The notes under the pieces are model-generated. The model saw only the letters and a program-made list of their open reading frames with translations. It had not been told where the DNA came from and made no database searches. Of a DNA stretch of 64,000 nt, positions 1 through 64,000 are shown piece after piece. This DNA is from Priestia megaterium (GTDB lineage Bacteria; Bacillota; Bacilli; Bacillales; Bacillaceae_H), in NCBI RefSeq assembly GCF_023824195.1, contig NZ_CP085442.1:1154001-1218000 (forward strand), given 5' to 3'. The translations under genes were made by a program, and so were the position numbers. Within the stretch, counting starts at the first letter, position 1. Every line of letters starts with the position of its first letter.

Positions 1-70
1 GTATATGTTCCTCTCATTTCAACGAAGGAAAATACTCCTTAATGCCTCAATGATGTGAGGTGAAAAATCA

Positions 71-1042
71 ATGATTAAAACGTACTTATATGATGATGAA
101 ACAAAAGAAATGGTAACGAATCTTGATTTAGGAGACGTGCATGAAAAATTGCGCAATCCTGATAATTTGCTGTGGATTGATCTGTATGATGTCCACGGAC
201 AAGAGCTTGCTCAAATTGCTAAATTATTCGATTTTCACCCATTGGCGATTGAAGACTGCTTACACGACAGTCCTCGCGCTAAAATGGATGATTACGAAGA
301 CTATAAATTTTTCGTTTTTCACGCGCTTCGCTATAACGAAGAAAGTGATGACGAGATTACGACGCTTGAGTTAAATGCCTTTGTCGGATCAAATTACGTA
401 GTGACGATTCATAAACATAAAATGGGCTGGCTTCGCAAAATGGATGCTGTGTGCTCACGCTATCCAAAGTTTATGAACCGCGGCGCCGACTTTTTACTGT
501 ATGCTTTGATTGATGGCATCACGGACGAATACTTTCCGATTTTAGACCGAATTGACATGCGTATTGATGAATTAGAAGATGAAATCTACAACAAAGAAGT
601 GCGCGGAGTGACGGAAGAGTTCTTGGCGTTAAAAAGAACGATTATCTTAATCCGGCGTGTTATTCTGCCTCAGCGCCGAATTTTCTTAACGGTGAATGGA
701 AAGTGGAAATTCGACATACGAGAAGAAAATGTTCCTTTCTACATTGACTTGCTTGACCACTTAGAGCGTATTGTAGACTCTGCTGAAACATTTAGAGACC
801 TCGTAAACAGTGCACTTGATACGTATTATTCTATTACCAATGCAACTTCATCTGAAAAGCTGAACGTCTTAACGCTGATTTCAACGATTATGCTTCCGCT
901 AACGTTCGTAACCGGATTTTTTGGCATGAACGTACCGATTCCCTATCAAAATTCCCACTGGGCTACTGCTGTTATTATCGTTATGTTAATTGTGTTAACG
1001 TGGGGAATGTGGAAATACTTTAAAAACAAACAGCTTTTATAA
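71..1042 (+). CDS. corA: CorA family magnesium transporter
   Basis: This 323-residue protein is a CorA-type divalent cation channel that moves Mg2+ (possibly Co2+ or Ni2+) across the cytoplasmic membrane as a pentamer. It has the family layout: a long acidic, helical cytoplasmic N-terminal part (about residues 1-260) followed by two closely spaced C-terminal membrane helices (about 263-284 and 296-315). The signature Gly-Met-Asn motif sits at residues 285-287, just after the first helix. The C-terminus is short and basic (Lys-rich), as in CorA. The ATG start at 71 follows a GAGGTGAA ribosome binding site. It is followed directly by a bidirectional terminator shared with the convergent protease gene, so it appears to be monocistronic. 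I see no Mg-box riboswitch in the 70 bases available upstream. The substrate metal is inferred from the family. Confidence 0.93.
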   Translation: MIKTYLYDDETKEMVTNLDLGDVHEKLRNPDNLLWIDLYDVHGQELAQIAKLFDFHPLAIEDCLHDSPRAKMDDYEDYKFFVFHALRYNEESDDEITTLELNAFVGSNYVVTIHKHKMGWLRKMDAVCSRYPKFMNRGADFLLYALIDGITDEYFPILDRIDMRIDELEDEIYNKEVRGVTEEFLALKRTIILIRRVILPQRRIFLTVNGKWKFDIREENVPFYIDLLDHLERIVDSAETFRDLVNSALDTYYSITNATSSEKLNVLTLISTIMLPLTFVTGFFGMNVPIPYQNSHWATAVIIVMLIVLTWGMWKYFKNKQLL

Positions 1043-1044
1043 CA

Positions 1045-1080
1045 AAAAGGCACTTGGCCATAAGCCAAGTGCCTTTTTTC
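1045..1080. terminator. Bidirectional intrinsic terminator
   Basis: A 12-bp stem (arms AAGGCACTTGGC and GCCAAGTGCCTT) is flanked by an A-run on the left and a T-run on the right. It sits between the convergent corA and subtilisin genes and can serve both. Confidence 0.9.
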
Positions 1081-1081
1081 T

Positions 1082-4000
1082 TTATTTTGTCACCGTTTTT
1101 GCTGTTGCTTTACTCGTATTGTTCGCTTTGTCTTTTGCCGTTACGCTTAAGACTGTTTTTTCTTTTTGCTTTTTAATTTTTACTGAGTATTGCCCTTTGC
1201 TGTTTGCAGCAGCAGAGCCAATGCTTTTTTTGTTTACTGTTACCGTTACGGTAGCATTTGCTTCTGCTTTACCTGTTACAGCCGTGCTTTTTGTTGTGAC
1301 AGCATTTACGCTTGGTGCAGCAGGGGGTGTTTTATCGCTCACTTTTACAGTCGTAGCTTTACTTGTGTTGTTAGCTGCGTCTGCCGCTGTTACGCTGATT
1401 GCTGTACCTGCTTTTTGTTTTTTAATTGTCATGCTGTACTGGCCTTTTGCATTGGCTTTTGCTTTGCCGATTTCTTTGTTGTTCACTTTCGCTACAACAG
1501 ATGCATTTGCTTCAGCTGTTCCTTTAATAGCCGTATCCGCGTCGCTGACTGGATTCACTTTAGGTGCATTTGGAGCAATAACGTCACGCACCGTTACTTT
1601 TACTTCTTCACTTTCTTGTTGTTGGCTGTTTGTAGCTGTAATGTACAAAACTGTGTTTTCTTTTTGTTTTGGAATTTTTACTTTGAACGCGCCTTTTGCA
1701 TCAGCTTTTGCTGAAGCAATCACTTTCTTAGCGCTGTTTTTAACATTTACCGTAAAATTCGCTTTAGACGTTCCTGTTACGTACTCATCTTTATTCGTTA
1801 CGGCTTTTACCGCTGGTTTGGCAGGTGCTTTTTGAACAACTGCACGAATGTTCGTACTTGCTTTTCCATTTGTAACAACCACTTGTAAAACCGTATCAGC
1901 TTTTTGAGCTGGAATGTTTACAGAGAACGTATTTTTTGCATCAGCTTTGGCTGTGCCAAGTGTTTTTGAGCCGTTCATTACTTTAACAGTTGAACCGCTT
2001 TGAGCTTTACCTGTAACAATTTTTTGCGTGCTGACAAATGTATTTACCTGCGCTTGCAGCTGCTGTGCACTTACCGCGCTGTATGCATTTAAACGTCCCC
2101 ATCCTGATACGTAATCGTAGCCTGGAGCAGGAGGTTCTAATGGACTTTCTTCATCATCGTATACAGGAGCATCTTTTTCATCAAATTTAATATCTTTGGC
2201 TGTATCCGTTAGGCGCTTTTCAACGTCTTTTGGCTTTAAGCCTGGGTTTTGCGATAGCAATAATCCCGCAACGGCTGCCACGTGAGGCGTTGCCATTGAT
2301 GTTCCGCTTAAATAAGTGACGTTCCCGTCTGGAACAAGACTTGGAATATCAGAGCCTGGAGCTGTAATATCTAATCCTTTTCCGTAGTTTGAGTAGTCAG
2401 ATACGATATCTAAACGGTTTGATGCGCCTACTGAAATCGCATAGGCAGATGAAGCAGGGTAAGAGAGCTCTTCCATACCGTCGTTTCCACTTGCAGCTAC
2501 AACCGTTACGTTATGATCGTATGCGTATTTTAACGAATATTCAAGCACGCGGCTGTAAGATCCGCCAAGGCTTAAGTTAATGACTTTTGCACCGTGATCA
2601 ACCGCGTATTTAATACCGTACGCAATTTGTTCTGTATCTCCGCTTCCAGATGCGTCTAAAATTTTAACCGGTAAAATTTTTGCATGAGAATTAATGCCGG
2701 CCATTGAATAGTTATTGTTTGCAGAGGCTGCGATAATACCTGCTACGTGAGTTCCGTGTCCGTTGTCGTCTGTTGCATTTGACGAACGATCTACGTAGTT
2801 ATAGCCTGTTTTTGTATCCACCACGCCTTTTAAATCAGCTAGTGATGAATCGACGCCCGTATCCGCAACGGCAATAACCGTATCTTTTAATTTTTGGCCG
2901 TTTAGTAATTTTTCAAGTGATTCGTATTGAATATCGGCATGTTGAGTACCGTCATTTTTACCCGTATTGTTTAATGACCATTGATACGGATATTGTGAAT
3001 CCATTGAAAGAGCGTGGTACTCTTGAACCGGCTCGATAAATTCAGTTTCAGGAAGTGCCTGAATTTGTTTTGCCGTCATTTTACCTTGAGCAGACGACGT
3101 GCTGAAGCTTTTTGCATTGCTGTCATCTAATTGAATAACAAACATATTATCAAAAGAAGCAGCTGATTGTTTTAATGGATTAATAGATTCAATGCCTGCT
3201 GATTTTGACTGTGCTTTTGTTTTGAATGATTTAGCATTTGCACCATCTTTTAATTTAACAATATAGCGAGTCTCAGCTTTTGTTGAAACGCTGTTCGCGC
3301 TGACTAATTTAGCTCTTACTAATACAGACGACACATTTAAGTCCGTAACGTCTTTTAATTTTGTCTGTGCTGCTACTTTTTCTAAGTCTTTCTTTAAAGC
3401 AGCTGGAACAGATTTGTACGCGATGCTGTATAAATCATTGATGGCTTTTTGGTCAGCACTTGTAATCATATATGTGCTTGATGCGCCGTTTTTCGCCACA
3501 TCTGTAAACAAACTTTTTAGCTGAACTAAATCTTTGTATACTTGTTCACGCATCGATTTATCAATAATCATTTTAGAGCTGATAAACGGAGCGGCTTTGT
3601 AATAAAGAGAAGAAAGGTCTTTTCCGCTTGCTGTTTTTGAAAGCACAGCGTCGCGAATTGTACGCAAATCTTTTAAAATACCTTTTCCGTTTTCTTTTTG
3701 GCTTGTACTTAATTCAGCCGGGCATTCTTCTGCCATCATTTGAGAAGGGGGAAGTGAAGCGCCTTCATAGCTGATTGTGTAAGGCACTTCTGTTTTTAAT
3801 TCCGGCTGGGGTTCAGAAGGAGTTTGTCCATCTTCTCCGGTATCATCTTCAATGATAAGATCTTCATCTCCGTAATACTCAACCTTTACATAATAAGGAC
3901 CTGTCCAAGCGATTGGAAAATCTAGTTGAGCAGGCTCGTCTTTGTAAGAGTATCCCATATAACGGTCAAATGCCACGTTGTTTTTGGCATCTTCAAGACT

Positions 4001-4273
4001 AGAGTAAACCGTGATGTTTACTTCATCATCACTTTGCAGCTTAATTCGGTAGTGTGAAAACTTTGCTACATCTTGTTTAGAAGGATTAATCTTGTACCAA
4101 TGTGCTTGTTCTGGTTCTGTAAATGTTCCTTTTGCTGCTTTACCAATGCTTAATGTTTTTTCATTAGCAGGGGGATTGCCTGCTGCTTGTGTTTTCAGTA
4201 AGCCTAATTGGCTAAAACACAAGGTGAACATTAAAGCAAAAGCAATAAAACGATAAATTGACCCTTTTTTCAT
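1082..4273 (-). CDS. Secreted subtilisin-like S8 protease with Ig-like repeats
   Basis: This 1063-residue extracellular serine protease has a signal peptide (about residues 1-31, ending in a T-Q-A-A type cleavage site). A pre-peptidase beta-sandwich (PPC-like) domain covers about 40-135, followed by an inhibitor-like propeptide region (about 330-420). The S8 catalytic domain covers about 440-740. The catalytic triad is visible: Asp471 (VADTGVD), His506 (NGHGTHVAG) and Ser659 (GTSMATPHVA). Four Lys-rich bacterial Ig-like repeats of about 80 residues (roughly 757-1063) form the C-terminus, each with a G-T/K-A-x-A-N/G-A type pattern; such repeats usually bind or space from the cell wall. It resembles Vpr/Epr-type minor proteases but is longer. 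The ATG follows a GGAGG site. It is probably an exported, wall-associated degradative enzyme. The exact substrate cannot be told from sequence. Confidence 0.93.
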   Translation of the reverse strand: MKKGSIYRFIAFALMFTLCFSQLGLLKTQAAGNPPANEKTLSIGKAAKGTFTEPEQAHWYKINPSKQDVAKFSHYRIKLQSDDEVNITVYSSLEDAKNNVAFDRYMGYSYKDEPAQLDFPIAWTGPYYVKVEYYGDEDLIIEDDTGEDGQTPSEPQPELKTEVPYTISYEGASLPPSQMMAEECPAELSTSQKENGKGILKDLRTIRDAVLSKTASGKDLSSLYYKAAPFISSKMIIDKSMREQVYKDLVQLKSLFTDVAKNGASSTYMITSADQKAINDLYSIAYKSVPAALKKDLEKVAAQTKLKDVTDLNVSSVLVRAKLVSANSVSTKAETRYIVKLKDGANAKSFKTKAQSKSAGIESINPLKQSAASFDNMFVIQLDDSNAKSFSTSSAQGKMTAKQIQALPETEFIEPVQEYHALSMDSQYPYQWSLNNTGKNDGTQHADIQYESLEKLLNGQKLKDTVIAVADTGVDSSLADLKGVVDTKTGYNYVDRSSNATDDNGHGTHVAGIIAASANNNYSMAGINSHAKILPVKILDASGSGDTEQIAYGIKYAVDHGAKVINLSLGGSYSRVLEYSLKYAYDHNVTVVAASGNDGMEELSYPASSAYAISVGASNRLDIVSDYSNYGKGLDITAPGSDIPSLVPDGNVTYLSGTSMATPHVAAVAGLLLSQNPGLKPKDVEKRLTDTAKDIKFDEKDAPVYDDEESPLEPPAPGYDYVSGWGRLNAYSAVSAQQLQAQVNTFVSTQKIVTGKAQSGSTVKVMNGSKTLGTAKADAKNTFSVNIPAQKADTVLQVVVTNGKASTNIRAVVQKAPAKPAVKAVTNKDEYVTGTSKANFTVNVKNSAKKVIASAKADAKGAFKVKIPKQKENTVLYITATNSQQQESEEVKVTVRDVIAPNAPKVNPVSDADTAIKGTAEANASVVAKVNNKEIGKAKANAKGQYSMTIKKQKAGTAISVTAADAANNTSKATTVKVSDKTPPAAPSVNAVTTKSTAVTGKAEANATVTVTVNKKSIGSAAANSKGQYSVKIKKQKEKTVLSVTAKDKANNTSKATAKTVTK

Positions 4274-4282
4274 GTTAAACCT

Positions 4283-4716
4283 CCAAAAAATATAGTAAAA
4301 AATAGGAATTACATACCTATTAAACCATAAAGTTTGAAAAAATGTAAATAATTACTGTTTCTTATTTTGAAATTCTGTAAAGTTATTAATCTCGTAAAAT
4401 AAATAGTGAGATAAGTCCTAGTTGCAAAAGGTAGAAAAAATTGGCAGAATAAAGAGTGACCTGTCTATAAAAGGCGAGGGCACGCTTAAAAGGAAAGAAG
4501 GGAATGAGGATTATTTTTAAAAACAGCATTCAGCGGAGAAAATTTGATCGGTTTCTTTTTACCTGTGTTTATAAAGAGGAGATCGGGCTATATAAATAAA
4601 GATTGGAAGAATTTTCAGTCTAATTAAGTTCATTTGTAGCATATAATACGAGCTGGATTTCTTTTATAATAAACAAAAGCAAACTAAGAGCAAATGGTGA
4701 AAAGGAGTGAAAGAAG
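4283..4716. other. Intergenic region, AT-rich, no gene seen
   Basis: These roughly 430 bases separate two divergent genes. Two TATAAT hexamers (4642-4647 and 4665-4670) lie just upstream of the rightward gene and are candidate -10 elements. Neither has a good -35 at 16-18 bp. I see no open frame with a ribosome binding site and no strong hairpin. Confidence 0.4.
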
Positions 4717-5235
4717 TTGTCAAATGTGATGCAACGACACGAAAAACGAATGAAGTTTGATGCCGAACAGCTTGCACCCCTTGATATTGATAAAGAGATA
4801 AAGAAGTTGCTAACAGAAAAAGGATTGCCAAAAGAAGCTTCACCATTTCTAGAGTTCGTTTCATCCAAAGGGAAGTTAACAACGCTATGCGAAACATTTC
4901 AGTTATCATCTCGCTACCAACACTATTGGTTTTTAGGAACAACAGGTGCCGGAGATCCAATTTGTCTTCATCATAAAAACGGTTCTGTTGTGCTGCTCGA
5001 TACGTCTAACGATGACTGCGAGCGCTTTGTTAATACAACTTTTCCGCAGTTTTTAGCATGCTTAGATGTGTTTGAAGAACTAGTAGAAGAAACGATTCAA
5101 GCTAACGGAGAATCTGCATACTTAGAGCGGCACATTCCTGCTGAGGTGCTGCAACGATGCAAAAAGCGTATGAATGAAATTGATGAAGCTTGTTTAGCCC
5201 CTTATTCTTTTTGGTCCAAAGAATTTTCTTTTTAA
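4717..5235 (+). CDS. SUKH-4-like (SMI1/KNR4 superfamily) protein
   Basis: This is a 172-residue cytoplasmic protein. The core F-L-G-T-T-G-A-G-D-P-I-C motif (about residues 72-83), followed by a strand reading V-V-L-L-D and then F-V-N-T-T-F-P-Q-F-L-x-C-L, matches the SUKH-4 pattern of the SMI1/KNR4 superfamily. That superfamily includes immunity proteins of contact-dependent toxins and also stand-alone stress proteins. The start is TTG at 4717, chosen because AAAGGAG lies 9-10 bases upstream and no other start does. No toxin, LXG or YeeF-type gene is adjacent, so an immunity role is only a family-based possibility. The gene is single and ends in its own terminator. Family assignment is moderate; function is unknown. 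Confidence 0.6.
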   Translation: MSNVMQRHEKRMKFDAEQLAPLDIDKEIKKLLTEKGLPKEASPFLEFVSSKGKLTTLCETFQLSSRYQHYWFLGTTGAGDPICLHHKNGSVVLLDTSNDDCERFVNTTFPQFLACLDVFEELVEETIQANGESAYLERHIPAEVLQRCKKRMNEIDEACLAPYSFWSKEFSF

Positions 5236-5247
5236 TAATATAGCAGA

Positions 5248-5284
5248 AAAATAGACATGACCACTTTTGGTCATGTCTATTTAA
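5248..5284 (+). terminator. Intrinsic terminator after the SUKH-like gene
   Basis: The hairpin has arms AATAGACATGACCA and TGGTCATGTCTATT around a CTTT loop, ending in a short T-rich stretch. It lies 13 bases after the stop codon. Confidence 0.85.
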
Positions 5285-5378
5285 TTGTGGCTGCAAGCCT
5301 ATAAATCTACATAGAATAAATAGAAAGAGTGTTATATAATGGATATAAATCCCTTTTTTAGGCGAGAGGAGGGTGTAA

Positions 5379-5657
5379 ATGATTTCATTACTAGGGTGGA
5401 TGAGCATGTTCTTTGTGCTGCTTTTCAGTGCGTCTTATTTCTTCTATAGAAAGAACTCGCCCGTACAGTACGGAATTTCACTTAGCAGCATCCTAATGAG
5501 CATATTTCTATTTTTATATAGCATACTTGGAGTTGAAGGCTTTGAAGGAATGGGTCTAGGTGCTTTAGTGGTTGCTTTGTTTGTGGCGTCGGTTCTGAGT
5601 TTGTTTGTCAGTGTTCTTTTTAACATAATAAATAGACACGGGAAAGGTGCTGTATGA
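5379..5657 (+). CDS. Small integral membrane protein, YesK-like
   Basis: This 92-residue, very hydrophobic protein has three predicted membrane helices (about residues 3-22, 30-50 and 57-83), with the pattern G-M-G-L-G-A-L before the third. The overall shape resembles the YesK-like family of small Bacillus membrane proteins, but this is a visual match only. The ATG follows a strong GAGGAGGG site. Its stop overlaps the ribosome binding site of the next gene, so it is translationally coupled to the acetyltransferase. No function can be assigned. Confidence 0.7.
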   Translation: MISLLGWMSMFFVLLFSASYFFYRKNSPVQYGISLSSILMSIFLFLYSILGVEGFEGMGLGALVVALFVASVLSLFVSVLFNIINRHGKGAV

Positions 5658-5658
5658 A

Positions 5659-6117
5659 ATGGGAGAAATAACTTTTAGAGAAGCAGTGCGGGAAGATTTA
5701 GATCAAATTGTTGGAATGCTTGCTGATGATATACTCGGAAGCAAACGTGAGCGCTATGAATTACCGCTTCCAGACTGTTATGTTCAAGCATTTCAGGCGA
5801 TTGAGGGGGATCCGAACAATGAACTGATTGTCGCATGTAAAGGTAATAAAGTAATAGGTGTTCAACAAATTACTTTTACGCCCCATATTGTACGACAAGG
5901 CGGATGGAGAGCAACGATTGAAGGAGTTCGAACCGCTTCGTCAGAGCGTGGGAAAGGGATTGGATATCAGCTGATCACATGGGCGATTGAACGAGCGAAA
6001 GAACGTAATTGTCATTTAGTACAATTAACAACTGATAAAGAACGGTCAGGGGCTTTACGATTTTATCAAAAACTTGGATTTACAGCTTCTCATGAAGGGC
6101 TAAAGCTTCATCTGTAA
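5659..6117 (+). CDS. GNAT family N-acetyltransferase
   Basis: This 152-residue protein is a single-domain GNAT acetyltransferase that transfers acetyl from acetyl-CoA to an unknown amine. The acetyl-CoA pyrophosphate-binding motif is visible as E-R-G-K-G-I-G-Y-Q-L near residue 100, and the C-terminal beta-strand and helix read A-L-R-F-Y-Q-K-L-G-F, typical of the fold. An in-frame GTG lies at 5647, but it has no ribosome binding site. The ATG at 5659 has AAAGG 11 bases upstream, inside the end of the preceding membrane-protein gene, so I prefer it. The two genes form a coupled pair. The substrate is unknown. Confidence 0.88.
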   Translation: MGEITFREAVREDLDQIVGMLADDILGSKRERYELPLPDCYVQAFQAIEGDPNNELIVACKGNKVIGVQQITFTPHIVRQGGWRATIEGVRTASSERGKGIGYQLITWAIERAKERNCHLVQLTTDKERSGALRFYQKLGFTASHEGLKLHL

Positions 6118-6176
6118 TCCGCTCTTAATTATTATATTCCTGTGGAAAGAATTTTTTGAAAAAATGAGTTTTTTCC

Positions 6177-6201
6177 GTTTAGTTCAATTGAAGCGTGGTA
6201 T
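6177..6201 (+). promoter_or_regulatory. Possible SigB-type promoter
   Basis: GTTTAG (6177-6182) and TGGTAT (6196-6201) are separated by 13 bases, close to the general-stress SigB pattern GTTTAA...GGGTAT. It precedes a structured, non-coding stretch ending in a terminator. The match is suggestive only. Confidence 0.35.
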
Positions 6202-6208
6202 ATAAATA

Positions 6209-6478
6209 GTACAGGGCCAATAGAAATTCTTCTAAGGCTACTGTGAAAGGTAAATACTTAGTTTCATGAAGGGACTGATTTAGTTTTGGAAGACTTAACA
6301 GCAACTTCAGCAAACGTATTACCTCACATGAAAAGCAGATATTCTGATCTGACGATTGGCACTCTCGTTATGAACCGATATACGTAGCGAAAGGGCCTCA
6401 CAAGGGCAAATGAACATGAAGCAGTCAGTATGATAGGAAGAGAAGAACCTGTATCAGTTTTGATGCAGGTTCTTTTTT
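6209..6478 (+). ncRNA. Candidate small RNA with 5' hairpin and terminator
   Basis: This gene-free stretch of about 270 bases begins just after a possible SigB promoter and ends in a strong terminator. Its 5' part folds into a hairpin (6211-6244: ACAG/CTGT, GCC/GGC and TAGAA/TTCTA paired in order). It holds one open frame of about 33 codons (TTG near 6285 to TAG near 6386) without a ribosome binding site; I do not recognise the encoded sequence. It may be an sRNA, a decayed gene or a leader. The class is unknown. Confidence 0.35.
6443..6478 (+). terminator. Strong intrinsic terminator
   Basis: The hairpin has arms AAGAACCTG...ATCA and TGAT...CAGGTTCTT around GTTT, followed by T6. No gene lies directly upstream, which is why a transcript from about 6209 is suspected. 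Confidence 0.85.
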
Positions 6479-6592
6479 GTGAGATGCAGAAGAAAACTTA
6501 TATAAAGCTTCGGGAGGGATTTACATGTAAAATCTATAGGTATGGTAAACTATTTGAAATTGTATCGGCACGAAAAAGGAAGGAGAAGTTCT

Positions 6593-7078
6593 ATGGATAC
6601 ACGCGAGCTCTTTTATTACATTTATCAAAAGAGTGTCACAGCGGAAAAACATTATTTACCATGGGCACTTTCTATGCTGCAACGTGAACAGGATTCTTTG
6701 TCTCTTTCTATTTTAGCTTCTCTCCGCCCGCCTTATAATCTCTTTGAAATAGAAGATTATTTTCAGCGTACTTTAACAGAGCTTTCCTTATCGGAACCGA
6801 GTGAACAGGAATGTACAGATTACCTGATCTATACGCGGCTTCAAACAATTGTGCAGTATGAAGAAATGGCGCTAACAGAAGCCAATCACTTATACACCAT
6901 GTTCATTGAGCTCGACTGTCCGATTGAGTTAGTAGGTTGGCTTGAAATTAGTGATATGATAGATGACTATCAGTACGGAGACAATTATTTTAACATCACA
7001 GATGAAATCATACATACAACTATTATGAAAGAAGCTAAAAGCCAGCTGGAACATTACCGTAAGAAAATCCTCAAATGA
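6593..7078 (+). CDS. Hypothetical protein, helical, cytoplasmic
   Basis: This acidic, mainly helical protein of 161 residues has no signal peptide or membrane segment. It begins M-D-T-R-E-L-F-Y-Y-I-Y-Q-K-S-V and is rich in Glu, Leu and Tyr. The open frame extends upstream to 6542, but the ATG at 6593 has AAGGAG about 7 bases before it and is the likely start. I do not recognise the family and see no catalytic motif. It stands alone between two promoter/terminator units without genes (about 6177-6478 and 7107-7268). Confidence 0.75.
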   Translation: MDTRELFYYIYQKSVTAEKHYLPWALSMLQREQDSLSLSILASLRPPYNLFEIEDYFQRTLTELSLSEPSEQECTDYLIYTRLQTIVQYEEMALTEANHLYTMFIELDCPIELVGWLEISDMIDDYQYGDNYFNITDEIIHTTIMKEAKSQLEHYRKKILK

Positions 7079-7106
7079 AGGCATTACAAAATTTCTTATA
7101 ACTCAT

Positions 7107-7135
7107 TTGACACCTAAGGTATAAAAGAGTATACT
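7107..7135 (+). promoter_or_regulatory. Strong SigA promoter of a gene-less unit
   Basis: TTGACA (7107-7112), a spacer of exactly 17 bases, then TATACT (7130-7135). The expected transcript start is near 7142. Confidence 0.75.
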
Positions 7136-7141
7136 TATGTT

Positions 7142-7268
7142 AAACATAGTAATAATGTTGGATAAGTAGGTTATGGTGCTGTGAACAAGACTTCTACTGA
7201 TAAAGAGGAGATCCTAGTCCAAATCGTACAGTCCGACTTTGATGAGATGCTTTTAAGCATCTTTTTTT
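7142..7268 (+). ncRNA. Candidate small RNA (~127 nt)
   Basis: A near-consensus SigA promoter ends just upstream and an intrinsic terminator (arms GATGC and GCATC around TTTTAA, then T7, 7244-7268) closes the unit. No open frame with a ribosome binding site and usable start fits inside. The 5' end can form a small AACAT/ATGTT hairpin, and an unpaired GAGGAGATCC stretch lies in the middle, which could pair with or mimic ribosome-binding sequences. It does not resemble 6S, tmRNA, SRP RNA, RNase P RNA or RoxS as I know them. Confidence 0.5.
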
Positions 7269-7277
7269 GTACAAAAA

Positions 7278-7296
7278 AACAGCCGCACGGGCTGTT
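7278..7296 (-). terminator. Terminator of the nag/SIS operon
   Basis: Arms AACAGCC and GGCTGTT surround GCAC; read on the minus strand, a T7 run follows. It lies directly after the SIS-domain gene. Confidence 0.8.
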
Positions 7297-7298
7297 TT

Positions 7299-8024
7299 CT
7301 ATAGAGAAGTAATTCTTCCTTTGTAAGTATCAATCAACCGCCGATTATGTTCATCTGAACCTTCCATGTTTCCACTTAAAAAGACAGGAGGCGTGATGCC
7401 GCGGCTGAGCAGTTTTTGAATGGTTCTAGATAGGATATCGTTTAAGATAGCGCCTCCAATTACAGTAGAACCAGAAGCGAAGGAAATGTCTTGCTGATGA
7501 AGAAGAACGTCTCCTTTTGGAATATGATTATTAATGACAAGATCAACGACATCATGAAGGTACTTTCCACTTTTATGTCGTGAAGCCCGGCTTGTGGCAT
7601 AAGAAGGAGAGGTAAGCCCAATAACAAAGGCACCTTTTTCTTTTGCAATTAAGGCCACATCAATAGGAACGGGGTTTACGCCCGATGTAGAAATGACAAT
7701 TATAATATCACCTGGTACGATATCTTCTTTTTCCATAAATGTGTGAGCATAGTCGTTTTTCCGCTCTAATTGCGAAGAGCGTGAAGCTCCTTTGTGAAGC
7801 ATCAGTTCTTCTACAAAAATAGGATGAATTGGTGCAAGCCCTCCGGAACGGTAAAACACTTCTTCCGTTAAAATATGAGAATGACCGCACCCAAATAAAT
7901 GAATGAGGTGATGAGCAGCTAATTGCTGTGAAATTTTCTCGGCTGCGGATTCAATTGCCAGCTGTTCATGCGCCTCCACTTTGGCAAGCAGTTTTGTTAG
8001 TTCCTGTAGATATAAACTAGACAT
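7299..8024 (-). CDS. SIS domain sugar-phosphate isomerase-like protein (UPF0309)
   Basis: This is a 241-residue cytoplasmic protein with a sugar isomerase (SIS) fold. The phosphosugar-binding segments are visible: H-L-F-G-C-G-H-S-H (about residues 39-47) and V-I-S-T-S-G-V-N-P (about 109-117). Length and pattern match the UPF0309 group, whose reaction is not established. It is the last gene of the nagA-nagB-nagR operon, 15 bases after nagR, with AAGGAG before its ATG, so a role with amino-sugar phosphates or cell-wall amino-sugar recycling is a reasonable inference. A MurQ-like etherase is an alternative but the length is short for that. Confidence 0.85.
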   Translation of the reverse strand: MSSLYLQELTKLLAKVEAHEQLAIESAAEKISQQLAAHHLIHLFGCGHSHILTEEVFYRSGGLAPIHPIFVEELMLHKGASRSSQLERKNDYAHTFMEKEDIVPGDIIIVISTSGVNPVPIDVALIAKEKGAFVIGLTSPSYATSRASRHKSGKYLHDVVDLVINNHIPKGDVLLHQQDISFASGSTVIGGAILNDILSRTIQKLLSRGITPPVFLSGNMEGSDEHNRRLIDTYKGRITSL

Positions 8025-8039
8025 AAAAAAACTCCTTAG

Positions 8040-8765
8040 TTAAGATCGTGTCATGTTAATCGTAAACTTATAGCGGTCTGCTCGGTACGAAGACTTCACC
8101 ACTTCAAGCGGCGTGCCGTCTTGCAAATACGTATTTCTTTGAATCAATAGAACGGGTGAATATGAGCTGATTCCAAGATGCTTCACTTCGGTTTCAGAAG
8201 CTAAAATGGATTCTAACGTTTGATTGGCTTCGCCAATTTTTAGCCCGAGCTCTTCTTCAATATAGCGATAGAGAGAGTCATTAACAATGGATTCTGTTAA
8301 TCCTTTGACTAAGTTAGCGGATACATATACGCTTTCAAGCGCCATTGGCACGTCGTCAGCTAAACGAATACGCTTGATTTCATAAACGGGTGCATGAAGA
8401 GAAATTTGCAGCTGCTCGGCAATTTTTTCTGAAGCCGCAATAATTTCAAAGCTCAGCAGCTTACTGCTTGGCACCATTCCGCGCGCTTTCATATCTTCTG
8501 TAAAACTCGTTAATCCAACGAGCTGCTGCTCAAGCTTTTTTTCAGAAACAAAGGTGCCGCGGCCTTTTTGACGGTATAAATAACCGTCGTTTACTAAATT
8601 GTTAATCGCTTGGCGAACGGTCATTCTGCTGATTTCAAATCTTTCTGCAAACTCTCGTTCAGAAGGAAGCGAATCATTTGGTTTTAACTCTCCGTTTTCA
8701 ATTTGTTTTTTCAACTGTTCTTCAATTTGATAATAAATCGGAAGAGGTGAGCTTTTATCAATCAC
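8040..8765 (-). CDS. nagR: GntR/HutC family repressor NagR
   Basis: This 241-residue transcription factor has an N-terminal winged-helix GntR domain (about residues 5-72; F-E-I-S-R-M-T-V-R-Q-A-I is the recognition helix region) and a C-terminal UTRA effector domain. In Bacillus subtilis NagR (YvoA) represses nagAB and nagP and is released by GlcN-6-P or GlcNAc-6-P. Placement after nagA-nagB and the two NagR-like palindromes between nagA and nagP support this identity. The start is GTG at 8765, with AAGGAGAG nine bases upstream. The 195-base gap to nagB is unusually long and structured. Confidence 0.9.
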   Translation of the reverse strand: MIDKSSPLPIYYQIEEQLKKQIENGELKPNDSLPSEREFAERFEISRMTVRQAINNLVNDGYLYRQKGRGTFVSEKKLEQQLVGLTSFTEDMKARGMVPSSKLLSFEIIAASEKIAEQLQISLHAPVYEIKRIRLADDVPMALESVYVSANLVKGLTESIVNDSLYRYIEEELGLKIGEANQTLESILASETEVKHLGISSYSPVLLIQRNTYLQDGTPLEVVKSSYRADRYKFTINMTRS

Positions 8766-8960
8766 TTAAGTTCTCTCCTTTATGTAAACCTCCTCATCTA
8801 AAAAAGACGAGGAGGTATGTTATCTATATATACTCTAACTAATAGTCAGAGATCTTTCTTTCATAAAGACGGATTGATTATAGCCGGGGTAGGCTACTTG
8901 ACTATTCTTTCAAAGGTTAGAAAATTCAAATTGGCCGCTCTTTGGTCATATTTGAATTTT
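8766..8960 (-). other. Structured gap between nagB and nagR
   Basis: This intercistronic region holds three inverted repeats: a perfect 14-bp pair overlapping the nagB stop (8918-8931 with 8950-8963), an AATAGTCA/TGACTATT pair (8840-8847 with 8899-8906) enclosing a TAGCC/GGCTA hairpin (8881-8896), and a hairpin with GAGGAGG in one arm and TTTT in the loop (8790-8816). None is a standard terminator. They may stabilise or separate the nagAB message from nagR. Confidence 0.5.
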
Positions 8961-9692
8961 CTACATCGATACTTTAGCTAAAGCTTCTTGGTCCGCAATA
9001 ATTGTAACACAGTGATGCTTCTTTAAAATAGAAGCAGGAAAGTCTTCTGTGATTTCTCCGTTAAGCAGTTGATACATCGCTTCTGCTTTGGCTTCCCCAG
9101 AGATAAGCAGTAAAATTTCTTTACTTTTCATAATCGATTCAATTCCCATTGTAATAGCCTGAGTAGGCACTTCGTCAAGAGAATTAAAGTAGCGCGCATT
9201 CGCTTTTCGCGTTGATTCTTCTAACGTCACAATATGAGTAGGAGAGTTGAATGACGTACCAGGTTCGTTAAAGCCAATATGTCCGTTTTGACCGATTCCA
9301 AGGATTTGAAGGTCAATGCCTCCGTGATTTTGAATCATTTCATCGTAGCGGCGGCATTCTTCTTCAGGCGTATCAGCTAGGCCGTTAGGAACGTGCGTGT
9401 TGCTTACGTCAATATCAATGTGATTAAATAACGCATCTGCCATATAGTAGTGATAGCTGTTTGGATCTTGCGGCTTCATTCCGACATATTCATCTAAGTT
9501 AAAGGAAGTAACGTGTTTGTAAGACGTGCCGTGCTCCTTATGATCTTGAATTAAACGATCATATAATCCTTTCGGCGTGCCTCCCGTTGCAAGTCCCAGA
9601 TTCATATTTGGTTTTTCATGAAGTTTGCTAATCAGCATATCAGCTGCTTTTGCACTCATTTCACTGTAATTTTTCACTTGGATGATATTCAT
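8961..9692 (-). CDS. nagB: Glucosamine-6-phosphate deaminase
   Basis: This 243-residue enzyme converts glucosamine-6-phosphate to fructose-6-phosphate plus ammonia, the last step that feeds GlcNAc into glycolysis. Family motifs are clear: the N-L-D-E-Y-V-G loop with Asp67, and G-Q-N-G-H-I-G-F-N-E-P-G with His138 and Glu143. The ATG at 9692 follows AAAGGAGG; the longer frame (to 9731) would run into nagA and has no such site. It starts 2 bases after the nagA stop, so the two are translationally coupled. It is regulated with nagA by the NagR-type operator upstream of nagA. Confidence 0.95.
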   Translation of the reverse strand: MNIIQVKNYSEMSAKAADMLISKLHEKPNMNLGLATGGTPKGLYDRLIQDHKEHGTSYKHVTSFNLDEYVGMKPQDPNSYHYYMADALFNHIDIDVSNTHVPNGLADTPEEECRRYDEMIQNHGGIDLQILGIGQNGHIGFNEPGTSFNSPTHIVTLEESTRKANARYFNSLDEVPTQAITMGIESIMKSKEILLLISGEAKAEAMYQLLNGEITEDFPASILKKHHCVTIIADQEALAKVSM

Positions 9693-9694
9693 TG

Positions 9695-10879
9695 TTAGTC
9701 CTCCTTTTGAAAGCTCAATGTGCCTCGGCAAAATGTCATTTCAACATCTAAGTTTTCATTTAACACCACGATATCCGCATCTTTTCCAATTTTGAGGCTT
9801 CCTTTTGTATCGAACAGATTAAGCTGTTTTGCTGGGTTTTCAGCGGTCATTTTTACGATGTCTTCTAATGAACAGTTCGTAAAGCTCATCGTGTTTTTAA
9901 TCGCATCGTTCATCTTTAAGATGCTTCCTGCTAATGTTCCGTCTGCAAGGGTAGCCGTTGTATCGTTTACGTGAACAGGCTGTCCTCCTAAATCATACGT
10001 ACCGTTTTTTAGCCATTTGGCACGAAGAGAATCCGTAATAAGAATCATGCGTTCACTTGTAATTTGATCGTACGCAAGCTTGACCATTTCAGGTCGGCAG
10101 TGGATGCCGTCTGTAATTAGCTCTACAAATAATTCATCTCTCAAATACGCGGCCCCTAATACGCCCGGCTCTCTATGGTGAAGACCGCGCATGCCGTTAT
10201 ATAAGTGCGTAATATGAGACGCTCCTGCTTCGATGGCTTCACCAACTTGATCGTATGTGCTGTCGGAATGGCCAATAGAAGCGACGACGTTTGTTTCTTT
10301 TAAATAAGAAGTAAGCGCTAAGCCGTTTGGCTGCTCCGGAGCTAATGTAACAAGTTTAATATGTCCTCCGGCTGCTTTTTGCCACTCTTGAAACAGTGTC
10401 ACATTCGGATCTTGAATGTGAGTAGGCGGCTGTGCGCCCGCACGTTTTGGTGAAATAAACGGACCTTCTAAGTGAATACCAACTACTTCAGCATCCGCAT
10501 CTGTTTGCTCTTCGATATAAGTGCCGGCATTGCGAAGCGCTTTTTCAACCGCTTCATTCGACTGCGTCATAGTGGTTGCTAAAAAGCTTGTTGTACCTTC
10601 TTTTGGGAGCGTGCGCGCCATTGTTTTTAATGCTTCTGCTGTACCGTCCATCGCATCGGCATTGTTAACGCCATGAATATGCACATCAATGGCACCCGGA
10701 ATAACTTTATAGGAAGGAGAAAGTTCAATTACATGGTCTTTTGGCTGACGTACGTATTGATGTATCTCTCCGATTTCAGTGATTTTTTTGTTCGTTAGTT
10801 TAATATACCCATTTTTTAATGTCTGATTTTCACTATAAACGGTTACATTATAAATAATGATGGATGAATGTGTATCCAT
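9695..10879 (-). CDS. nagA: N-acetylglucosamine-6-phosphate deacetylase
   Basis: This 394-residue amidohydrolase removes acetate from GlcNAc-6-phosphate to give GlcN-6-phosphate for NagB. It shows the metal-binding D-V-H-I-H motif after the first strand, the H-L-E-G-P-F motif, I-G-H-S-D and the C-terminal I-T-D-S segment. The open frame runs to 10993, but that extension covers the NagR operator. The ATG at 10879 has AAAGGAG 8 bases upstream and gives the usual family length. It is the first gene of the nagA-nagB-nagR-SIS operon, divergent from nagP. Confidence 0.95.
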   Translation of the reverse strand: MDTHSSIIIYNVTVYSENQTLKNGYIKLTNKKITEIGEIHQYVRQPKDHVIELSPSYKVIPGAIDVHIHGVNNADAMDGTAEALKTMARTLPKEGTTSFLATTMTQSNEAVEKALRNAGTYIEEQTDADAEVVGIHLEGPFISPKRAGAQPPTHIQDPNVTLFQEWQKAAGGHIKLVTLAPEQPNGLALTSYLKETNVVASIGHSDSTYDQVGEAIEAGASHITHLYNGMRGLHHREPGVLGAAYLRDELFVELITDGIHCRPEMVKLAYDQITSERMILITDSLRAKWLKNGTYDLGGQPVHVNDTTATLADGTLAGSILKMNDAIKNTMSFTNCSLEDIVKMTAENPAKQLNLFDTKGSLKIGKDADIVVLNENLDVEMTFCRGTLSFQKED

Positions 10880-10931
10880 ACATACACTCCTTTGCTCGTT
10901 GTATTGATTTAAGTGTAACGCTTTTTGGAAT

Positions 10932-10948
10932 AGTTGTCTAGACCAGTT
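10932..10948. promoter_or_regulatory. NagR-type operator upstream of nagA
   Basis: A near-palindrome (AGTTGTCTAGACCAGTT) is centred between 10939 and 10940, about 55 bases before the nagA start. It has the same half-sites as the second site near nagP (10932-10948 versus 11021-11036). Assignment to NagR is inferred from position and from known Bacillus NagR sites. Confidence 0.65.
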
Positions 10949-11020
10949 GATTCTTTTTTGTGAACTAGAAAGTTTTGTAAGGGCTTTTAACATTGATATA
11001 GAGAGGTTTTTAAAAAGAAA

Positions 11021-11057
11021 ATTGGTATAGACAACTATATATTTTATGTGCTAGTAT
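11021..11057 (+). promoter_or_regulatory. NagR-type operator and promoter of nagP
   Basis: The operator ATTGGTATAGACAACT (11021-11036) overlaps a likely -35 (TAGACA, 11028-11033). An 18-base spacer leads to TAGTAT (11052-11057). The 150-base leader that follows has two small hairpins (GGATGA/TCATCC at 11113-11137 and GTTACGA/TCGTAAC at 11148-11171) before the nagP ribosome binding site. Confidence 0.6.
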
Positions 11058-11207
11058 GAGTCCATGCAGTAAAACCGCCGTTATTTCAGCTGATGATGTA
11101 ATCATAGGCCGGGGATGAATGCGGTAACTTGTCATCCGATAAATATTGTTACGAAAATCCTTGCTCGTAACATCGGGTTAAATACGTTATACAAAGGGGA
11201 TAGAAAC

Positions 11208-13085
11208 ATGCTGAATTTTTTACAACGTATTGGTAAATCGCTTATGCTGCCAATCGCAGTATTACCTGCTGCGGCATTGCTTCTTCGTTTGGGTCAAAAA
11301 GACTTATTGGATATTCCGTTTATGGCTCAAGCCGGAGATGCGATTTTTGCGAATTTAGCACTACTGTTTGCACTCGGTATTGCTGTAGGGCTTTCAAAAG
11401 ATGGAAGCGGCGCAGCAGCACTTGCCGGAGTGGTCGGTTATTTTGTTTTAACAAAAGGGACTGTAGCTATTGATAAAGATATTAACATGGGTGTACTCGG
11501 CGGGATTGTCTCGGGGGTAACGGCTGGTTTACTATACAATCGTTTCTCAGCCATTAAGCTGCCAGAGTGGCTCGGCTTCTTTGCAGGAAAGCGGTTTGTA
11601 CCGATTATTACCTCAGTCGTTATGCTTGCGCTTGCAGGAATTTTTGGCGTTATTTGGCCGCCGATTCAAGATCAAATTAACAACTTAGGAACGTGGATTA
11701 CAGGAGCAGGAGCACTTGGTGCAGGTATATACGGATTTTTGAACCGTCTGTTGATTCCAATTGGACTGCATCACGTGTTAAACAGCTTAGTATGGTTTGT
11801 ATTCGGAGACTATCACGGTGTAACGGGAGATTTGAATCGTTTCTTTAAAGGCGATCCAACGGCAGGAACATTTATGTCTGGATTCTTCCCGGTTATGATG
11901 TTTGGTTTACCGGCAGCTGCGCTTGCGATGATCGCAGCAGCTAAAAAAGAAAAGCGCAAACAAGTCAGCGGTATGTTAATTGGACTTGCTGTTACTTCTT
12001 TTTTAACGGGAATTACGGAACCAATTGAATTTCTATTTATGTTCGTAGCACCGCTATTATACGTTATTCATGCCGTTTTAACGGGAATTTCGATGGCTTT
12101 AGCCGTTGCTCTGGGTATTCACGCTGGATTTGGATTTTCAGCAGGGGCCATTGATTTCTTCTTAAACTACGGAATTTCACAAAAACCGCTGCTGTTAGCA
12201 GGAATTGGAATTGTGTATGCAGTCATTTACTTTGTCATTTTCTACACGCTCATCAAAGCATTAAATTTAAAAACACCGGGACGTGAAGATGATGAAGAAG
12301 TAGACACATCAAACGAAACGGTTGTGGCAACAGGCGATAAATATGTGGATATGGCGTCTTATTTTATTGAAGATTTAGGCGGAAAAGAAAACTTAACCGT
12401 AATTGATAACTGTGCGACTCGTCTTCGCTTACAAGTAGCTGATGCCAGCAACATTAACGAAGCTGCCTTAAAGCGTCACGGAGCGAGAGGAATCATGAAG
12501 CTCAGCAAAACAAATGTTCAAGTAATTGTCGGAACAGAAGTAGAGTTTGTTGCAGACGCAATGAATCAATTAGTTAAATACGGCACAGCGTCAACCGCTG
12601 CACCTGTTGAACAACAGGCTGTTCAAGCAGACGCACACACAGAGTTTGTTTTACCGTTTGAAGGCGTTGTAAAGCCGCTTAGTGAAGTGGAAGATCAAGT
12701 ATTCTCACAAAAAATGATGGGCGACGGTTTTGCGATTGAACCTATTGAAGGAACGCTCGTATCACCGATTGACGGTGAAGTAATGACCGTATTCCCAACA
12801 AAACATGCGATTGGACTAAAAACAGTCGAAGGAATTGAAATCCTGATTCACGTTGGGTTAGACACGGTGAATTTAAAAGGAGAAGGATTTGAAGCGCTTG
12901 TTCAAGAAGGGGACAGTGTTCAACAAGGAATGCCTCTTTTACAAGTGAATTTAGAGTATGTTAAAAAGCATGCACCTTCTATTGTGACACCAGTTGTATT
13001 TACCAACTTGCCAGCGGATAAAGAAGTGAAGCTGTTAAAAACAGGCTATCAAAAGCAAGGCACAAAAGACGTTATTACATTTTAA
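11208..13085 (+). CDS. nagP: PTS N-acetylglucosamine transporter, EIICBA
   Basis: This 625-residue phosphotransferase permease takes up and phosphorylates GlcNAc. Domains in order are EIIC (about residues 1-370, about ten membrane segments, with the G-I-T-E-P-I-E-F motif), EIIB (about 395-470, phosphocysteine Cys402 in D-N-C-A-T-R-L-R) and EIIA (about 490-625, phosphohistidine His548 in H-V-G-L-D-T-V, assisting His533). Bacillus subtilis NagP lacks the fused EIIA, so this version can take phosphate directly from HPr. The ATG at 11208 follows AAAGGGG; the frame from 11115 has no such site. It is divergent from nagA and controlled by a NagR-like operator. Repeat copy A follows 6 bases after the stop and provides the terminator. 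Confidence 0.93.
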   Translation: MLNFLQRIGKSLMLPIAVLPAAALLLRLGQKDLLDIPFMAQAGDAIFANLALLFALGIAVGLSKDGSGAAALAGVVGYFVLTKGTVAIDKDINMGVLGGIVSGVTAGLLYNRFSAIKLPEWLGFFAGKRFVPIITSVVMLALAGIFGVIWPPIQDQINNLGTWITGAGALGAGIYGFLNRLLIPIGLHHVLNSLVWFVFGDYHGVTGDLNRFFKGDPTAGTFMSGFFPVMMFGLPAAALAMIAAAKKEKRKQVSGMLIGLAVTSFLTGITEPIEFLFMFVAPLLYVIHAVLTGISMALAVALGIHAGFGFSAGAIDFFLNYGISQKPLLLAGIGIVYAVIYFVIFYTLIKALNLKTPGREDDEEVDTSNETVVATGDKYVDMASYFIEDLGGKENLTVIDNCATRLRLQVADASNINEAALKRHGARGIMKLSKTNVQVIVGTEVEFVADAMNQLVKYGTASTAAPVEQQAVQADAHTEFVLPFEGVVKPLSEVEDQVFSQKMMGDGFAIEPIEGTLVSPIDGEVMTVFPTKHAIGLKTVEGIEILIHVGLDTVNLKGEGFEALVQEGDSVQQGMPLLQVNLEYVKKHAPSIVTPVVFTNLPADKEVKLLKTGYQKQGTKDVITF

Positions 13086-13091
13086 TCAAAA

Positions 13092-13382
13092 GAGACTGGA
13101 ACAAACGTGTTTTAGTTGAAGGAAGATCCGAACGATGAATCGTTCGGATTTTTTCATTGTGATGGTGAACGTAGGCTTAATCTATTTAGTTGCTTCTAGC
13201 TGTTGATTGGGGGGCAAGGCGAAGACTCCTGCGGGAAAAGCGGAAGCGACGAGGAGGCTCATCGGCCGCCCGCGGAAAGCGAAGTCTTGCACGGAAATCA
13301 ACAGCGGTGTCACAAGCAGTCCAGCTCATGTATCCCATTTGTTCGTTTTTAGATGGGGGGGATTTAGTTATGTTTCAATCTC
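13092..13382 (+). repeat. MITE-like dispersed repeat, copy A
   Basis: This ~291 bp element is also present at 36311-36616 (inverted) and 43456-43771. It begins GAGACTGGAAC and ends GTTTCAATCTC, which are imperfect terminal inverted repeats. Inside are, in order, a terminator hairpin (13126-13154), a CTTCTAGCTGTTGATTGG segment, a GC-rich core (CTCCTGCGGG, GAGGAGGCTC, GGCCGCCCGCGG), and the complementary AATCAACAGC segment. No protein-coding gene is evident; open frames here differ between copies. It starts 6 bases after the nagP stop codon. Confidence 0.9.
13126..13154 (+). terminator. Terminator carried by repeat copy A
   Basis: The perfect stem has arms ATCCGAACGAT and ATCGTTCGGAT around GA, followed by T5. 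It is the first structured part of the repeat and is placed to end nagP transcription. Confidence 0.85.
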
Positions 13383-13513
13383 TTTTTTCTTTTCTTCATA
13401 ATTGAAAGAATTTTGTGTTAAAATTTAGTGTGTTTGATACAGCTAGTGCGGAGCAGAGAGGGAGTAGAACAAATGAAAAAAGAAACGGCATTATTCATGG
13501 TAAAGGTGACAGC

Positions 13514-14233
13514 ATGTTTATTATAGGAGCATTAGTAAATGGACTAGCGATTGTTGTAGGAACATTAATGGGCAAGCTTGCTCACCGCATTCCTGAAAAA
13601 GTAAGCGTGACGGTGATGCAAGTGATGGGTTTATCCGTTATCACGCTCGGTTTGCAAATGGGCTTTAAAAGTCATCAGTTTTTAATTGTGATTTTGAGCT
13701 TAGCCATTGGAGCGGTTATTGGTGAGTTCATTGATTTAGATGAAAAGCTAAACCTTTTAGGCAATATGATTGAACGAAAATTTCAATCTCAGCAAAATGA
13801 CAAGCAAATATTCAGTATTTCACAGGGCTTTGTAACAGGGACGTTAATTTTTGTCATTGGAGCGATGGCGATTGTAGGGGCATTAGACAGCGGAATACGC
13901 GGCGATCACAGCGTATTGTTTACGAAAGCGGTGATGGATGGATTTATCTCATTATTATTAACGACTACGCTTGGAATAGGCGTCATTTTCTCAGCTGTGC
14001 CCGTATTTCTGTACGAAGGCATCATTGCGTTATTTGCTACGCAAATTAATGCGGTCGTGCCGCAAGATTTAATGAATAGTATCATTGCCGAAGTCACAGG
14101 AGTAGGCGGCGTGTTAATTTTAGCGATTGGAATTAATTTATTAGAAATTATTAAGATCAAAGTTGCGAATTTACTGCCTTCGATTTTAATTGCGGTTGTG
14201 ATTGTAGTTGTACAGCATACATATTTTTCATGA
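13514..14233 (+). CDS. DUF554 family membrane protein
   Basis: This 239-residue integral membrane protein has six or seven hydrophobic segments and belongs to the DUF554 family (YdfK of Bacillus subtilis, YqgA of E. coli). The conserved start F-I-I-G-A-L-V-N-G, the I-G-E-x-I-D-L-D loop and the G-S/A-L-D-S-G-I-x-G-D segment are visible. No activity is established for the family. The frame opens at 13415, but the ATG at 13514 has AAAGGTGA upstream and gives the family length. It lies 131 bases after repeat copy A and ends in its own terminator. Confidence 0.88.
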   Translation: MFIIGALVNGLAIVVGTLMGKLAHRIPEKVSVTVMQVMGLSVITLGLQMGFKSHQFLIVILSLAIGAVIGEFIDLDEKLNLLGNMIERKFQSQQNDKQIFSISQGFVTGTLIFVIGAMAIVGALDSGIRGDHSVLFTKAVMDGFISLLLTTTLGIGVIFSAVPVFLYEGIIALFATQINAVVPQDLMNSIIAEVTGVGGVLILAIGINLLEIIKIKVANLLPSILIAVVIVVVQHTYFS

Positions 14234-14234
14234 A

Positions 14235-14270
14235 GAAAAAGCTTGTGAATAGTATTCGCAAGCTTTTTTG
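14235..14270 (+). terminator. Intrinsic terminator after DUF554 gene
   Basis: Arms AAAAGCTTG-GAATA and ATTCGCAAGCTTTT are followed by a T6 run immediately after the stop codon. Confidence 0.85.
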
Positions 14271-14362
14271 TATATATGAGCAAAAGTTAAGGGAATAGCA
14301 GGTATAAAGTGATACGTGGATAATGGTATAGAATGAACCAAAAACAAAAAGGAGGATTAAAA

Positions 14363-14737
14363 ATGCCGAGTCCTGTTTTCAATAAAATGAATACGGTATT
14401 TATCCACGTATCTCATTTAAAAACTTCGGTAAAATGGTATAGCGAGTTATTGAATCAAGAGTACAAGATGAGCGAGGTTAAGAACCCAGTATATAATCTT
14501 AAAATTGATGGAGAAACAGGATTAACGCTAGACGCAGGTCCTGAAGGAAAAGAAAAACAAATAGCGGTTAGTTTCCATCCAATTTTTAATTTTCATACTG
14601 AAGATATTAAAGAAGCGTATGAATTTGTTAGAGGGCTGCACTATACGATTGATTCTCCGATTACTTCTTTTGAGGATTTTTCGTTTTTTACTATAAAAGA
14701 TCCGGATGGACATGTGGTCATGATTTGCACAGGTTAA
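14363..14737 (+). CDS. VOC family (glyoxalase/bleomycin-resistance fold) protein
   Basis: This 124-residue single-repeat VOC protein has the pattern N-T-V-F-I-H-V-S-H-L near the N-terminus and I-K-D-P-D-G-H-V-V-M-I at the C-terminus, which are the strands carrying metal ligands in this fold. It is likely a small metal-dependent enzyme or binding protein acting as a dimer. The substrate is unknown. The ATG at 14363 follows AAAGGAGG at about 7 bases, so the 10 extra codons upstream are not used. It stands alone. Confidence 0.85.
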   Translation: MPSPVFNKMNTVFIHVSHLKTSVKWYSELLNQEYKMSEVKNPVYNLKIDGETGLTLDAGPEGKEKQIAVSFHPIFNFHTEDIKEAYEFVRGLHYTIDSPITSFEDFSFFTIKDPDGHVVMICTG

Positions 14738-14816
14738 GTCGTTAGCTCCAGAAGTTTAAGATATAGTATACTAATAATAAAACCCTAATGAGATGAAGTA
14801 AGGAGAAATACTGCTT

Positions 14817-15134
14817 ATGAAAGACAATCAACAGATTACAGCTCTTATTGCTGCACAAGTGGAGAAGTTAGCACGTCAATTTGGCTATGACTTTTTATCT
14901 GAAAAACAAGGGAATCAAACGCTTTGTCAAATTCTTCAGCGAGATGAAGACGGATCTATTTTGGCAACACCGCTTAGTTTTCATTTACATATGAATGAAG
15001 ACAAAGGAACCGGAGATATTATTTACTACCATGAACAAGGAGAATTTAAGCGTCAGCAGGTGAATGTATATGAAGAAAATAGCCTTGTGAACGTTTTGTT
15101 ATTTATCCAAGAGCGGTTAAAGGTCAATCGATAG
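14817..15134 (+). CDS. Hypothetical protein
   Basis: This soluble, acidic-to-neutral 105-residue protein begins M-K-D-N-Q-Q-I-T-A-L. It has one Cys, no membrane segment and no signal peptide. It reads like a small alpha/beta domain (S-F-H-L-H-M-N-E-D, then I-I-Y-Y-H-E-Q-G). I do not recognise it. The ATG follows AAGGAG 11 bases upstream. It shares a bidirectional terminator with the convergent next gene. Confidence 0.7.
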   Translation: MKDNQQITALIAAQVEKLARQFGYDFLSEKQGNQTLCQILQRDEDGSILATPLSFHLHMNEDKGTGDIIYYHEQGEFKRQQVNVYEENSLVNVLLFIQERLKVNR

Positions 15135-15155
15135 AAGCGAGTTTCCTAACATATG

Positions 15156-15194
15156 CATAGAAAAAAAGCAGGGAGTTCCCAGCTTTTTTTTCTA
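15156..15194. terminator. Bidirectional terminator
   Basis: Arms ATAGAAAAAAAGC-GGGA and TCCC-GCTTTTTTTTCTAT lie between two convergent genes; A/T runs on both sides allow termination in either direction. Confidence 0.85.
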
Positions 15195-15509
15195 TGAATT
15201 GATATAGCGCAATCCTACGCGGTTATTAAAAATTTGGTTGTGATTTTTGAAGACAAAAGCACCTGCTGCGTGATCAATCACCAGCTCATTGTCGTACACT
15301 TCTTCCATGTCATCATCAACAATAAATTCTAAGTCTTCAACCGTTACAACTTTTTCATAGGGTTGAAGGCTGCGCTTTGAGATGATCTTCATTTCATAAA
15401 TTGTATTAACAATATCGCAGCTTCCTCGATCAAAAGAAAGCTGAATCATTTGATTTTGTTCTACGTTCTGCAACGCTTCTTTTGCAGAAGAAGTGACGCG
15501 TATATTCAT
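15192..15509 (-). CDS. HesB-like / iron-sulfur biogenesis-like protein (YqkB type)
   Basis: This 105-residue protein has the HesB/IscA-like beta-rich fold. It starts M-N-I-R-V-T-S-S-A-K-E-A-L and has L-S-F-D-R-G-S-C-D-I and an acidic D-L-E-F-I-V-D-D-D segment. This resembles Bacillus YqkB, which is annotated as an iron-sulfur biosynthesis family protein. Only one Cys (in G-S-C-D) is present, whereas true IscA/SufA scaffolds have three, so an Fe-S scaffold role is doubtful. The ATG follows AGGAGGA. Monocistronic. Confidence 0.75.
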   Translation of the reverse strand: MNIRVTSSAKEALQNVEQNQMIQLSFDRGSCDIVNTIYEMKIISKRSLQPYEKVVTVEDLEFIVDDDMEEVYDNELVIDHAAGAFVFKNHNQIFNNRVGLRYINS

Positions 15510-16021
15510 AATGATATCCTCCTTTTTCTATCCTCAAATTAAATTGTGTAAAATGTATTTAGAAATACTTTACTCGATTTTTATATCACCGGCAAGAAAA
15601 AAGCTTTCTTATATTATTTCCCTTTCGAACCAGAACAAAACGCTGCTTTTTTTATCATGTTTTCATAAAGGCGTACATAGATATCACCTGTATGTGATTA
15701 AAGGAAAAAGAGATCGACTATAGAAAAACGCTGCTTCGTAATCCTTAGGTGTAAATGCTTAAAAATAGGGATATATTGTAAAAAATAAGAAGTTAAGTCA
15801 TTTAACTATTTTAATAGTTATTGAGATAGTTTTGAATAATTGGTTTTATTTTCAATATATTAGGTACTTAAGTAGAGTACTTTGCACACGATATTGAACC
15901 GAAAGACATCGGTTTATCGGACTAATTATTGTCTTATTTTGTCGAAGTAGTAGAATTTATGGAAACCTTTCCTTATCATGTACAAAGTGAATAACAAAAT
16001 ACATAGGAGGTTCTGGTGTAG
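15510..16021. other. Intergenic region with candidate promoter
   Basis: These 512 bases lie between divergent genes. A 76-codon frame at 15493-15723 has no ribosome binding site and looks spurious. A small hairpin (AACCG...CGGTT) lies at about 15897-15914. The only plausible promoter for the rightward operon is TTGTCT (15929-15934), 16 bases, TAGAAT (15951-15956). No other feature seen. Confidence 0.4.
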
Positions 16022-17716
16022 ATGAGTGAGAAAGATCAAAACAGAACAACAGACGAAACAGCGGCTTCGCTAGAAACAGCGCCCGCTCCCAAAAAAGCGC
16101 CGGCTAAATGGGTTATCATTTTAGCAGCTTTAATTGTGATTATTGGAGGAGCAATTACATTTGCTACGGTATTTAAAAAATCTCCTAAGCAATTATACTT
16201 AATTTCTGAAGTAAATACGTATCAAAAAGCAGCTGATGAATTAGAAACGAAGTACAGTGAAACGATGGCTTATCAGGAAAAAGCGATGAAGCAGCCTTCT
16301 ACCACAAATGCTACTATCAAAGGCGGCTTTAACATGGATTCACTTTCGTATGATCCAAGCTTTAAAATGATTCAAGATCTTATCAGTAAAGCTGAAATTA
16401 AAATTAAAGCGGAACAAGATCCGAAAAAAAGTGAAGGATACGGTTCACTGGCTCTTAATATCGGCGGTTCAAAAGCACTTGATCTAGAAGGTTTTCAAAC
16501 GAAAGAAAGAATAGGCTTTAAAGCCCCGATTCTAGCAAATGAATATTTCTATTTAAACTTAGACGAATATGGACAGGTAGCGCGTAAGTTCGATCCTTCT
16601 TATTCAGGTCCTGAAACGCTTGATATTAACACAAGCAACGTGAGTTTAGAAGACTTAAAGTTAACGGCAAAAGAAAAGACCTACATTGCAAAAGAGTACG
16701 GAACGTTCATTTATGATGAGCTAGACAGCGATTATTTTACAAAAGAAAAAAATGTGGATTATAAAACAAATGGCAAAACGCTTCAGTTAACAAGCGTGAC
16801 GCTTAACATGTCTGATAAAGAAACAAAACAATTTATGGATAAGCTTATTGCGAAGGTAGCAAAAGATGACAAGCTTCATACCATCTATGCAAATCACGTA
16901 TCTAAGCTGTTTAAATCTTCGACAGCAACGAATCCAGAATTAAAAGATATGGCAGATCCAAAAGAATTGAAAAAATCAGTAAAAGAAAGTCTTCAAGACT
17001 TCCAAAAAGAAGCAAAAGATACGACTTACCCTGGCGGTGTTAAATCAACTGTGTACGTTCAAGATGATATTGTGGTAGCGCGCGATATGAACATGGGCGT
17101 AAAAAATGCTTCTAACGATAAAGGCAAACTTAACGTAGTGACTAAAAATATTCCGTATGAAGATAACAAAACGGCTAAGCAGTTTAAAGCAGTCTTAACC
17201 GATAGCACTACCGATGATGCGTTTACGTTTGATATGAAAAATAATGTAACAACGGAAAGTGAAAAACGAAAAGAAAACATGTCTATTCATTTGTTAACAA
17301 AAGATTCAAAAGATGAAGACACGAATATGACGTTTAAAATGAATTCAGTAATCAATGGTAAAACCGATGCGAAACAAACGGCTGACCGTACTTTCTCTTT
17401 AGACTTAGGTGATCAAGAAGATCTAGTAGTAAACGGGGAAGTAAAGCAGAATCAAGCAATAAGTGCTTCAAAAGGAAAAGCAGATTATTCGTTTGATATT
17501 CGTACAAAAATAGGACCAAAAGCAGATCCGGCAAACGTTACGTTAAAAATTGACTCTGCTTCTCAATTAAAAAAATCAGCATCTATTCCAGAGCTTGACG
17601 CATCTAATGCGACAAACGTAAAAGATGTAACGCCTGAAGATATGCTGTCGATTCAAGAAAATTTCGCTAAAAATGTTCAAGGTCTCATGATGAATATGGG
17701 AACCGCTGGTTACTAA
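16022..17716 (+). CDS. Membrane-anchored extracellular protein (DUF6583-like)
   Basis: This 564-residue protein has a short cytoplasmic Pro/Ala/Lys-rich N-terminus (1-30), one membrane helix (about 31-51, I-I-L-A-A-L-I-V-I-I-G-G-A) and a large Lys/Asp/Thr-rich outer domain with repeated beta-sheet-like segments. The segment K-S-P-K-Q-L-Y-L-I-S-E just after the helix matches what I know as the DUF6583 family, uncharacterised proteins of Bacillus. It is the first gene of a four-gene operon with two ABC-2 permeases and an ABC ATPase, so it may be an extracellular partner of that exporter. That link is inferred from gene order only. The ATG follows TAGGAGG. Confidence 0.75.
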   Translation: MSEKDQNRTTDETAASLETAPAPKKAPAKWVIILAALIVIIGGAITFATVFKKSPKQLYLISEVNTYQKAADELETKYSETMAYQEKAMKQPSTTNATIKGGFNMDSLSYDPSFKMIQDLISKAEIKIKAEQDPKKSEGYGSLALNIGGSKALDLEGFQTKERIGFKAPILANEYFYLNLDEYGQVARKFDPSYSGPETLDINTSNVSLEDLKLTAKEKTYIAKEYGTFIYDELDSDYFTKEKNVDYKTNGKTLQLTSVTLNMSDKETKQFMDKLIAKVAKDDKLHTIYANHVSKLFKSSTATNPELKDMADPKELKKSVKESLQDFQKEAKDTTYPGGVKSTVYVQDDIVVARDMNMGVKNASNDKGKLNVVTKNIPYEDNKTAKQFKAVLTDSTTDDAFTFDMKNNVTTESEKRKENMSIHLLTKDSKDEDTNMTFKMNSVINGKTDAKQTADRTFSLDLGDQEDLVVNGEVKQNQAISASKGKADYSFDIRTKIGPKADPANVTLKIDSASQLKKSASIPELDASNATNVKDVTPEDMLSIQENFAKNVQGLMMNMGTAGY

Positions 17717-17730
17717 AAGGTGCAAAGCAG

Positions 17731-18954
17731 ATGAAGATATATTTCTCTTTGACTCTTTTTACATGTAAAGCTCTATTGAAAAATATAAAATCTCTCATAC
17801 TGCTAATAATGATCCCTGCTCTGTTTTTACTTGGAGCAGGGATCATTATTAGTCAGACCATGCAAGGTGAGGAGAGAGTAAATCGGTTCCCCGTGGCAAT
17901 TGTGGATAAAGATGATACTGCACAAACGAAGTACGTCATCGAACAGCTGACTGAAGGTAAGCTCCGCAGAATCATGAAGCCTCTTTACACGAATGAACAG
18001 AAAGCTAAACAGCTGCTGCAGCAAAATAAAGTGGCAGCCATTGTGACGCTGCCAAAAGGTTTTAGTCACGATATTGCTCATGGAAAAAATCAGCCTTTAC
18101 ACGTCATTGGAAATAGCAATAAGCCGCTTCAGTCACAGCTGTTTCGCTACGTGATGGAAAGTGCAGCCGACTACACGTCAGCTGCTCAAAGTGGTATTAA
18201 TACGGTTGATACCTTTTTAGAAAAAGAAAATGTTTCCGATGAAAATAGACGCGCAGAGTTTAAGAAAAGCTTGGTGACGTTTGGGCTTCATGTGTTAGAT
18301 AGAGGAAGTTTATTTGATGAACAAATAGAAACGAGTTTCTTTCAGCAGGATATGAAGCAATATTATGTCCTGTCTTTTGCTGCTTTGCTGCTTATGATTT
18401 GGAGCTACAGCGGATGGCTGCTTGCTAGTGAAACGCAGACTTCTCCCGTGCTGGCTCGAATGAAAACAAGAGGTGTATCGTTTGTCCACATTTATTTAGC
18501 GCAGCTGACGGCTCTGTATGTTCTTTTGCTACCGGTATCTGTCGTTTTGTTTGGCAGCCTCCTTAAAGGATTGAAACTGCCTGTAACCGGTACGTACGGA
18601 GAGCTTTTTTTAGGGATAAGCGGAAGTTTGTTTGCTTTTTTATGTTTGTTTTTACTGCTTCGTGTTCTTTTTTTATCACAAAAAGCTTATCAAATAACCG
18701 GTTTGCTGTTTATTTTGCTGAGTGCGATTTTAAGTGGACATGTTGTGCCCGTCGTCTATTTACCAGACTGGGCGAGTGGTTTTCAGAAGTGGTCACTCAA
18801 CACCCGCGTCTTGGAGCTGTTATTTTATGAATTTGATGGATATAACACAAACGAAGCTTTTCTTTACCTTAAGCCTATTCTCATTACGGCAGCAGGAAGT
18901 TTTGTTCTTGCTGTTGGCTACGTGATGACTCCGCAAAGGCGGTGGAGAAAATGA
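17731..18954 (+). CDS. ABC-2 type exporter permease (first)
   Basis: This 407-residue permease has the ABC-2 (YhgE/NatB-like) layout: an N-terminal membrane helix (about 20-40), a large extracellular domain (about 45-210, V-A-I-V-D-K-D-D-T-A), then five or more membrane helices to the end. It would form the membrane channel with the following permease and the ATPase. It starts 14 bases after the previous stop, with AAAGGTG upstream of ATG, and its last codons overlap the next gene (ATGA). The DNA for the first membrane helix contains a perfect 19-bp inverted repeat. The substrate is unknown; drug, peptide or lipid export are possible. Confidence 0.85.
   Translation: MKIYFSLTLFTCKALLKNIKSLILLIMIPALFLLGAGIIISQTMQGEERVNRFPVAIVDKDDTAQTKYVIEQLTEGKLRRIMKPLYTNEQKAKQLLQQNKVAAIVTLPKGFSHDIAHGKNQPLHVIGNSNKPLQSQLFRYVMESAADYTSAAQSGINTVDTFLEKENVSDENRRAEFKKSLVTFGLHVLDRGSLFDEQIETSFFQQDMKQYYVLSFAALLLMIWSYSGWLLASETQTSPVLARMKTRGVSFVHIYLAQLTALYVLLLPVSVVLFGSLLKGLKLPVTGTYGELFLGISGSLFAFLCLFLLLRVLFLSQKAYQITGLLFILLSAILSGHVVPVVYLPDWASGFQKWSLNTRVLELLFYEFDGYNTNEAFLYLKPILITAAGSFVLAVGYVMTPQRRWRK
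17803..17852. repeat. Perfect 19-bp inverted repeat inside permease gene
   Basis: The arms CTAATAATGATCCCTGCTC (17803-17821) and its exact complement (17834-17852) flank a 12-base loop. It lies within codons about 25-41, in the first membrane helix. No T-run follows, so it is not a standard terminator; an mRNA hairpin this stable near the 5' end of a gene may affect translation or message stability. Confidence 0.85.
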
Positions 18955-20093
18955 TCAGTGAAAAAATAAAGCAGCTGCTGAAGCGCCCTATGCTTGTTAT
19001 CATGATTTTCTTTTTGCCTTTAATAGGAACGATTATTAGCAGCTCGTTTTTAGCAAAAGTAGAAAGTGATTCAAAAATACCCGTTGCTCTTGTCGATCAA
19101 GATCACAGCAAAATGTCTAAACAAGTGATCAATCGACTACAGAAAACAACAGAAATTCAGTTTCTTTCTCTGAACGAAGAACAAGCGAGAAAGCAGCTGG
19201 CAAAAAATAAAATTGACAGCATTTTTATGTTTCCTCACGGATTTCAACAAGAAGTAGAAGCGGGGAATTATCAAGGAGTAATTGATTTGCTCACGCTGCC
19301 TTCTTCTGTTGCCATAGAAGCGGTTCGAGAAGTCGTGGCGAGTGAAGTGACAAGGTTAACGACAAATGTTAAAGCGGCAAATGAAGTGCGTTTTTTATAT
19401 AAAGTCTATAACATTCATGCAGGACCGGATTTATGGAAAGAAGCGTATCGTTATACCGATAACCAGTGGAAGCCAAAGCCGCTGATGACAATTGATTACG
19501 AGGGGCAAGGAACGAAGCATACGAGGCAAGGGAGCGTTCAAATGACCGGATACGTGCCGCTATGGGGATTCTTTACGCTTTTACTTTGCTGCATCACATC
19601 AGATTGGATGATTAAAGAGCGGAGGCACCTTTTCAAACGAATGAAAACGATGCAAAAAGGACTTTACGGTTATATTCGAAGCGTCAGTGCCGCTTATGCT
19701 GTGTTATACGTGCTTCAAGCTCTCATAAGCTTTGTTCTATTTAAATGGCTGTATGGAGTAGAGTCTTACGGTGTGCTGCTGTATATGTGTATCTATGTGA
19801 TTGTGTGCGTTGCTTTTAGCACGTGGCTTGCAAGTGAAAGTCAGCGAGTTGGATCTTATTATATGATCAGCGTTGTCATGGTCACAGGACTCAGTATAAT
19901 AGGAGGGAGCTTTTTCCCGGTAGGAGAGCTTTCTGCAACGATTGAAAGAATAAGTCAGTGGCTTCCGCAGCATTTGCTTCTGTATCACCATGCACTGCCG
20001 CTTACGTTCATTTGGAAAGAGATAGCTGCTTCCATTGCATGTATAAGTTTGTGCGCGTTTAAAATAGTGTGGAATGTGAGGAGCATCAAATGA
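18951..20093 (+). CDS. ABC-2 type exporter permease (second)
   Basis: This permease of about 380 residues is the partner of the preceding one, with the same topology: one N-terminal helix, an extracellular domain with V-A-L-V-D-Q-D-H-S-K (the same position as V-A-I-V-D-K-D-D in its neighbour), then five C-terminal helices. A GTG at 18942 is possible, but the ATG at 18951 overlaps the previous stop as ATGA and has GGTGGAG just upstream, so I prefer it. The pair probably forms a heterodimeric channel. The next gene overlaps its stop by 4 bases. Confidence 0.85.
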   Translation: MISEKIKQLLKRPMLVIMIFFLPLIGTIISSSFLAKVESDSKIPVALVDQDHSKMSKQVINRLQKTTEIQFLSLNEEQARKQLAKNKIDSIFMFPHGFQQEVEAGNYQGVIDLLTLPSSVAIEAVREVVASEVTRLTTNVKAANEVRFLYKVYNIHAGPDLWKEAYRYTDNQWKPKPLMTIDYEGQGTKHTRQGSVQMTGYVPLWGFFTLLLCCITSDWMIKERRHLFKRMKTMQKGLYGYIRSVSAAYAVLYVLQALISFVLFKWLYGVESYGVLLYMCIYVIVCVAFSTWLASESQRVGSYYMISVVMVTGLSIIGGSFFPVGELSATIERISQWLPQHLLLYHHALPLTFIWKEIAASIACISLCAFKIVWNVRSIK

Positions 20094-20800
20094 TTGAAAT
20101 TAACAATGTTAGCAAAACATACGGAAAAAAACGGTCGTTAGCAAATGTTACGCTGACCGTAGAAAGTGGAGAAGTCATTGGTCTTTTAGGACCAAACGGC
20201 GCTGGTAAGTCGACGCTTCTGTCTATTTTGTCTACCATTACGGCTCCTTCAAGCGGTAATGTCACGATTGGAGGCTTATCGCTTAAGAAAAATCAAAAAG
20301 CGATTCGAGAAGTCATTGGCTACGTTCCACAGGACATAGCGCTGTGGGAAGAGCTTAGTGTAAAAGAAAACATGAAAATGTGGAGCAAAATGACTTCACG
20401 CTCTCTGTCGAATGAACAGCTTCAGTCTCTTTGCTCAGCTGTACAGCTCGAAGGAAGATGGAAGGAAAAAGTGAAAAATTTATCAGGAGGCATGAAGCGA
20501 AAGCTAAATATAGCCGTTTCACTTATTCATGAACCGTCAGTTTTGTTAATGGACGAGCCGACAGTCGGAATTGATTTGCAGTCCAAGCTTGAGATCATTC
20601 GTTATATTAAACAGCTGGCGGCAAAAGGAAAGACGATTATCTATATTACCCATGATTTGAATGAGATCTTAGACGTGTGTCATCGGTTTGCGGTCTTAAA
20701 GGAAGGAAAGCTGGAATTTGTCGGCACGATGGACCAAGCGAAGGAAAAGACTGGGGAAGATGCAGAAGAGAACGTTGTGTATAAGCTGCTGCATGATTAA
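20090..20800 (+). CDS. ABC transporter ATP-binding protein
   Basis: This 236-residue ATPase powers the two preceding permeases. Motifs are complete: Walker A G-P-N-G-A-G-K-S-T (about residues 37-45), Q-loop V-P-Q-D, signature L-S-G-G-M-K-R-K-L, Walker B V-L-L-M-D-E-P and the switch His in I-T-H-D. The ATG at 20090 overlaps the upstream stop (ATGA) and has GAGGAG before it; the frame from 20069 is not needed. It ends the operon and is followed by a terminator shared with the convergent transporter gene. Confidence 0.93.
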   Translation: MIEINNVSKTYGKKRSLANVTLTVESGEVIGLLGPNGAGKSTLLSILSTITAPSSGNVTIGGLSLKKNQKAIREVIGYVPQDIALWEELSVKENMKMWSKMTSRSLSNEQLQSLCSAVQLEGRWKEKVKNLSGGMKRKLNIAVSLIHEPSVLLMDEPTVGIDLQSKLEIIRYIKQLAAKGKTIIYITHDLNEILDVCHRFAVLKEGKLEFVGTMDQAKEKTGEDAEENVVYKLLHD

Positions 20801-20815
20801 GATAAAGTAATGATA

Positions 20816-20851
20816 AAAAAAGAGCCGCTTCATGAAGAAGCGGCTCTTTCT
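20816..20851. terminator. Bidirectional terminator
   Basis: Arms AAAGAGCCGCTTC and GAAGCGGCTCTTT surround ATGAA, with an A-run before and a short T-run after. It lies between the ABC operon and the CNNM gene. Confidence 0.85.
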
Positions 20852-20852
20852 A

Positions 20853-22208
20853 TTATGCTTGTGTAACTTCTTGTTCTGGTGAATGACTTTCAGGCTGCAC
20901 GCGTTCTTCTTCAGGAAGGGCACGTACTTCTACTTCTTTCATTTGGTGACCGTCCATTTCTTTTGCAATAAACTCGTATCCAAAAAGTTTGAACGATTCG
21001 CTTTCTTGAATATCGATATTTTGCATTAGCATCCAGCCACCAATTGTATCGATATCGTCGTTTTCAATTTCGATATGAAGTACTTCGTTGACTTCTTCAA
21101 GCAGTACTTTTGAGTTGAAGACAAAGTGCTGATCGCTGATTTTTTGAACAAGCGGCTTTTCATCTGTATCAAACTCATCTCGAATTTCTCCAACGATTTC
21201 TTCTAAAATATCTTCAACGGTAACGATACCAGCCGTACCGCCGTACTCGTCAATCAACACAGCCATATGCGTACGTTTCTTTTGCATCGAGCGCAATAGG
21301 TCTTGAATCGCTACGGTTTCAATTACTTGAATAATAGGATTCATATAAAGCTTCACGCTTTGCTTTTTTAGCGCATCGTTAATTACGACATCGTTTAGAA
21401 TCTCTTTGACGTTGACTAAGCCGATAATGTTATCTTTGTCTCCGTCAACGGTAACAGGGTAACGGGTGTAGCGATCTTCTACAGCAAGCTTTAAGAAATC
21501 TTCAATGCTGTCGTCTTCAGAAACAGCTGAAATTTCTGTTCTTGGTACCATGATTTCGCGAGCAACACGGTTATCGAATTCGAAAATGTTGTTCACGTAC
21601 TTATATTCAGACTGGTTAATTTCCCCACCTTTAAAACTTTCTGATAAAATAATGCGCAGCTCTTCTTCACTGTGCGCAAGTTCATGCTCTGAAGCTGGCT
21701 TTAATCCAAACATTCCAGTTAATAAACGGGCAGAACCATTTAGTAACCAAATGAAGGGGAACATAATTTTATAGAATAAAATTAACGGACGAGCAAACAA
21801 TAACGTAACTGTTTCAGCTTTTTGAATCGCAAATGTTTTTGGCGCTAATTCACCAACGACTACGTGAACAAACGTTACAAGCGCAAATGCGATAATGAAT
21901 GAAAGAATATGTGTTAAAGATGCAGCAACACCCAATTTTTCAAACAGGGGTTCTAAAATCTTCGCAACAGTCGGTTCTCCTAACCAACCGAGTCCTAAAG
22001 CAGTAATCGTAATACCAAGCTGACACGCAGATAAATACTCATCTAAGTGTGTCGTCACGGTTTTAACCGCATTCGCTCCTTTTTTTCCTTCAGCAACAAG
22101 TTGATCTACCCGTGAACTACGAAGCTTCACAATTGCAAACTCTGAAGCAACGAAAAAAGCAGTGAGTACAATTAAAATCGCAAAAATAATTAAGTTAATG
22201 GTTATCAA
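20853..22208 (-). CDS. CNNM/CorC (HlyC) family transporter
   Basis: This 451-residue membrane protein of the CNNM/CorC family is linked to Mg2+ efflux or magnesium resistance in Bacillus (MpfA/YhdP group). An N-terminal DUF21 domain with three or four membrane helices (about 1-190) is followed by a CBS-domain pair (about 210-335) and a C-terminal CorC/HlyC domain (about 355-430). The only usable start in frame is TTG at 22208, since a stop lies four codons upstream. The GGAGG ribosome binding site is about 40 bases away, with a near-perfect palindrome between, which is unusual. It lies 59 bases after a MerR-type gene and probably shares its transcript. Confidence 0.9.
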
Positions 22209-22214
22209 TGAATA

Positions 22215-22244
22215 TACTTACTTTATAGTGCTATAAAGTAAGTA
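22215..22244 (-). promoter_or_regulatory. 14-bp-arm palindrome between SD and TTG start
   Basis: Arms TACTTACTTTATAG and CTATAAAGTAAGTA are separated by two bases. On the mRNA the hairpin sits between GGAGG (complement at 22249-22253) and the TTG start at 22208. Folding would shorten the distance to about 11-12 bases. It could instead be a protein-binding operator. Confidence 0.8.
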
Positions 22245-22267
22245 AACACCTCCTGTAAATAATAAAT

Positions 22268-22633
22268 TTACGACAGCAGCAGCAGTAAAGAGTGCAAAAG
22301 AGTGACGCTTTCTGGTGAAAGCCGATTCATCATTACTTTTCGATCTTCTTCATTAAGCTTCTCCATAAGCGGTGCAACTTCTTTTAAACTGTCGTTTAGT
22401 ACGTAAAATTTGGATGCTAATTCGTCTTTGGAGTGGCTATTCTCGGATTGCTCTATAGAAAATAGAGAAGAAATCTCTTCAAGAGAACGGCCTTCGCTTT
22501 TTAATTTTTCAATTAAGTAAAGACGTTTCAGCGCTTCATCGTTATAAAAGCGATAGTTAGAAGCAGAGCGTTCTGCTTTTAACAACCCAATGTTGGTATA
22601 ATAGTCAACCGTGCGTTTCGTTACATGTGCCAT
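22268..22633 (-). CDS. MerR family transcriptional regulator, N-terminus disrupted
   Basis: This is a MerR-type regulator. The in-frame ATG at 22633 yields 121 residues starting M-A-H-V-T-K-R-T-V-D-Y-Y, which lacks the first strand and part of the first helix of the DNA-binding domain. The codons just upstream in the same frame read Y-K-I-G-E-L-A-E, the missing part, but no start codon exists there. The well-placed ATG at 22671 (AAAGGAGG 9 bases upstream) is out of frame by one base, next to a run of four Gs. One extra G would restore a normal protein. The C-terminal part has a Leu-rich tail. It precedes the CNNM transporter gene and probably controls it. It is either a sequence error, a mutation or a phase-variable tract. 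Confidence 0.8.
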   Translation of the reverse strand: MAHVTKRTVDYYTNIGLLKAERSASNYRFYNDEALKRLYLIEKLKSEGRSLEEISSLFSIEQSENSHSKDELASKFYVLNDSLKEVAPLMEKLNEEDRKVMMNRLSPESVTLLHSLLLLLS

Positions 22634-22693
22634 CTCTGCAAGTTCGCCAATTTTGTATGTCGCAACCCCATCAGAATACCACCTCCTTTAACT

Positions 22694-22724
22694 ATGTTAA
22701 CCATCACGTGATGGTTTTTATCTA
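22694..22724 (-). promoter_or_regulatory. MerR-type promoter with palindromic operator
   Basis: On the minus strand TAGATA (22719-22724) and TAACAT (22694-22699) are separated by 19 bases, the long spacer typical of MerR-controlled promoters. The palindrome AACCATCACGTGATGGTT (22699-22716) fills that spacer. It directly precedes the MerR-CNNM unit, which suggests autoregulation. Confidence 0.55.
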
Positions 22725-22845
22725 CGTAACTATTTATCTTTTATCCTATCGTAATTAAGTATACGCGCGTAAGATCAAAAAGTTTCATTTTTTTATTAGC
22801 ATTCAGTATATCTCAAAATAAGGTAGTTTGACAAAGATTTTATAA

Positions 22846-22876
22846 AAAAACTCGCTTGTATTAAGCGAGTTTTTTA
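22846..22876 (-). terminator. Terminator overlapping the stop of a small gene
   Basis: Arms AAAAACTCGCTT and AAGCGAGTTTTT surround a short loop. On the minus strand the first arm includes the end of the small reading frame, and a T-run follows. Confidence 0.8.
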
Positions 22877-23060
22877 GTAGGATGACGTACGATAATGTGC
22901 ATGCGTTCATACACATATTGAATACGTTCAGTATATTCTATGAACTCAGCACTCATTGGAGATAGCTGATCAGCAATACGGTGCATAATAGCAGCTTCTT
23001 CTTTTAACGAATCTAAATTTTGAGTTTGTCAATTCTTGCTTTAAATGTTAACGAAATCAT
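22861..23060 (-). pseudogene. Small 66-codon gene with a one-base frameshift
   Basis: An ATG at 23060 has GAGGTGA 6 bases upstream and opens a frame M-I-S-L-T-F-K-A-R-I-D, which stops after 15 codons. From about 23027 the next frame continues as T-Q-N-L-D-S-L-K-E-E-A-A and ends R-H-P-T-K-K-L-A at 22861, with the stop inside a terminator. Adding a single base near 23027-23030 joins both into a 66-residue, helical, soluble protein. I do not recognise it. It may be a genuine pseudogene or a sequencing error, since the MerR gene about 350 bases away also looks one base short. Confidence 0.6.
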
Positions 23061-23207
23061 GTTATTCACCTCGTTGTTATGTTACTTGTTATGAGGCGCT
23101 ATGTCCGTGACTTTTATCACTCTAGTTAAAGGTGATAACGTAATTATTTGATGTTTGCCGGCATTTTGTGTAGGATGATTAGAAAAGGGTTTTTATGGGA
23201 GAATGAA

Positions 23208-23606
23208 ATGAATTTAAAACGAATGCACCACGTAGCCATTATAGGAAGTAATTATGAACGTTCAAAAGCTTTTTATGTAAATGTGTTAGGATGCAAGATT
23301 ATAGAAGAAACATATAGAAAAGAAAGAGATTCATATAAGCTAGATTTAGAAGTAGCTCCTGGCTATCAAATTGAGTTGTTCTCGTTTCCAAATCCGCCAC
23401 AACGTCCTTCAAGACCTGAAGCGTGCGGCTTACGCCATTTAGCTTTTGCGGTTGAAAGCGTAGAGGATTCCAAGCGTGAACTAGAGCAGCAAGGGATTGA
23501 TGTGGAACCTATTAGGGTAGATAAACTAACGGGAAAAAAATTCACATTTTTTGCTGATCCGGACGGGTTACCGCTAGAGCTTTATGAAGAGAAAGAGGGG
23601 GAATAA
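23208..23606 (+). CDS. gloA2: VOC family metalloprotein (YaeR/SMU1112c type)
   Basis: This 132-residue glyoxalase I-like metalloprotein is of the YaeR/SMU1112c group. The N-terminal strand M-H-H-V-A-I-I-G-S-N-Y carries the first metal ligand His, the middle has Y-Q-I-E-L-F-S-F-P-N-P-P-x-R-P, then G-L-R-H-L-A-F-A-V, and the C-terminus F-A-D-P-D-G-L-P-L-E-L-Y-E. These are the expected ligand positions (His, Glu, His, Glu). Whether it has true glyoxalase I activity is not established for the group. The ATG at 23208 has GGGAGA upstream; 20 codons further upstream in frame are not supported. It lies 5 bases before the next gene. Confidence 0.88.
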   Translation: MNLKRMHHVAIIGSNYERSKAFYVNVLGCKIIEETYRKERDSYKLDLEVAPGYQIELFSFPNPPQRPSRPEACGLRHLAFAVESVEDSKRELEQQGIDVEPIRVDKLTGKKFTFFADPDGLPLELYEEKEGE

Positions 23607-23611
23607 GGAGT

Positions 23612-24478
23612 ATGTGCAATTATTTATTTGTATACGGAACGCTTCTTGAAGGAGAAGGTAATCACGGATTGCTGCATCATGCGCGCCCTATTGCCAAGCA
23701 GGCAAAAACGAAAGGGAAATTATATGACACAAAGCAAGGCTATCCGATGCTTGATATCGACAGTGAACATATTGTGTACGGAGAAGTATATGAAGTGACC
23801 GATCAGCTTATGTGGAAGGCTCTTGATGAATTAGAAGGGTACATTCATGAAGGTCATAAAGACAATGAATATGATAAAGTTGTGCAAACGGTTGAAACGG
23901 ACCAAGGTGAATTTGAAGCCGTTGTGTATGTAGCAAGAGACCGTTCCCTGCTGCACGAATTTATCCCGGGCGGAAACTGGCGCGTGTGGAAAGAAGATTT
24001 ATTAGAAGGCATGCTGTATTTTGCTTACGGTTCATGTATGGATAACGATCGTTTTATTCAGCACGGCGTTGATCAGCATTTCCGGGACTGTCTCGGCAGA
24101 GCTGTTTTCAAAGGCTATACGCTTCGATATAACCACGTTATTCATGACGGAGGACGTGCAGACATGGTTGAAGAAGGCGGAGTCGTTGAAGGTAAACTGT
24201 ACCGCGTGCCGCCCGAAGCGATTACGTATTTGTATGGCAGAGAAGGGGTAGATAATAACGGCTATCGTCCTGCCATTATCTCTGTCGAGCATGAAGGTAA
24301 GATGGTGGATCATGTTCTTACTTTTTTTGTATTAAATAAAGAAAAAGAAGTCGCACCTCCGGATCATTATTCGACTGAAATTATTCGAGGAGCAACAGGT
24401 GTACTCAGCGAAGAATACGTTCAGAAGCTAATAGAGCAAGTCCATGCGCTAAAAAATAGTGATGTTGTAAATAACTAA
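23612..24478 (+). CDS. ykqA: Gamma-glutamylcyclotransferase, two-domain (YkqA-like)
   Basis: This 288-residue cytoplasmic protein is made of two gamma-glutamylcyclotransferase-fold (AIG2/GGCT) domains. The first starts L-F-V-Y-G-T-L-L-E-G-E-G-N-H (about residues 5-18) and has E-G-Y at about 80. The second starts Y-F-A-Y-G-S-C-M-D (about residues 135-143), with another substrate-binding loop. This arrangement matches YkqA of Bacillus subtilis. Such enzymes release 5-oxoproline from gamma-glutamyl compounds, but the substrate here is unknown. It starts 5 bases after the VOC gene with a purine-rich upstream region, so the two are probably co-transcribed, and it ends at a bidirectional terminator. 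Confidence 0.88.
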   Translation: MCNYLFVYGTLLEGEGNHGLLHHARPIAKQAKTKGKLYDTKQGYPMLDIDSEHIVYGEVYEVTDQLMWKALDELEGYIHEGHKDNEYDKVVQTVETDQGEFEAVVYVARDRSLLHEFIPGGNWRVWKEDLLEGMLYFAYGSCMDNDRFIQHGVDQHFRDCLGRAVFKGYTLRYNHVIHDGGRADMVEEGGVVEGKLYRVPPEAITYLYGREGVDNNGYRPAIISVEHEGKMVDHVLTFFVLNKEKEVAPPDHYSTEIIRGATGVLSEEYVQKLIEQVHALKNSDVVNN

Positions 24479-24481
24479 TAT

Positions 24482-24516
24482 AAAAGCCTATTTGGAGGTA
24501 TCCAAATAGGCTTTTT
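24482..24516. terminator. Bidirectional terminator
   Basis: Arms AAAAGCCTATTTGGA and TCCAAATAGGCTTTT around GGTA lie between convergent ykqA and aldose epimerase genes. Confidence 0.88.
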
Positions 24517-24519
24517 GCA

Positions 24520-25395
24520 TTAGCTAAAGGAAACAGAGAACTCTGTTTGAAATACACCGTCTTTTGATAAACGGTTGATGCCTAATTTTTCTTTGAAATT
24601 TCCGTTATGATCATGCGTATCTGCAATTCCAAACCAAGGTTCGATGCAAAGAAAAGGAGCGATTGTATGATTTTCTGCATCATACTTTGACCAAATACCG
24701 ACATACGGGAAATCATTAAACTGAACGTTAATTTGATTTTCATTAACCGGCGATTTAATCGTAATTCCGTCAATATGACTAAAAATTAACGCATCATTTG
24801 CAAATAAATCTGCGCTTAGCGGCAGCTGGTGCAAATTTTCTGCAGCCCCTTTTTCATGAATAAGAGCGTCTTTTAATACAAATTCCTTCGGCGTAGTTTC
24901 AGAAGGCTCTATTTCTAAAAAGTAATCAGAAATCTGCTCGTTTTCACGTAACGGAATACGAAAAGCAGGGTGGGCTCCAATTGAAAAATACATATCGCCT
25001 TTATCTTCATTCACTACCTTCCACTGAAACGTTAATATGTTGCTTTCCAGACGGTAGCTAATTTCAACTGAACATTCAAACGGATATACGTCTTTAAAAC
25101 GGCCGTTTGTAGCAAATTGCAGCCGTGCTGTTTCGTTTGTTTGCTCGATCACGCTGAAAGTAGAATCACGTAAAAAACCGTGCTGAGGCAAAGAGTATAC
25201 GCGCTGATCAACGGTATACTGATCATTTTTTAATCGGCCTACAATCGGAAACAATACGGGCGATACTCGTCCCCAATAAGCGGGATCGCCGCTCCACATA
25301 AACTGCAGGTCTTTTTCTTTATGAAATACTTCTACAACTTCCGCTCCTTTTTCTTCAATGCTGACTTTCATTTTGCTATTTTCTAGTACAATCAT
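24520..25395 (-). CDS. Aldose 1-epimerase family protein
   Basis: This 291-residue protein has the galactose mutarotase-like beta-sandwich fold (LacX/YeaD group). It has the family elements G-R-L-K-N-D, L-P-Q-H-G-F-L-R near residue 70 (His of the active site), I-G-A-H-P-A-F near 150 (second His) and a late C-I-E-P-W-F-G (catalytic Glu). It likely interconverts anomers of a hexose or hexose phosphate in the cytoplasm. The ATG at 25395 has GGGAG upstream; five earlier codons are not supported. Monocistronic. Confidence 0.9.
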   Translation of the reverse strand: MIVLENSKMKVSIEEKGAEVVEVFHKEKDLQFMWSGDPAYWGRVSPVLFPIVGRLKNDQYTVDQRVYSLPQHGFLRDSTFSVIEQTNETARLQFATNGRFKDVYPFECSVEISYRLESNILTFQWKVVNEDKGDMYFSIGAHPAFRIPLRENEQISDYFLEIEPSETTPKEFVLKDALIHEKGAAENLHQLPLSADLFANDALIFSHIDGITIKSPVNENQINVQFNDFPYVGIWSKYDAENHTIAPFLCIEPWFGIADTHDHNGNFKEKLGINRLSKDGVFQTEFSVSFS

Positions 25396-25535
25396 TACAA
25401 CATCTCCCAAATCATTCTTGTACGCTAGAGCAGTCTCAAACGTACTGGCTTTGCTTATATTATACCCTTCTTGGCAAAAAAGGTATTAATTTCCCTATTT
25501 TTGTTCAAATTAAATAGAAAAAGGAGGGTTCAAAT

Positions 25536-25982
25536 ATGAATCATGCAACATTATTGCTCATTAAATTTGCAGCGGCACTTATTGCGTTTGGTATAGGACT
25601 TGATTTGTTTTTTGATGCAACCATCGGAGACATTATTTCTTTTAGCTTGCTAACGACAGTTGTGACATATCTAGTAGTGGATCGAATTGTACTGCCTCGA
25701 GTGGGCAATCGCGATGCCATTATTGTTGAATTTGTTCTAACCTATATGAGCGTATGGATTTTTGGCACATTGTTATTAGACAGCTACGTTCAAATTGCTT
25801 GGGGAAGTATTATTTCTGCAGCTATTATTACATTTGCCGAGGTTTTTGTTCACCGCTACTTATTCAACCATATTGAAACCAAACATACAGCGAGAACGCG
25901 TCCGGCTTTTAAGCGAAAACTAGCGTATGACACAGAATTTGCAGAAGAACAGCATGTAGAAAACAAGGAAAATCCAAAATAA
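25536..25982 (+). CDS. YndM/DUF2512 family membrane protein
   Basis: This 148-residue protein has four membrane helices (about residues 7-26, 33-50, 60-82 and 86-105) and a basic, then acidic, cytoplasmic C-terminal tail. The conserved L-D-L-F-F-D-A-T segment and the V-D-R-I-V-L-P-R-x-G-N loop fit the DUF2512 (YndM) family found in spore formers. The ATG follows AAGGAGG. Its function is not known. Confidence 0.85.
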   Translation: MNHATLLLIKFAAALIAFGIGLDLFFDATIGDIISFSLLTTVVTYLVVDRIVLPRVGNRDAIIVEFVLTYMSVWIFGTLLLDSYVQIAWGSIISAAIITFAEVFVHRYLFNHIETKHTARTRPAFKRKLAYDTEFAEEQHVENKENPK

Positions 25983-26014
25983 AAAGAAAGCTCACTTTTG
26001 AGCTTTCTTTTTTA
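25981..26014. terminator. Bidirectional terminator
   Basis: Arms AAAGAAAGCTCA and TGAGCTTTCTTT around CTTT, with flanking A/T runs, between the convergent DUF2512 and signal peptidase genes. Confidence 0.85.
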
Positions 26015-26018
26015 TGTG

Positions 26019-26570
26019 TTAATGCATAAAAGTCATTTCCTTTAAAGGCCAGTATTTCATATTGACTTCTCCCATGATCGAAGAAATCGGAGTGAGGCCA
26101 AAATGCCTGCCATCTCGGCTAATGCGTCTGTTGTCACCTAGCACTAATACGTATCCATCCGGTATTGTGCCGTCTGGAGACAGTTCGTACGTGGAAAAAT
26201 TTTCAGTAAATCGCTCGTAAGCGGGCACTTTGGATAAATATTTATGAAGATGCGGCTCTTTTTTGACTTTGTTATTTATATACAGAACATCATCTTTGTA
26301 TTCGACCGTTTCTCCTGGTAAGCCCACAATACGCTTTACTAGAAAATCACTGCTATAGGGAGCTTGCAAAACGACAATGTCAAAGCGCTCCAGCTTGCTG
26401 TGTTTGTTAATAATAATTCGATTGCCTTCGTGCAAAATAGGCTTCATAGAATCGCCTTTTACAGTGTAGGGTTGAAACCAATAGTGCTGAACGACAACAG
26501 AAAGCAAAACGGTGCCGAGGATGACGCTTGTGTATGTAAGGATTTCACGCTTTATTTTTTTATTGATCAT
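26019..26570 (-). CDS. lepB: Type I signal peptidase
   Basis: This 183-residue membrane protease cleaves signal peptides from exported proteins. It has one N-terminal membrane helix (about 13-30), then the catalytic Ser41 in G-D-S-M-K-P and the general-base Lys79 in V-K-R-I-V-G-L-P-G. The C-terminal box reads L-G-D-N-R-R-I-S-R-D-G-R-H-F-G, a variant of the usual G-D-N-x-x-x-S-x-D-S-R pattern with G-R in place of S-R. The length matches the Bacillus Sip family. The ATG at 26570 has AAGGTG upstream; the frame extends 26 codons further but without support. Monocistronic. Confidence 0.93.
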   Translation of the reverse strand: MINKKIKREILTYTSVILGTVLLSVVVQHYWFQPYTVKGDSMKPILHEGNRIIINKHSKLERFDIVVLQAPYSSDFLVKRIVGLPGETVEYKDDVLYINNKVKKEPHLHKYLSKVPAYERFTENFSTYELSPDGTIPDGYVLVLGDNRRISRDGRHFGLTPISSIMGEVNMKYWPLKEMTFMH

Positions 26571-26721
26571 AATGGATGAACACCTTCTTAACGGTAAGAC
26601 TGTCAATTTAAGTTTTTCATAGAGATATAACAGTGTTGATTGTACCATTCAGAACTAAAGTTTTCCATATTTATCTGTTTATGCGTGTATGCCAAAAGTA
26701 TGCTTGGCGGAACAAAAAATG

Positions 26722-26760
26722 AAAAAAGCCGTTATTCTCTAGAATAACGGCTTTTTTTTA
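26722..26760 (-). terminator. Intrinsic terminator of the LapA gene
   Basis: Arms AAAAAGCCGTTATTCT and AGAATAACGGCTTTTT are nearly perfect, with T-runs on both sides. It directly follows the LapA stop on the minus strand. Confidence 0.85.
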
Positions 26761-27096
26761 TTATAACTGAGCGCGCTCAGTTCGAGTAGCTGGTTGATTT
26801 GGTTCTTCTTCCACAACAGGCTCAACAGGCTTATGCTGCTTAATTTCTTCTTCCAGTTCAGCAATTCGCTTGTTTTTCTGCTTCACTTGTCCTCTTAATT
26901 GAACAATTTTTACAAAACTTAATGAAGCAGCAACAACTCCTCCAAACACAGCCGTTGTTAAGATAATTAAAATAAGAGGCCATTTTTGTGAACCAAATAC
27001 ATAGTTGAATTGTACCGGATCGTTGTTAATTACAGCTAAAACAGCAATGATAAGAGCAAATATAAGTCCTAAAATAAAAAAGCTCTGTCCTTTCAT
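26761..27096 (-). CDS. LapA/DUF1049 family membrane protein
   Basis: This 111-residue protein has two membrane helices (about residues 6-25 and 39-62) and a cytoplasmic coiled-coil tail rich in Lys and Glu (about 70-95). This is the LapA (DUF1049) layout; in Gram-negatives it acts with LapB in envelope assembly control, but its role in Bacillus is not known. An in-frame GTG lies at 27105, but the ATG at 27096 has the better spacing from AAAGGAAG. Confidence 0.85.
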   Translation of the reverse strand: MKGQSFFILGLIFALIIAVLAVINNDPVQFNYVFGSQKWPLILIILTTAVFGGVVAASLSFVKIVQLRGQVKQKNKRIAELEEEIKQHKPVEPVVEEEPNQPATRTERAQL

Positions 27097-27105
27097 AAGC
27101 TGCAC

Positions 27106-27490
27106 TTCCTTTCTTTACATGGTCATTACAACTTTTATAGCGTAACCACTCATCTTAAGTGTTTGCTATCTTGCTTATAGGTATACGTATCCACATTTAA
27201 ACAAAATCAAACATTTTCTTGATTATATATCTTTCTTTTAAAACACAATATATCGATTGGTGTAGAAACTTTGACATGTCCAAAGACCTGTTATGTCGAA
27301 TTTTTGGAATAAAGAGCTCGCGTATCCTTTTTTTGCTTAATCAGAGGGAGAGACTTTCATTTAAATCATATATGTCCAAAGAGACCTTTATCTATTAAAG
27401 GTCTCACTTTTATTAAAGGAGTTATATAAACGCAAGATAAGAATTAGTACAGAAGCTGAGATTTTGGTTTAATTCTCATAAATCACTTCA
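27106..27490. other. Intergenic region with hairpin and short direct repeat
   Basis: ATGTCCAAAGA occurs twice (27276-27286 and 27372-27382), the second running into a GAGACCTTTA/TAAAGGTCTC hairpin (27381-27405) followed by ACTTTTATT. A possible -35 TTGACA lies at 27271-27276 but no good -10 follows. No open frame with a ribosome binding site was found. It could hold a small plus-strand RNA. Confidence 0.35.
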
Positions 27491-27829
27491 TTATCTATCG
27501 CCCGGAGCAGGGTGGTCTACACCTTTAACATGATGACGATGCTGGTTGTCTTCGCTGGTATAAAAGTCATAATGGTGAACGTGCATACCGTTTCCAACGG
27601 GAATAGCTGGGCCGGAGTAGGCTTTGTAATGATGGGTATGTCCGTCTTCAAAAACAACATAGCCTTCTGTGTAGTGAATGTGGCTTCCATCCTCGCTTTG
27701 AATTGGAGGAGACGTTACATCGAGGCACTGATGGACATGTCCTGACGCAACAGAAGTGTAGTCCACTGAGCCATGATTATGATGAGGAACAAACCCTGAA
27801 ATAAAATCATCTTTGCCTATTTTTTTCAT
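27491..27829 (-). CDS. YmaF family His-rich protein
   Basis: This 112-residue protein contains many His residues in H-x-H pairs (H-H-N-H, S-G-H-V-H, S-H-I-H-Y, G-H-T-H-H-Y, M-H-V-H-H-Y, H-R-H-H). The spacing repeats about every 20-28 residues, which matches the YmaF family of Bacillus. The pattern suggests metal binding, probably in spores or the cell surface, but no function is established. There is no signal peptide. The ATG follows GGGGGAAG. Confidence 0.85.
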   Translation of the reverse strand: MKKIGKDDFISGFVPHHNHGSVDYTSVASGHVHQCLDVTSPPIQSEDGSHIHYTEGYVVFEDGHTHHYKAYSGPAIPVGNGMHVHHYDFYTSEDNQHRHHVKGVDHPAPGDR

Positions 27830-28084
27830 TTTACTTCCCCCTACAAATTCAATTTAAAAAAACTGTTTAAGTAAATTCTTTAAATGGGCATCTGAATTTC
27901 TCTTTTTAGTTAAATTCAAAAATACATGCTATTGATATGAACAAAGAAAAATAAATATGACTTTTGATAATCCGGATTTATAAAATGGGTAGTTTTCCTG
28001 TGTGTGTTTGCCGTTTCTACTTGATAACTTTCACATATATTTATTAAGGAAGGACAAGTTATTATAAGAGAGGAAGTCAGCATA

Positions 28085-28492
28085 ATGAGTTGGGAAAATA
28101 AAAAGAGTCTATGTCAGGAGTTTGCGAGAATTCTAGGTGGACAAGGCAGTTTAGATGAAAATGGTGTTTGTTTGGTACAAAAGTTTCGTACGATTCGTTT
28201 TAAAATTTTAGGGCGTCCAACACGCTCTCCATTAGTTACTCCTCAATTTTTCACTTTTGAAGATTTAGATAGTAAAGGAAGAGCGCTAAATCTAGGTGAA
28301 ACCGTGCTTTTGCAAGAAGAGGTAAATCCATTATTAACGGAGCTTAGAAAAAGAGATATTAAGGTTACAGCCGTTCACAACCATTGGCTATTTGAAGAAC
28401 CGAGAGCAATGTATATGCACTTTGAATCCGTAGAGCCACCGTTAGATTTTGCACGAAAAGTAAGAGAAGCGTTTAGAGTATTAAAAGGATAG
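28085..28492 (+). CDS. DUF1259 (LppY/LpqO-like) domain protein
   Basis: This 135-residue soluble protein has one DUF1259 domain. It starts with an F-A-x-I-L-G-G segment and carries the conserved V-T-A-V-H-N-H-W-L motif near residues 102-110 and M-H-F-E near 122. The family in actinobacteria includes lipoproteins LppY/LpqO; this one has no lipobox, so it should be cytoplasmic. The two His suggest metal binding. The ATG follows GAGAGGAAG. Monocistronic. Confidence 0.85.
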   Translation: MSWENKKSLCQEFARILGGQGSLDENGVCLVQKFRTIRFKILGRPTRSPLVTPQFFTFEDLDSKGRALNLGETVLLQEEVNPLLTELRKRDIKVTAVHNHWLFEEPRAMYMHFESVEPPLDFARKVREAFRVLKG

Positions 28493-28661
28493 AAAGCAGT
28501 TTTTTATAGAATAAGTTTAGTCTTACTTACTGCTTTTAAAATTAGGTTAATAAAACTTTAAACATGTATATTATATATTGGTTTATAAGATGCACTTGAA
28601 TGAACCTATCAGGTTAACTAATTTTTGAGCAGTGAGATTATTCGAGTACTTCTATCAAAAT

Positions 28662-28696
28662 AAAAAAAGCACGCGTTCGCCGCGTGCTTTTTTTAT
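28662..28696. terminator. Bidirectional terminator
   Basis: Arms AAAAAAAGCACGCG and CGCGTGCTTTTTTT around TTCGC lie between the DUF1259 and DUF45-like genes, which are convergent. Confidence 0.88.
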
Positions 28697-28704
28697 GTAT
28701 AAAC

Positions 28705-29457
28705 TTAAAATGCGTTTAGGGTGTTATCGCTTAACCACTGTTTGCGTTCAGCTGCATCTTCGAATAACTCATCTGCATTTGTAAATTGAGAAGCAATGAC
28801 ATATTCAATTGTTGCAAGAGGAGCTGTTAGCAAACGCCAGTTTAATACGATTGTATTATCTTGAGTCGTAGCGTATTCTTCACCTAACTCGTCCCACTTA
28901 ACAGATTCAGGAGCATTGTCTGCTGCTTTTTTAACAGATTTCAAAGCTTCTTGGAATTTTTCACCTGCGCGGCCTTGGTACCATTCTGTTAATAGTTGTC
29001 CAATACCTTCATTTGTTTGCTGCTCGTTCCAGCTTTCAGGTACTGTAGCAATGAATTTTGCACGGAATGTCATTTCAGCCTTTGGTACATCTCCACGAAC
29101 GATGTTTAAGCGGTATTGACGTCCTAGGTAAGGGAATTTGTCTCCTTCTTCAAAAGAACCAGTTTTAGCTGTAGAAGCTGCTGCTTTAGGAGCCTCTTTT
29201 TTAGCTGTTTCTTTTTTTACTGCTTCTTTCTTTGGAGCAGCTGGCTTTTCCTCAGCTGGCTGTGAACCGTTTAGTTGTTTTAAAATCCATGTTGCTTTGC
29301 GTGCGATGATTGAACGCACATTGTTTTCATTAAGACCTCTCGGGATAATTACTTTTACCCCTTCTTTGTCACAAATTTGCACCGTGATATCGGTTCTATT
29401 TGGAACGACTTCAATTTTGTAGTCAATTGTTTGATTGCCTGTTCGATACGTATACAT
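28705..29457 (-). CDS. Inactive-looking DUF45 (YgjP-type) metallopeptidase homologue
   Basis: This 250-residue protein aligns with the DUF45/YgjP (M48-like) family at both ends: N-terminal Y-K-I-E-V-V-P-N-R-T-D-I-x-V with I-P-R-G-L, and C-terminal L-N-W-R-L-L-T-A-P-x-x-x-I-E-Y-V. The zinc motif H-E-L-x-H that should follow is S-Q-F-T-N here, and the later His of the family is also missing, so it cannot bind zinc in the usual way. A Lys/Ala/Glu-rich linker (about residues 66-100) separates the two halves. It may be a pseudo-enzyme with a binding role. The ATG follows AAAGGAG 12 bases upstream. Intact reading frame, so not simple decay. Confidence 0.75.
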   Translation of the reverse strand: MYTYRTGNQTIDYKIEVVPNRTDITVQICDKEGVKVIIPRGLNENNVRSIIARKATWILKQLNGSQPAEEKPAAPKKEAVKKETAKKEAPKAAASTAKTGSFEEGDKFPYLGRQYRLNIVRGDVPKAEMTFRAKFIATVPESWNEQQTNEGIGQLLTEWYQGRAGEKFQEALKSVKKAADNAPESVKWDELGEEYATTQDNTIVLNWRLLTAPLATIEYVIASQFTNADELFEDAAERKQWLSDNTLNAF

Positions 29458-29710
29458 AAAATTTTTCGTACTCCTTTCTACAAATCTTCATTTTATAAGC
29501 AAAGGTAGAGTTTGGTCAAATGAAAGAATAATCAGACAGTTATCAACTGCTGTTGCAGCGCCTTGCAGAATGATATGTATTCCAATATTTAGTGGAAAAG
29601 CGCCAATAATAATTGCTTCAATTCTTCTTTAGTTTTTACAAAAACATATAAAAATATGCCGATACTACTAATATAGATTAGACATTCTATGTCTTTAGAT
29701 GGTATAGGGA

Positions 29711-29953
29711 ATGAAAAATAAAAAAAGCGTTTCAAAGTTTACATGTGAAATGCTATATATGATGGTCATAACACTTACTGTAATTGAAGTGACAAATTAT
29801 TATCTTATTATGAAACAAGAGCAAGCAGCCTCGATTATGCTAGTGATTACATTTCTGTTTGCTTTTCTTACAACTACCGTGTTCTATTTTATCATACGTC
29901 GCTCTATAATTGCGGTTGAAAATTTAACGAAAGTAATGAAAGGGCTTTCGTAA
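29711..29953 (+). CDS. Small membrane protein, two helices
   Basis: This 80-residue protein has a basic N-terminus and two membrane helices (about 14-34 and 43-64) with a short basic C-terminus. The ATG has AGGGA nearby, a weak ribosome binding site. I do not recognise the family. It lies alone, with the 250 bases before it empty except for AT-rich sequence. Confidence 0.6.
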   Translation: MKNKKSVSKFTCEMLYMMVITLTVIEVTNYYLIMKQEQAASIMLVITFLFAFLTTTVFYFIIRRSIIAVENLTKVMKGLS

Positions 29954-30156
29954 GGGGATTTATTGATATTTGTTCAGTATAATAAACTGTAAGTATTGGT
30001 TTTTATGATAGCTTTCATAGAAAGAGATAATGAAAATTGACACGTTATAAAAGCAGTTGTATAGTGAGTACGCAAGGCGGCAGTCTGTCTTTTTTAATTC
30101 TTAGTAAACTTATAAGTTAAATAAAATATTTAAGCACTACATAAGGAGACGAAGAG

Positions 30157-30663
30157 ATGAAAAATAAATTCCGTTTGGCAACAAATGACGACGCAGATAA
30201 CTTATTGAACTTAACTCTACAAGCATATAAGCCTATTCGAGAGCTAGGCATTCCTTTCTTAGCAGCTACTGCTGATCTTGCCCTCGTTAAGAAAAATATT
30301 TCTCAAAACCTTTGCTATGTATATGAGGAAGATAAAAGAACCGCTGCAACTGTGTCTATACGAATGCCTTGGGGAGAACATCCAGGTCCGTTTGCTGTTC
30401 CGCATCTTTGGTGGTTTGCAGTAGACCCGTCGTTTGCGAGGAAAGGCGTTGGATCTAAGCTGCTGCATCTAGTAGAGGAAGAGGTAATAAAAAATACGTT
30501 TAAATCACCAGGTGTGTCTTTAGGAACAGCAAAAGAACATCCTTGGTTAGTTGAGATGTATGAACGAAAAGGATATGTTCAAGCTAAAGAAAAGCACCTT
30601 GCAGAAGGTTATACGACCGTATTTCTTTATAAAAAATTCAATGAGTTACACTCTTTGTCGTAA
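30157..30663 (+). CDS. GNAT family N-acetyltransferase
   Basis: This 168-residue acetyltransferase has the acetyl-CoA site V-D-P-S-F-A-R-K-G-V-G-S-K-L-L (about residues 89-103) and a C-terminal Y-E-R-K-G-Y segment. It is followed 47 bases later by an M20 amidohydrolase. In Bacillus subtilis such acetyltransferase/deacetylase pairs work in sulfur-compound salvage (SnaA/SndA, YxeL/YxeP), where N-acetylation precedes C-S cleavage. A downstream SAM riboswitch makes a link to sulfur metabolism plausible, but this is inference. The ATG follows AAGGAGA. Confidence 0.88.
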   Translation: MKNKFRLATNDDADNLLNLTLQAYKPIRELGIPFLAATADLALVKKNISQNLCYVYEEDKRTAATVSIRMPWGEHPGPFAVPHLWWFAVDPSFARKGVGSKLLHLVEEEVIKNTFKSPGVSLGTAKEHPWLVEMYERKGYVQAKEKHLAEGYTTVFLYKKFNELHSLS

Positions 30664-30710
30664 AAGATAGAAGAGTGCACCAAATTAAGAAATGTGAAAG
30701 AGTGATAAAT

Positions 30711-31865
30711 ATGACAAATCAATTACTACTAAATAAGCTAATAGACATACGCCGTGAGCTGCATCGGTTTCCAGAGCTTTCAATGAAAGAATATGAAACA
30801 ACTAAACGTATTAAAAAGTGGTTAAAGCACTATGATATTTCTATAGCGGATGCATTCCAATTAGATGTAGGAGCAGTAGCAGAAATTGTGGGAGGAAAGC
30901 CGGGACCTACTATCGCTATTCGAGCTGATATTGATGCGCTGCCAATTGAAGAAAAAACCAATCTGCCATTTGCTTCTGAAGTGAACGGTGTTATGCACGC
31001 ATGCGGCCATGATTTTCATACGGCTTCTATAATCGGAGCAGCCATTCTTCTTAAAGAGCGTCAGCAGGAGCTTTGCGGCACGGTTCGATTTATCTTTCAG
31101 CCAGCCGAAGAAACGGCTTCTGGGGCAAAAATGCTAGTTGAAAAAGGTGTGCTCGAAGGAGTGGAAGCGATATTTGGGATGCATAACAAACCGGATCTTC
31201 CTGTAGGAACGATTGGTATCAAACCGGGACCTTTAATGGCAAGTGTTGATCGTTTTGAAATTGACGTCAAGGGAGTAGGAGGTCACGCGGGTATTCCTGA
31301 AAAAACAATAGATCCGATTGCTGCTGCTGGTCAAATTGTTACTAGTTTACAAACCATTGTCAGCCGTAATCTCAGCTCATTTCAAAATGTTGTTGTCAGC
31401 ATAACTCAAATCCATGGAGGGAACTCGTGGAACGTCATTCCTGACAAAGTAACACTTGAAGGAACAGTGCGTACCTTTCAAGAAGAAGCGAGAGAAAAAA
31501 TACCGGCTCTTATGAAACGAACTGCTGAAGGGATTGGCGCAGCTTTCGGGGCTTCAGTAGACGTTAAATGGTATCCATATCTTCCTGTAGTAAACAATGA
31601 TGATACGCTGGAAAAACTGGCTATTAAAGCGGCAGAGGATCTTAGTTATCAAGTCGTAGAAGCTGAACAATCGCCTGGAGGAGAAGATTTTGCCGTATAT
31701 CAGCAGCATGTACCAGGATTTTTTGTATGGATGGGTACAGCTGGAGAATATGAATGGCACCATCCTTCTTTTTCATTAAATGAAGAGGCATTACTTGTAG
31801 CAGCTTCTTATTTTGCTAATCTAAGTTTTCATTTTTTGAATTCATTCCATTACCAAAAAAATTAA
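30711..31865 (+). CDS. M20 family amidohydrolase (N-acyl-amino acid deacylase)
   Basis: This 384-residue zinc peptidase-fold amidohydrolase removes acyl groups from amino acids or related compounds. It carries the family motifs R-R-E-L-H-R-F-P-E near residue 17, I-R-A-D-I-D-A-L-P, H-A-C-G-H-D-F-H (metal His and Asp), F-Q-P-A-E-E (catalytic Glu) and H-N-K-P. It resembles YtnL/YxeP/YhaA. Start at ATG 30711, chosen because 12 earlier codons in frame lack a site while GAAAGAG lies just upstream. It is probably co-transcribed with the GNAT gene. No terminator is seen before the riboswitch region. Confidence 0.9.
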   Translation: MTNQLLLNKLIDIRRELHRFPELSMKEYETTKRIKKWLKHYDISIADAFQLDVGAVAEIVGGKPGPTIAIRADIDALPIEEKTNLPFASEVNGVMHACGHDFHTASIIGAAILLKERQQELCGTVRFIFQPAEETASGAKMLVEKGVLEGVEAIFGMHNKPDLPVGTIGIKPGPLMASVDRFEIDVKGVGGHAGIPEKTIDPIAAAGQIVTSLQTIVSRNLSSFQNVVVSITQIHGGNSWNVIPDKVTLEGTVRTFQEEAREKIPALMKRTAEGIGAAFGASVDVKWYPYLPVVNNDDTLEKLAIKAAEDLSYQVVEAEQSPGGEDFAVYQQHVPGFFVWMGTAGEYEWHHPSFSLNEEALLVAASYFANLSFHFLNSFHYQKN

Positions 31866-31930
31866 AATATTTTTATTTTTCTATTTACGCGGATAAAATT
31901 GTTTGATAAAATAAATTTTAAATTAAAAAA

Positions 31931-32076
31931 GTTATCACGAGTGGACGAGAGATCTGGCTCTTTGACTCCACAGCAACCTACGAATGTAAGGTGCTCCTAC
32001 CAGCAAAGCATGTGCTTTGGGTGATAAAACGGGTGAAAAACTCATTTTGCATCAAAGCAAAATGAGTTTTTTTTAT
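31931..32076 (+). promoter_or_regulatory. SAM-I (S-box) riboswitch with terminator
   Basis: P1 is TTATCAC (31932-31938) paired with GTGATAA (32021-32027). P2 is GTGGA with TCCAC, enclosing GAG..CTC. The conserved GCAACC lies at 31973-31978. P3 is ACCTAC/GTAAGGT, with the conserved AAGGTGC. P4 is AAAGCA/TGCTTT. A terminator (AAACTCATTTTGC / GCAAAATGAGTTT then T-run, 32037-32076) follows, so SAM should switch the downstream gene off. It precedes only the 80-codon gene at 32099. Confidence 0.88.
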
Positions 32077-32098
32077 TTTTCTAAAAGGAGAGGGTTTT

Positions 32099-32341
32099 AT
32101 GAGTCATACAGCAGTTGCAGCACATACAGGAGAGAAAGCATTAAAGGAAGCAGTGAAATTATTAGGAAAGCATTATCAAGTAGCTTATCGTGAATTAGAA
32201 ACATTTTATGAAATTGTGGTCGAAAACCATGTTCGTACATATGCTGTAGGCATAGATATTAAAGATGTACAAAAAGCAAATGAACTAGAAATTTATTCAT
32301 CATGCTGTTCCAAGCTTGAGCGAGTAGGCTGTCTTTTATAG
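32099..32341 (+). CDS. Small SAM-riboswitch-controlled orphan protein
   Basis: This 80-residue soluble protein starts M-S-H-T-A-V-A-A-H-T and has three Cys near the C-terminus (Cys69, Cys70, Cys78 in S-S-C-C-S-K and G-C-L-L). A helix-strand-strand-helix pattern is suggested, with E-T-F-Y-E-I-V-V-E-N-H in the middle. I do not recognise it. It is the only gene behind a SAM-I riboswitch, so it is expected to be made when SAM is low, which points to methionine or sulfur metabolism. The ATG follows AAAGGAGAGGG. Possible roles are a metal- or thiol-binding factor or a small regulator; none is shown. Confidence 0.8.
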   Translation: MSHTAVAAHTGEKALKEAVKLLGKHYQVAYRELETFYEIVVENHVRTYAVGIDIKDVQKANELEIYSSCCSKLERVGCLL

Positions 32342-32491
32342 AAGAAGTCTGCTCGCGCCTCTATTTTTTAAGTGTTCTTAAATAGAAAGCATGGTTTTTG
32401 ACAAGCAAAGAACCTGGTGGGTATAATCAATATTCACTAGATTTTAAAATTAATAATAAATTGTCGAAATTTTTACACAAATTAAAGGTTA

Positions 32492-32517
32492 CATTCGAAA
32501 TGAATTGTGGTATGTTA
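32492..32517 (+). promoter_or_regulatory. Candidate promoter of the 29-codon ORF
   Basis: TTACAT and TATGTT are separated by 16 bases, about 40 bases before the small ORF. A reasonable SigA match, not certain. Confidence 0.4.
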
Positions 32518-32551
32518 TAAAACAAGAATATTTTATGAAAGGAGCATTGAA

Positions 32552-32641
32552 ATGGAAATGTCTCTTGAACACGGAAACGATGCAGGAAGCGAACAGCTTA
32601 TTGATCGTATCCTAGACTTTTTAGAAGATGACGAAAAGTAA
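32552..32641 (+). CDS. Small acidic protein (29 residues)
   Basis: An ATG at 32552 is preceded by GAAAGGAGC at about 8 bases. The 29 codons read M-E-M-S-L-E-H-G-N-D-A-G-S-E-Q and then an amphipathic stretch L-I-D-R-I-L-D-F-L-E-D-D-E-K. The next base starts a strong terminator, so it forms a complete transcription unit. The second half would form an acidic amphipathic helix. I do not recognise it; a peptide, small regulator or protein inhibitor is possible. Confidence 0.6.
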   Translation: MEMSLEHGNDAGSEQLIDRILDFLEDDEK

Positions 32642-32686
32642 AAAAAGAGTGTGCGGTGCTATCCCTAGCCGCACACTCTTTTTTTA
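32641..32686 (+). terminator. Strong terminator after the 29-codon ORF
   Basis: A perfect 12-bp stem (AAGAGTGTGCGG / CCGCACACTCTT) with a 12-base loop and A/T runs on either side. Confidence 0.9.
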
Positions 32687-32801
32687 TCATGTGCGTAAAG
32701 GCAGCGCCATACTATGATACATAGGGATAGAATGAAAGGGTCTCTGTCAAAGGGATTGACGAATGGTTTTGTTTGATAGAAAATTTAGAAAAAGGAAAGA
32801 G

Positions 32802-34424
32802 ATGAAGGGTATGTCGAACAAAACATCTTTGTATCAAACAAAAGAACAGTTAAAAAAACTTGTAAGCGAATTGGTTTCTATACCTAGCGTGACAGGAACG
32901 ATGGCAGAAGTGGAAATGGCTGAATCGATAGCGTCTTATTTATTGAAGCTGCCTTACTTTCAAAGAAACGAGCAAGTCGAGCTTCATTCAACAGGAGACG
33001 GGCGATCGATTGTCACAGCTTTTGTTCAAGGGAAAAGTACGAATAAAACAGTTGTACTAGTAAGTCATTACGATGTAGTGGATGTACAAGATTATGGACA
33101 CTGGAAAAAGGATGCTTTTCACGCTGATACGTTAACGAGCACTTTTTATAACCATATGGAAGAAGTTCCGACGCACGTACAAAAAGATATGATAAAAGGA
33201 GACTGGCTTTTTGGCCGAGGAACGATGGACATGAAAGCAGGCATTGCCCTGCATATCAGTATGATTGAACGAGCATGCAACGGAGAGTTTGACGGAAACA
33301 TCCTGCTGCTGTCGGTGCCGGATGAAGAAGTAAATTCGCTTGGGATGAGAAAAGCAGTGCCTGTTCTTTTAGAACTTGCCCGCAAACATCAGCTGGATTT
33401 TTCTCTCATGCTAAATGCAGAGCCAGTATTCAGCCGCTATCCTGGAGATCAAACGAACTATGTGTACTCAGGATCGATTGGGAAGATCATGCCAAGCTTT
33501 TTGTGTTATGGAAAAGAAACTCATGTAGGAGAACCGCTAGCTGGTTTAAATGCTAATTTACTAGCTTCTTATTTAACAAAAGAAATAGAATTAAACGTTG
33601 ATTTTTGCGAAAAAGTAAGAGATGAAACGAGTCCACCTCCTACGGTGCTGATACAAAAAGATTTAAAAGAAGAGTATTCAGTTCAAGTTCCGCACTCTGC
33701 CGTTGTCTTATTTAATTTATTTATGTTAAACCGCTCTCTTAAAGAAGTAACAGATCTGCTGCTAAAATCAGCTAGCCTAGCGGCTTTGGATGTAAAAAAA
33801 CATTATAATAAAGCCGCTAGGCAGTACGCTGTGGGAATGGAGGGTTCATCTCTTGACGTGAACGTATGGACGTATGAAGAACTTTATACTCATGCAGTAA
33901 AACAGCACGGTGAAAAATATGTGCACGAAATGGAAGCAGCACTTTTGGCACAAGAGGATGATGACAGAAATAAAACCATTAAATTAGTAAACTCTTTAGC
34001 TGGTTTATGTAAAGAAGCAGCTCCGATGATGGTCTTATTTTTTACGCCGCCTTTTTATCCGGCCGTTTGTTCACATGATGATCCGTTTGTACAAGGAATT
34101 TTGTCAAACGTACAGGCAATTGCCAAAGAGCAATTCCAAGTGGAGCTAGTTGAACAAAGTTATTTTGGCGGAATTTCGGATTTAAGCTATGCCAGCCTGC
34201 AGCATCCGCTTCATACATTTAACACATTAGTAGAAAATATGCCGCTATGGAATAAAGGGTATCATATCCCGCTGGAAGAGCTAGAGGAGCTGAAGATGCC
34301 GGTGCTGAACATTGGACCGCTGGGAAGAGATGCGCATCAATGGACCGAAAGATTAGACGTTCAGTATTCCTTTGAAATTTTGCCTCATTTCATTTATCGA
34401 GCTATAAAAGAAGCACAGAAATAA
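32802..34424 (+). CDS. rocB: Arginine utilisation protein RocB (M20 family)
   Basis: This protein of about 540 residues belongs to the M20/M25/M40 peptidase superfamily and matches RocB, which takes part in arginine catabolism in Bacillus; its exact reaction is not firmly known. Metal-site motifs are S-H-Y-D-V-V-D, G-R-G-T-M-D-M-K-A-G, and D-E-E-V-N-S. A long insertion in the middle distinguishes it from carboxypeptidases. The start is ATG at 32802, with AAGGAAAGAG just upstream; ATG 32811 is possible. No other roc gene is in the window, so it is separated from the usual rocABC order. A palindrome covers its stop. Confidence 0.88.
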   Translation: MKGMSNKTSLYQTKEQLKKLVSELVSIPSVTGTMAEVEMAESIASYLLKLPYFQRNEQVELHSTGDGRSIVTAFVQGKSTNKTVVLVSHYDVVDVQDYGHWKKDAFHADTLTSTFYNHMEEVPTHVQKDMIKGDWLFGRGTMDMKAGIALHISMIERACNGEFDGNILLLSVPDEEVNSLGMRKAVPVLLELARKHQLDFSLMLNAEPVFSRYPGDQTNYVYSGSIGKIMPSFLCYGKETHVGEPLAGLNANLLASYLTKEIELNVDFCEKVRDETSPPPTVLIQKDLKEEYSVQVPHSAVVLFNLFMLNRSLKEVTDLLLKSASLAALDVKKHYNKAARQYAVGMEGSSLDVNVWTYEELYTHAVKQHGEKYVHEMEAALLAQEDDDRNKTIKLVNSLAGLCKEAAPMMVLFFTPPFYPAVCSHDDPFVQGILSNVQAIAKEQFQVELVEQSYFGGISDLSYASLQHPLHTFNTLVENMPLWNKGYHIPLEELEELKMPVLNIGPLGRDAHQWTERLDVQYSFEILPHFIYRAIKEAQK

Positions 34425-34444
34425 ACATCCGCCGGCGGATGTTT
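34423..34444. terminator. Perfect 22-bp palindrome over two stop codons
   Basis: AAACATCCGCC followed directly by GGCGGATGTTT covers the stop codon of rocB and that of the convergent VOC gene. It can act as a hairpin for both messages, though T-runs are short. Confidence 0.7.
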
Positions 34445-35240
34445 ATTTGTTGAATTTAAAAGAAGCTCCTTGTACGGTAATTTGTTGCGGTGTTAGGGCG
34501 TGATCCAATTCAACCAAAAATGGACGCTCTCCAACTTTTTTTAATGTATCATGGACAACACTTTGTGTTCCGCTGCAAAAAATAAGGTTTCCTCCATTGA
34601 CATATAGTTTTTGACAACATGCATCAAGTAAAGAGTCTTTGTAGCTTTCGCCAGACTGAACATCCAGCAGTTTCGTCCACTTGCTGATGGATTCTTCAAG
34701 GTTATGTACAGCACAGTAAATATTTTTTAGCTGCAGCTGACCAGCTTGGTGGGAAGAAAGAGCCGCTAGCTTTGGCTTGCGTTTTTCTTCTGGTTCACCC
34801 CATTCAATAAAAAAAGGAAGAGGCAGAGAATCGTGGTCATCTTCAATAAAACACATTTTCCATTGCAGCTTTTCTCCATCATTGGTTTGACGAGAACCCA
34901 CTACAGGACCTTTTACAGTGACGTTCTTGCTTTCCAGCTCTTTTATTAGCAAATCCATATCATCTGTACGGAGTGCAAATCGACCAAAATGACCAAACGG
35001 TGTATGTTCGTTAACAAGCTGCTGAATAAGGTCATTATCTGTAACGCTTTGAGCTAACGCGATATCTCTAAGCCCAAGCCACTCAATATAGCTCAGGTTA
35101 AAATAAGCCAATGTGTTGAACGTTCCCCATTTTTCATGGATGCCGCCTTTAATGACATTTATTCCGTATTCGTTTAGTTCTTTCTGAGCCTTAATAGGAT
35201 CAGGTGAAAAATGAACAAGGTGATCAAAAGATAAGTGCAT
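34443..35240 (-). CDS. Glyoxalase-like (VOC) domain protein
   Basis: This 265-residue protein starts M-H-L-S-F-D-H-L-V-H-F and has the long glyoxalase-3-like form with two VOC-type halves (about 1-130 and 150-260). The G-G-x-H-E-x-W-G-T-x-N segment near residue 33 is typical. It may be a metal-dependent enzyme; the substrate is unknown. The ATG at 35240 follows AAGGAGG 7 bases upstream, so the 20 earlier in-frame codons are not used. Monocistronic. Confidence 0.82.
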   Translation of the reverse strand: MHLSFDHLVHFSPDPIKAQKELNEYGINVIKGGIHEKWGTFNTLAYFNLSYIEWLGLRDIALAQSVTDNDLIQQLVNEHTPFGHFGRFALRTDDMDLLIKELESKNVTVKGPVVGSRQTNDGEKLQWKMCFIEDDHDSLPLPFFIEWGEPEEKRKPKLAALSSHQAGQLQLKNIYCAVHNLEESISKWTKLLDVQSGESYKDSLLDACCQKLYVNGGNLIFCSGTQSVVHDTLKKVGERPFLVELDHALTPQQITVQGASFKFNK

Positions 35241-35350
35241 GGATAGGCCTCCTTTTAAGAGAGATTCTTTCCCATTATTATACGTTGTTTTCCTTTTCAA
35301 GAAGAGTAAAATGAATGATTATGTAAAATAAAAAAATAAAAATCTTTAAA

Positions 35351-35387
35351 AAAGCAAGCCGCGTATGTTTTAAACTCGACTTGCTTT
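35351..35387 (-). terminator. Terminator of the Arg-rich gene
   Basis: Arms AAAGCAAG and CTTGCTTT with a 21-base loop; on the minus strand a T6 run follows. It lies just after the stop of the Arg-rich protein gene. Confidence 0.6.
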
Positions 35388-35395
35388 AGATTTAT

Positions 35396-35755
35396 TTAGC
35401 GACGACAGCCATGCCCTTTAAAGCAGCAGCCAAATGATTTATTAAACCATGGGTATGAGCAACAAGGTGAACCGCAGCGACAGCGGCGACGGCTAGAACG
35501 GCGAGTAGAACGACGAGTAGAACGACGAGTAGTGCGGCGAGTAGTGCGGCGAGTAGAACGACGAGTAGTGCGGCGAGTAGTGCGGCGAGTAGAACGGCGA
35601 GTAGTGCGACGAGTAGTGCGACGAGTAGTGCGGCGAGTAGAACGACGACGAGAGCGTCTGTGGCGCGCAGTTGGCTCTTGGTACATAAATGTTTCAAGCT
35701 CAGTGCAAGCAAGCGCTTCTGTTGCTTCTCTAATTCTTTCAGCAGTGATATGCAT
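35396..35755 (-). CDS. Arg-rich RRTT/RRST tandem-repeat protein, possible spore protein
   Basis: This 119-residue protein has three parts: an acidic helical N-terminus (1-29, M-H-I-T-A-E-R-I-R-E), an extremely basic region of 13 four-residue units R-R-[ST]-[TS] (residues 37-88), and a Cys-rich end with Cys92, 94, 98, 99, 110, 111 and 117. A frame of Leu/Ala-rich repeats overlaps on the same strand, but only this frame has an ATG with GGAGGTG 8 bases upstream. The mix resembles spore coat or core packaging proteins such as CotG, whose Ser/Thr in basic repeats are phosphorylated, but I cannot assign a family. DNA or polyanion binding is likely from charge. Confidence 0.75.
   Translation of the reverse strand: MHITAERIREATEALACTELETFMYQEPTARHRRSRRRSTRRTTRRTTRRTTRRSTRRTTRRTTRRSTRRTTRRTTRRSTRRSTRRSSRRRCRCGSPCCSYPWFNKSFGCCFKGHGCRR
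35492..35647 (-). repeat. 13 tandem 12-bp units
   Basis: This 12-bp direct repeat (consensus on the plus strand GAACGGCGAGTA and GTGCGGCGAGTA variants) encodes the R-R-[ST]-T units. Units vary at synonymous and Ser/Thr positions. Copy number is likely to vary between strains through slippage. Confidence 0.85.
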
Positions 35756-35871
35756 ATAAACACCTCCTGGCTAATTCAGTAGTACATAATACAATATGTA
35801 CAAGGAAGGTGTTTGGATATAGTGAAAACATGGAATTTGTCTAAATTTATGAATGAAATGGAGTGGGTTTC

Positions 35872-36318
35872 ATGCTTCAAACCCTAGAACATCAAAGAGT
35901 GGATATCGCTCTTCAAATAGTAGCTGTGCAAGTAGAAGCTTATCAAGAAGAAGCCAGACTCATTGGTTTTTCAGGCATTCCTCAGCTTACAGAAAGCAAA
36001 GAAGATATTATGAAAAGCAAGGAAGTGTTTATCGGAGAAATGATTGAAGGTAAGCTAGCTGGCGTGCTGTCGTTTGAAAAAGAAAATGAGCGATTAACGG
36101 TTTGCCGCCTTGTTGTACGTCCTCGTTACTTTCGAAAAGGAATTGGAAGCCGTCTTTTAACACATGTACTCCAAAGATATTCAAAATGTGAATGTATCGT
36201 GTCGACAGCCGAGCGAAATACACCTGCGATTAAGCTGTACAAAGCGCATCAGTTTTCAATTATAAAACGTACTGCAGCTGCTGATAATCTTGTGTTAGTA
36301 ACGATGAAAAGAGATTGA
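35872..36318 (+). CDS. GNAT family N-acetyltransferase
   Basis: This 148-residue acetyltransferase has the acetyl-CoA motif R-P-R-Y-F-R-K-G-I-G-S-R-L-L (about residues 84-97) and ends I-K-L-Y-K-A-H-Q-F-S-I. The frame opens with GTG at 35863, but ATG 35872 has GGAGTG at a normal spacing. The last codons and stop lie inside the end of repeat copy B (GAGATTGAGAC), so the gene's 3' end may have been altered by the repeat. The substrate is unknown. Confidence 0.85.
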   Translation: MLQTLEHQRVDIALQIVAVQVEAYQEEARLIGFSGIPQLTESKEDIMKSKEVFIGEMIEGKLAGVLSFEKENERLTVCRLVVRPRYFRKGIGSRLLTHVLQRYSKCECIVSTAERNTPAIKLYKAHQFSIIKRTAAADNLVLVTMKRD

Positions 36319-36616
36319 GACATAGCTAAATTAATGCAAAGACCAACAAATTAGCTACATGAGCTAGTAGGAATCGGCTGTTGATTTCCGTGCAAGACTT
36401 CGCTTTCCGCGGGCGGCCGCTGAGCCTCCTCGTCGCTTCCGCTTCTGCGGGGTCTCATCTATTCCGCTTATCCCGCAGGAGTCTCCGCTTTGCTCTCCAA
36501 TCAACCACTAGAAGTACTTACATATATGAAACCTACGCTCACTATCACCATGAAAAAATCCGAACGATTCATCGTTCGGATCTTCGTTCGACTAAAATAC
36601 GTTTGTCCCCAGCCTC
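36311..36616 (-). repeat. MITE-like dispersed repeat, copy B (inverted)
   Basis: This ~306 bp copy lies on the minus strand. Its start (GAGGCTGGGGAC, complement at 36605-36616) overlaps the first base of the MFS stop codon, and its far end (GAGATTGAGAC, 36311-36321) covers the GNAT stop. The terminator hairpin, complementary outer segments and GC-rich core match copies A and C. It has about 28 extra bases near 36447-36474. The terminator points in the MFS gene's direction. Confidence 0.9.
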
Positions 36617-37785
36617 TACGATGATAGTGTTTGCTCAGAATAATCTAGAGCTGTATGACGCTGAATCAGCAGTAAAGCAGCTAAAGTGACAACCGCTCCG
36701 ATAATAAAAGGCAGCGTCATATTGAGTTTAAAGGCAAATGCACCAAGCAGAGGGCCAAAAATACGCCCTAAGCTATCCATTGAAGCAGTTAGCCCCGAAG
36801 CAGAGCCATATCCTACTTTGGTTCTCATCGTAATTAATGAGAGGACACAAGGACGAATAAGGGCATTTCCTGCTGTAAATATGCATAAAAATAAGGTAGC
36901 ATTAGCGGCACTAGAAGATAACAAAATAGACGTAAATCCTATTGCTGAAACCAATAAGCCAATGGCCATCAGCTTTTTTTCATTTCCTTTTTTAAATCGC
37001 TGCAGCACACCGCCTTGAATCAGCGCTTGAGTTAAACCGCTCGCCATAAACATCCATCCGATTGTCGTAGGAGTAGCATTAATTTTCGCTATTTGAAAAA
37101 ATTGAAAAGTAGCTTCTAAACCAGCGAGCGTAAAAGTAGCTAAAAATGAAAGAACATATAAATACTTCATAGCTCCTTGAAAATCTGACGTGAAATCATG
37201 CCATCTGGATGTCTGTACTTTAGCAGCAGATTCTTTTCGTAAAGATTCTTTTAATGTAAAGAATGAGAACGCTGTCATAATCAGTGACAAGATACCAGAG
37301 ATAACGAAGGGAACAAACAAGCCGAAAGATGAAAGGACGCCGCCTAATGCCGGTCCCAAAATAAATCCTAAGCCAATCGACATTCCTAACAGTCCCATTG
37401 CTTTCGTACGGTTTTCTTCATCTGTACTATCAGAAGCATATGCAAAAGCACAAGGAATAACAGCTCCTGCGAACAAACCTCCGATGATGCGCGACGTATA
37501 CATTAAAGTCAGAGAGTTTTCTGCCGCCGAAAAAAGAAAAAAGCTTGCGCTAAATCCAAGTAAGCCCCAAAGTAAGATGGGACGCCGGCCTTTTATATCG
37601 GAAAGCTTTCCCCAAAAAGGTGCAGTAATAAAAGATGCGATCGAATAGCTAGCCATTAGTATTCCTAAATTGACCGTGCTTGCACCCGTGGCACGAATAA
37701 CTTCAGGTACGATGGGGATGATCACTCCAAAGCCGACAAATACCATAAAAATAACAAACATTAACGTTCCAAGCTGTTTGTTCAT
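36616..37785 (-). CDS. MFS multidrug efflux transporter
   Basis: This 389-residue permease has twelve membrane helices and belongs to the drug:H+ antiporter-1 (TetA/NorA-like) group. Signature motifs are G-K-L-S-D-I-K-G-R-R-P (loop 2-3), I-G-G-L-F-A-G (helix 4), and motif C G-x-x-x-G-P-A-L-G-G in helix 5. It likely exports drugs or metabolites using the proton gradient. A TTG at 37791 is possible, but ATG 37785 gives better spacing from AAAGGGG. The stop abuts repeat copy B, which brings its terminator. Confidence 0.9.
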   Translation of the reverse strand: MNKQLGTLMFVIFMVFVGFGVIIPIVPEVIRATGASTVNLGILMASYSIASFITAPFWGKLSDIKGRRPILLWGLLGFSASFFLFSAAENSLTLMYTSRIIGGLFAGAVIPCAFAYASDSTDEENRTKAMGLLGMSIGLGFILGPALGGVLSSFGLFVPFVISGILSLIMTAFSFFTLKESLRKESAAKVQTSRWHDFTSDFQGAMKYLYVLSFLATFTLAGLEATFQFFQIAKINATPTTIGWMFMASGLTQALIQGGVLQRFKKGNEKKLMAIGLLVSAIGFTSILLSSSAANATLFLCIFTAGNALIRPCVLSLITMRTKVGYGSASGLTASMDSLGRIFGPLLGAFAFKLNMTLPFIIGAVVTLAALLLIQRHTALDYSEQTLSS

Positions 37786-37951
37786 ATGCAATTAAGCCCC
37801 TTTCTCTGTAGAACATGCCGTGAGTTTAGTATACCAAATACAAAGAAGTTTTTTACGTATATTTGGTAAAAAGCGTTTTATTTACAAGTGAAGAAGGTAT
37901 GTTAATATTTACCTGTTGTGCTGAAGATGATACAATTAAAAGAAAAGGGAC

Positions 37952-38155
37952 GTGAAGCGATTGCCAATATGGATTGTATTTGCTGGGATCATAGGCGGTC
38001 TTTTAGGGTTTGGGGCGCTAGTGGATTATATAGCTAAAAAGAGAAGTATCGAGTTAGATCCAGAAGAAGGGATAAAGAACGCTTCTGATGCAGAACACAT
38101 CTATGTGGAAAATTATCTTTATCAAACAAAAGAAAGTAACAATCACTTTCAATAA
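37952..38155 (+). CDS. Small single-pass membrane protein
   Basis: This protein of 64-67 residues has one membrane helix (about 6-28, I-W-I-V-F-A-G-I-I-G-G-L-L-G-F-G) and an acidic cytoplasmic tail. The frame starts with GTG at 37952, very close to AAAAGGG; TTG at 37961 (L-P-I-W) has a normal 11-base spacing and may be the true start. No family recognised. A terminator covers its end. Confidence 0.65.
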   Translation: MKRLPIWIVFAGIIGGLLGFGALVDYIAKKRSIELDPEEGIKNASDAEHIYVENYLYQTKESNNHFQ

Positions 38156-38187
38156 AAAAAGCTTGGAGACGAATCTCCAAGCTTTTT
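38155..38187. terminator. Bidirectional terminator
   Basis: Arms AAAAAAGCTTGGAGA and TCTCCAAGCTTTTTT around CGAA lie between convergent genes. Confidence 0.88.
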
Positions 38188-39488
38188 TAATGCGGTAAAA
38201 AGATGAGCTGATAGAGAAATAAAACAGCAAAGACATACACAAGCGGATGAACTTGTTTGCCTTTTCCTTTTACCAGCTTCATTAACGGATAAGAAATGAA
38301 GCCAAGCGCAATTCCTGTTGCAATACTTGATGTAAGAGGCATTGCTAGAACAACTAAAAAGGCAGGAAACGCTTCATCAAAGTCATTCCAATTAATTTTA
38401 GCTACAGCACCCATCATTAAGCTTCCGACAATAATTAATGCAGGTGAAGTAATAGCTGCTACGTCAGAAACCGAGCTTACAACTGGACTAAAGAACGCTG
38501 CAACAATAAATAAAATGGCTACCGTCACACCCGTTAGACCTGTACGTCCGCCTGCTGCTACACCAGATGAAGATTCAACGTAAGCCGTTGTTGGGCTTGT
38601 ACCAAATAAAGCTCCAATCGTTGTACCAAATGAGTCAGCAAGCAATGCTTGACGTACGCGAGGCATCTTATTACCTTTCATAAGACCGGCCTGTTGAGCT
38701 ACTCCTACCATTGTACCTGTTGTATCAAAAATTGTAACAAGTAAGAAAGAAAAAACAACTGTGTACAGATTATGATGAATAACATCTCCAAAAGCAGCAA
38801 AAGGATTTGAAATCATTAAGCCGTCTGGAAGGTGAGGAGAAGCAAACAAACCTTTATCAAATGAAAGCTGTCCTCTAAAGAAAGCAATTAATCCCGTAAT
38901 AATCATACCGAAGAATAAAGCGCCGTTTACATTTAGTGTATATAAAATGATTGTAATCGCAAGTCCGATCAGTGTTAAAACTACTTTTTCAGACTGCAAA
39001 TCACCAAGTCCAATTAAATTTGATTTATTTGCAACAATAATACCGGCTGAACGAAGCCCGATAAAAGCAATAAATAAACCGATACCAGCACTAATCGCGT
39101 GCTTTAAATTGTTTGGAATAGCTTCAATTAATTTTTCACGAAACGATGTTAACGATAGGATGATAAAGATAATACCCGCTACGAATACAGCTGAAAAAGC
39201 AGTAGCATAGTCGATACTTCCATTTGAACCAACAACTAAAGCAGCAAAGTATGCATTCATTCCCATACCGGGAGCAATAGCAATTGGATAGTTAGCTGCA
39301 AGAGCCATCCATAGCGTAGCTACGACTGCTGAAATAATAGTAGCTGTAAATACTTGATCAAAAGGAACGCCGGCGCTGGATAAAATAACTGGGTTCACAA
39401 TGACGATATAAATCATGGTTAAAAACGTTGTAATACCAGCTAAAATCTCCGTTTTAGCATCCGTGTTATATTCTTTTAACTTAAACAT
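38187..39488 (-). CDS. pbuO: NCS2 (AzgA) purine permease, PbuO/PbuG-like
   Basis: This 433-residue permease of the AzgA-like NCS2 family imports guanine or hypoxanthine by proton symport. About 12-14 membrane segments are seen, along with the conserved I-A-P-G-M-G-M-N-A-Y-F motif near residues 70-80 and the T-G-T-M-V-G-V-A and S-P-T-T-A-Y-V-E-S-S-S-G segments. The N-terminus M-F-K-L-K-E-Y-N-T-D-A-K-T-E looks more like PbuO than PbuG. The ATG follows GGAGG. Two PurR boxes and a SigA promoter lie just upstream, so it should be repressed by PurR when purines are plentiful. No purine riboswitch is visible. Confidence 0.88.
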   Translation of the reverse strand: MFKLKEYNTDAKTEILAGITTFLTMIYIVIVNPVILSSAGVPFDQVFTATIISAVVATLWMALAANYPIAIAPGMGMNAYFAALVVGSNGSIDYATAFSAVFVAGIIFIILSLTSFREKLIEAIPNNLKHAISAGIGLFIAFIGLRSAGIIVANKSNLIGLGDLQSEKVVLTLIGLAITIILYTLNVNGALFFGMIITGLIAFFRGQLSFDKGLFASPHLPDGLMISNPFAAFGDVIHHNLYTVVFSFLLVTIFDTTGTMVGVAQQAGLMKGNKMPRVRQALLADSFGTTIGALFGTSPTTAYVESSSGVAAGGRTGLTGVTVAILFIVAAFFSPVVSSVSDVAAITSPALIIVGSLMMGAVAKINWNDFDEAFPAFLVVLAMPLTSSIATGIALGFISYPLMKLVKGKGKQVHPLVYVFAVLFLYQLIFLPH

Positions 39489-39500
39489 AAGTAACCTCCA

Positions 39501-39560
39501 AAAATAACGAACATTAAAAGCAACATGATATATAATATTCGTTTTTTACTCGAAATGCAA
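39501..39560 (-). promoter_or_regulatory. Promoter with paired PurR boxes
   Basis: On the minus strand TTGCAT (39555-39560) and TATTAT (39532-39537) are separated by 17 bases. Two inverted PurBox half-sites, AATAACGAACATT (39503-39515) and AAAAAACGAATATT (39534-39547), flank 18 bases. The pattern fits Bacillus PurR operators; one box overlaps the -10. Confidence 0.7.
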
Positions 39561-39683
39561 TAGATTTGCATATAAAAAATCAAAAACCAAAAAAGTGACG
39601 ATAAAAGAGCTAAAACAAGTGTGAAATATTTCTTTTTTTCGGTGCTTTTTATAGTGTGTGCGTATAGAAGAGGCTCATACGAA

Positions 39684-39711
39684 AAAAAGCCGCTTAGGCT
39701 ACAGCGGCTAT
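39684..39711 (-). terminator. Terminator of natR-natK
   Basis: Arms AGCCGCT and AGCGGCT; on the minus strand a T7 run follows. It overlaps the end of the kinase gene. Confidence 0.75.
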
Positions 39712-40658
39712 GTTGCTTGTTTTGACGAAACAACTATCGGGAATTTTATTTTAATAGAAAGAGTTAAATCGTGATATGTATATTCTAAGCGTCCGTGGTA
39801 TTTGGAAACAAGTTGAGAAATAATCCATGTGCCAAGACCTTCGTGATGTTCTTTCTTTTCTGTAACATGAAAAGAAGTAAACAAATGATCTTGACGCTCT
39901 CTTGATAAAGCAGCGGTAGAATTGCTGATTTCTAAAATGTAAATGCCACTACGAATCATGCTTGAAACGGTTATCTCTTTTTTTTCGGAAGAATGAGCGG
40001 CTTCTAACGCATTATGCATTAAATTCATAATGAGATTCATTTGGTCAAGGTGCTTCAATGGCAGCTGTGATAACGGTGAATCTAAGTGAACATTCATATG
40101 TATTCCCCACGAATTTGCTTGATTCTTGCTTTGATGCATAACAGAAGCAACGTGAGAATGTTCACCTTGAATATATGAATGGGTATCATTCAAGGCTTCA
40201 ACGTAATCTTGAATATAATTTTGTGCCTGCTGTCTTTGTTTTGTTTCTAGAAGGTAGGATACGGCACTAACATGTTTGATAAAATCATGCCTTTCAGCTC
40301 TTAACGCTTGAAAAAGTTCATTGTTTTTTTGAACTTCACGTGAAGCGCTGCTTTCCCGGTTTCTTACGAATATGTATTGTTGATAAGACGAAAAAATGTC
40401 GGTCATGTAACCAATGATTGCGATAACGGTTAGACTAATACTGAAAGGTGAAGATAGACTACATAGAAGCAGGAAAAACGAAGCCAGGGTAATTGTTTTC
40501 TTTATATTTATTGAAGGAGCCGTCTGATATTTTTTTCTCCATATAAAAAATGAACCAATAATAAAAAGACTAAGTATGAGATGTAAACTAACAGGTAGGC
40601 TTTTGAAAAAGAGGAGCACCAAAACGGTTAGTAAAACTAGTGTGTAAAATAGTCTCAT
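39708..40658 (-). CDS. natK: Sensor histidine kinase NatK-like (GHKL)
   Basis: This 316-residue membrane kinase has an N-terminal region with about four to five membrane helices (1-100), then a dimerisation helix with the phosphoacceptor in E-R-H-D-F-I-K-H (about residue 124), and a GHKL ATPase domain with N-x-x-x-N-A-L-E-A-A and G-L-G-T-W-I. It matches the size and order of NatK of the Bacillus subtilis NatK-NatR system, which activates the natAB sodium exporter. Here natR-natK is divergent from natA-natB, supporting the assignment. The ATG has AAAGGAGGG upstream, 17 bases after natR. Confidence 0.82.
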   Translation of the reverse strand: MRLFYTLVLLTVLVLLFFKSLPVSLHLILSLFIIGSFFIWRKKYQTAPSINIKKTITLASFFLLLCSLSSPFSISLTVIAIIGYMTDIFSSYQQYIFVRNRESSASREVQKNNELFQALRAERHDFIKHVSAVSYLLETKQRQQAQNYIQDYVEALNDTHSYIQGEHSHVASVMHQSKNQANSWGIHMNVHLDSPLSQLPLKHLDQMNLIMNLMHNALEAAHSSEKKEITVSSMIRSGIYILEISNSTAALSRERQDHLFTSFHVTEKKEHHEGLGTWIISQLVSKYHGRLEYTYHDLTLSIKIKFPIVVSSKQAT

Positions 40659-40675
40659 TTTAGATAGTCCCTCCT

Positions 40676-41374
40676 TTAAAAATAGTCTTTTTGTAAAACG
40701 TCCAAATTCGTTTTTGTGATTAAAGCTGTTTTTTCAGTGCGTTGAAAGATCACGGAGTATGAGTGTTTGGTATACAGCGAGAAATTTTGAATATAGGAAA
40801 TGTTAATAATAAAAGCTCGATGAGACCTTAGAAAATGACTCGCTGTTAATTCTTTTTCAATTTCGTTTAACGATTGATAGGTACTAAACTCTCCATTTGT
40901 CGTTATGATTGTAGTAGAGCGACCCGTTCGTTCTGCAAATATAATATCTTGTTTGTTCAGCACTTGCATTTCAGTTTTTTGTTTTAAAATAAGCTTATCT
41001 CTTGTTTCTTTTGATTGTTTTTTTTGATGGAAACGCTGAACGCCTTTTAACAGACGCTCTTTAGAATAAGGCTTCATAATATAGTCCAAAACGTTGAGTT
41101 CAAATGCATGAACGGCAAAGCCGCTGTGCCCAGTGACAAAGATGACTTGAATATCAAGTGCGTAAGCATTGATAAAGTCTGCAAGCTCATAACCTGATAG
41201 CTTTGGCATTTCAATATCGGTGATTAATAAATCAATTTCATTTTTTTTAATTTCGTTATAAGCTTCCTCCGCGCTGCTAGTTGAAAAAAGTATGTCTATA
41301 TCATCTTCTCTTTCTAAAGAAATCCTCAATTTCTCTAAATCATATGAATGATCGTCCACTAATCCTACCTTCAT
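40676..41374 (-). CDS. natR: LytTR response regulator NatR-like
   Basis: This 232-residue regulator has a receiver domain (1-120; acidic pair Asp7/Asp8, phosphoacceptor Asp53 in L-L-I-T-D-I-E-M-P, Lys near 101 in M-K-P-Y) and a C-terminal LytTR DNA-binding domain (about 135-230). It is the likely partner of the adjacent kinase and activator of natAB, 176 bases away on the opposite strand. The start at 41374 has AAAGAGGG upstream; the 14 earlier in-frame codons are not supported. Confidence 0.85.
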   Translation of the reverse strand: MKVGLVDDHSYDLEKLRISLEREDDIDILFSTSSAEEAYNEIKKNEIDLLITDIEMPKLSGYELADFINAYALDIQVIFVTGHSGFAVHAFELNVLDYIMKPYSKERLLKGVQRFHQKKQSKETRDKLILKQKTEMQVLNKQDIIFAERTGRSTTIITTNGEFSTYQSLNEIEKELTASHFLRSHRAFIINISYIQNFSLYTKHSYSVIFQRTEKTALITKTNLDVLQKDYF

Positions 41375-41549
41375 AAATAAAAACCCTCTTTGTTTCATTC
41401 TATTGGATATTACCACACTATTTTACCATGATTTACAAGATAGAAAGGACGTTTCGCGACATAAAAAACCCTCTTTATGACAAGATGGAAGATGCTGTAT
41501 AAAAAATAAGCTAAGATATAGTTAATCACAGTAAAAGGGGAGAGCGGAT

Positions 41550-42287
41550 ATGATTGAAATCCAAGGTGTTACGAAATATTTTAAAGAGAAAAAGCAAACA
41601 ATTGCAGCTATTGAAGATGTTAATGTAACCATCGCAAAAGGAGAAATTGTAGGGCTTTTAGGTGAAAACGGAGCGGGGAAAACAACGCTTTTACGAATGC
41701 TGGCGACTGTGCTTGAACCATCGGAAGGTGATATGTTCATTAACGGAATTAACATTCATAAACAGTCCGATAAAATAAAACAAAGAATCGGCGTACTTTT
41801 TGGCGGTGAAACAGGTTTATACGACCGTTTGACTGCCCGTGAAAACTTAGCTTATTTTGCCAAGTTTTATGGAATGAGCAAACATGAAACAAAGGTAAGG
41901 ATTGAGGAACTGGCCAAACGTTTTGGAATGAAAGACTATTTGGATCGTCGCGTAGGAGGCTTTTCAAAAGGAATGCGTCAAAAAGTAGCTATTGCACGCA
42001 CCATTCTCCATAACCCCGACGTTATCCTATTTGATGAGCCGACAACAGGATTAGATATTACATCGGCAAACATGTTTCGCGAGCTTATTAAGAGTCTGCA
42101 GAAAGAAGGAAAAACGATTATTTTTTCCAGTCACATTATGGAAGAAGTAGAGATGCTGTGTCAGTCTATCATCATGATTCATAAAGGAAAAATGATTTAT
42201 CAAGGAACAAATGAACAGCTGTATAAAGAAGAGGAAAGCACAGATTTAAACTACATCTTTATGTCGCGTATCGTGAGGGGGGCTTAA
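41550..42287 (+). CDS. natA: Sodium exporter ABC ATPase NatA
   Basis: This 245-residue ATPase drives the NatAB exporter, which removes Na+ in Bacillus. Walker A is G-E-N-G-A-G-K-T-T (about residues 38-46), signature F-S-K-G-M-R-Q-K, Walker B V-I-L-F-D-E-P and switch H in S-S-H-I. The divergent natKR genes and the NatB-like permease 1 base downstream support the name. The ATG follows AGGGGAG. Confidence 0.88.
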   Translation: MIEIQGVTKYFKEKKQTIAAIEDVNVTIAKGEIVGLLGENGAGKTTLLRMLATVLEPSEGDMFINGINIHKQSDKIKQRIGVLFGGETGLYDRLTARENLAYFAKFYGMSKHETKVRIEELAKRFGMKDYLDRRVGGFSKGMRQKVAIARTILHNPDVILFDEPTTGLDITSANMFRELIKSLQKEGKTIIFSSHIMEEVEMLCQSIIMIHKGKMIYQGTNEQLYKEEESTDLNYIFMSRIVRGA

Positions 42288-42288
42288 T

Positions 42289-43455
42289 ATGATTTGGCAT
42301 ATTTATAAAAAAGAGTTAATTGATTGTTTGAGAGATCGCAAAACGATTATCTTTAGCGTGTTGATTCCGATTTTGTTAAATGTAGGGATTATCTTTTTTG
42401 CCGACAAAATGATGGCCAGTGATCGAACAGATTCTATGTCGGTAGCTGTTATAAAGAATTCTGATGCCAGTGTTATTGATTGGTTAAAAAACGATGACAA
42501 CATTAAAGTAATTGAAAGTAAAAATCCACTCAGCGCTGTAGAACAAGGGAAGGCATTAGCGGCATTACAGATACCAGGTGATTTTTCTTCAGAAATGCGT
42601 AACATGAAATCGCCAGAAGTTACTGTTTATACTGATTCATCCAGTATGAACTCAGGCGCTACGGCGGATTATATACAAAATATATTGAATAAACATCGAG
42701 AAGCTATAGTTAACGAACGTTTAGGTCAATTAAATGTCAATAGTCAAACGATTGCTCCGTTTAATGTGGTAGAAAAAGGAGTGTCTAAGGAAGATGATGG
42801 CTCTTTAACTATGATTGCGATGTTTGCCCCAATGATTATCATTATGGGCGTTTTAGGTGGTATTCTTCCTTCTGCAAATGATATCTTTGCAGGTGAAAAA
42901 GAACGAAAGACGATGGAAGCTTTATTGATGTCTCCTGTCAAACGAACGCAATTACTGGTTGGAAAATGGCTGACTATCTCTACATTCGGTATCATAAGCG
43001 GCCTTTTGTCGACATTGGCCTTTGTTTTGTCTGTGCGTTATTTAACAACCGTATTAAATAATGCACTGCAGCTTAACGGGCATTTTACAACCTTTATTTT
43101 CTCATTTTTAGTTAGTCTTACTTTACTAGCGCTTCTAGGAGCTATGGTATTATGCATTCTTAGCCTTTTAGCAAGTTCGGTTAAAGAAGCGCAAAGCTAC
43201 ACATCCCAGATTATGATTGTAGCGATACTTCCGTACTTTTTACTGATGGGAAAATCCGTACACGAACTGCAGCCAAGCGGATTCTTAATTCCTATTTATA
43301 ACGTATTTGCACTTATGAAACAGCTTCTCTACGGTGTCTATGACATGCAGAGTCTTGCCTATACAATAGGAAGCTTGTCGGTTTGTACAGTTGTTTTATT
43401 TACGATTGGTTATACGATGTTTACCAAAAGCCGCTGGGTGCTTGGTAAAGGGTAA
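42289..43455 (+). CDS. natB: Sodium exporter ABC permease NatB
   Basis: This 388-residue ABC-2 permease has an N-terminal helix (about 20-40), an extracellular domain (about 45-175), and five or six further helices with the family segment A-G-E-K-E-R-K-T-M-E-A-L-L-M-S-P. It pairs with NatA; coupling is tight (1 base between genes). Repeat copy C begins on the base right after the stop codon. Confidence 0.88.
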   Translation: MIWHIYKKELIDCLRDRKTIIFSVLIPILLNVGIIFFADKMMASDRTDSMSVAVIKNSDASVIDWLKNDDNIKVIESKNPLSAVEQGKALAALQIPGDFSSEMRNMKSPEVTVYTDSSSMNSGATADYIQNILNKHREAIVNERLGQLNVNSQTIAPFNVVEKGVSKEDDGSLTMIAMFAPMIIIMGVLGGILPSANDIFAGEKERKTMEALLMSPVKRTQLLVGKWLTISTFGIISGLLSTLAFVLSVRYLTTVLNNALQLNGHFTTFIFSFLVSLTLLALLGAMVLCILSLLASSVKEAQSYTSQIMIVAILPYFLLMGKSVHELQPSGFLIPIYNVFALMKQLLYGVYDMQSLAYTIGSLSVCTVVLFTIGYTMFTKSRWVLGKG

Positions 43456-43771
43456 GAGGCTGGGACAAAAGTAGTTTAGTTGAAGGAAGATTCGAACGAT
43501 GAATCGAGATTCTTGATGGAGAATCCAACTCGTTCGGATTTTTTCATGGTTATGGTGAGCGTAGGTTTCATGTATGTAGTTGCTTCTAGCTGTTGATTGG
43601 AGGGCAAGGCAAAGACTCCTGGGGGAAAAGCGGACGAGGAGGCTCAGCGGCCGCCCGCGGAGAGCGAAGTCTTGCACGGAAATCAACAGCGGTGTAATAA
43701 GTGATCCATACTAGATCATTTATCCAATTTGTTCGTCTTTAGATTGGAGTGATTTAGTTAGGTCTCAATCC
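43456..43771 (+). repeat. MITE-like dispersed repeat, copy C
   Basis: This ~316 bp copy begins GAGGCTGGGAC directly after the natB stop and ends GGTCTCAATCCC. The terminator stem (ATTCGAACGA / TCGTTCGGAT, 43489-43535) is opened by about 26 extra bases that themselves form a GATTCT/AGAATC hairpin. The complementary outer segments and GC-rich core match copies A and B, with small deletions in the core. Open frames on either strand are spurious. Confidence 0.9.
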
Positions 43772-43829
43772 CTTTTTGTAGGAAAATATAATGTAAAAGA
43801 GAATGTAGAAAGAAAGGAGAGTGAGATAG

Positions 43830-44540
43830 TTGCAGCCTATTATAGTAGAAGAACTTCCTCATTCTATAAAAAAGTATGTAAAGCAAATCGAAAAAGTGAC
43901 GTTTCCAAAGCAAGGGTGTACATCGGATGTTGGTATTCTTCATACTCCTAAAGGGAGATATGTTTTAAAGCGAGCAAAAGGGGAAAAGTACAGAAAATGG
44001 TTATTTAAGGAATATTGTGTATTGGGAAATATAAAAATGCTGGGAAAATTCCGATGTCCGAATGCTTACAAATTCGTTCAAACAGCAGAACAGAGCTGGC
44101 TGCTGCTAGAATTTTTTGAAGGAAAGACGGTAAGAGAGTATTTAGAGAAAGAAGATAATGAAAAAAAGCGCGAGCACGTTGTCTATGAAATGGGGCGTCT
44201 GCTGGCTCGTATTCACGATGCGAAATGTCCAAAACGATTAGTGAGTAAGCAGCCGTGGATCCACCGAATGCTGCAAGAGGCAGAGTACAATTTAACCCAC
44301 TATAAGGTAGACGGAAATCAACAGCTGCTAAAACAACTACAGAAGCAAAACATGATATGCAGAAAAGAGGTGCTTATTCACGGAGACTACACGATTGATA
44401 ATGTACTTATACACGACGGTCGGATAACAGCTGTTATTGACTGGAGCGGAGGAACTTGCGGAGATGCTCGTTATGATATGGCGCTTGCTGTGGGCTTTGA
44501 AGACGGAATCTTTACAGGTAAAGATTCCGTCTTTTTTTAA
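43830..44540 (+). CDS. APH family phosphotransferase, C-terminus likely frameshifted
   Basis: This 236-residue kinase-like protein is of the aminoglycoside phosphotransferase/choline kinase fold. The catalytic loop I-H-G-D-Y-T-I-D-N-V-L (about residues 188-198) and metal loop V-I-D-W-S-G-G are intact. It starts at TTG 43830, with GGAGAG 9 bases upstream. The frame ends in a T7 run within a perfect hairpin. Reading with one T fewer continues as K-G-Y-G-K-Q-I-S-Q-S-E-F-C-Y-F-A-E-G-L-Y-E-F-F to 44610, which looks like the normal family C-terminus. So the gene is probably one base off near its end or can be read in two ways. The substrate is unknown. Confidence 0.78.
   Translation: MQPIIVEELPHSIKKYVKQIEKVTFPKQGCTSDVGILHTPKGRYVLKRAKGEKYRKWLFKEYCVLGNIKMLGKFRCPNAYKFVQTAEQSWLLLEFFEGKTVREYLEKEDNEKKREHVVYEMGRLLARIHDAKCPKRLVSKQPWIHRMLQEAEYNLTHYKVDGNQQLLKQLQKQNMICRKEVLIHGDYTIDNVLIHDGRITAVIDWSGGTCGDARYDMALAVGFEDGIFTGKDSVFF
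44500..44538 (+). terminator. Intragenic terminator-like hairpin with T7
   Basis: Perfect 16-bp arms (AAGACGGAATCTTTAC and its complement, 44500-44515 and 44518-44533) with a 2-base gap are followed by T7 (44532-44538). It overlaps the last codons of the phosphotransferase frame. Confidence 0.8.
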
Positions 44541-44747
44541 GGGATATGGCAAGCAGATTTCACAGAGCGAATTTTGTTATTTTGCAGAAGGTTTATACGA
44601 GTTTTTTTAAGGAATAATGACATCATTTTCTTCATTTGTTGAACGTCCACTTTCTTTGACGAATTCATACTAGTTTTGTCACGTATGAAGGGATTTAAAA
44701 ATTTCTCTCGAAATGGCTAGTAAATGAAAAAAATGGAGGGATGGAAC

Positions 44748-45248
44748 ATGACGATGAAAACGGTAGATGTGGCAAAGTCGCTGGGAATACATCCAAGTAC
44801 GGTATTAAAATGGGTTAAAATGGCGGATATCGAGCTAGAGAGAAATGAATCGGGACACTGTGAGTTTACAGAAGAAAATATTGAAGCACTTAGAAACTTT
44901 CAAAAAAACCGCAATCGTCAAGCCGTCGTCAAAGTGGTAGAAAAAGTAGTAGAAAAAGAGGAAGTCATTATATCTGATGAACGTGCGCAAGACATGCAAA
45001 AGCAGCTTGATCAGCTTTTTTTAAGACTGATTGAAAATGAAAAGCGTACAGAAGAAAAAGCGGGAGAAGTAGTGACCTTTCAAATTTTAGAGCATCGTTC
45101 AGAAATCGATCGATTAAATAAAGTTATTACAAAATTAGAAAATCGAGTAGTGGAACTTGAAAGTCAGTTAAAAAGTGAAGATAGCTTAAAAGCCAAAAAG
45201 CCTGTTCCGAGATGGAGAAGCTTTTTAACCGGTATTTTTAGCTACTAG
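44748..45248 (+). CDS. racA: Chromosome-anchoring protein RacA
   Basis: This 166-residue protein has an N-terminal MerR-like helix-turn-helix (about 1-65; V-D-V-A-K-S-L-G-I-H-P-S-T-V-L-K-W-V) and a long coiled coil (about 85-150), then a basic tail P-R-W-R-S-F. This is the layout of RacA, which binds GC-rich sites near the origin and fixes the chromosome to the pole by DivIVA during sporulation. It is slightly shorter than the Bacillus subtilis protein. The ATG at 44748 follows GGAGGG at 7 bases. Followed by its own terminator. Confidence 0.85.
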   Translation: MTMKTVDVAKSLGIHPSTVLKWVKMADIELERNESGHCEFTEENIEALRNFQKNRNRQAVVKVVEKVVEKEEVIISDERAQDMQKQLDQLFLRLIENEKRTEEKAGEVVTFQILEHRSEIDRLNKVITKLENRVVELESQLKSEDSLKAKKPVPRWRSFLTGIFSY

Positions 45249-45250
45249 CA

Positions 45251-45283
45251 GCGATTTACCATAACGGTAAATCGCTTTTTTTA
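45251..45283 (+). terminator. Intrinsic terminator after racA
   Basis: Arms GCGATTTACC and GGTAAATCGC around ATAAC are followed by T7. Confidence 0.9.
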
Positions 45284-45344
45284 TGGAATTTTATGAAAAA
45301 TACATCAATTCGTACAGATTTGTGGAAAAAAATCTCAATGATAG

Positions 45345-45431
45345 TTGACGAAACGCTTAGTAATTTGATAAAACTAATTAAGTTAAGAAAGTGAAATACT
45401 TTCGTAAATACATATTCGTTATCACGTGATA
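45345..45431 (+). promoter_or_regulatory. MarR gene promoter and palindromic operator
   Basis: TTGACG (45345-45350), 16 bases, GATAAA (45367-45372). The palindrome TATCACGTGATA (45420-45431) lies between the promoter and the ribosome binding site, a likely self-binding site. Its core ATCACGTGAT also occurs in the MerR promoter at 22703-22712. Confidence 0.5.
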
Positions 45432-45450
45432 GCGATAAGGAGAGTGACAA

Positions 45451-45879
45451 GTGAAAAAAAGAGAAGAGCTCGTTCAAGAAATGGAGACGCTGTTTCGCTT
45501 TGTGTTCAGGCAGCTTCGCCAAGAAATTAATGAAGTATACAATTCAGAGCTATCAACAAATGAATTTATGGTGCTTCGTATGCTAGTTGATTCCGGCAGG
45601 CAGCGATCAACTGATTTATCAAAGTATCTTCAAGTGTCAGCAAGCCACATTACGGCGGTAACAGACTTGCTTTTATCAAAAGGCTACATTGCACGCAAAC
45701 GGTCTGAAAACGATCGGCGTATTATTGATATCGAACTGACCAAGGAAGGACAGGATATTTTTAATTCTATTCAAGAGAAGAAACGAGCCTATTTCCTTGA
45801 GCGTTTTGAGCACTTTACAGATAAAGAAATTGAAACGGTGAATAAACTGTTTCACAAAATTAAAGGCGATCAAAAATAA
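45451..45879 (+). CDS. MarR family transcriptional regulator
   Basis: This 142-residue winged-helix regulator has S-T-N-E-F-M-V-L-R-M-L near residue 32, the recognition region Q-V-S-A-S-H-I-T-A-V-T-D-L-L (about 56-69) and the wing R-S-E-N-D-R-R-I-I-D-I-E-L-T. GTG start at 45451, with AAGGAGAG upstream. No target gene is adjacent on the same strand, so it may regulate itself and distant genes. The ligand is unknown. Confidence 0.88.
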   Translation: MKKREELVQEMETLFRFVFRQLRQEINEVYNSELSTNEFMVLRMLVDSGRQRSTDLSKYLQVSASHITAVTDLLLSKGYIARKRSENDRRIIDIELTKEGQDIFNSIQEKKRAYFLERFEHFTDKEIETVNKLFHKIKGDQK

Positions 45880-45897
45880 AGCGCTTTAAATACGGAA

Positions 45898-45937
45898 AAA
45901 TAATCAGTGAATATGGCCTTCACTGGTTATTTTTTTG
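45898..45937 (+). terminator. Intrinsic terminator after the MarR gene
   Basis: Arms AATAA-CAGTGAA and TTCACTG-TTATT are followed by T7. Confidence 0.82.
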
Positions 45938-46032
45938 TCTTAAAACGGAAAGAGTACAAGAAGCAAGTTAGTTGGTGAGAACATCAAATCAGCGTATAAT
46001 AATAGAAAGAACACATGAAGGAGGTCATCTTT

Positions 46033-46995
46033 TTGACAGAACAATATGAAGTAGCAACTTTTGCCGGCGGCTGTTTTTGGTGTATGGTAAAGCCCTTTGA
46101 TGAACAGCCAGGCATTATAAAAGTTGTATCTGGCTATACAGGCGGTCACAAAGAGAACCCGACGTACAAAGAAGTATGCTCAGAAACAACGGGCCACTAT
46201 GAAGCGGTCCAAATTACATTTGACCCAGAAGTTTTTCCATATGAAAAGCTTTTGGAACTATACTGGCCTCAAATTGATCCAACGGATGCAGGCGGACAAT
46301 TTGCCGATCGAGGCGACTCGTATCGAACAGCTATCTTTTACCACAATGAACATCAAAAGGAACTAGCTGAAGAATCGAAGCAACAATTAGAAGCAAGCGG
46401 TCGTTTTTCTGAGCCAATTGCTACACAAATTCTACCGGCAAAACCGTTTTATGAAGCGGAAGAATACCATCAAGGTTATTATAAGAAAAATAAATTCCGC
46501 TATGCTATGTATCGACGCGGGTCTGGACGTGATCGTTTCATTAAAGAAAACTGGAAAGACTTTGGACGCGACGAGAAGCTGAAAACGACATTAACCCCTA
46601 TTCAGTATGAAGTGACTCAAAATGACGCAACGGAACCTCCGTTTCGCAATGAATTTTGGGATCATACAGAAGAGGGTATTTATGTAGATGTTGTATCAGG
46701 GGAGCCATTGTTTAGTTCAACTGATAAATATGATGCCGGATGCGGATGGCCATCTTTCACAAAAGCGATTAATAAAGATGAAGTAAAAGAAAATATGGAC
46801 GTTAGTCATAATATGGTTCGTACAGAAGTACGAAGCAAAACAGCTAACTCTCATTTAGGTCATTTATTTGATGATGGTCCGCAAGATGCAGGCGGCTTGC
46901 GTTACTGCATCAACTCAGCAGCTCTTCGCTTTGTTCCCAAAGAAGATTTAGAAAAAGAAGGATACGAGGAATACGCTGTTTTATTTAACAAATAA
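46033..46995 (+). CDS. msrAB: Bifunctional methionine sulfoxide reductase MsrA-MsrB
   Basis: This 320-residue fusion repairs oxidised methionine. MsrA domain (about 1-155): G-C-F-W-C with catalytic Cys14, reducing the S isomer. MsrB domain (about 175-310): D-A-G-C-G-W-P-S-F and [10 protein letters not shown] with catalytic Cys292, reducing the R isomer. The zinc-binding CxxC pairs of many MsrB are absent. An ATG at 46015 sits on the ribosome binding site AAGGAGG itself, so the true start is TTG 46033, 8 bases after it. Monocistronic. Confidence 0.93.
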
Positions 46996-47006
46996 CATAG
47001 TATGAA

Positions 47007-47057
47007 AAAAAGAAGAGCGTGATTCAACTTAAAGTTGGCTCACGCTCTTCTTTTTGT
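47007..47057. terminator. Bidirectional terminator
   Basis: A long stem (AAAGAAGAGCGTGA...CAACTT with AAGTTG...TCACGCTCTTCTTT) lies between msrAB and the end of the ger operon and overlaps the last codons of the latter. Confidence 0.85.
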
Positions 47058-48148
47058 GTTTTCTTTTGTTTTATTTTGGCTCGAATGAGGCTATAGAGAA
47101 AAAGGAAAGGAATGTAGCCATAAATAAAGTAAAAGCCGGTCATAGATAATCGTGTATTAAGCTGATCGATGGTTTCTCTATCATCAAAGAAAATAGAAAA
47201 ACCAAGAAGGGCAATAAGAACTAATATGAGAAAAATCGTAGGCGGCTTATTAAATGTTTTACTAAATCCACGAATTGTACACCATACGCTGACAGCAATA
47301 GTAGGAAGAACGACTAAAAGCCACAGAGAAATTAAAATATATTCAAAACGCTGTAAAAATGGGATTTCAATAATTTTAGCCATCGTTAAAGTTGGCCATA
47401 TGGTATGAGCTAACTGTCCTTGACTAAAGTAGGCAAATGACACTAATGCTGTGCACAAATATAAAAAAGTGCTGAACAAAACGCCGAATTGCCCCCACTT
47501 CTGACTAGTAGCGCCATTTTTTATAAAAGGATAGAAAAAAAGCACGGATTCAAATCCTAAATTATCAAAGGTCATCATTTTAGTTGAAATTAAAAATTCC
47601 CAGATCGTGTGGTCAAATAAAGGAAATAAATTATTAAGGTGCCCATATTTTAGCGGGTAAATTAAAGCAAATAAGAGTGGCAAGGGAAGCACGACCCCAA
47701 AAAAAGCAATTCCAGTAATAACGCGAAACCCACCGGAAACTGTATAGTAAATAATAGGTAAGTAAACAAGTGATACAATCCATGTTTCCAGCTGTGGAAA
47801 CATCCATATTTGTAAAATCTCTACGTACGTTCGGTAAATTGTTAACGCAAAGATAAAATAATAAATGGAAGCGGCAAGAGTTAAAGCTCCTCCAAGGTAT
47901 TTCCCGAAATATAACCGGTGAATATCGATAATATCGCTGTTTTCACGGGTTAAGATATTAAAAATCATCGCTAATAAAATACAGATGCTAATTGCAGCAA
48001 GAAAGATGGATATCCAAGCTTCATATCCAGCTCCTTTAATAATATAACGCTGAAATCCTAGTATCCCAACGCCAATTTGCGTAGAATGCACTAAGAAAAA
48101 AAGAAAAGAAGGGGAAACTTGATTTTCTTCTTTAATTGTATTATGCAT
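47024..48148 (-). CDS. Spore germination receptor subunit B (GerAB/GerKB family)
   Basis: This 374-residue membrane protein has ten predicted helices, of the GerAB/ArcD/ProY permease family. It begins H-N-T-I-K-E-E-N-Q-V-S-P-S-F-L-F-F-L-V and has G-Q-G at the helix 1 region as G-I-L-G-F-Q-R. In spores the B subunit binds the germinant in the inner membrane. It is the last gene of an A-C-B operon, the order of Bacillus subtilis gerK. The germinant cannot be told from sequence. Starts 12 bases after the C-subunit gene. Confidence 0.9.
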   Translation of the reverse strand: MHNTIKEENQVSPSFLFFLVHSTQIGVGILGFQRYIIKGAGYEAWISIFLAAISICILLAMIFNILTRENSDIIDIHRLYFGKYLGGALTLAASIYYFIFALTIYRTYVEILQIWMFPQLETWIVSLVYLPIIYYTVSGGFRVITGIAFFGVVLPLPLLFALIYPLKYGHLNNLFPLFDHTIWEFLISTKMMTFDNLGFESVLFFYPFIKNGATSQKWGQFGVLFSTFLYLCTALVSFAYFSQGQLAHTIWPTLTMAKIIEIPFLQRFEYILISLWLLVVLPTIAVSVWCTIRGFSKTFNKPPTIFLILVLIALLGFSIFFDDRETIDQLNTRLSMTGFYFIYGYIPFLFLYSLIRAKIKQKKTQKEEREPTLS

Positions 48149-48160
48149 CTTTTCTTCCTC

Positions 48161-49246
48161 CTAGTTGCTAATCCCGGTTTGAATAAGATGAACGCGAGCT
48201 TTTACTTCAATATTCATATCCGGATATTGCGCTTTGAATTCTTCACTGTTAAACCCGCGTGTTTTACTTCGAACATAATCTGTAAAACAAATGGGATCGA
48301 TTTTGTGCTGCTGAAGTTTCTTAATAAATGCATCCCCATCTTTTTCAATATCTTTTTGAAGCGTTTTTTCTACCATTTTAATACGAGCTGGGTCTGTTAA
48401 GTTCACCCATCCAGGAAACTCTTTTACAAGCCCATCGATAGTTAAGTGTGCAACGATACTTGGATGTTGATGATTTCCTTTAATTTCATACTTTGTTTTG
48501 GTGCGCAAGTTTTGCAGGATGATCTCGCCTTTACGGTCATTCTCTTTAATTTTTACTGCGTAGCGGCCGTGTTTTGTTCCGCTTGTTAGCAGCTTAAATA
48601 AAAATGTTTCTTTCATTCCAATGGTTGTAACAACTTTTTGTTCTTTAAACAGCGCCAGTCCCTTTAATTTAATGGCATCTTTTTCTTGAGCTAAAACAGG
48701 CAGATACGGGTCGCGGTCGTCACTAAAAAAACTGAATAAAAAAATTTGTAAATTGGTGTTAGGCAAATTTTCTGTTCGGATATTTTGTTCAATCAAATTA
48801 GAAATAAACTGATAGTCTTTAATTTTCTTTTTTGTAACAGAGCTCAATAATTCATGTGCGTTGCCATCTACGATGCTTAATTTAATATTACGTCCAAGGT
48901 CTGGATTTCTAGCAATCGTGTTTACTAATTCATCCACGCCGTGTGTTGCAAATTCTTTTCCCATGACAATGCTCCTTAGCTGCCCAAAAGCGACCGGAAG
49001 AGATGATTTATTGTTTAAACGAAGTGGAATATCAAATGACGAATTAGTAGTAGCCGCAATAATACTGGGTTCTTCCGTTGGCCCGTATTTATAGATAGGG
49101 TATAAAATGGTTCCTCTGACTTTATTGCTTTGAGGAATATAATCATATCCGATGGAGTTAACTACTTGAATTTCGTCAATTGTTTCACGGTCTGCACAGC
49201 TCGTTAAGAAAGTAAGGCAAGTGCATAAAATAAGTATTCTCTTCAT
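48161..49246 (-). CDS. Spore germination receptor subunit C (Ger(x)C lipoprotein)
   Basis: This 361-residue lipoprotein has a lipobox F-L-T-S-C with Cys17 as lipid anchor, then C-A-D-R-E-T-I-D-E, the usual Ger(x)C start (D-R-x-E-I-x-x-x). The rest is the GerAC-type three-domain fold. It sits on the outer side of the spore inner membrane and completes the receptor with the A and B subunits. ATG start at 49246. It begins 14 bases after the A-subunit gene. Confidence 0.92.
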   Translation of the reverse strand: MKRILILCTCLTFLTSCADRETIDEIQVVNSIGYDYIPQSNKVRGTILYPIYKYGPTEEPSIIAATTNSSFDIPLRLNNKSSLPVAFGQLRSIVMGKEFATHGVDELVNTIARNPDLGRNIKLSIVDGNAHELLSSVTKKKIKDYQFISNLIEQNIRTENLPNTNLQIFLFSFFSDDRDPYLPVLAQEKDAIKLKGLALFKEQKVVTTIGMKETFLFKLLTSGTKHGRYAVKIKENDRKGEIILQNLRTKTKYEIKGNHQHPSIVAHLTIDGLVKEFPGWVNLTDPARIKMVEKTLQKDIEKDGDAFIKKLQQHKIDPICFTDYVRSKTRGFNSEEFKAQYPDMNIEVKARVHLIQTGISN

Positions 49247-49260
49247 GACGTTTCCCCGCT

Positions 49261-50781
49261 TTACTCATTATCTAAATTACTTTTTCGTTTAGCCTTATTC
49301 GCTTTATTTGGGTTATAGCGAAAGCGCTCTAAAGGACGCAAGTAGCTTGGGCGCTTGGCTGTATGACTATAGGGCAATCGCAGAAAGGTATCCCTATACT
49401 CTGTTGGGCGAAACGGAAAAAGCGGAACAAGATAAGGCATACCCAAAGATTTTAAGCGAAGCAAATGAACCAGCAAGAAACAAAAACCAAACGTGATGCC
49501 GACTAAACCAAACGCAGTAGCAAACAAAATAAACGGAAAACGTAACAGCCGGATGGTGTTAGACATTTTAAAAATAGGCGTTGTAAAAGAGGCTAAAGCT
49601 GTCAGTGAAACAATAATAAGCAAAATATTGCTTGTTAACGCAGCTTCTACTGTTGCTTGCCCAATAACAATCCCACCTACGATTCCCAGTGTTTGGCCTA
49701 CTTTTGTTGGAAGCCTGGCTCCGGCTTCGCGAAGCAGTTCAATGGTTATTTCTAAAAAAAGCACTTCGATAACAGGTGGAAAAGGAACGTTTGTCCTTGA
49801 AAAGATAATAGGACCAAGCAGATCTTTTGGAAGCATCTCATAATGATACGTAACAATAGCTACATAAAGAGGCGTAGCAAAAATAGAGAAAAAGACGCCC
49901 AAAATACGAATAACTCGGAAAAATGACCCTAGAACCCATGGCAAATAATAGTCTTCGGGTGAAATAAAGAAGTCAAGCAGCGTTGACGGTCCCGTAACTG
50001 CGTAAGGAGAACCGCTCGAAAAGAAGGCAGCTTGCCCGTTTAACAGACTAAACAAGACGCGATCAATGCGTTCCGTTGTTAAAAAGAGCGGAAACGCCGT
50101 AGAAGAATTATCGGAAATTAATTGATCAAGCATTGTACTATCAAAAATGACGTCAAAATCTATATCTTCAAGGCGCTGGGTCATGGTGTCTACGTGCTGA
50201 GGGTTCGTTACGCCTTCTAAGTAAACAAGCACCACGCGCGTTTTCGATTTATTTCCTACGGTGAGTTCTTTAAAAATAAGGTTTTCGGAAATGACCGTTT
50301 TTCTCATTAAATAGAGATTGACATCTAAATCCTCTACAAAACCAATTTTAGGACCGACGACGCTGAACTCATTTTCTGTTTCATTTTCTTTTCGAAACCC
50401 TGTATCAAAGCTTTGAACTTTAATAAGCGCTACTAGCTTATCGTCTTTATGCAATTGAAACATCACATAGCCGCGCAGCATCTTTTCTAAAATTTCTTTT
50501 GTATCTTTTGTGACTGAAATATCTTCAATCGGCAGAACATTTTCAACTTCATATATACTGCTTAACGTGAAGTCTAGTTTTTGAAAAGGCTCGAGTATTT
50601 TATCTTCAACACTTTGCATGTTTACGAGCTGCTTAAAATAAGTAATGATGTACTTTCGGTGCTGCGAACCGATGGCTAACGTTGTAAAATCACTTGATTT
50701 TTTAAATTGGTTAATCAGTTCATCCAATGTTTTTTTGGGCTGATCGTCTGCATTCTTTTTTTTAAATAAATGTTTAAACAT
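49261..50781 (-). CDS. Spore germination receptor subunit A (GerA family)
   Basis: This 506-residue protein has a hydrophilic N-terminal domain (about 1-250), then five or six membrane helices (about 290-450) and a basic C-terminal tail (K-A-N-K-A-K-R-K-S). Conserved GerA elements include V-x-Y-L-E-G-V-T-N-P, D-I-D-F-D, and S-P-Y-A-V-T-G-P-S-T-L-L-D-F. The start at 50781 has GAGGGGC upstream; 15 earlier codons lack a site. It is the first gene of the A-C-B operon, expected to be SigG-dependent and made in the forespore. Confidence 0.92.
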   Translation of the reverse strand: MFKHLFKKKNADDQPKKTLDELINQFKKSSDFTTLAIGSQHRKYIITYFKQLVNMQSVEDKILEPFQKLDFTLSSIYEVENVLPIEDISVTKDTKEILEKMLRGYVMFQLHKDDKLVALIKVQSFDTGFRKENETENEFSVVGPKIGFVEDLDVNLYLMRKTVISENLIFKELTVGNKSKTRVVLVYLEGVTNPQHVDTMTQRLEDIDFDVIFDSTMLDQLISDNSSTAFPLFLTTERIDRVLFSLLNGQAAFFSSGSPYAVTGPSTLLDFFISPEDYYLPWVLGSFFRVIRILGVFFSIFATPLYVAIVTYHYEMLPKDLLGPIIFSRTNVPFPPVIEVLFLEITIELLREAGARLPTKVGQTLGIVGGIVIGQATVEAALTSNILLIIVSLTALASFTTPIFKMSNTIRLLRFPFILFATAFGLVGITFGFCFLLVHLLRLKSLGMPYLVPLFPFRPTEYRDTFLRLPYSHTAKRPSYLRPLERFRYNPNKANKAKRKSNLDNE

Positions 50782-50886
50782 AACCGTGCCCCTCGCATGA
50801 CTTTCTATTACTGGTAGTTTGTTCATGTACTTCCTTTTTATTCGACTATTTTTTCTGAAGAAGAAAGGAAGAATATAAAGACAAAC

Positions 50887-50924
50887 TTTACACTCTTTTA
50901 CAGTGGATAAACAGTGGATTTACG
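50887..50924 (+). promoter_or_regulatory. Pho box upstream of alkaline phosphatase
   Basis: Four direct TT[TA]ACA-like units (50887-50892 TTTACA, 50897-50902 TTTACA, 50908-50913 TAAACA, 50919-50924 TTTACG) are spaced 10-11 bases, one helical turn, as for PhoP-P in Bacillus. They end about 60 bases before the phosphatase start. Confidence 0.7.
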
Positions 50925-50983
50925 TTTGAATGGTAACTTTAGACATGTCGAAGACAATTAAATAAAGGAGCGGATACATTTAT

Positions 50984-52639
50984 ATGAAGAAAAAATTAGC
51001 AGGTATTACACTGGCAGGAGCAGTAGCATTGGCCTCGTTTGGTGTAGGAAACTCACTTATTCAAACGGAAGCAAAAGTGGAGCATAAGTCAGCTAAGAAA
51101 CCTCAAAATGTCATTATGATGGTAATGGACGGGACGAGTTCAAATGCTACTACACTCGCAAGATGGTACAAGGGAAAACCGTTACATATGGATCAGCTGA
51201 TGGCCGGGGGAGTACGTGCGTATTCGGCAGAATCTGCTATTACAGATTCCGCCCCGGCAGCTACTGCTTTAGCAACAGGAAATAAATCAAATTCAGGTTA
51301 TGTAGGTGTGCTTCCTTCAGTAGTGAATACACCTGGAGTTAAATCCGTAGAAAAAGAAGATCAATTTCGTCCCGTAGCAAACGTTCTAGAAGGAGCAAAG
51401 CTTTCAGGGCGCGCGACAGGAATTGTGGCTACTTCTGAAATCCAACACGCCACACCAGCTGGTTTTTCAGCCCACAACTATAACCGTGATGATTTTCAAA
51501 CGCTAGCCGAACAGCAAGTGTATCAAAATATTGATGTAGTGCTTGGAGGAGGTAAGCAATCTCTTCTTCCGGGAAAAGAAGAAAAAAGCCGGAAAGACGG
51601 GGAAAACTTAGTCAACGTATTGAACAAAAGAGGATATGACTTTGTGGAAAATAAAAAGGAATTAGAGCAGTCACGCGCCAAAAAAATCTGGGGGAGCTTT
51701 GCCGACCGAGATTTAGCGTATGATATGGACCGACCGCAGACAAAAGCAGAACAGCCAAAGTTGTCCCAGATGACAAATAAAGCAATAACAACACTATCAA
51801 AAGATAAGGACGGTTTTTTCTTATTTGTTGAAGGAAGCAAAACGGATTGGGCAGCTCATGCGAATGATCCAGTAGGAATGATTAGCGATGTATTAGCGTT
51901 TGATGAAGCAGTGGGCAAAGCAGTAGAGTTCGCTAAAAGAGATGGAAATACGATGGTTATTGCGATTGCCGATCACGGAAACAGCGGTCTTTCAATCGGT
52001 AATGCAAATACAACAAAAGGATACGATACCACACCTGTTTCTGCTTATATTGATCCATTAAAAAAAGCAAAAATGACGTTAGAAGGTGCTACGTCTAAAT
52101 TAAAAGAAGATTTATCAAATAAAGAAGAAGTAGCTGCTTTGTATGGTTTATCAAATCTAACTTCAGAGGAAAAAGCGCAGCTGACTAAAGCAAGAGATAA
52201 AAAAGAGATCAGTGCTACACTATCGAAGTTATTAGCCAACCGAGCAAACCTTGGATTCACAACGGGCGGTCATACGGGTGAGGATGTATTTCTGTATTCA
52301 TACGGCGTAAATCGACCAACGGGGCACTTTGATAATACGGATATTGCTAAACATATGGCTAAATCAATGAATATTAACTTAAACGAGTTAACAAATGAAT
52401 TATTTATTGAAGCAAATAAAGCTTTTAAAGGCTCAAATGTAGCGGTGGACTCCAAAGACAAAAACAACCCTGTGCTGGTTGTTACAAACAATAAGCGAAC
52501 GGTACGTTTCCCAGTAAATAAAAATATTGCTATTGTAAATGGAAAAAAAATTCAAATGGACAGTGTGGTTGTTCAGGATAAAAAGAATCGTTTCTTTGTA
52601 CCGAAACAAGCACAGCAAATTGTAACAAATGAAAAATAA
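50984..52639 (+). CDS. Secreted alkaline phosphatase
   Basis: This 551-residue enzyme releases phosphate from organic esters outside the cell. It has a signal peptide (about residues 1-30, cleavage near T-E-A), Asp49 in V-M-D-G as a metal ligand, and the nucleophile Ser89 in T-D-S-A-P-A-A-T-A. Further metal-site motifs are E-G-S-K-T-D-W-A-A-H, I-A-D-H-G-N-S-G, and T-T-G-G-H-T-G-E-D-V. The last 70 residues (P-V-L-V-V-T-N-N-K-R and onward) look like a copper amine oxidase N-like wall-associated domain. Directly preceded by a Pho box, so it should be induced by phosphate starvation. The ATG follows AGGAG. Ends in a terminator. Confidence 0.93.
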   Translation: MKKKLAGITLAGAVALASFGVGNSLIQTEAKVEHKSAKKPQNVIMMVMDGTSSNATTLARWYKGKPLHMDQLMAGGVRAYSAESAITDSAPAATALATGNKSNSGYVGVLPSVVNTPGVKSVEKEDQFRPVANVLEGAKLSGRATGIVATSEIQHATPAGFSAHNYNRDDFQTLAEQQVYQNIDVVLGGGKQSLLPGKEEKSRKDGENLVNVLNKRGYDFVENKKELEQSRAKKIWGSFADRDLAYDMDRPQTKAEQPKLSQMTNKAITTLSKDKDGFFLFVEGSKTDWAAHANDPVGMISDVLAFDEAVGKAVEFAKRDGNTMVIAIADHGNSGLSIGNANTTKGYDTTPVSAYIDPLKKAKMTLEGATSKLKEDLSNKEEVAALYGLSNLTSEEKAQLTKARDKKEISATLSKLLANRANLGFTTGGHTGEDVFLYSYGVNRPTGHFDNTDIAKHMAKSMNINLNELTNELFIEANKAFKGSNVAVDSKDKNNPVLVVTNNKRTVRFPVNKNIAIVNGKKIQMDSVVVQDKKNRFFVPKQAQQIVTNEK

Positions 52640-52650
52640 GAAATAAATGC

Positions 52651-52688
52651 AAAACGGGCCGAAGTATAACTTTAGGCCTGTTTTTTTA
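52651..52688 (+). terminator. Intrinsic terminator after phosphatase
   Basis: Arms AAAAC-GGCC and GGCC-GTTTT, with AAGT/ACTT pairing inside, are followed by T7. Confidence 0.75.
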
Positions 52689-53393
52689 CAAATAATAGAT
52701 GGATAATTAGGCATGTTTATCCTTTGTAGAGGAATGGATTGATTAATTTTACAAATAAATAGCTGTGAACTCTTAAAGGACTGGAAAGTCTTCACGTTTA
52801 ACTATATGTGATTTATACTATGAAATGGTATAATAATCATAGTTCTAAAAGGAACTAGTTCGGAATACATATGTAAGTTCATAACGTTATATGCTAGAAT
52901 TTTTATAATAAAATGAATAAAAAATACATAAATTTTTGTAGATAAGCTTACAAATACATGGTTATCGAGGATAATATGGAATTAATTCCCTTGAATAAAA
53001 AGTAAAAAAACTAATAAAAGTATGGGTGAAAGAACGTAGAACATGTTTTAATAGTAAGAGAAGACAAAATGATTGAAAAGAGCCTGTCATCTTTATCAAA
53101 AATATTGAATAAAGATTTTTGGCATGCTGATTTACAGATTATAAAAAGGGTATTAAATCATTGTTAGGAAAATAAATGATAATAGCTAAACGGTTTTTAT
53201 TTCTTCTTCTAGAAAACCTACAATTATTGCAATATTCCCCATGAACAATCGTTATGCGTTTCATTAACGATTAGCTTCCGTGTAGATCATTCATCTCAAC
53301 ATAAAAACACTATAATGATGTGTAAACATGCGTAAAGCAGAATGGGCAATAGTTCGTACTATACTTTAACATTGTATCCTAGGGGGAGTCAGG
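52689..53393. other. 700-base gene-poor region
   Basis: AT-rich. It contains TATAAT-like hexamers near 52905 and 53310 and two small frames: a 9-codon ATG frame near 52976 and a 32-codon ATG frame at 53069-53167 (M-I-E-K-S-L-S-S-L-S-K-I-L-N-K) without a good ribosome binding site. I recognise neither. It may hold remains of a lost gene; nothing firm seen. Confidence 0.4.
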
Positions 53394-54137
53394 ATGAACA
53401 AAATTAACTTAATTATTGCCGATGATAACGAAGATTCGGTTGAAATTTTAGATTATTTTATAGAGCAGCTTCCGGAATTTGAAGTTATCGGAATCTGTAA
53501 AGACGGAGAGCAGCTTGTACAAGAAGTGATGGCTAAAAGTCCAGACCTTTTGCTCGTAGACATTAACATGCCTACGATTAACGGTGTAGATGCAATAAAA
53601 AAGTGCCTGCGCATTAAGCCGAATTTAAACTTTATTTTTATCACCGGTTACGATGAATTTGCCGTGAAGGCATTTGAGTTGTCAGCACTGGATTACATTG
53701 TAAAACCGATTGAAAAAACCAGACTTTACATGGCGTTAGAGCGGGCCAAAAATTCCATTAGAATTGATAACAATCAGTCAAAAAAGCCGGGTGATCAATT
53801 AAAGAGGCTGCCTGTAAAATTTAATGGATCTACTTATTACATTCCAATTGATCAAATTATCTTTATCGAAAAATCCGGAAAAAAATGCTTGATTTATACT
53901 CAATCACGTGTGTATGAGACGTATGAAAATATTAGTGATATCTATATGTATTTGAATCCTTCCATGTTTAGTCAAACGCATCGGTCTTATATCGTAAATT
54001 TACAGAAAGTTTCACACATCACACCAAAAAACGAAACATATCTTGTTTATTTCTTAGAAATTGATGAATATGCTCATATTTCAAAACTAAAAATCCAAGA
54101 CGTTCAAAAACAGCTGCATCAGTTAATGACCAATTAA
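53394..54137 (+). CDS. LytTR family response regulator
   Basis: This 247-residue regulator has a receiver domain (1-120; acidic pair Asp10/Asp11, phosphoacceptor Asp56 in L-L-V-D-I-N-M-P, Lys near 105 in V-K-P-I-E-K) and a LytTR DNA-binding domain (about 140-240). No LytS-type kinase is adjacent. The next gene is a hybrid kinase with its own receiver domain, so pairing with that kinase is possible but uncertain. The ATG follows AGGGGGAG. Monocistronic with a 160-base gap to the kinase gene. Confidence 0.88.
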   Translation: MNKINLIIADDNEDSVEILDYFIEQLPEFEVIGICKDGEQLVQEVMAKSPDLLLVDINMPTINGVDAIKKCLRIKPNLNFIFITGYDEFAVKAFELSALDYIVKPIEKTRLYMALERAKNSIRIDNNQSKKPGDQLKRLPVKFNGSTYYIPIDQIIFIEKSGKKCLIYTQSRVYETYENISDIYMYLNPSMFSQTHRSYIVNLQKVSHITPKNETYLVYFLEIDEYAHISKLKIQDVQKQLHQLMTN

Positions 54138-54296
54138 GAGATGCTGCCGCTTCTAAAATAGTTATGTTGATGAAAGGACGAAGCTTATGTAAGTTTCGTC
54201 TATTTTATGTGTCTGTTTTCGGAATAAATGATAGTAATATAGTTCTTATGAGGAGAGTTAGATAGAAGAAGTAACGTTGAATTGAAAGGAAAGAAA

Positions 54297-57200
54297 ATGA
54301 TTTCAATTACTGGTCATTATAATGAATTTACCGTATTTCTTGCTGTCATTGTAGGGATCCTTGCCTCTTATACAGCACTTGATATTATGAGCAAAATGAT
54401 GAAAGAGCAGCGAAATAATTATTTATGGCTTACTCTGTCAGCGGCTTCAATGGGAATTGGAGTAGGGGCTATGCACTATATTGCTATGTTTGGTTATTAT
54501 GTGCCTGTTAGCTTTCATTTTGATGGTGTACTTTCCGTCCTTGCTTTAATAATAGCGATTAGCGGATCACTAGGTGCATTTTGGACATTTTGGAAATGGC
54601 GCACGTCGGTATGGTCAGGGCTGATTTTAGGAAGCAGTATTCTGGGTACACATTATATTGCAATGGCAGCAATTGAAACCGAAGCGCACATTCATTATGC
54701 GGTGCTATCTGTTTTGCTTTCTATCATCATTGCTCTAGTCGTTGCATTTTATGCCATGCACCTGTTTTTTCGTTCGAAAAGCGTGAAAGCTAACCCGTTC
54801 CTTAAATTGGTTAGCTCTATTTTATTGGGCATTGGCATTTCAGTTATGCATTTCATCAGTATGTATGGGATGAAGCTGCATATTGCACATTCATTTGCTA
54901 GAAGATGGGGCCAGTGGCTGCCGTATCAAGCGCCATTTTCCAATATGATTGCAAGCATCACAATTACGCTACTCATTGTCTTTCTGCTTGTTGCTGCTTT
55001 TAAGCGTCAGGAAGAAGTGAGAGACAGTCAATTAAAAGAAGAGTATTATCAATCTCTTTTTAACTACAACCCTAACATTGTGTGTGCAGTTGATTTGTAC
55101 GGCAATATTCAAACAATTAATCCAAAAGGAATCGAGCTAACAGGATACACGTTAAATAAAATGGAGAAAATCCCGTTTCCTTCTATGTTTAGAGAAGCTG
55201 AAATAGCTGAAGAATATATGTGGAAATCCCTGAGCGGAGACTCTGTATATTATGAGGCAACGCTGATTCGCAAAGATAATCAGTCTGTATACGTTGAAGT
55301 AACGCAAATGCCCATTATTGTTCATGATCAAATTAAAGGCAGTTACGTCATCGCCAAAGATGTGACAGATCGAAAAATGGCTCAACAGCAGCTTTTGAAT
55401 TTACAAAAAGATTTAAAACGCACGCTTTCACAGCAAGATGGCACTATTTTTAAATTTGTGAAAGGCAGTAAAGGGTATGTCTATACGATGTGCGAAGGCA
55501 AAATGATTCGTGAAATGGGATATGACGAAACAGATGTTGTCGGAAAAACACTTGATGAATTTTTACCTGAATCCTACGCAAGAGATAATAGGAGTTACTA
55601 TGATAAAGCATGGGCGGGAGAGAAAGTGTCGTATGAAGTACTTTTGAACGACTTTGCTTATTATACGAAGTTAACGCCTCATATCTACAAAGGAGAAGTA
55701 CAAGAAGTTATTGGTTCTATAGTAGATATTACTGATCTTCACGAAGCAAGAGAAAAGCTGGCTAAAAGTGAAAGCATGTATCGCTCCGTTCTTTCTACAA
55801 TGTCAGAAGGCGTGGTGTTTCATGACCTTGAAGGAAACTTAATTGCTGCCAATGCATACGCTGCTAAGATTCTCAACGTGCCTTATGATGAAATCTTAGC
55901 AGTTAACCCGTTTGGTTTAGATTGGGAAATTATTCATCCTGATGGCACAGCTTTTGCACTCGAAGATATTCCATCTGTCCGCTGTCTTCATACAAAAGAG
56001 CCTGTGCGAAACACGGTCATGGGCATTTATTTGAATGAGAAAAAGTTGACTTGGCTTTCGGTGAATGCTGAACCTCTGCAAGAAAGCAAATATTATAAAG
56101 GCGTAGTTGTCACATTTTATGATATTACAAAGCAGCAGGAACAAGAACAGGACCTGCTTCATTCCAATCAGCAAATGATTATAGCCAAAGAAGAAGCCGA
56201 AAAAGCAAATCAAGCTAAGTCAGAATTTTTATCAAAGGTAAGCCATGAACTTCGAACGCCTTTAAATAGTATTTTAGGCTATGCACAGATATTGGAAGAA
56301 CAAGGAGAGAAAGATTTAACAGAAAAACAATTGAATCGTATACGAAAAATTTTAAAAGCTGGTAATCATCTTCTTTATTTAATCAATGAAACGCTTGATT
56401 TATCGAAAATTGAATCAGGTCACTTGGCGATTAACCTTGAACCAGTGTCGGTAAAAGAAGCAATTGAAGACGCGCTTAAAATTATGAAACCATTAGCAAA
56501 AGATAAGCATAGTATATTTTATACTCGCTTTCACGCATACCAAGAAGTCTTTGTGGAAGTAGATGAACTTAGGTTTCAGCAGATTTTATTAAACCTGCTT
56601 ACCAATGCCATTAAATATTCGCCTGCTTATCGCGATATCATTATCTATACTGACATCACTCAGCATCACGTAACTATATCGATTGAGGATAAGGGCTTTG
56701 GAATTCCAGCTTCGGAATTGCATCGGATTTTTGAGCCTTTCTACCGTGTGAATAGACTAGAAAAAGACGGAACAGGAATTGGGCTGGCGCTTGTAAAACA
56801 GCTTGTTGTATTAATGAATGGAACGTGCGGAGTGCAAAGTGAAGAAGGAAAAGGCAGTACATTTTGGGTTCGTTTTTCTTTAGTACATCCACCTGTTCCT
56901 AAACAATTATCCAATGAAGGAGAAGCTGAGCCTTTTTTAGGCTTTTCCATGCCGACATCAATTGTATATATTGAGGATAACGATACAAATATTGAGCTTA
57001 TGCAATCGATTCTTTCTCCATATAAAAACGTTAAGCTCCTAGTTGCCAAAACAGGCGAAAACGGCATCCAGCTGATCAGGTCTATTTCACCGGATATGAT
57101 CTTAATTGATATTGATCTGCCTGATATGAATGGTTTTGAGGTATGCAAACAGCTTCAGCTGGAAAAAGAATTGAAGCACATTCCTCGAATTGCCCTGAGT

Positions 57201-57320
57201 GCAAGCGCGATGCAAAGCGATATCGATCAAGCTTTTTTAGTCGGCTTTAGTGAATACGTAACAAAGCCTATTCATATTTCAGCGTTTTTGAATGTATTAC
57301 AACGCTTAACAAAAGCTTAA
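54297..57320 (+). CDS. MHYT-domain hybrid sensor histidine kinase
   Basis: This 1007-residue membrane kinase has an N-terminal MHYT sensor with seven helices (about 1-240; repeated M-H-Y-I-A-M, T-H-Y-I-A-M and M-H-F-I-S-M motifs, thought to bind a metal and sense gases), then three PAS domains (about 255-370, 385-490, 500-620). A HisKA domain with His650 (S-H-E-L-R-T-P-L-N-S-I-L), a HATPase domain (about 750-880; G-F-G-I-P and G-T-G-I-G-L-A-L) and a C-terminal receiver domain with Asp938 (I-L-I-D-I-D-L-P-D-M-N-G) follow. The ATG at 54297 has AAAGGAAAG upstream. The signal and target are unknown. No HPt domain is in it or nearby. Confidence 0.92.
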   Translation: MISITGHYNEFTVFLAVIVGILASYTALDIMSKMMKEQRNNYLWLTLSAASMGIGVGAMHYIAMFGYYVPVSFHFDGVLSVLALIIAISGSLGAFWTFWKWRTSVWSGLILGSSILGTHYIAMAAIETEAHIHYAVLSVLLSIIIALVVAFYAMHLFFRSKSVKANPFLKLVSSILLGIGISVMHFISMYGMKLHIAHSFARRWGQWLPYQAPFSNMIASITITLLIVFLLVAAFKRQEEVRDSQLKEEYYQSLFNYNPNIVCAVDLYGNIQTINPKGIELTGYTLNKMEKIPFPSMFREAEIAEEYMWKSLSGDSVYYEATLIRKDNQSVYVEVTQMPIIVHDQIKGSYVIAKDVTDRKMAQQQLLNLQKDLKRTLSQQDGTIFKFVKGSKGYVYTMCEGKMIREMGYDETDVVGKTLDEFLPESYARDNRSYYDKAWAGEKVSYEVLLNDFAYYTKLTPHIYKGEVQEVIGSIVDITDLHEAREKLAKSESMYRSVLSTMSEGVVFHDLEGNLIAANAYAAKILNVPYDEILAVNPFGLDWEIIHPDGTAFALEDIPSVRCLHTKEPVRNTVMGIYLNEKKLTWLSVNAEPLQESKYYKGVVVTFYDITKQQEQEQDLLHSNQQMIIAKEEAEKANQAKSEFLSKVSHELRTPLNSILGYAQILEEQGEKDLTEKQLNRIRKILKAGNHLLYLINETLDLSKIESGHLAINLEPVSVKEAIEDALKIMKPLAKDKHSIFYTRFHAYQEVFVEVDELRFQQILLNLLTNAIKYSPAYRDIIIYTDITQHHVTISIEDKGFGIPASELHRIFEPFYRVNRLEKDGTGIGLALVKQLVVLMNGTCGVQSEEGKGSTFWVRFSLVHPPVPKQLSNEGEAEPFLGFSMPTSIVYIEDNDTNIELMQSILSPYKNVKLLVAKTGENGIQLIRSISPDMILIDIDLPDMNGFEVCKQLQLEKELKHIPRIALSASAMQSDIDQAFLVGFSEYVTKPIHISAFLNVLQRLTKA

Positions 57321-57342
57321 CAAAAGTTTAGAGGGCTTTTAA

Positions 57343-57371
57343 TTGACTTATTAGTGGACCTTTTGTAAAAT
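57343..57371 (+). promoter_or_regulatory. SigA promoter of the ykoY transcript
   Basis: TTGACT (57343-57348), exactly 17 bases, TAAAAT (57366-57371). It lies about 30 bases before the riboswitch. Confidence 0.7.
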
Positions 57372-57399
57372 AAAAACAACTTAATACATTTACTTCTTA

Positions 57400-57528
57400 C
57401 GGAGTAAAGGGGAGTAGCGTCAGGGAAACCTGAAACAAAGTCGTCATTACATGGAGTATTCCATCGGCTTTGTTGGCATAATGATTATGCTTAGCAAGAC
57501 CTTTGCCATATTTGGCAAAGGTCTTTTT
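57400..57528 (+). promoter_or_regulatory. yybP-ykoY manganese riboswitch
   Basis: The conserved AAAGGGGAGTAGC starts at 57406, the GTCGTCA loop and CGGCTTTGTTGGCA motif follow, then a paired region leads to a terminator (GACCTTTGCCA / TGGCAAAGGTC then T5, 57498-57528). Mn2+ binding should prevent termination. The downstream gene is ykoY, the typical target. Confidence 0.9.
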
Positions 57529-57588
57529 GTGTTTTATTCCGGTAATGAGGATAAATAAACTTATACAAAGAAACGAGAGGGGATTTTT

Positions 57589-58404
57589 ATGGATGCATCG
57601 CTTTTGTTAGAGTATGGATGGGTATTGCTAGTGCTGGTTGCATTAGAAGGAATTTTGGCGGCGGATAATGCTCTTGTGATGGCCATTATGGTCAAACATT
57701 TACCGGAAGAAAAACGCAAGAAGGCATTATTTTACGGATTAGCCGGTGCCTTTATTTTTAGATTTGGTTCATTGTTTTTGATTTCATTTTTAGTCGACGT
57801 ATGGCAGCTTCAAGCCATAGGAGCCATTTACTTATTGTTCATTTCCATTAATCATATTGTGAAGCGGTATGTGAAAAAAGACGATCGTGAAAAAGTGAAA
57901 GAAGCAGATGAGAAAAAGGGCTCAAGTTTCTGGATGACGGTTTTAAAAGTAGAAATAGCGGACATTGCTTTTGCCGTTGATTCAATTTTGGCCGCTGTGG
58001 CTCTCGCCGTTACATTGCCAACAACAAACCTTCCTCAAATTGGCGGACTCGATGGCGGACAATTCTTGGTGATCTTCGCCGGAGGAATTATGGGATTAAT
58101 TATTATGCGTTTTGCTGCAACTTGGTTCGTGAAGCTATTAAATACGCGCCCAGGCCTAGAAACGGCAGCTTTTGCTATCGTAGGCTGGGTAGGGGTTAAG
58201 TTAGCGGTCTACACCCTTGCTCATCCAGAGTTAGGTATTATTAATGAACATTTCCCTGAATCAAAAGTGTGGAAAATTACGTTTTGGATTGTGTTACTTG
58301 CTATAGCAGCTTCAGGCTGGTTTCTATCTAAAAATAAAGAACAAACTGATCTTAAAGGCTCAGAGAAAGAAAAAGAATCGTTAAAAAAAATTGAAAATCA
58401 ATAA
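57589..58404 (+). CDS. ykoY: TerC family manganese exporter YkoY
   Basis: This 271-residue TerC-family protein has seven to eight membrane helices. Acidic residues in L-A-A-D-N-A-L-V (about 24-31) and I-A-F-A-V-D-S-I-L (about 125-133) are conserved in the family and thought to coordinate metal. YkoY exports Mn2+ or supplies it to secreted enzymes; the Mn2+-sensing riboswitch upstream supports this. The ATG follows GAGAGGGG. Confidence 0.92.
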   Translation: MDASLLLEYGWVLLVLVALEGILAADNALVMAIMVKHLPEEKRKKALFYGLAGAFIFRFGSLFLISFLVDVWQLQAIGAIYLLFISINHIVKRYVKKDDREKVKEADEKKGSSFWMTVLKVEIADIAFAVDSILAAVALAVTLPTTNLPQIGGLDGGQFLVIFAGGIMGLIIMRFAATWFVKLLNTRPGLETAAFAIVGWVGVKLAVYTLAHPELGIINEHFPESKVWKITFWIVLLAIAASGWFLSKNKEQTDLKGSEKEKESLKKIENQ

Positions 58405-58409
58405 TACAA

Positions 58410-58448
58410 AAAAACGCGCCTTCAATGCGAATTGAACGCGCGTTTTTT
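58410..58448 (+). terminator. Intrinsic terminator after ykoY
   Basis: Arms AAAAAACGCG-TTCAAT and ATTGAA-CGCGTTTTTT are followed by more T residues. Confidence 0.85.
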
Positions 58449-58777
58449 ATATTGAGACAAAATACCTAGTTTAGATCGTTTAGAGAAAGGGTAAAAGAAC
58501 TAACTGCTGTTTAATTACTGTATATCCGAATGTTTTGCTTTTTCGTTCATATTCTGTAGAGAACAGAAAGCAGCGGTGAGTAATTCAGTTCAATGAAGTT
58601 TATTTCAGTTCATAAACATATATTTCAAATGTATGTTAATTGGTAAAATTGAGCTATTATGGGTTATAATAAAGGGAAATTAAAAGGAGCAGAGCGCTTC
58701 TCAACCCTGCTCGTCATCAAAAGAATGGATATTAACATGGTATAAAGCAACTGAGTATAGTAAAAGAGGTGAAGCCA
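58449..58777. other. Upstream region of sigI
   Basis: AT-rich 330 bases. A TATAAT hexamer near 58664-58669 lies 19 bases after TTGGTA, a possible promoter for sigI. A GGGTT stretch beside it might relate to SigI autoregulation, but no firm match. No open frame with a ribosome binding site. Confidence 0.4.
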
Positions 58778-59488
58778 ATGCTCACAAAAGTTCAAACGCC
58801 TCCATCGCTTGAAACGCTTGTACTGACGATTCAGCAAGGGGATAAACAATTACATAATGAAATGATTCAACAATATAAACCGTTTATTGCTAAAGTTGTT
58901 TCAGCTGTATGTAAACGTTATATAAGTGAAGCTGACGATGAATTTAGCATTGGTCTGATTGCATTTAATGAAGCCATTGAAAATTACACAATCCAAAAAG
59001 GACGATCCCTTCTTGCGTTTGCGGAGCTTATTATCAAAAGAAGAGTAATCGACTATATTCGAAAAGAAAAGCGAAATCAAACGCTGCTCTATAACCGAAT
59101 TGAAAATGAAGGTTTTATTCAAGGGAAGGTAGAAAGGGATATATCCCTTTCTAACTATAAGAGGCAAAGTGAAACTTCATATATTCAAGAGGAAATGACT
59201 TATTTTTGTCAGACGCTAAAATTGTTTAAATTAACTCTTGAAGACATTATTAACACGTCTCCTAAACATAAGGATGCAAGGGGAAATGCAGTGGAAGTTG
59301 CATCTTTTATCGTCAATGAAAAAGAATTAAAAGATAAGCTGTTTTTAAAGCGGCAGCTTCCTATTCGCTTGATTGAAAAACATGTCAAAGTGAGCCGGAA
59401 AACGATTGAAAGAAACCGTAAATATATCATCGCGATGGTTATTATATTAGCGGGGGACTACGTGTATTTAAAAGACTATATTATGTAA
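58778..59488 (+). CDS. sigI: RNA polymerase sigma factor SigI
   Basis: This 236-residue sigma-70 family factor of the SigI group is used in heat-shock and cell-wall responses. Region 2 covers about 20-100 (Y-K-P-F-I-A-K-V-V, E-F-S-I-G-L-I-A-F-N-E-A-I, R-V-I-D-Y-I-R-K-E); the SigI-specific C-terminal part ends V-S-R-K-T-I-E-R-N-R-K-Y-I-I-A. The ATG at 58778 follows GAGGTGA; GTG at 58769 overlaps that site. No RsgI anti-sigma gene follows, unlike Bacillus subtilis; a terminator lies just after. Confidence 0.9.
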   Translation: MLTKVQTPPSLETLVLTIQQGDKQLHNEMIQQYKPFIAKVVSAVCKRYISEADDEFSIGLIAFNEAIENYTIQKGRSLLAFAELIIKRRVIDYIRKEKRNQTLLYNRIENEGFIQGKVERDISLSNYKRQSETSYIQEEMTYFCQTLKLFKLTLEDIINTSPKHKDARGNAVEVASFIVNEKELKDKLFLKRQLPIRLIEKHVKVSRKTIERNRKYIIAMVIILAGDYVYLKDYIM

Positions 59489-59491
59489 GAA

Positions 59492-59519
59492 AAAAGGCAC
59501 GCGCAGGTGCCTTTTTTTA
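59492..59519 (+). terminator. Intrinsic terminator after sigI
   Basis: Arms AAAAAGGCAC and GTGCCTTTTT around GCGCAG, then T residues. Confidence 0.85.
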
Positions 59520-59540
59520 GCCATGTTATGAAATTGTGTT

Positions 59541-59738
59541 TTATTTTTGTGTGCTGCCGCTTAAGTGAGCTTGAGCTTGTTGCACTAAGCGTTTTGTGAT
59601 TTCTCCGCCTACTGAGCCGTTGCTGCGTGCAGCAGTGTCAGAACCTAGAGTTACCCCAAATTCTTGAGCGATTTCATATTTATATTGATCTAAAAATTGT
59701 TCTACTCCTGGTGTTAATAGTTTATTTGTTCTAGCCAT
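59541..59738 (-). CDS. Alpha/beta-type small acid-soluble spore protein
   Basis: This 65-residue SASP coats spore DNA. Typical pieces are [23 protein letters not shown] (the GPR protease site lies in this region) and [12 protein letters not shown]. Expected to be made in the forespore under SigG and degraded on germination. The ATG follows AAAGGAGA. Confidence 0.95.
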
Positions 59739-59844
59739 GATTAGTCATCTCCTTTTTTAGTTGTACAGCAGTTCACTGCTGTACCTGTATTATTTGTTGT
59801 TTACCATTTTGCATACTGGTAATGGTTTGCAAGAAAGTATAAAA

Positions 59845-59880
59845 AAGCCCAGCTTTCAAAGAAGCTGGGCTTTTTTATAT
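59845..59880 (-). terminator. Terminator of phaP
   Basis: Arms AAAAAAGCCCAGCTT and AAGCTGGGCTTTTTT around TCAAAG, just past the phaP stop. Confidence 0.88.
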
Positions 59881-59881
59881 A

Positions 59882-60394
59882 TTATTTTACAACTGCATAT
59901 TGCTCAAGAGACTGAGCAAATGACTTTTGAAGAGATTTTACTTGTTCTACGTATGCATCAGATACGTGTTGGAATTCTTGGCGCGTTTTCTTTTGCTCTT
60001 CTACTAATTGTGTTACTACTTGATGATATTGTTCTTGAGCTTGCTTTACTAAAGAATAGCTTGATTTGCTTTGGTTAAGAGAAAGCTCTTGTAATTTATT
60101 TAATGCTTCATGCGTGCGGTTTGTCCATTCTTCATAAGAATCGGCAACAGCGTTACCAGCTGTTTTACGTAAGTTTTCAACTGTTTTTTGTTGAAGATCT
60201 TCTAATTCAGCTTTCCATTGTTTGTCTGTTGCTTGAAGTTGTTCAACTGCTTTTGTTACAAATTCTTGCTGTTGCTCAAGTGCTTTTAACGTCCATTGCT
60301 CAATTTGTTTGTTTCCGTCTGCAATGTTTTGTAACCCCTTTGTCCATTGTTCCCACATTGCATCAATTACTGTATCATACTTTACTGTTGACAT
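59882..60394 (-). CDS. phaP: Phasin PhaP
   Basis: This 170-residue amphipathic, Gln- and Glu-rich helical protein coats polyhydroxybutyrate granules. Long coiled-coil stretches (about 30-160) and no membrane segment fit Bacillus phasins. The ATG at 60394 has AAGGAGG 11 bases upstream. It lies 168 bases after phaQ, on the same strand. Its place beside phaQ and divergent phaRBC is the known Bacillus megaterium cluster. Confidence 0.93.
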   Translation of the reverse strand: MSTVKYDTVIDAMWEQWTKGLQNIADGNKQIEQWTLKALEQQQEFVTKAVEQLQATDKQWKAELEDLQQKTVENLRKTAGNAVADSYEEWTNRTHEALNKLQELSLNQSKSSYSLVKQAQEQYHQVVTQLVEEQKKTRQEFQHVSDAYVEQVKSLQKSFAQSLEQYAVVK

Positions 60395-60562
60395 AATCAA
60401 ATTCCTCCTTGAATAATTTGGTCTGGCGAACAGTTATCGTAATGAACAAAACGTTAAAGAAGAAATTCGTAGTTGTGTAATAAACCTAACATTCCGCGCT
60501 CGCTGATTGACCGTGAAATTTAACATTATATTAGGAAACGCAGATGTACTGCGTGAATCCCT

Positions 60563-61003
60563 TTAATCGTTTTCTTCCTCTTTTGATTCTTTTGACTTTT
60601 TAGAAGAAGAAGAGCTAAAAGGGAACAACATGTCGGTATACATGTGAAAAAATGAATCTAACATGTTTTGATACTGTTCAAGTGAATTAGCCCACATGCT
60701 TAAATATTGTTCACCGGCATCTGTTAATGAATAAATCCGGCGTGCAGGTCCTTCAGCTGATGTATCCCATTGCGATGTAATCAAGTTGTCTTTTTCAAGC
60801 TGTCTCAGCGTGCGGTAGACATTTCCTTGATCAACTGATGTGAATCCAAAGCTCATTAGTTGCTGAATGAGCTTGTAACCATGTAGATTCCAACCTCTTA
60901 AACTTAAAAGAAGAAAAGGAACCATCAAGTTTTTTGGTGCACCGCTAATCGATTTTTCTAAGTTGTTTGAATTAGAGGTGTTATCTTTTTCACTTGATCC
61001 CAA
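60563..61003 (-). CDS. phaQ: PHB-responsive PadR-type repressor PhaQ
   Basis: This regulator of about 146 residues has a PadR winged-helix domain (about 25-100; M-V-P-F-L-L-L-S-L-R-G-W-N-L-H-G-Y, then R-Q-L-E-K-D-N-L-I-T) and a short helical tail. In Bacillus PhaQ represses its own operon and is released by PHB. The start is TTG at 61003 with GAAGGGG 8 bases upstream; a GTG at 61012 is possible but overlaps that site. A palindrome covers its own -10 region. Confidence 0.9.
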   Translation of the reverse strand: MGSSEKDNTSNSNNLEKSISGAPKNLMVPFLLLSLRGWNLHGYKLIQQLMSFGFTSVDQGNVYRTLRQLEKDNLITSQWDTSAEGPARRIYSLTDAGEQYLSMWANSLEQYQNMLDSFFHMYTDMLFPFSSSSSKKSKESKEEEND

Positions 61004-61044
61004 GGTAATCACCCCTTCGAAAAAAGAGAATTTGTTTTCTATAT

Positions 61045-61077
61045 GTGTAATTTACACCTAGATGAAAAAATTGTCAA
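61045..61077 (-). promoter_or_regulatory. phaQ promoter with overlapping operator
   Basis: On the minus strand TTGACA (61072-61077), 17 bases, TAAATT (61049-61054). The perfect palindrome GTGTAATTTACAC (61045-61057) covers the -10, as expected for PhaQ self-repression. Confidence 0.72.
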
Positions 61078-61176
61078 CACTTTAAAACAGGTCTTTCAAA
61101 TACAGGAAAAAAGAACGATTTTTTGGATTTCGACAAAAAGCGTCAAAAAAATTCAAAAATAAACAAAGATTTAGAA

Positions 61177-61205
61177 TTGTTTATTTTGGAAAACGAATTT
61201 ATAAT
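61177..61205 (+). promoter_or_regulatory. Promoter of phaRBC
   Basis: TTGTTT (61177-61182), exactly 17 bases, TATAAT (61200-61205). A leader of about 185 bases precedes the phaR start. Confidence 0.65.
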
Positions 61206-61395
61206 AGTACATGTAGGTAATTTTTATAACATTTATAATTTGTTGGTAAGTGAATTGTGAAAAGATTTACATTATCCAATAAATAAACGCAAAATTGGTT
61301 GCGTTTACTTAGAGCTTCTAATATGTCGCTTGTCACATTAAGTGTCCATATTGAAAGCCATCACTTTTAACGTACACAAGAAAGGAGATGGAGTT

Positions 61396-61995
61396 TTGGA
61401 ACAGCAAAAAGTATTTGATCCGTTTCAAGCATGGAAAGACGTATATGACAAAACCGAATCTTACTGGGGTAAAGTTATTGGGGACAATATGAATCGTGAA
61501 GAATTTTCCCAGCTCATGGGAAATGTGCTAAATATGAACCTTCAATATCAACAAGCAGTAAATGAAGTAACGGGGCGCTATCTGCACCAAGTAAATGTAC
61601 CAACAAAAGAAGATGTAGCAAACGTTGCGTCATTAGTCATCAATGTGGAAGAAAAAGTAGAATTATTAGAAGAGCAATTTGACGATCGTTTTGATGAATT
61701 AGAAGCACAGCAAGAAAGTGCATCTGCTTTGAAAAAAGATGTAACTAAGCTGAAATCTGATGTCAAATCGTTAGACAAAAAACTCGACAAAGTTTTGTCT
61801 CTTCTTGAAGGGCAGCAAAAAACACAAGACGAGTTAAAAGAAACTATTCAAAAACAAATTAAAACTCAAGGTGAGCAGCTTCAGGCTCAGCTGTTAGAAA
61901 AACAAGAAAAATTAGCTGAAAAGCCAAAGGCAGAAGCTAAAGCTGAAGCAAAACCATCAAACGCTCAAAAAACTGAGCAGCCAGCTCGCAAGTAA
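61396..61995 (+). CDS. phaR: PHA synthase subunit PhaR
   Basis: This 199-residue subunit of the class IV PHA synthase is needed with PhaC for activity. It begins L-E-Q-Q-K-V-F-D-P-F-Q-A-W-K-D and has a helical middle and a Lys/Ala/Glu-rich coiled-coil C-terminus (about 80-199). The frame runs back to 61342, but AAAGGAGATGG lies just before TTG 61396, which gives the known size. First gene of phaR-phaB-phaC. Confidence 0.92.
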   Translation: MEQQKVFDPFQAWKDVYDKTESYWGKVIGDNMNREEFSQLMGNVLNMNLQYQQAVNEVTGRYLHQVNVPTKEDVANVASLVINVEEKVELLEEQFDDRFDELEAQQESASALKKDVTKLKSDVKSLDKKLDKVLSLLEGQQKTQDELKETIQKQIKTQGEQLQAQLLEKQEKLAEKPKAEAKAEAKPSNAQKTEQPARK

Positions 61996-62076
61996 GGTAT
62001 AGGGGATTTTATAACAACATTAACTGCTGTATTTACAGTAAAAATCATCGCTGAAGAAGCAAGGGGGAAATTTTTC

Positions 62077-62820
62077 ATGACAACATTACAAGGTAAAGTA
62101 GCAATCGTAACAGGCGGATCTAAAGGTATCGGGGCAGCAATTACACGTGAGCTTGCTTCTAATGGAGTAAAAGTAGCAGTAAACTATAACAGCAGTAAAG
62201 AATCTGCAGAAGCAATTGTAAAAGAAATTAAAGACAACGGCGGAGAAGCTATTGCGGTTCAAGCTGACGTGTCTTATGTAGATCAAGCAAAACACCTAAT
62301 CGAAGAAACAAAAGCTGCGTTTGGTCAATTAGACATTCTAGTAAACAATGCTGGAATTACGCGCGACCGTTCATTCAAGAAGTTAGGTGAAGAAGATTGG
62401 AAAAAAGTAATTGATGTAAACTTACATAGCGTATACAACACAACATCAGCTGCGCTAACGCACCTTTTAGAATCTGAAGGTGGTCGTGTTATCAATATTT
62501 CATCAATTATTGGTCAAGCGGGCGGATTTGGTCAAACAAACTACTCAGCTGCTAAAGCAGGTATGCTAGGATTCACTAAATCATTAGCTCTTGAACTAGC
62601 TAAGACAGGCGTAACGGTTAATGCAATTTGCCCAGGATTTATTGAAACGGAAATGGTGATGGCAATTCCTGAAGATGTTCGTGCAAAAATTGTTGCGAAA
62701 ATTCCAACTCGTCGCTTAGGCCACGCTGAAGAAATTGCACGTGGAGTTGTTTACTTAGCAAAAGACGGCGCGTACATTACAGGACAACAGTTAAACATTA
62801 ACGGCGGCTTATACATGTAA
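62077..62820 (+). CDS. phaB: Acetoacetyl-CoA reductase PhaB
   Basis: This 247-residue short-chain dehydrogenase reduces acetoacetyl-CoA to (R)-3-hydroxybutyryl-CoA with NADPH, the monomer for PHB. Cofactor motif T-G-G-S-K-G-I-G (residues 12-19), N-N-A-G (90-93), and catalytic Ser143, Tyr156 and Lys160 (Y-S-A-A-K) are present. The ATG follows AAGGGGG. Operon gene between phaR and phaC. Confidence 0.94.
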   Translation: MTTLQGKVAIVTGGSKGIGAAITRELASNGVKVAVNYNSSKESAEAIVKEIKDNGGEAIAVQADVSYVDQAKHLIEETKAAFGQLDILVNNAGITRDRSFKKLGEEDWKKVIDVNLHSVYNTTSAALTHLLESEGGRVINISSIIGQAGGFGQTNYSAAKAGMLGFTKSLALELAKTGVTVNAICPGFIETEMVMAIPEDVRAKIVAKIPTRRLGHAEEIARGVVYLAKDGAYITGQQLNINGGLYM

Positions 62821-62830
62821 TAGATGCTGG

Positions 62831-62848
62831 CCCTGACTTTTGTCGGGG
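62831..62848 (+). other. Small hairpin between phaB and phaC
   Basis: CCCTGAC and GTCGGGG around TTTT, with no T-run. It may set the level of phaC relative to phaB by message processing or partial attenuation. Confidence 0.45.
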
Positions 62849-62896
62849 CTGTGCTTGTTAACTAACTACTAATGGAATGAAAGGGTGTGTATATTC

Positions 62897-63985
62897 GTGG
62901 CAATTCCTTACGTGCAAGAGTGGGAAAAATTAATCAAATCAATGCCAAGTGAATATAAAAGTTCTGCAAGACGTTTTAAGCGTGCATATGAAATTATGAC
63001 AACAGAAGCGGAACCGGAAGTTGGATTAACACCAAAAGAGGTTATTTGGAAAAAGAACAAAGCGAAATTATATCGCTATACGCCAGTAAAAGATAACCTG
63101 CATAAAACACCAATCTTACTCGTATATGCACTGATCAATAAACCGTATATCTTGGATTTAACACCTGGAAACAGCCTTGTTGAATACTTATTAAACCGCG
63201 GTTTTGACGTGTATTTGCTTGACTGGGGAACTCCTGGGCTTGAAGATAGCAATATGAAGCTAGATGATTATATCGTGGACTATATTCCAAAAGCGGCGAA
63301 AAAGGTGCTGCGCACTTCTAAATCTCCTGATTTGTCTGTTCTTGGTTACTGCATGGGCGGAACTATGACATCTATTTTTGCTGCATTAAATGAAGACTTG
63401 CCGATTAAAAACTTAATTTTTATGACAAGTCCATTTGATTTTTCGGATACAGGTTTATACGGGGCATTTCTAGACGATCGCTACTTTAATTTAGATAAAG
63501 CAGTAGATACATTCGGAAACATCCCTCCAGAGATGATTGACTTTGGAAACAAGATGTTAAAGCCAATCACGAATTTCTACGGCCCGTATGTAACGTTGGT
63601 GGACCGCTCGGAAAATCAGCGCTTTGTTGAAAGCTGGAAGCTAATGCAAAAGTGGGTTGCTGACGGAATCCCATTTGCTGGCGAAGCTTATCGTCAGTGG
63701 ATTCGTGACTTCTATCAACAAAACAAACTAATCAATGGTGAACTTGAAGTTCGCGGACGCAAAGTAGATTTAAAAAATATTAAAGCTAATATTTTAAACA
63801 TTGCTGCTAGCCGTGATCATATTGCGATGCCGCATCAAGTGGCAGCTTTAATGGACGCTGTTTCAAGTGAAGATAAAGAGTATAAATTGTTGCAAACAGG
63901 TCACGTATCTGTTGTATTTGGTCCAAAAGCAGTGAAGGAAACATATCCTTCAATCGGCGATTGGCTAGAAAAACGCTCTAAATAA
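62897..63985 (+). CDS. phaC: Class IV PHA synthase catalytic subunit PhaC
   Basis: This 362-residue alpha/beta-hydrolase polymerises 3-hydroxybutyryl-CoA into PHB. The lipase-like box is G-Y-C-M-G-G with nucleophile Cys152, and Asp307 (S-R-D-H) and His336 (T-G-H-V-S) complete the triad. The length fits class IV synthases, which need PhaR. Start GTG 62897, with GAAAGGGTG upstream; the GTG at 62885 overlaps that site. Last gene of the operon in this window. Confidence 0.95.
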   Translation: MAIPYVQEWEKLIKSMPSEYKSSARRFKRAYEIMTTEAEPEVGLTPKEVIWKKNKAKLYRYTPVKDNLHKTPILLVYALINKPYILDLTPGNSLVEYLLNRGFDVYLLDWGTPGLEDSNMKLDDYIVDYIPKAAKKVLRTSKSPDLSVLGYCMGGTMTSIFAALNEDLPIKNLIFMTSPFDFSDTGLYGAFLDDRYFNLDKAVDTFGNIPPEMIDFGNKMLKPITNFYGPYVTLVDRSENQRFVESWKLMQKWVADGIPFAGEAYRQWIRDFYQQNKLINGELEVRGRKVDLKNIKANILNIAASRDHIAMPHQVAALMDAVSSEDKEYKLLQTGHVSVVFGPKAVKETYPSIGDWLEKRSK

Positions 63986-64000
63986 AATAAAGACGAGGCT

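Follow-up and report, generated by a model that had tools for sequence, protein, structure and literature searches.

In the 64,000-nt stretch of Priestia megaterium DNA analysed here (the window), a SAM-I (S-box) riboswitch aptamer and an intrinsic terminator precede the gene of an 80-residue protein. The protein belongs to an unnamed family that is found mainly in one order of Bacilli, is kept together with an orthologous subclass of S-boxes and is under strong purifying selection. We read the locus as an S-box-controlled cassette whose product would be a small soluble regulatory or adaptor protein of the low-SAM (methionine-sparing) response, and not an enzyme or a transporter, and give this reading a probability of about 0.5.

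Few riboswitch regulons are as well studied as that of the S-box, and most of the targets known for it are methionine, SAM and sulfur genes. A protein family that has kept an S-box of its own across 17 families of the order, with no Pfam or NCBIfam match in our scans, suggests that a component of SAM homeostasis has been missed. Since the pairing with an S-box recurs in many related bacteria, the small protein is probably an undescribed part of the low-SAM response. Its short gene mostly stands by itself and is under the control of a known signal, and its role is therefore directly testable in a laboratory strain of Priestia.

The leader and its gene in Priestia megaterium

The features of the locus are collected in Table 1. 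The whole window was scanned with cmscan, and the aptamer was recovered as a match to RF00162 (67.5 bits against a gathering score of 44.4, E 1.4e-13, model positions 1-108). The GCAACC and GGUGC core motifs were unbroken in the RF00162 alignment, and helices P1-P4 were seen both in this alignment and in the minimum-energy fold. The initial annotation had proposed a complete S-box with these core motifs and with a terminator of its own; the first is confirmed by the score above the cut-off and the second by the hairpin and T-run found behind the aptamer. In its full-length match, its core motifs and the terminator that follows, the leader is like other SAM-I riboswitches (RF00162), from which it differs in belonging to a GAGTG...GAGAG...GGCTC subclass and in having an unnamed small protein as its target. 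The promoter is called weak because four such sites were found in the region and 4.2 were expected in shuffled sequences. The sole other Rfam match in the window was a Mn2+ riboswitch (yybP-ykoY, RF00080; 57397-57492, + strand, 54.4 bits).

Table 1. Features of the S-box leader and the small-protein gene (positions are those of the window)
Feature	Position	Strand	Basis or measure
Sigma-A-like promoter, weak: TTTACG-17-TAAAAT, TG ahead of the second hexamer	31884..31912	+	9 of 12 matches; about 17 nt 5' of the aptamer
SAM-I (S-box) riboswitch aptamer, RF00162, complete; subclass sequence GAGTGNNNGAGAGNNCNGGCTC	31929..32030	+	Covariance-model scan
3' strands of P4 and P1 (GCTTTGGGTGAT), possible 5' half of an antiterminator	32014..32025	+	Predicted duplex of -13.0 kcal/mol with downstream sequence, without shuffled control
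Intrinsic terminator hairpin with T-run, 16 pairs	32035..32072	+	1 in the region, 0.5 expected in shuffles
ATCAAAGC, terminator loop and 3' arm, possible antiterminator partner	32051..32058	+	Predicted
Ribosome-binding site AAGGAGAGGG	32085..32094	+	Read from the sequence
Gene of the 80-residue small protein, short form of the family, ATG start	32099..32341	+	

When the window leader was folded at minimum energy, the terminator and the aptamer helices were both formed. A stable hairpin was found by folding 3' of the aptamer in all 26 leaders examined, and the 3' strands of P4 and P1 gave duplexes of -12.0 to -28.3 kcal/mol with this downstream hairpin in the 26 leaders, calculated without shuffled control. 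At the position of ATCAAAGC, several relatives carry CTAAAGC or CAAAGC. When the window leader was folded stepwise at seven growing lengths, the antiterminator was never the minimum-energy fold and the aptamer was formed throughout; for this reason, and since the pairing energies come without shuffled control, the antiterminator is given here as a candidate structure.

In S-box riboswitches, SAM stabilises the aptamer and the terminator forms, and low SAM leads to read-through. By analogy with this logic, plentiful SAM would keep the aptamer bound and P1 held, and the terminator would end transcription. At low SAM, the terminator loop and 3' arm may instead be paired with the 3' strands of P4 and P1, so that transcription would proceed and the small protein would be made.

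The reading frame is real, because homologues exist and synonymous changes dominate: dN/dS was 0.00-0.30 in 12 pairs of family genes, a sign of strong purifying selection. A 98% identical protein is encoded in Priestia aryabhattai B8W22. It had been annotated that the S-box controls only the small protein. The S-box and the terminator do precede its gene; exclusive control is likely, not proven, because a search for terminator-like sites with loops of at most 8 nt listed none in the interval from this gene to a 29-codon ORF further downstream.

Several other features of the surroundings were recorded. The 29-codon ORF (32552-32641, + strand) has a similar counterpart in 6 of the 11 same-family loci examined; a consensus sigma-A promoter (12/12 matches; 32398-32427, + strand) lies ahead of it, and between the two is a TGTCGAA motif, which we take to be Spo0A-box-like. 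A long M20-type peptidase is encoded near the small gene both in the window (32763-34424, + strand, Pfam match) and at locus L105 (5164-6792, - strand, judged by eye). An ORF on the opposite strand of the window (35396-35755, -) has long TRRSTRRTTRR arginine repeats and a Cys-rich end.

The 5.98 Mb host genome contains 14 RF00162 matches, all over the cut-off, of which the window S-box scores lowest. The first ORF behind each of the other 13 S-boxes was inspected: nine look methionine- or sulfur-related (presumably homologues of yitJ, metN, metE, yxjH, metI, mtnK, cysH, mtnW and metK), one S-box is followed by a Bmp-family lipoprotein and one by a transporter that we take to be NhaC-like. Another S-box of this genome (G000:C1:3888555-3888899, - strand, L005/L204) precedes a 115-aa protein with no Pfam match over the cut-off, the relatives of which occur in 9 of 61 genomes, with an S-box at seven of these nine loci. 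The S-box L007 (G000:C1:939266-939365) has no recognisable same-strand gene just behind it, and the next long ORF lies on the opposite strand; a trans-acting or antisense riboswitch RNA is possible at this site.

Reach of the protein family and of its S-box

The genomes searched were sampled at one per species. Of 101 genomes queried with the window protein alone, 16 gave a match; at two of these loci, L026 and L029, the match was weak and no S-box was present. A nine-member profile found the protein in all 16 genomes of the window's family (f1), and then found, in the rest of the order, longer forms with some 108 residues. Profiles that included the long forms matched 63 of 397 genomes (two dropped as chance), and later 75 of 397. 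Family members were counted in 79 of the 397 genomes of the order (16 in f1, plus 45 and 18 from two profile searches; one is a fragment), and most of the 79 carry the longer form. The protein had initially been called an orphan, which is wrong given this spread. Left out of the counts were the two weak matches L026 and L029, and G360 and G166, in which the matching frames of 562 and 660 aa were judged to be chance; a fragment in G027, with an S-box, is also outside the 79, and the 41-residue fragment of G194 is counted among the genomes without S-box. Similarity was held at the protein level across 17 families of the order. A class-wide profile search matched 44 of 398 genomes, 36 of them in family f62 of another order. 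Plasmid and viral collections contained no relatives of the small protein and no matches to the S-box subclass pattern described below.

In 62 distinct members of 90-150 aa, the most conserved positions are M1, N2, R8, K13, F20 and V24, and a C-terminal P-Y-A-L-D-R-x-x-W with G92 and Y102; the short form in the window lacks the conserved N-terminal motif of the long form. Attention had earlier been drawn to Cys69, Cys70 and Cys78. These residues are present in the window protein and are not a family feature, as 7 of 21 members have no cysteine at all and the best-conserved cysteine column is occupied in 34 of the 62 long members; conserved cysteines as sulfur ligands were rejected on these counts. 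The window protein reached no Pfam cut-off (best PF19480, 15.5 against 27 bits), no two of 30 members scanned matched the same Pfam family (best E 0.0033), and no NCBIfam model scored over its cut-off for the window protein and 13 other members. The best match in a profile search of PDB sequences (E 0.19) was not significant, and an AlphaFold2 model of the window protein alone (mean pLDDT 55.8, pTM 0.26) was unusable. In 21 members, the highest 19-residue hydropathy mean was 1.52, so that none has a segment with the hydrophobicity of a typical membrane span.

The association with an S-box, on which the initial annotation had staked its proposal, holds in most genomes that have a homologue. In f1, RF00162 was found directly upstream in 16/16 genomes; outside f1, S-boxes were detected with R1, a covariance model trained on 20 S-boxes that included eight from family loci. 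Across the order, an S-box lies on the same strand within 300 nt upstream in 60 of the 79 genomes, a count that depends in part on family S-boxes used for training R1; 25 of these 60 were also found by Rfam's own model, with which most of the others were not scanned, and one (L078) scored 46 bits with R1 and was not reported by Rfam at the gathering cut-off. Three more genomes have the S-box 1.9-2.6 kb upstream (L116, L094 and, weakly at 22 bits, L117), and 16 have none nearby (12 of f41, G062, two of f26 genus g115, and the G194 fragment). Divided by search, the S-box was within 220 nt upstream on the same strand in 35, distant in 3 and absent in 7 of the 45 genomes from the first long-form search, and it was 80-269 nt before the match in 9 and absent in 9 of the 18 further genomes. 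Seventeen of the genomes that lack an adjacent S-box were tested, three of which have a distant one, and RF00162 matches were found in all 17; the link between S-box and small protein is therefore strong, not obligatory. None of the 24 loci examined, out of 36 in f62, has an adjacent S-box; G473, a further member from the class, does have one.

Neighbours of at least 90 aa were compared at 38 loci, among which the window was the only genome of its own family. Those common to at least four loci were common only among close kin, so that the S-box and the small gene stand out as the conserved unit. An acetyltransferase/amidohydrolase pair sits 5' of the S-box in the window and had been considered relevant; it was absent from the neighbour clusters common to at least four loci, and a functional link with the small protein was rejected on this ground. 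At L116 (1465-3967), a TPR/winged-helix-like protein and a PepT-like peptidase are encoded between the distant S-box and the family gene, possibly in one operon. G184 carries three copies of the small gene, each with an S-box and two of them shortened; interrupted, partly matched or shortened copies were seen behind the S-boxes of L181 and L199 (genus g16) and of L182 and L183 (G184).

A subclass of S-boxes and its other targets

Family S-boxes were compared with S-boxes from other loci. The family set comprised 48 S-boxes, among them two distant ones, a second copy from G184 and the one of G473. Identity was 79% within this set and 60% to 55 other S-boxes, which came from G000, G181, G336, G150, G382, G062, G507 and two FbpA loci. 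Three sequence features of the subclass were present in 47, 42 and 41 of the 48, and in 9, 1 and 0 of the 55. In a tree of all 103, in which three S-boxes without the GCAAC motif (one family, two others) were kept, the 48 fell in one clade with local support of 0.96 and a single outsider, the S-box of G507, which precedes a hydrolase.

When 204 genomes were searched with a pattern made for the subclass, 44 of them yielded 48 hits in total, and the reversed pattern, used as control, yielded none in any of the 204. The subclass pattern misses some family S-boxes, for example those of G112 and G185. By reading of the loci, 31 of the hits belong to small-protein loci (one distal, and some with interrupted or shortened copies), 10 stand before a hydrolase and 7 before something else. 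One subclass S-box, in G210, is in tandem with an ordinary S-box before a gene that we take to be MetI-like. Another hit, in G209, precedes a cysH-like gene, and its S-box falls outside the clade. The hits in G144, in G142 and at a second site in G200 have no clear gene behind them, and in G175 and G200 (L270, L271) a subclass S-box precedes another small protein, of about 62 aa and with no Pfam match.

The hydrolase is monoacylglycerol-lipase-like (best PDB match E 6e-67; Bacillus-type monoacylglycerol lipases about 4e-64), and was found behind a subclass S-box in several genera (L267, L268, L269, L281, L282, L283, L288, L289, L290, L292, L253 and L255); that of G212 was judged from its first codons, at a contig end. 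G137 has both targets, small protein and hydrolase, each with a subclass S-box. When the hydrolase S-boxes were added to the tree, they fell with the small-protein S-boxes in one clade (66 of 121), with a local support of only 0.54. Relatives of the Bacillus monoacylglycerol lipase (PDB 3rm3 and related structures) are the second most frequent of the targets identified for this S-box subclass, and as alpha/beta hydrolases of about 258 aa they are dissimilar to the small protein. The closest hydrolase homologue in the genome of the window adjoins none of its 14 S-boxes.

Candidate function and alternative readings

The small protein is probably regulatory or an adaptor. This indirect deduction is drawn from its small size, its solubility by hydropathy, the lack of a recognised catalytic signature and its expected production at low SAM, and the regulation makes a part in SAM or sulfur balance plausible. 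A wider proposal is put forward more tentatively, and we consider it rather doubtful: the S-box subclass might define a so far unrecognised low-SAM sub-regulon of Bacillales, with the small protein as main effector, which would act post-transcriptionally or through contact with proteins to tune methionine metabolism or the use of SAM; the subclass might, in other genera, be joined to, or serve instead, the monoacylglycerol-lipase-like hydrolase of the same response.

As the main alternative, the small protein might itself be an enzyme, or a subunit of one, in methionine, sulfur or ester metabolism, perhaps tied to the hydrolase of other genera. The 10 of 48 subclass hits that precede this hydrolase and the presence of both targets in G137 speak for such a role, as does the moderate conservation of Arg8 (52/62), His23 (43/62), Asp81 (56/62) and Arg82 (46/62) in the long members. 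We consider it unlikely, since the proteins have about 80-115 residues with no catalytic pattern recognised and no family match, the short form is without the conserved N-terminal segment, and the host's closest hydrolase homologue is found at none of the 14 S-boxes. A change of ligand, in which the subclass would sense a compound other than SAM and the small protein would act in the metabolism of that compound, would fit the consistent distinctness of these S-boxes in identity and in the three features. It is improbable in view of the RF00162 matches over the cut-off, the retained GCAACC and GGUGC motifs, and the tandem arrangement in G210 with an ordinary S-box before the MetI-like gene.

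It is likewise improbable that the RNA is the functional product, with the terminated S-box transcript acting in trans as a small RNA and the ORF being incidental. Locus L181 keeps its S-box though a stop interrupts the frame, and the protein of L199 is matched in part only, as such a role would allow; purifying selection on the protein is strong, its similarity is held across 17 families, and the frames are open at the other g16 loci L170, L172, L178 and L179. The notion that a methionine-gene S-box was stranded beside an unrelated ORF, by chance or by synteny, could appeal to the family members without S-box. It is contradicted by the close adjacency in 60 of the 79 genomes, by the differing neighbourhoods and by the grouping of the family S-boxes in the tree, and was rejected.

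The regulatory or adaptor reading was also set beside known systems. No description of the family was recognised in the literature searched, which left most subscription journals and supplements outside its scope, and an earlier listing among hypothetical S-box targets is possible. A SAM riboswitch of Bacillus methanolicus, (SAM)-BMMGA3_09040, is listed from RNA-seq data before a single gene of 'Unknown function' (PMC4342826). The window locus resembles it in having a SAM riboswitch before the gene of an unnamed protein, and the two are likened here by description and not by protein sequence.

A possible functional analogue is the Fur_reg_FbpA family (PF13076), which comprises small proteins of the iron-sparing response and likewise offers a small protein made on shortage. 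None of the 30 members of the small-protein family scanned against Pfam matched PF13076. An FbpA-family gene does stand behind a second S-box beside two of the family loci, at L074 (1031-1139, - strand) and L082 (995-1102, + strand).
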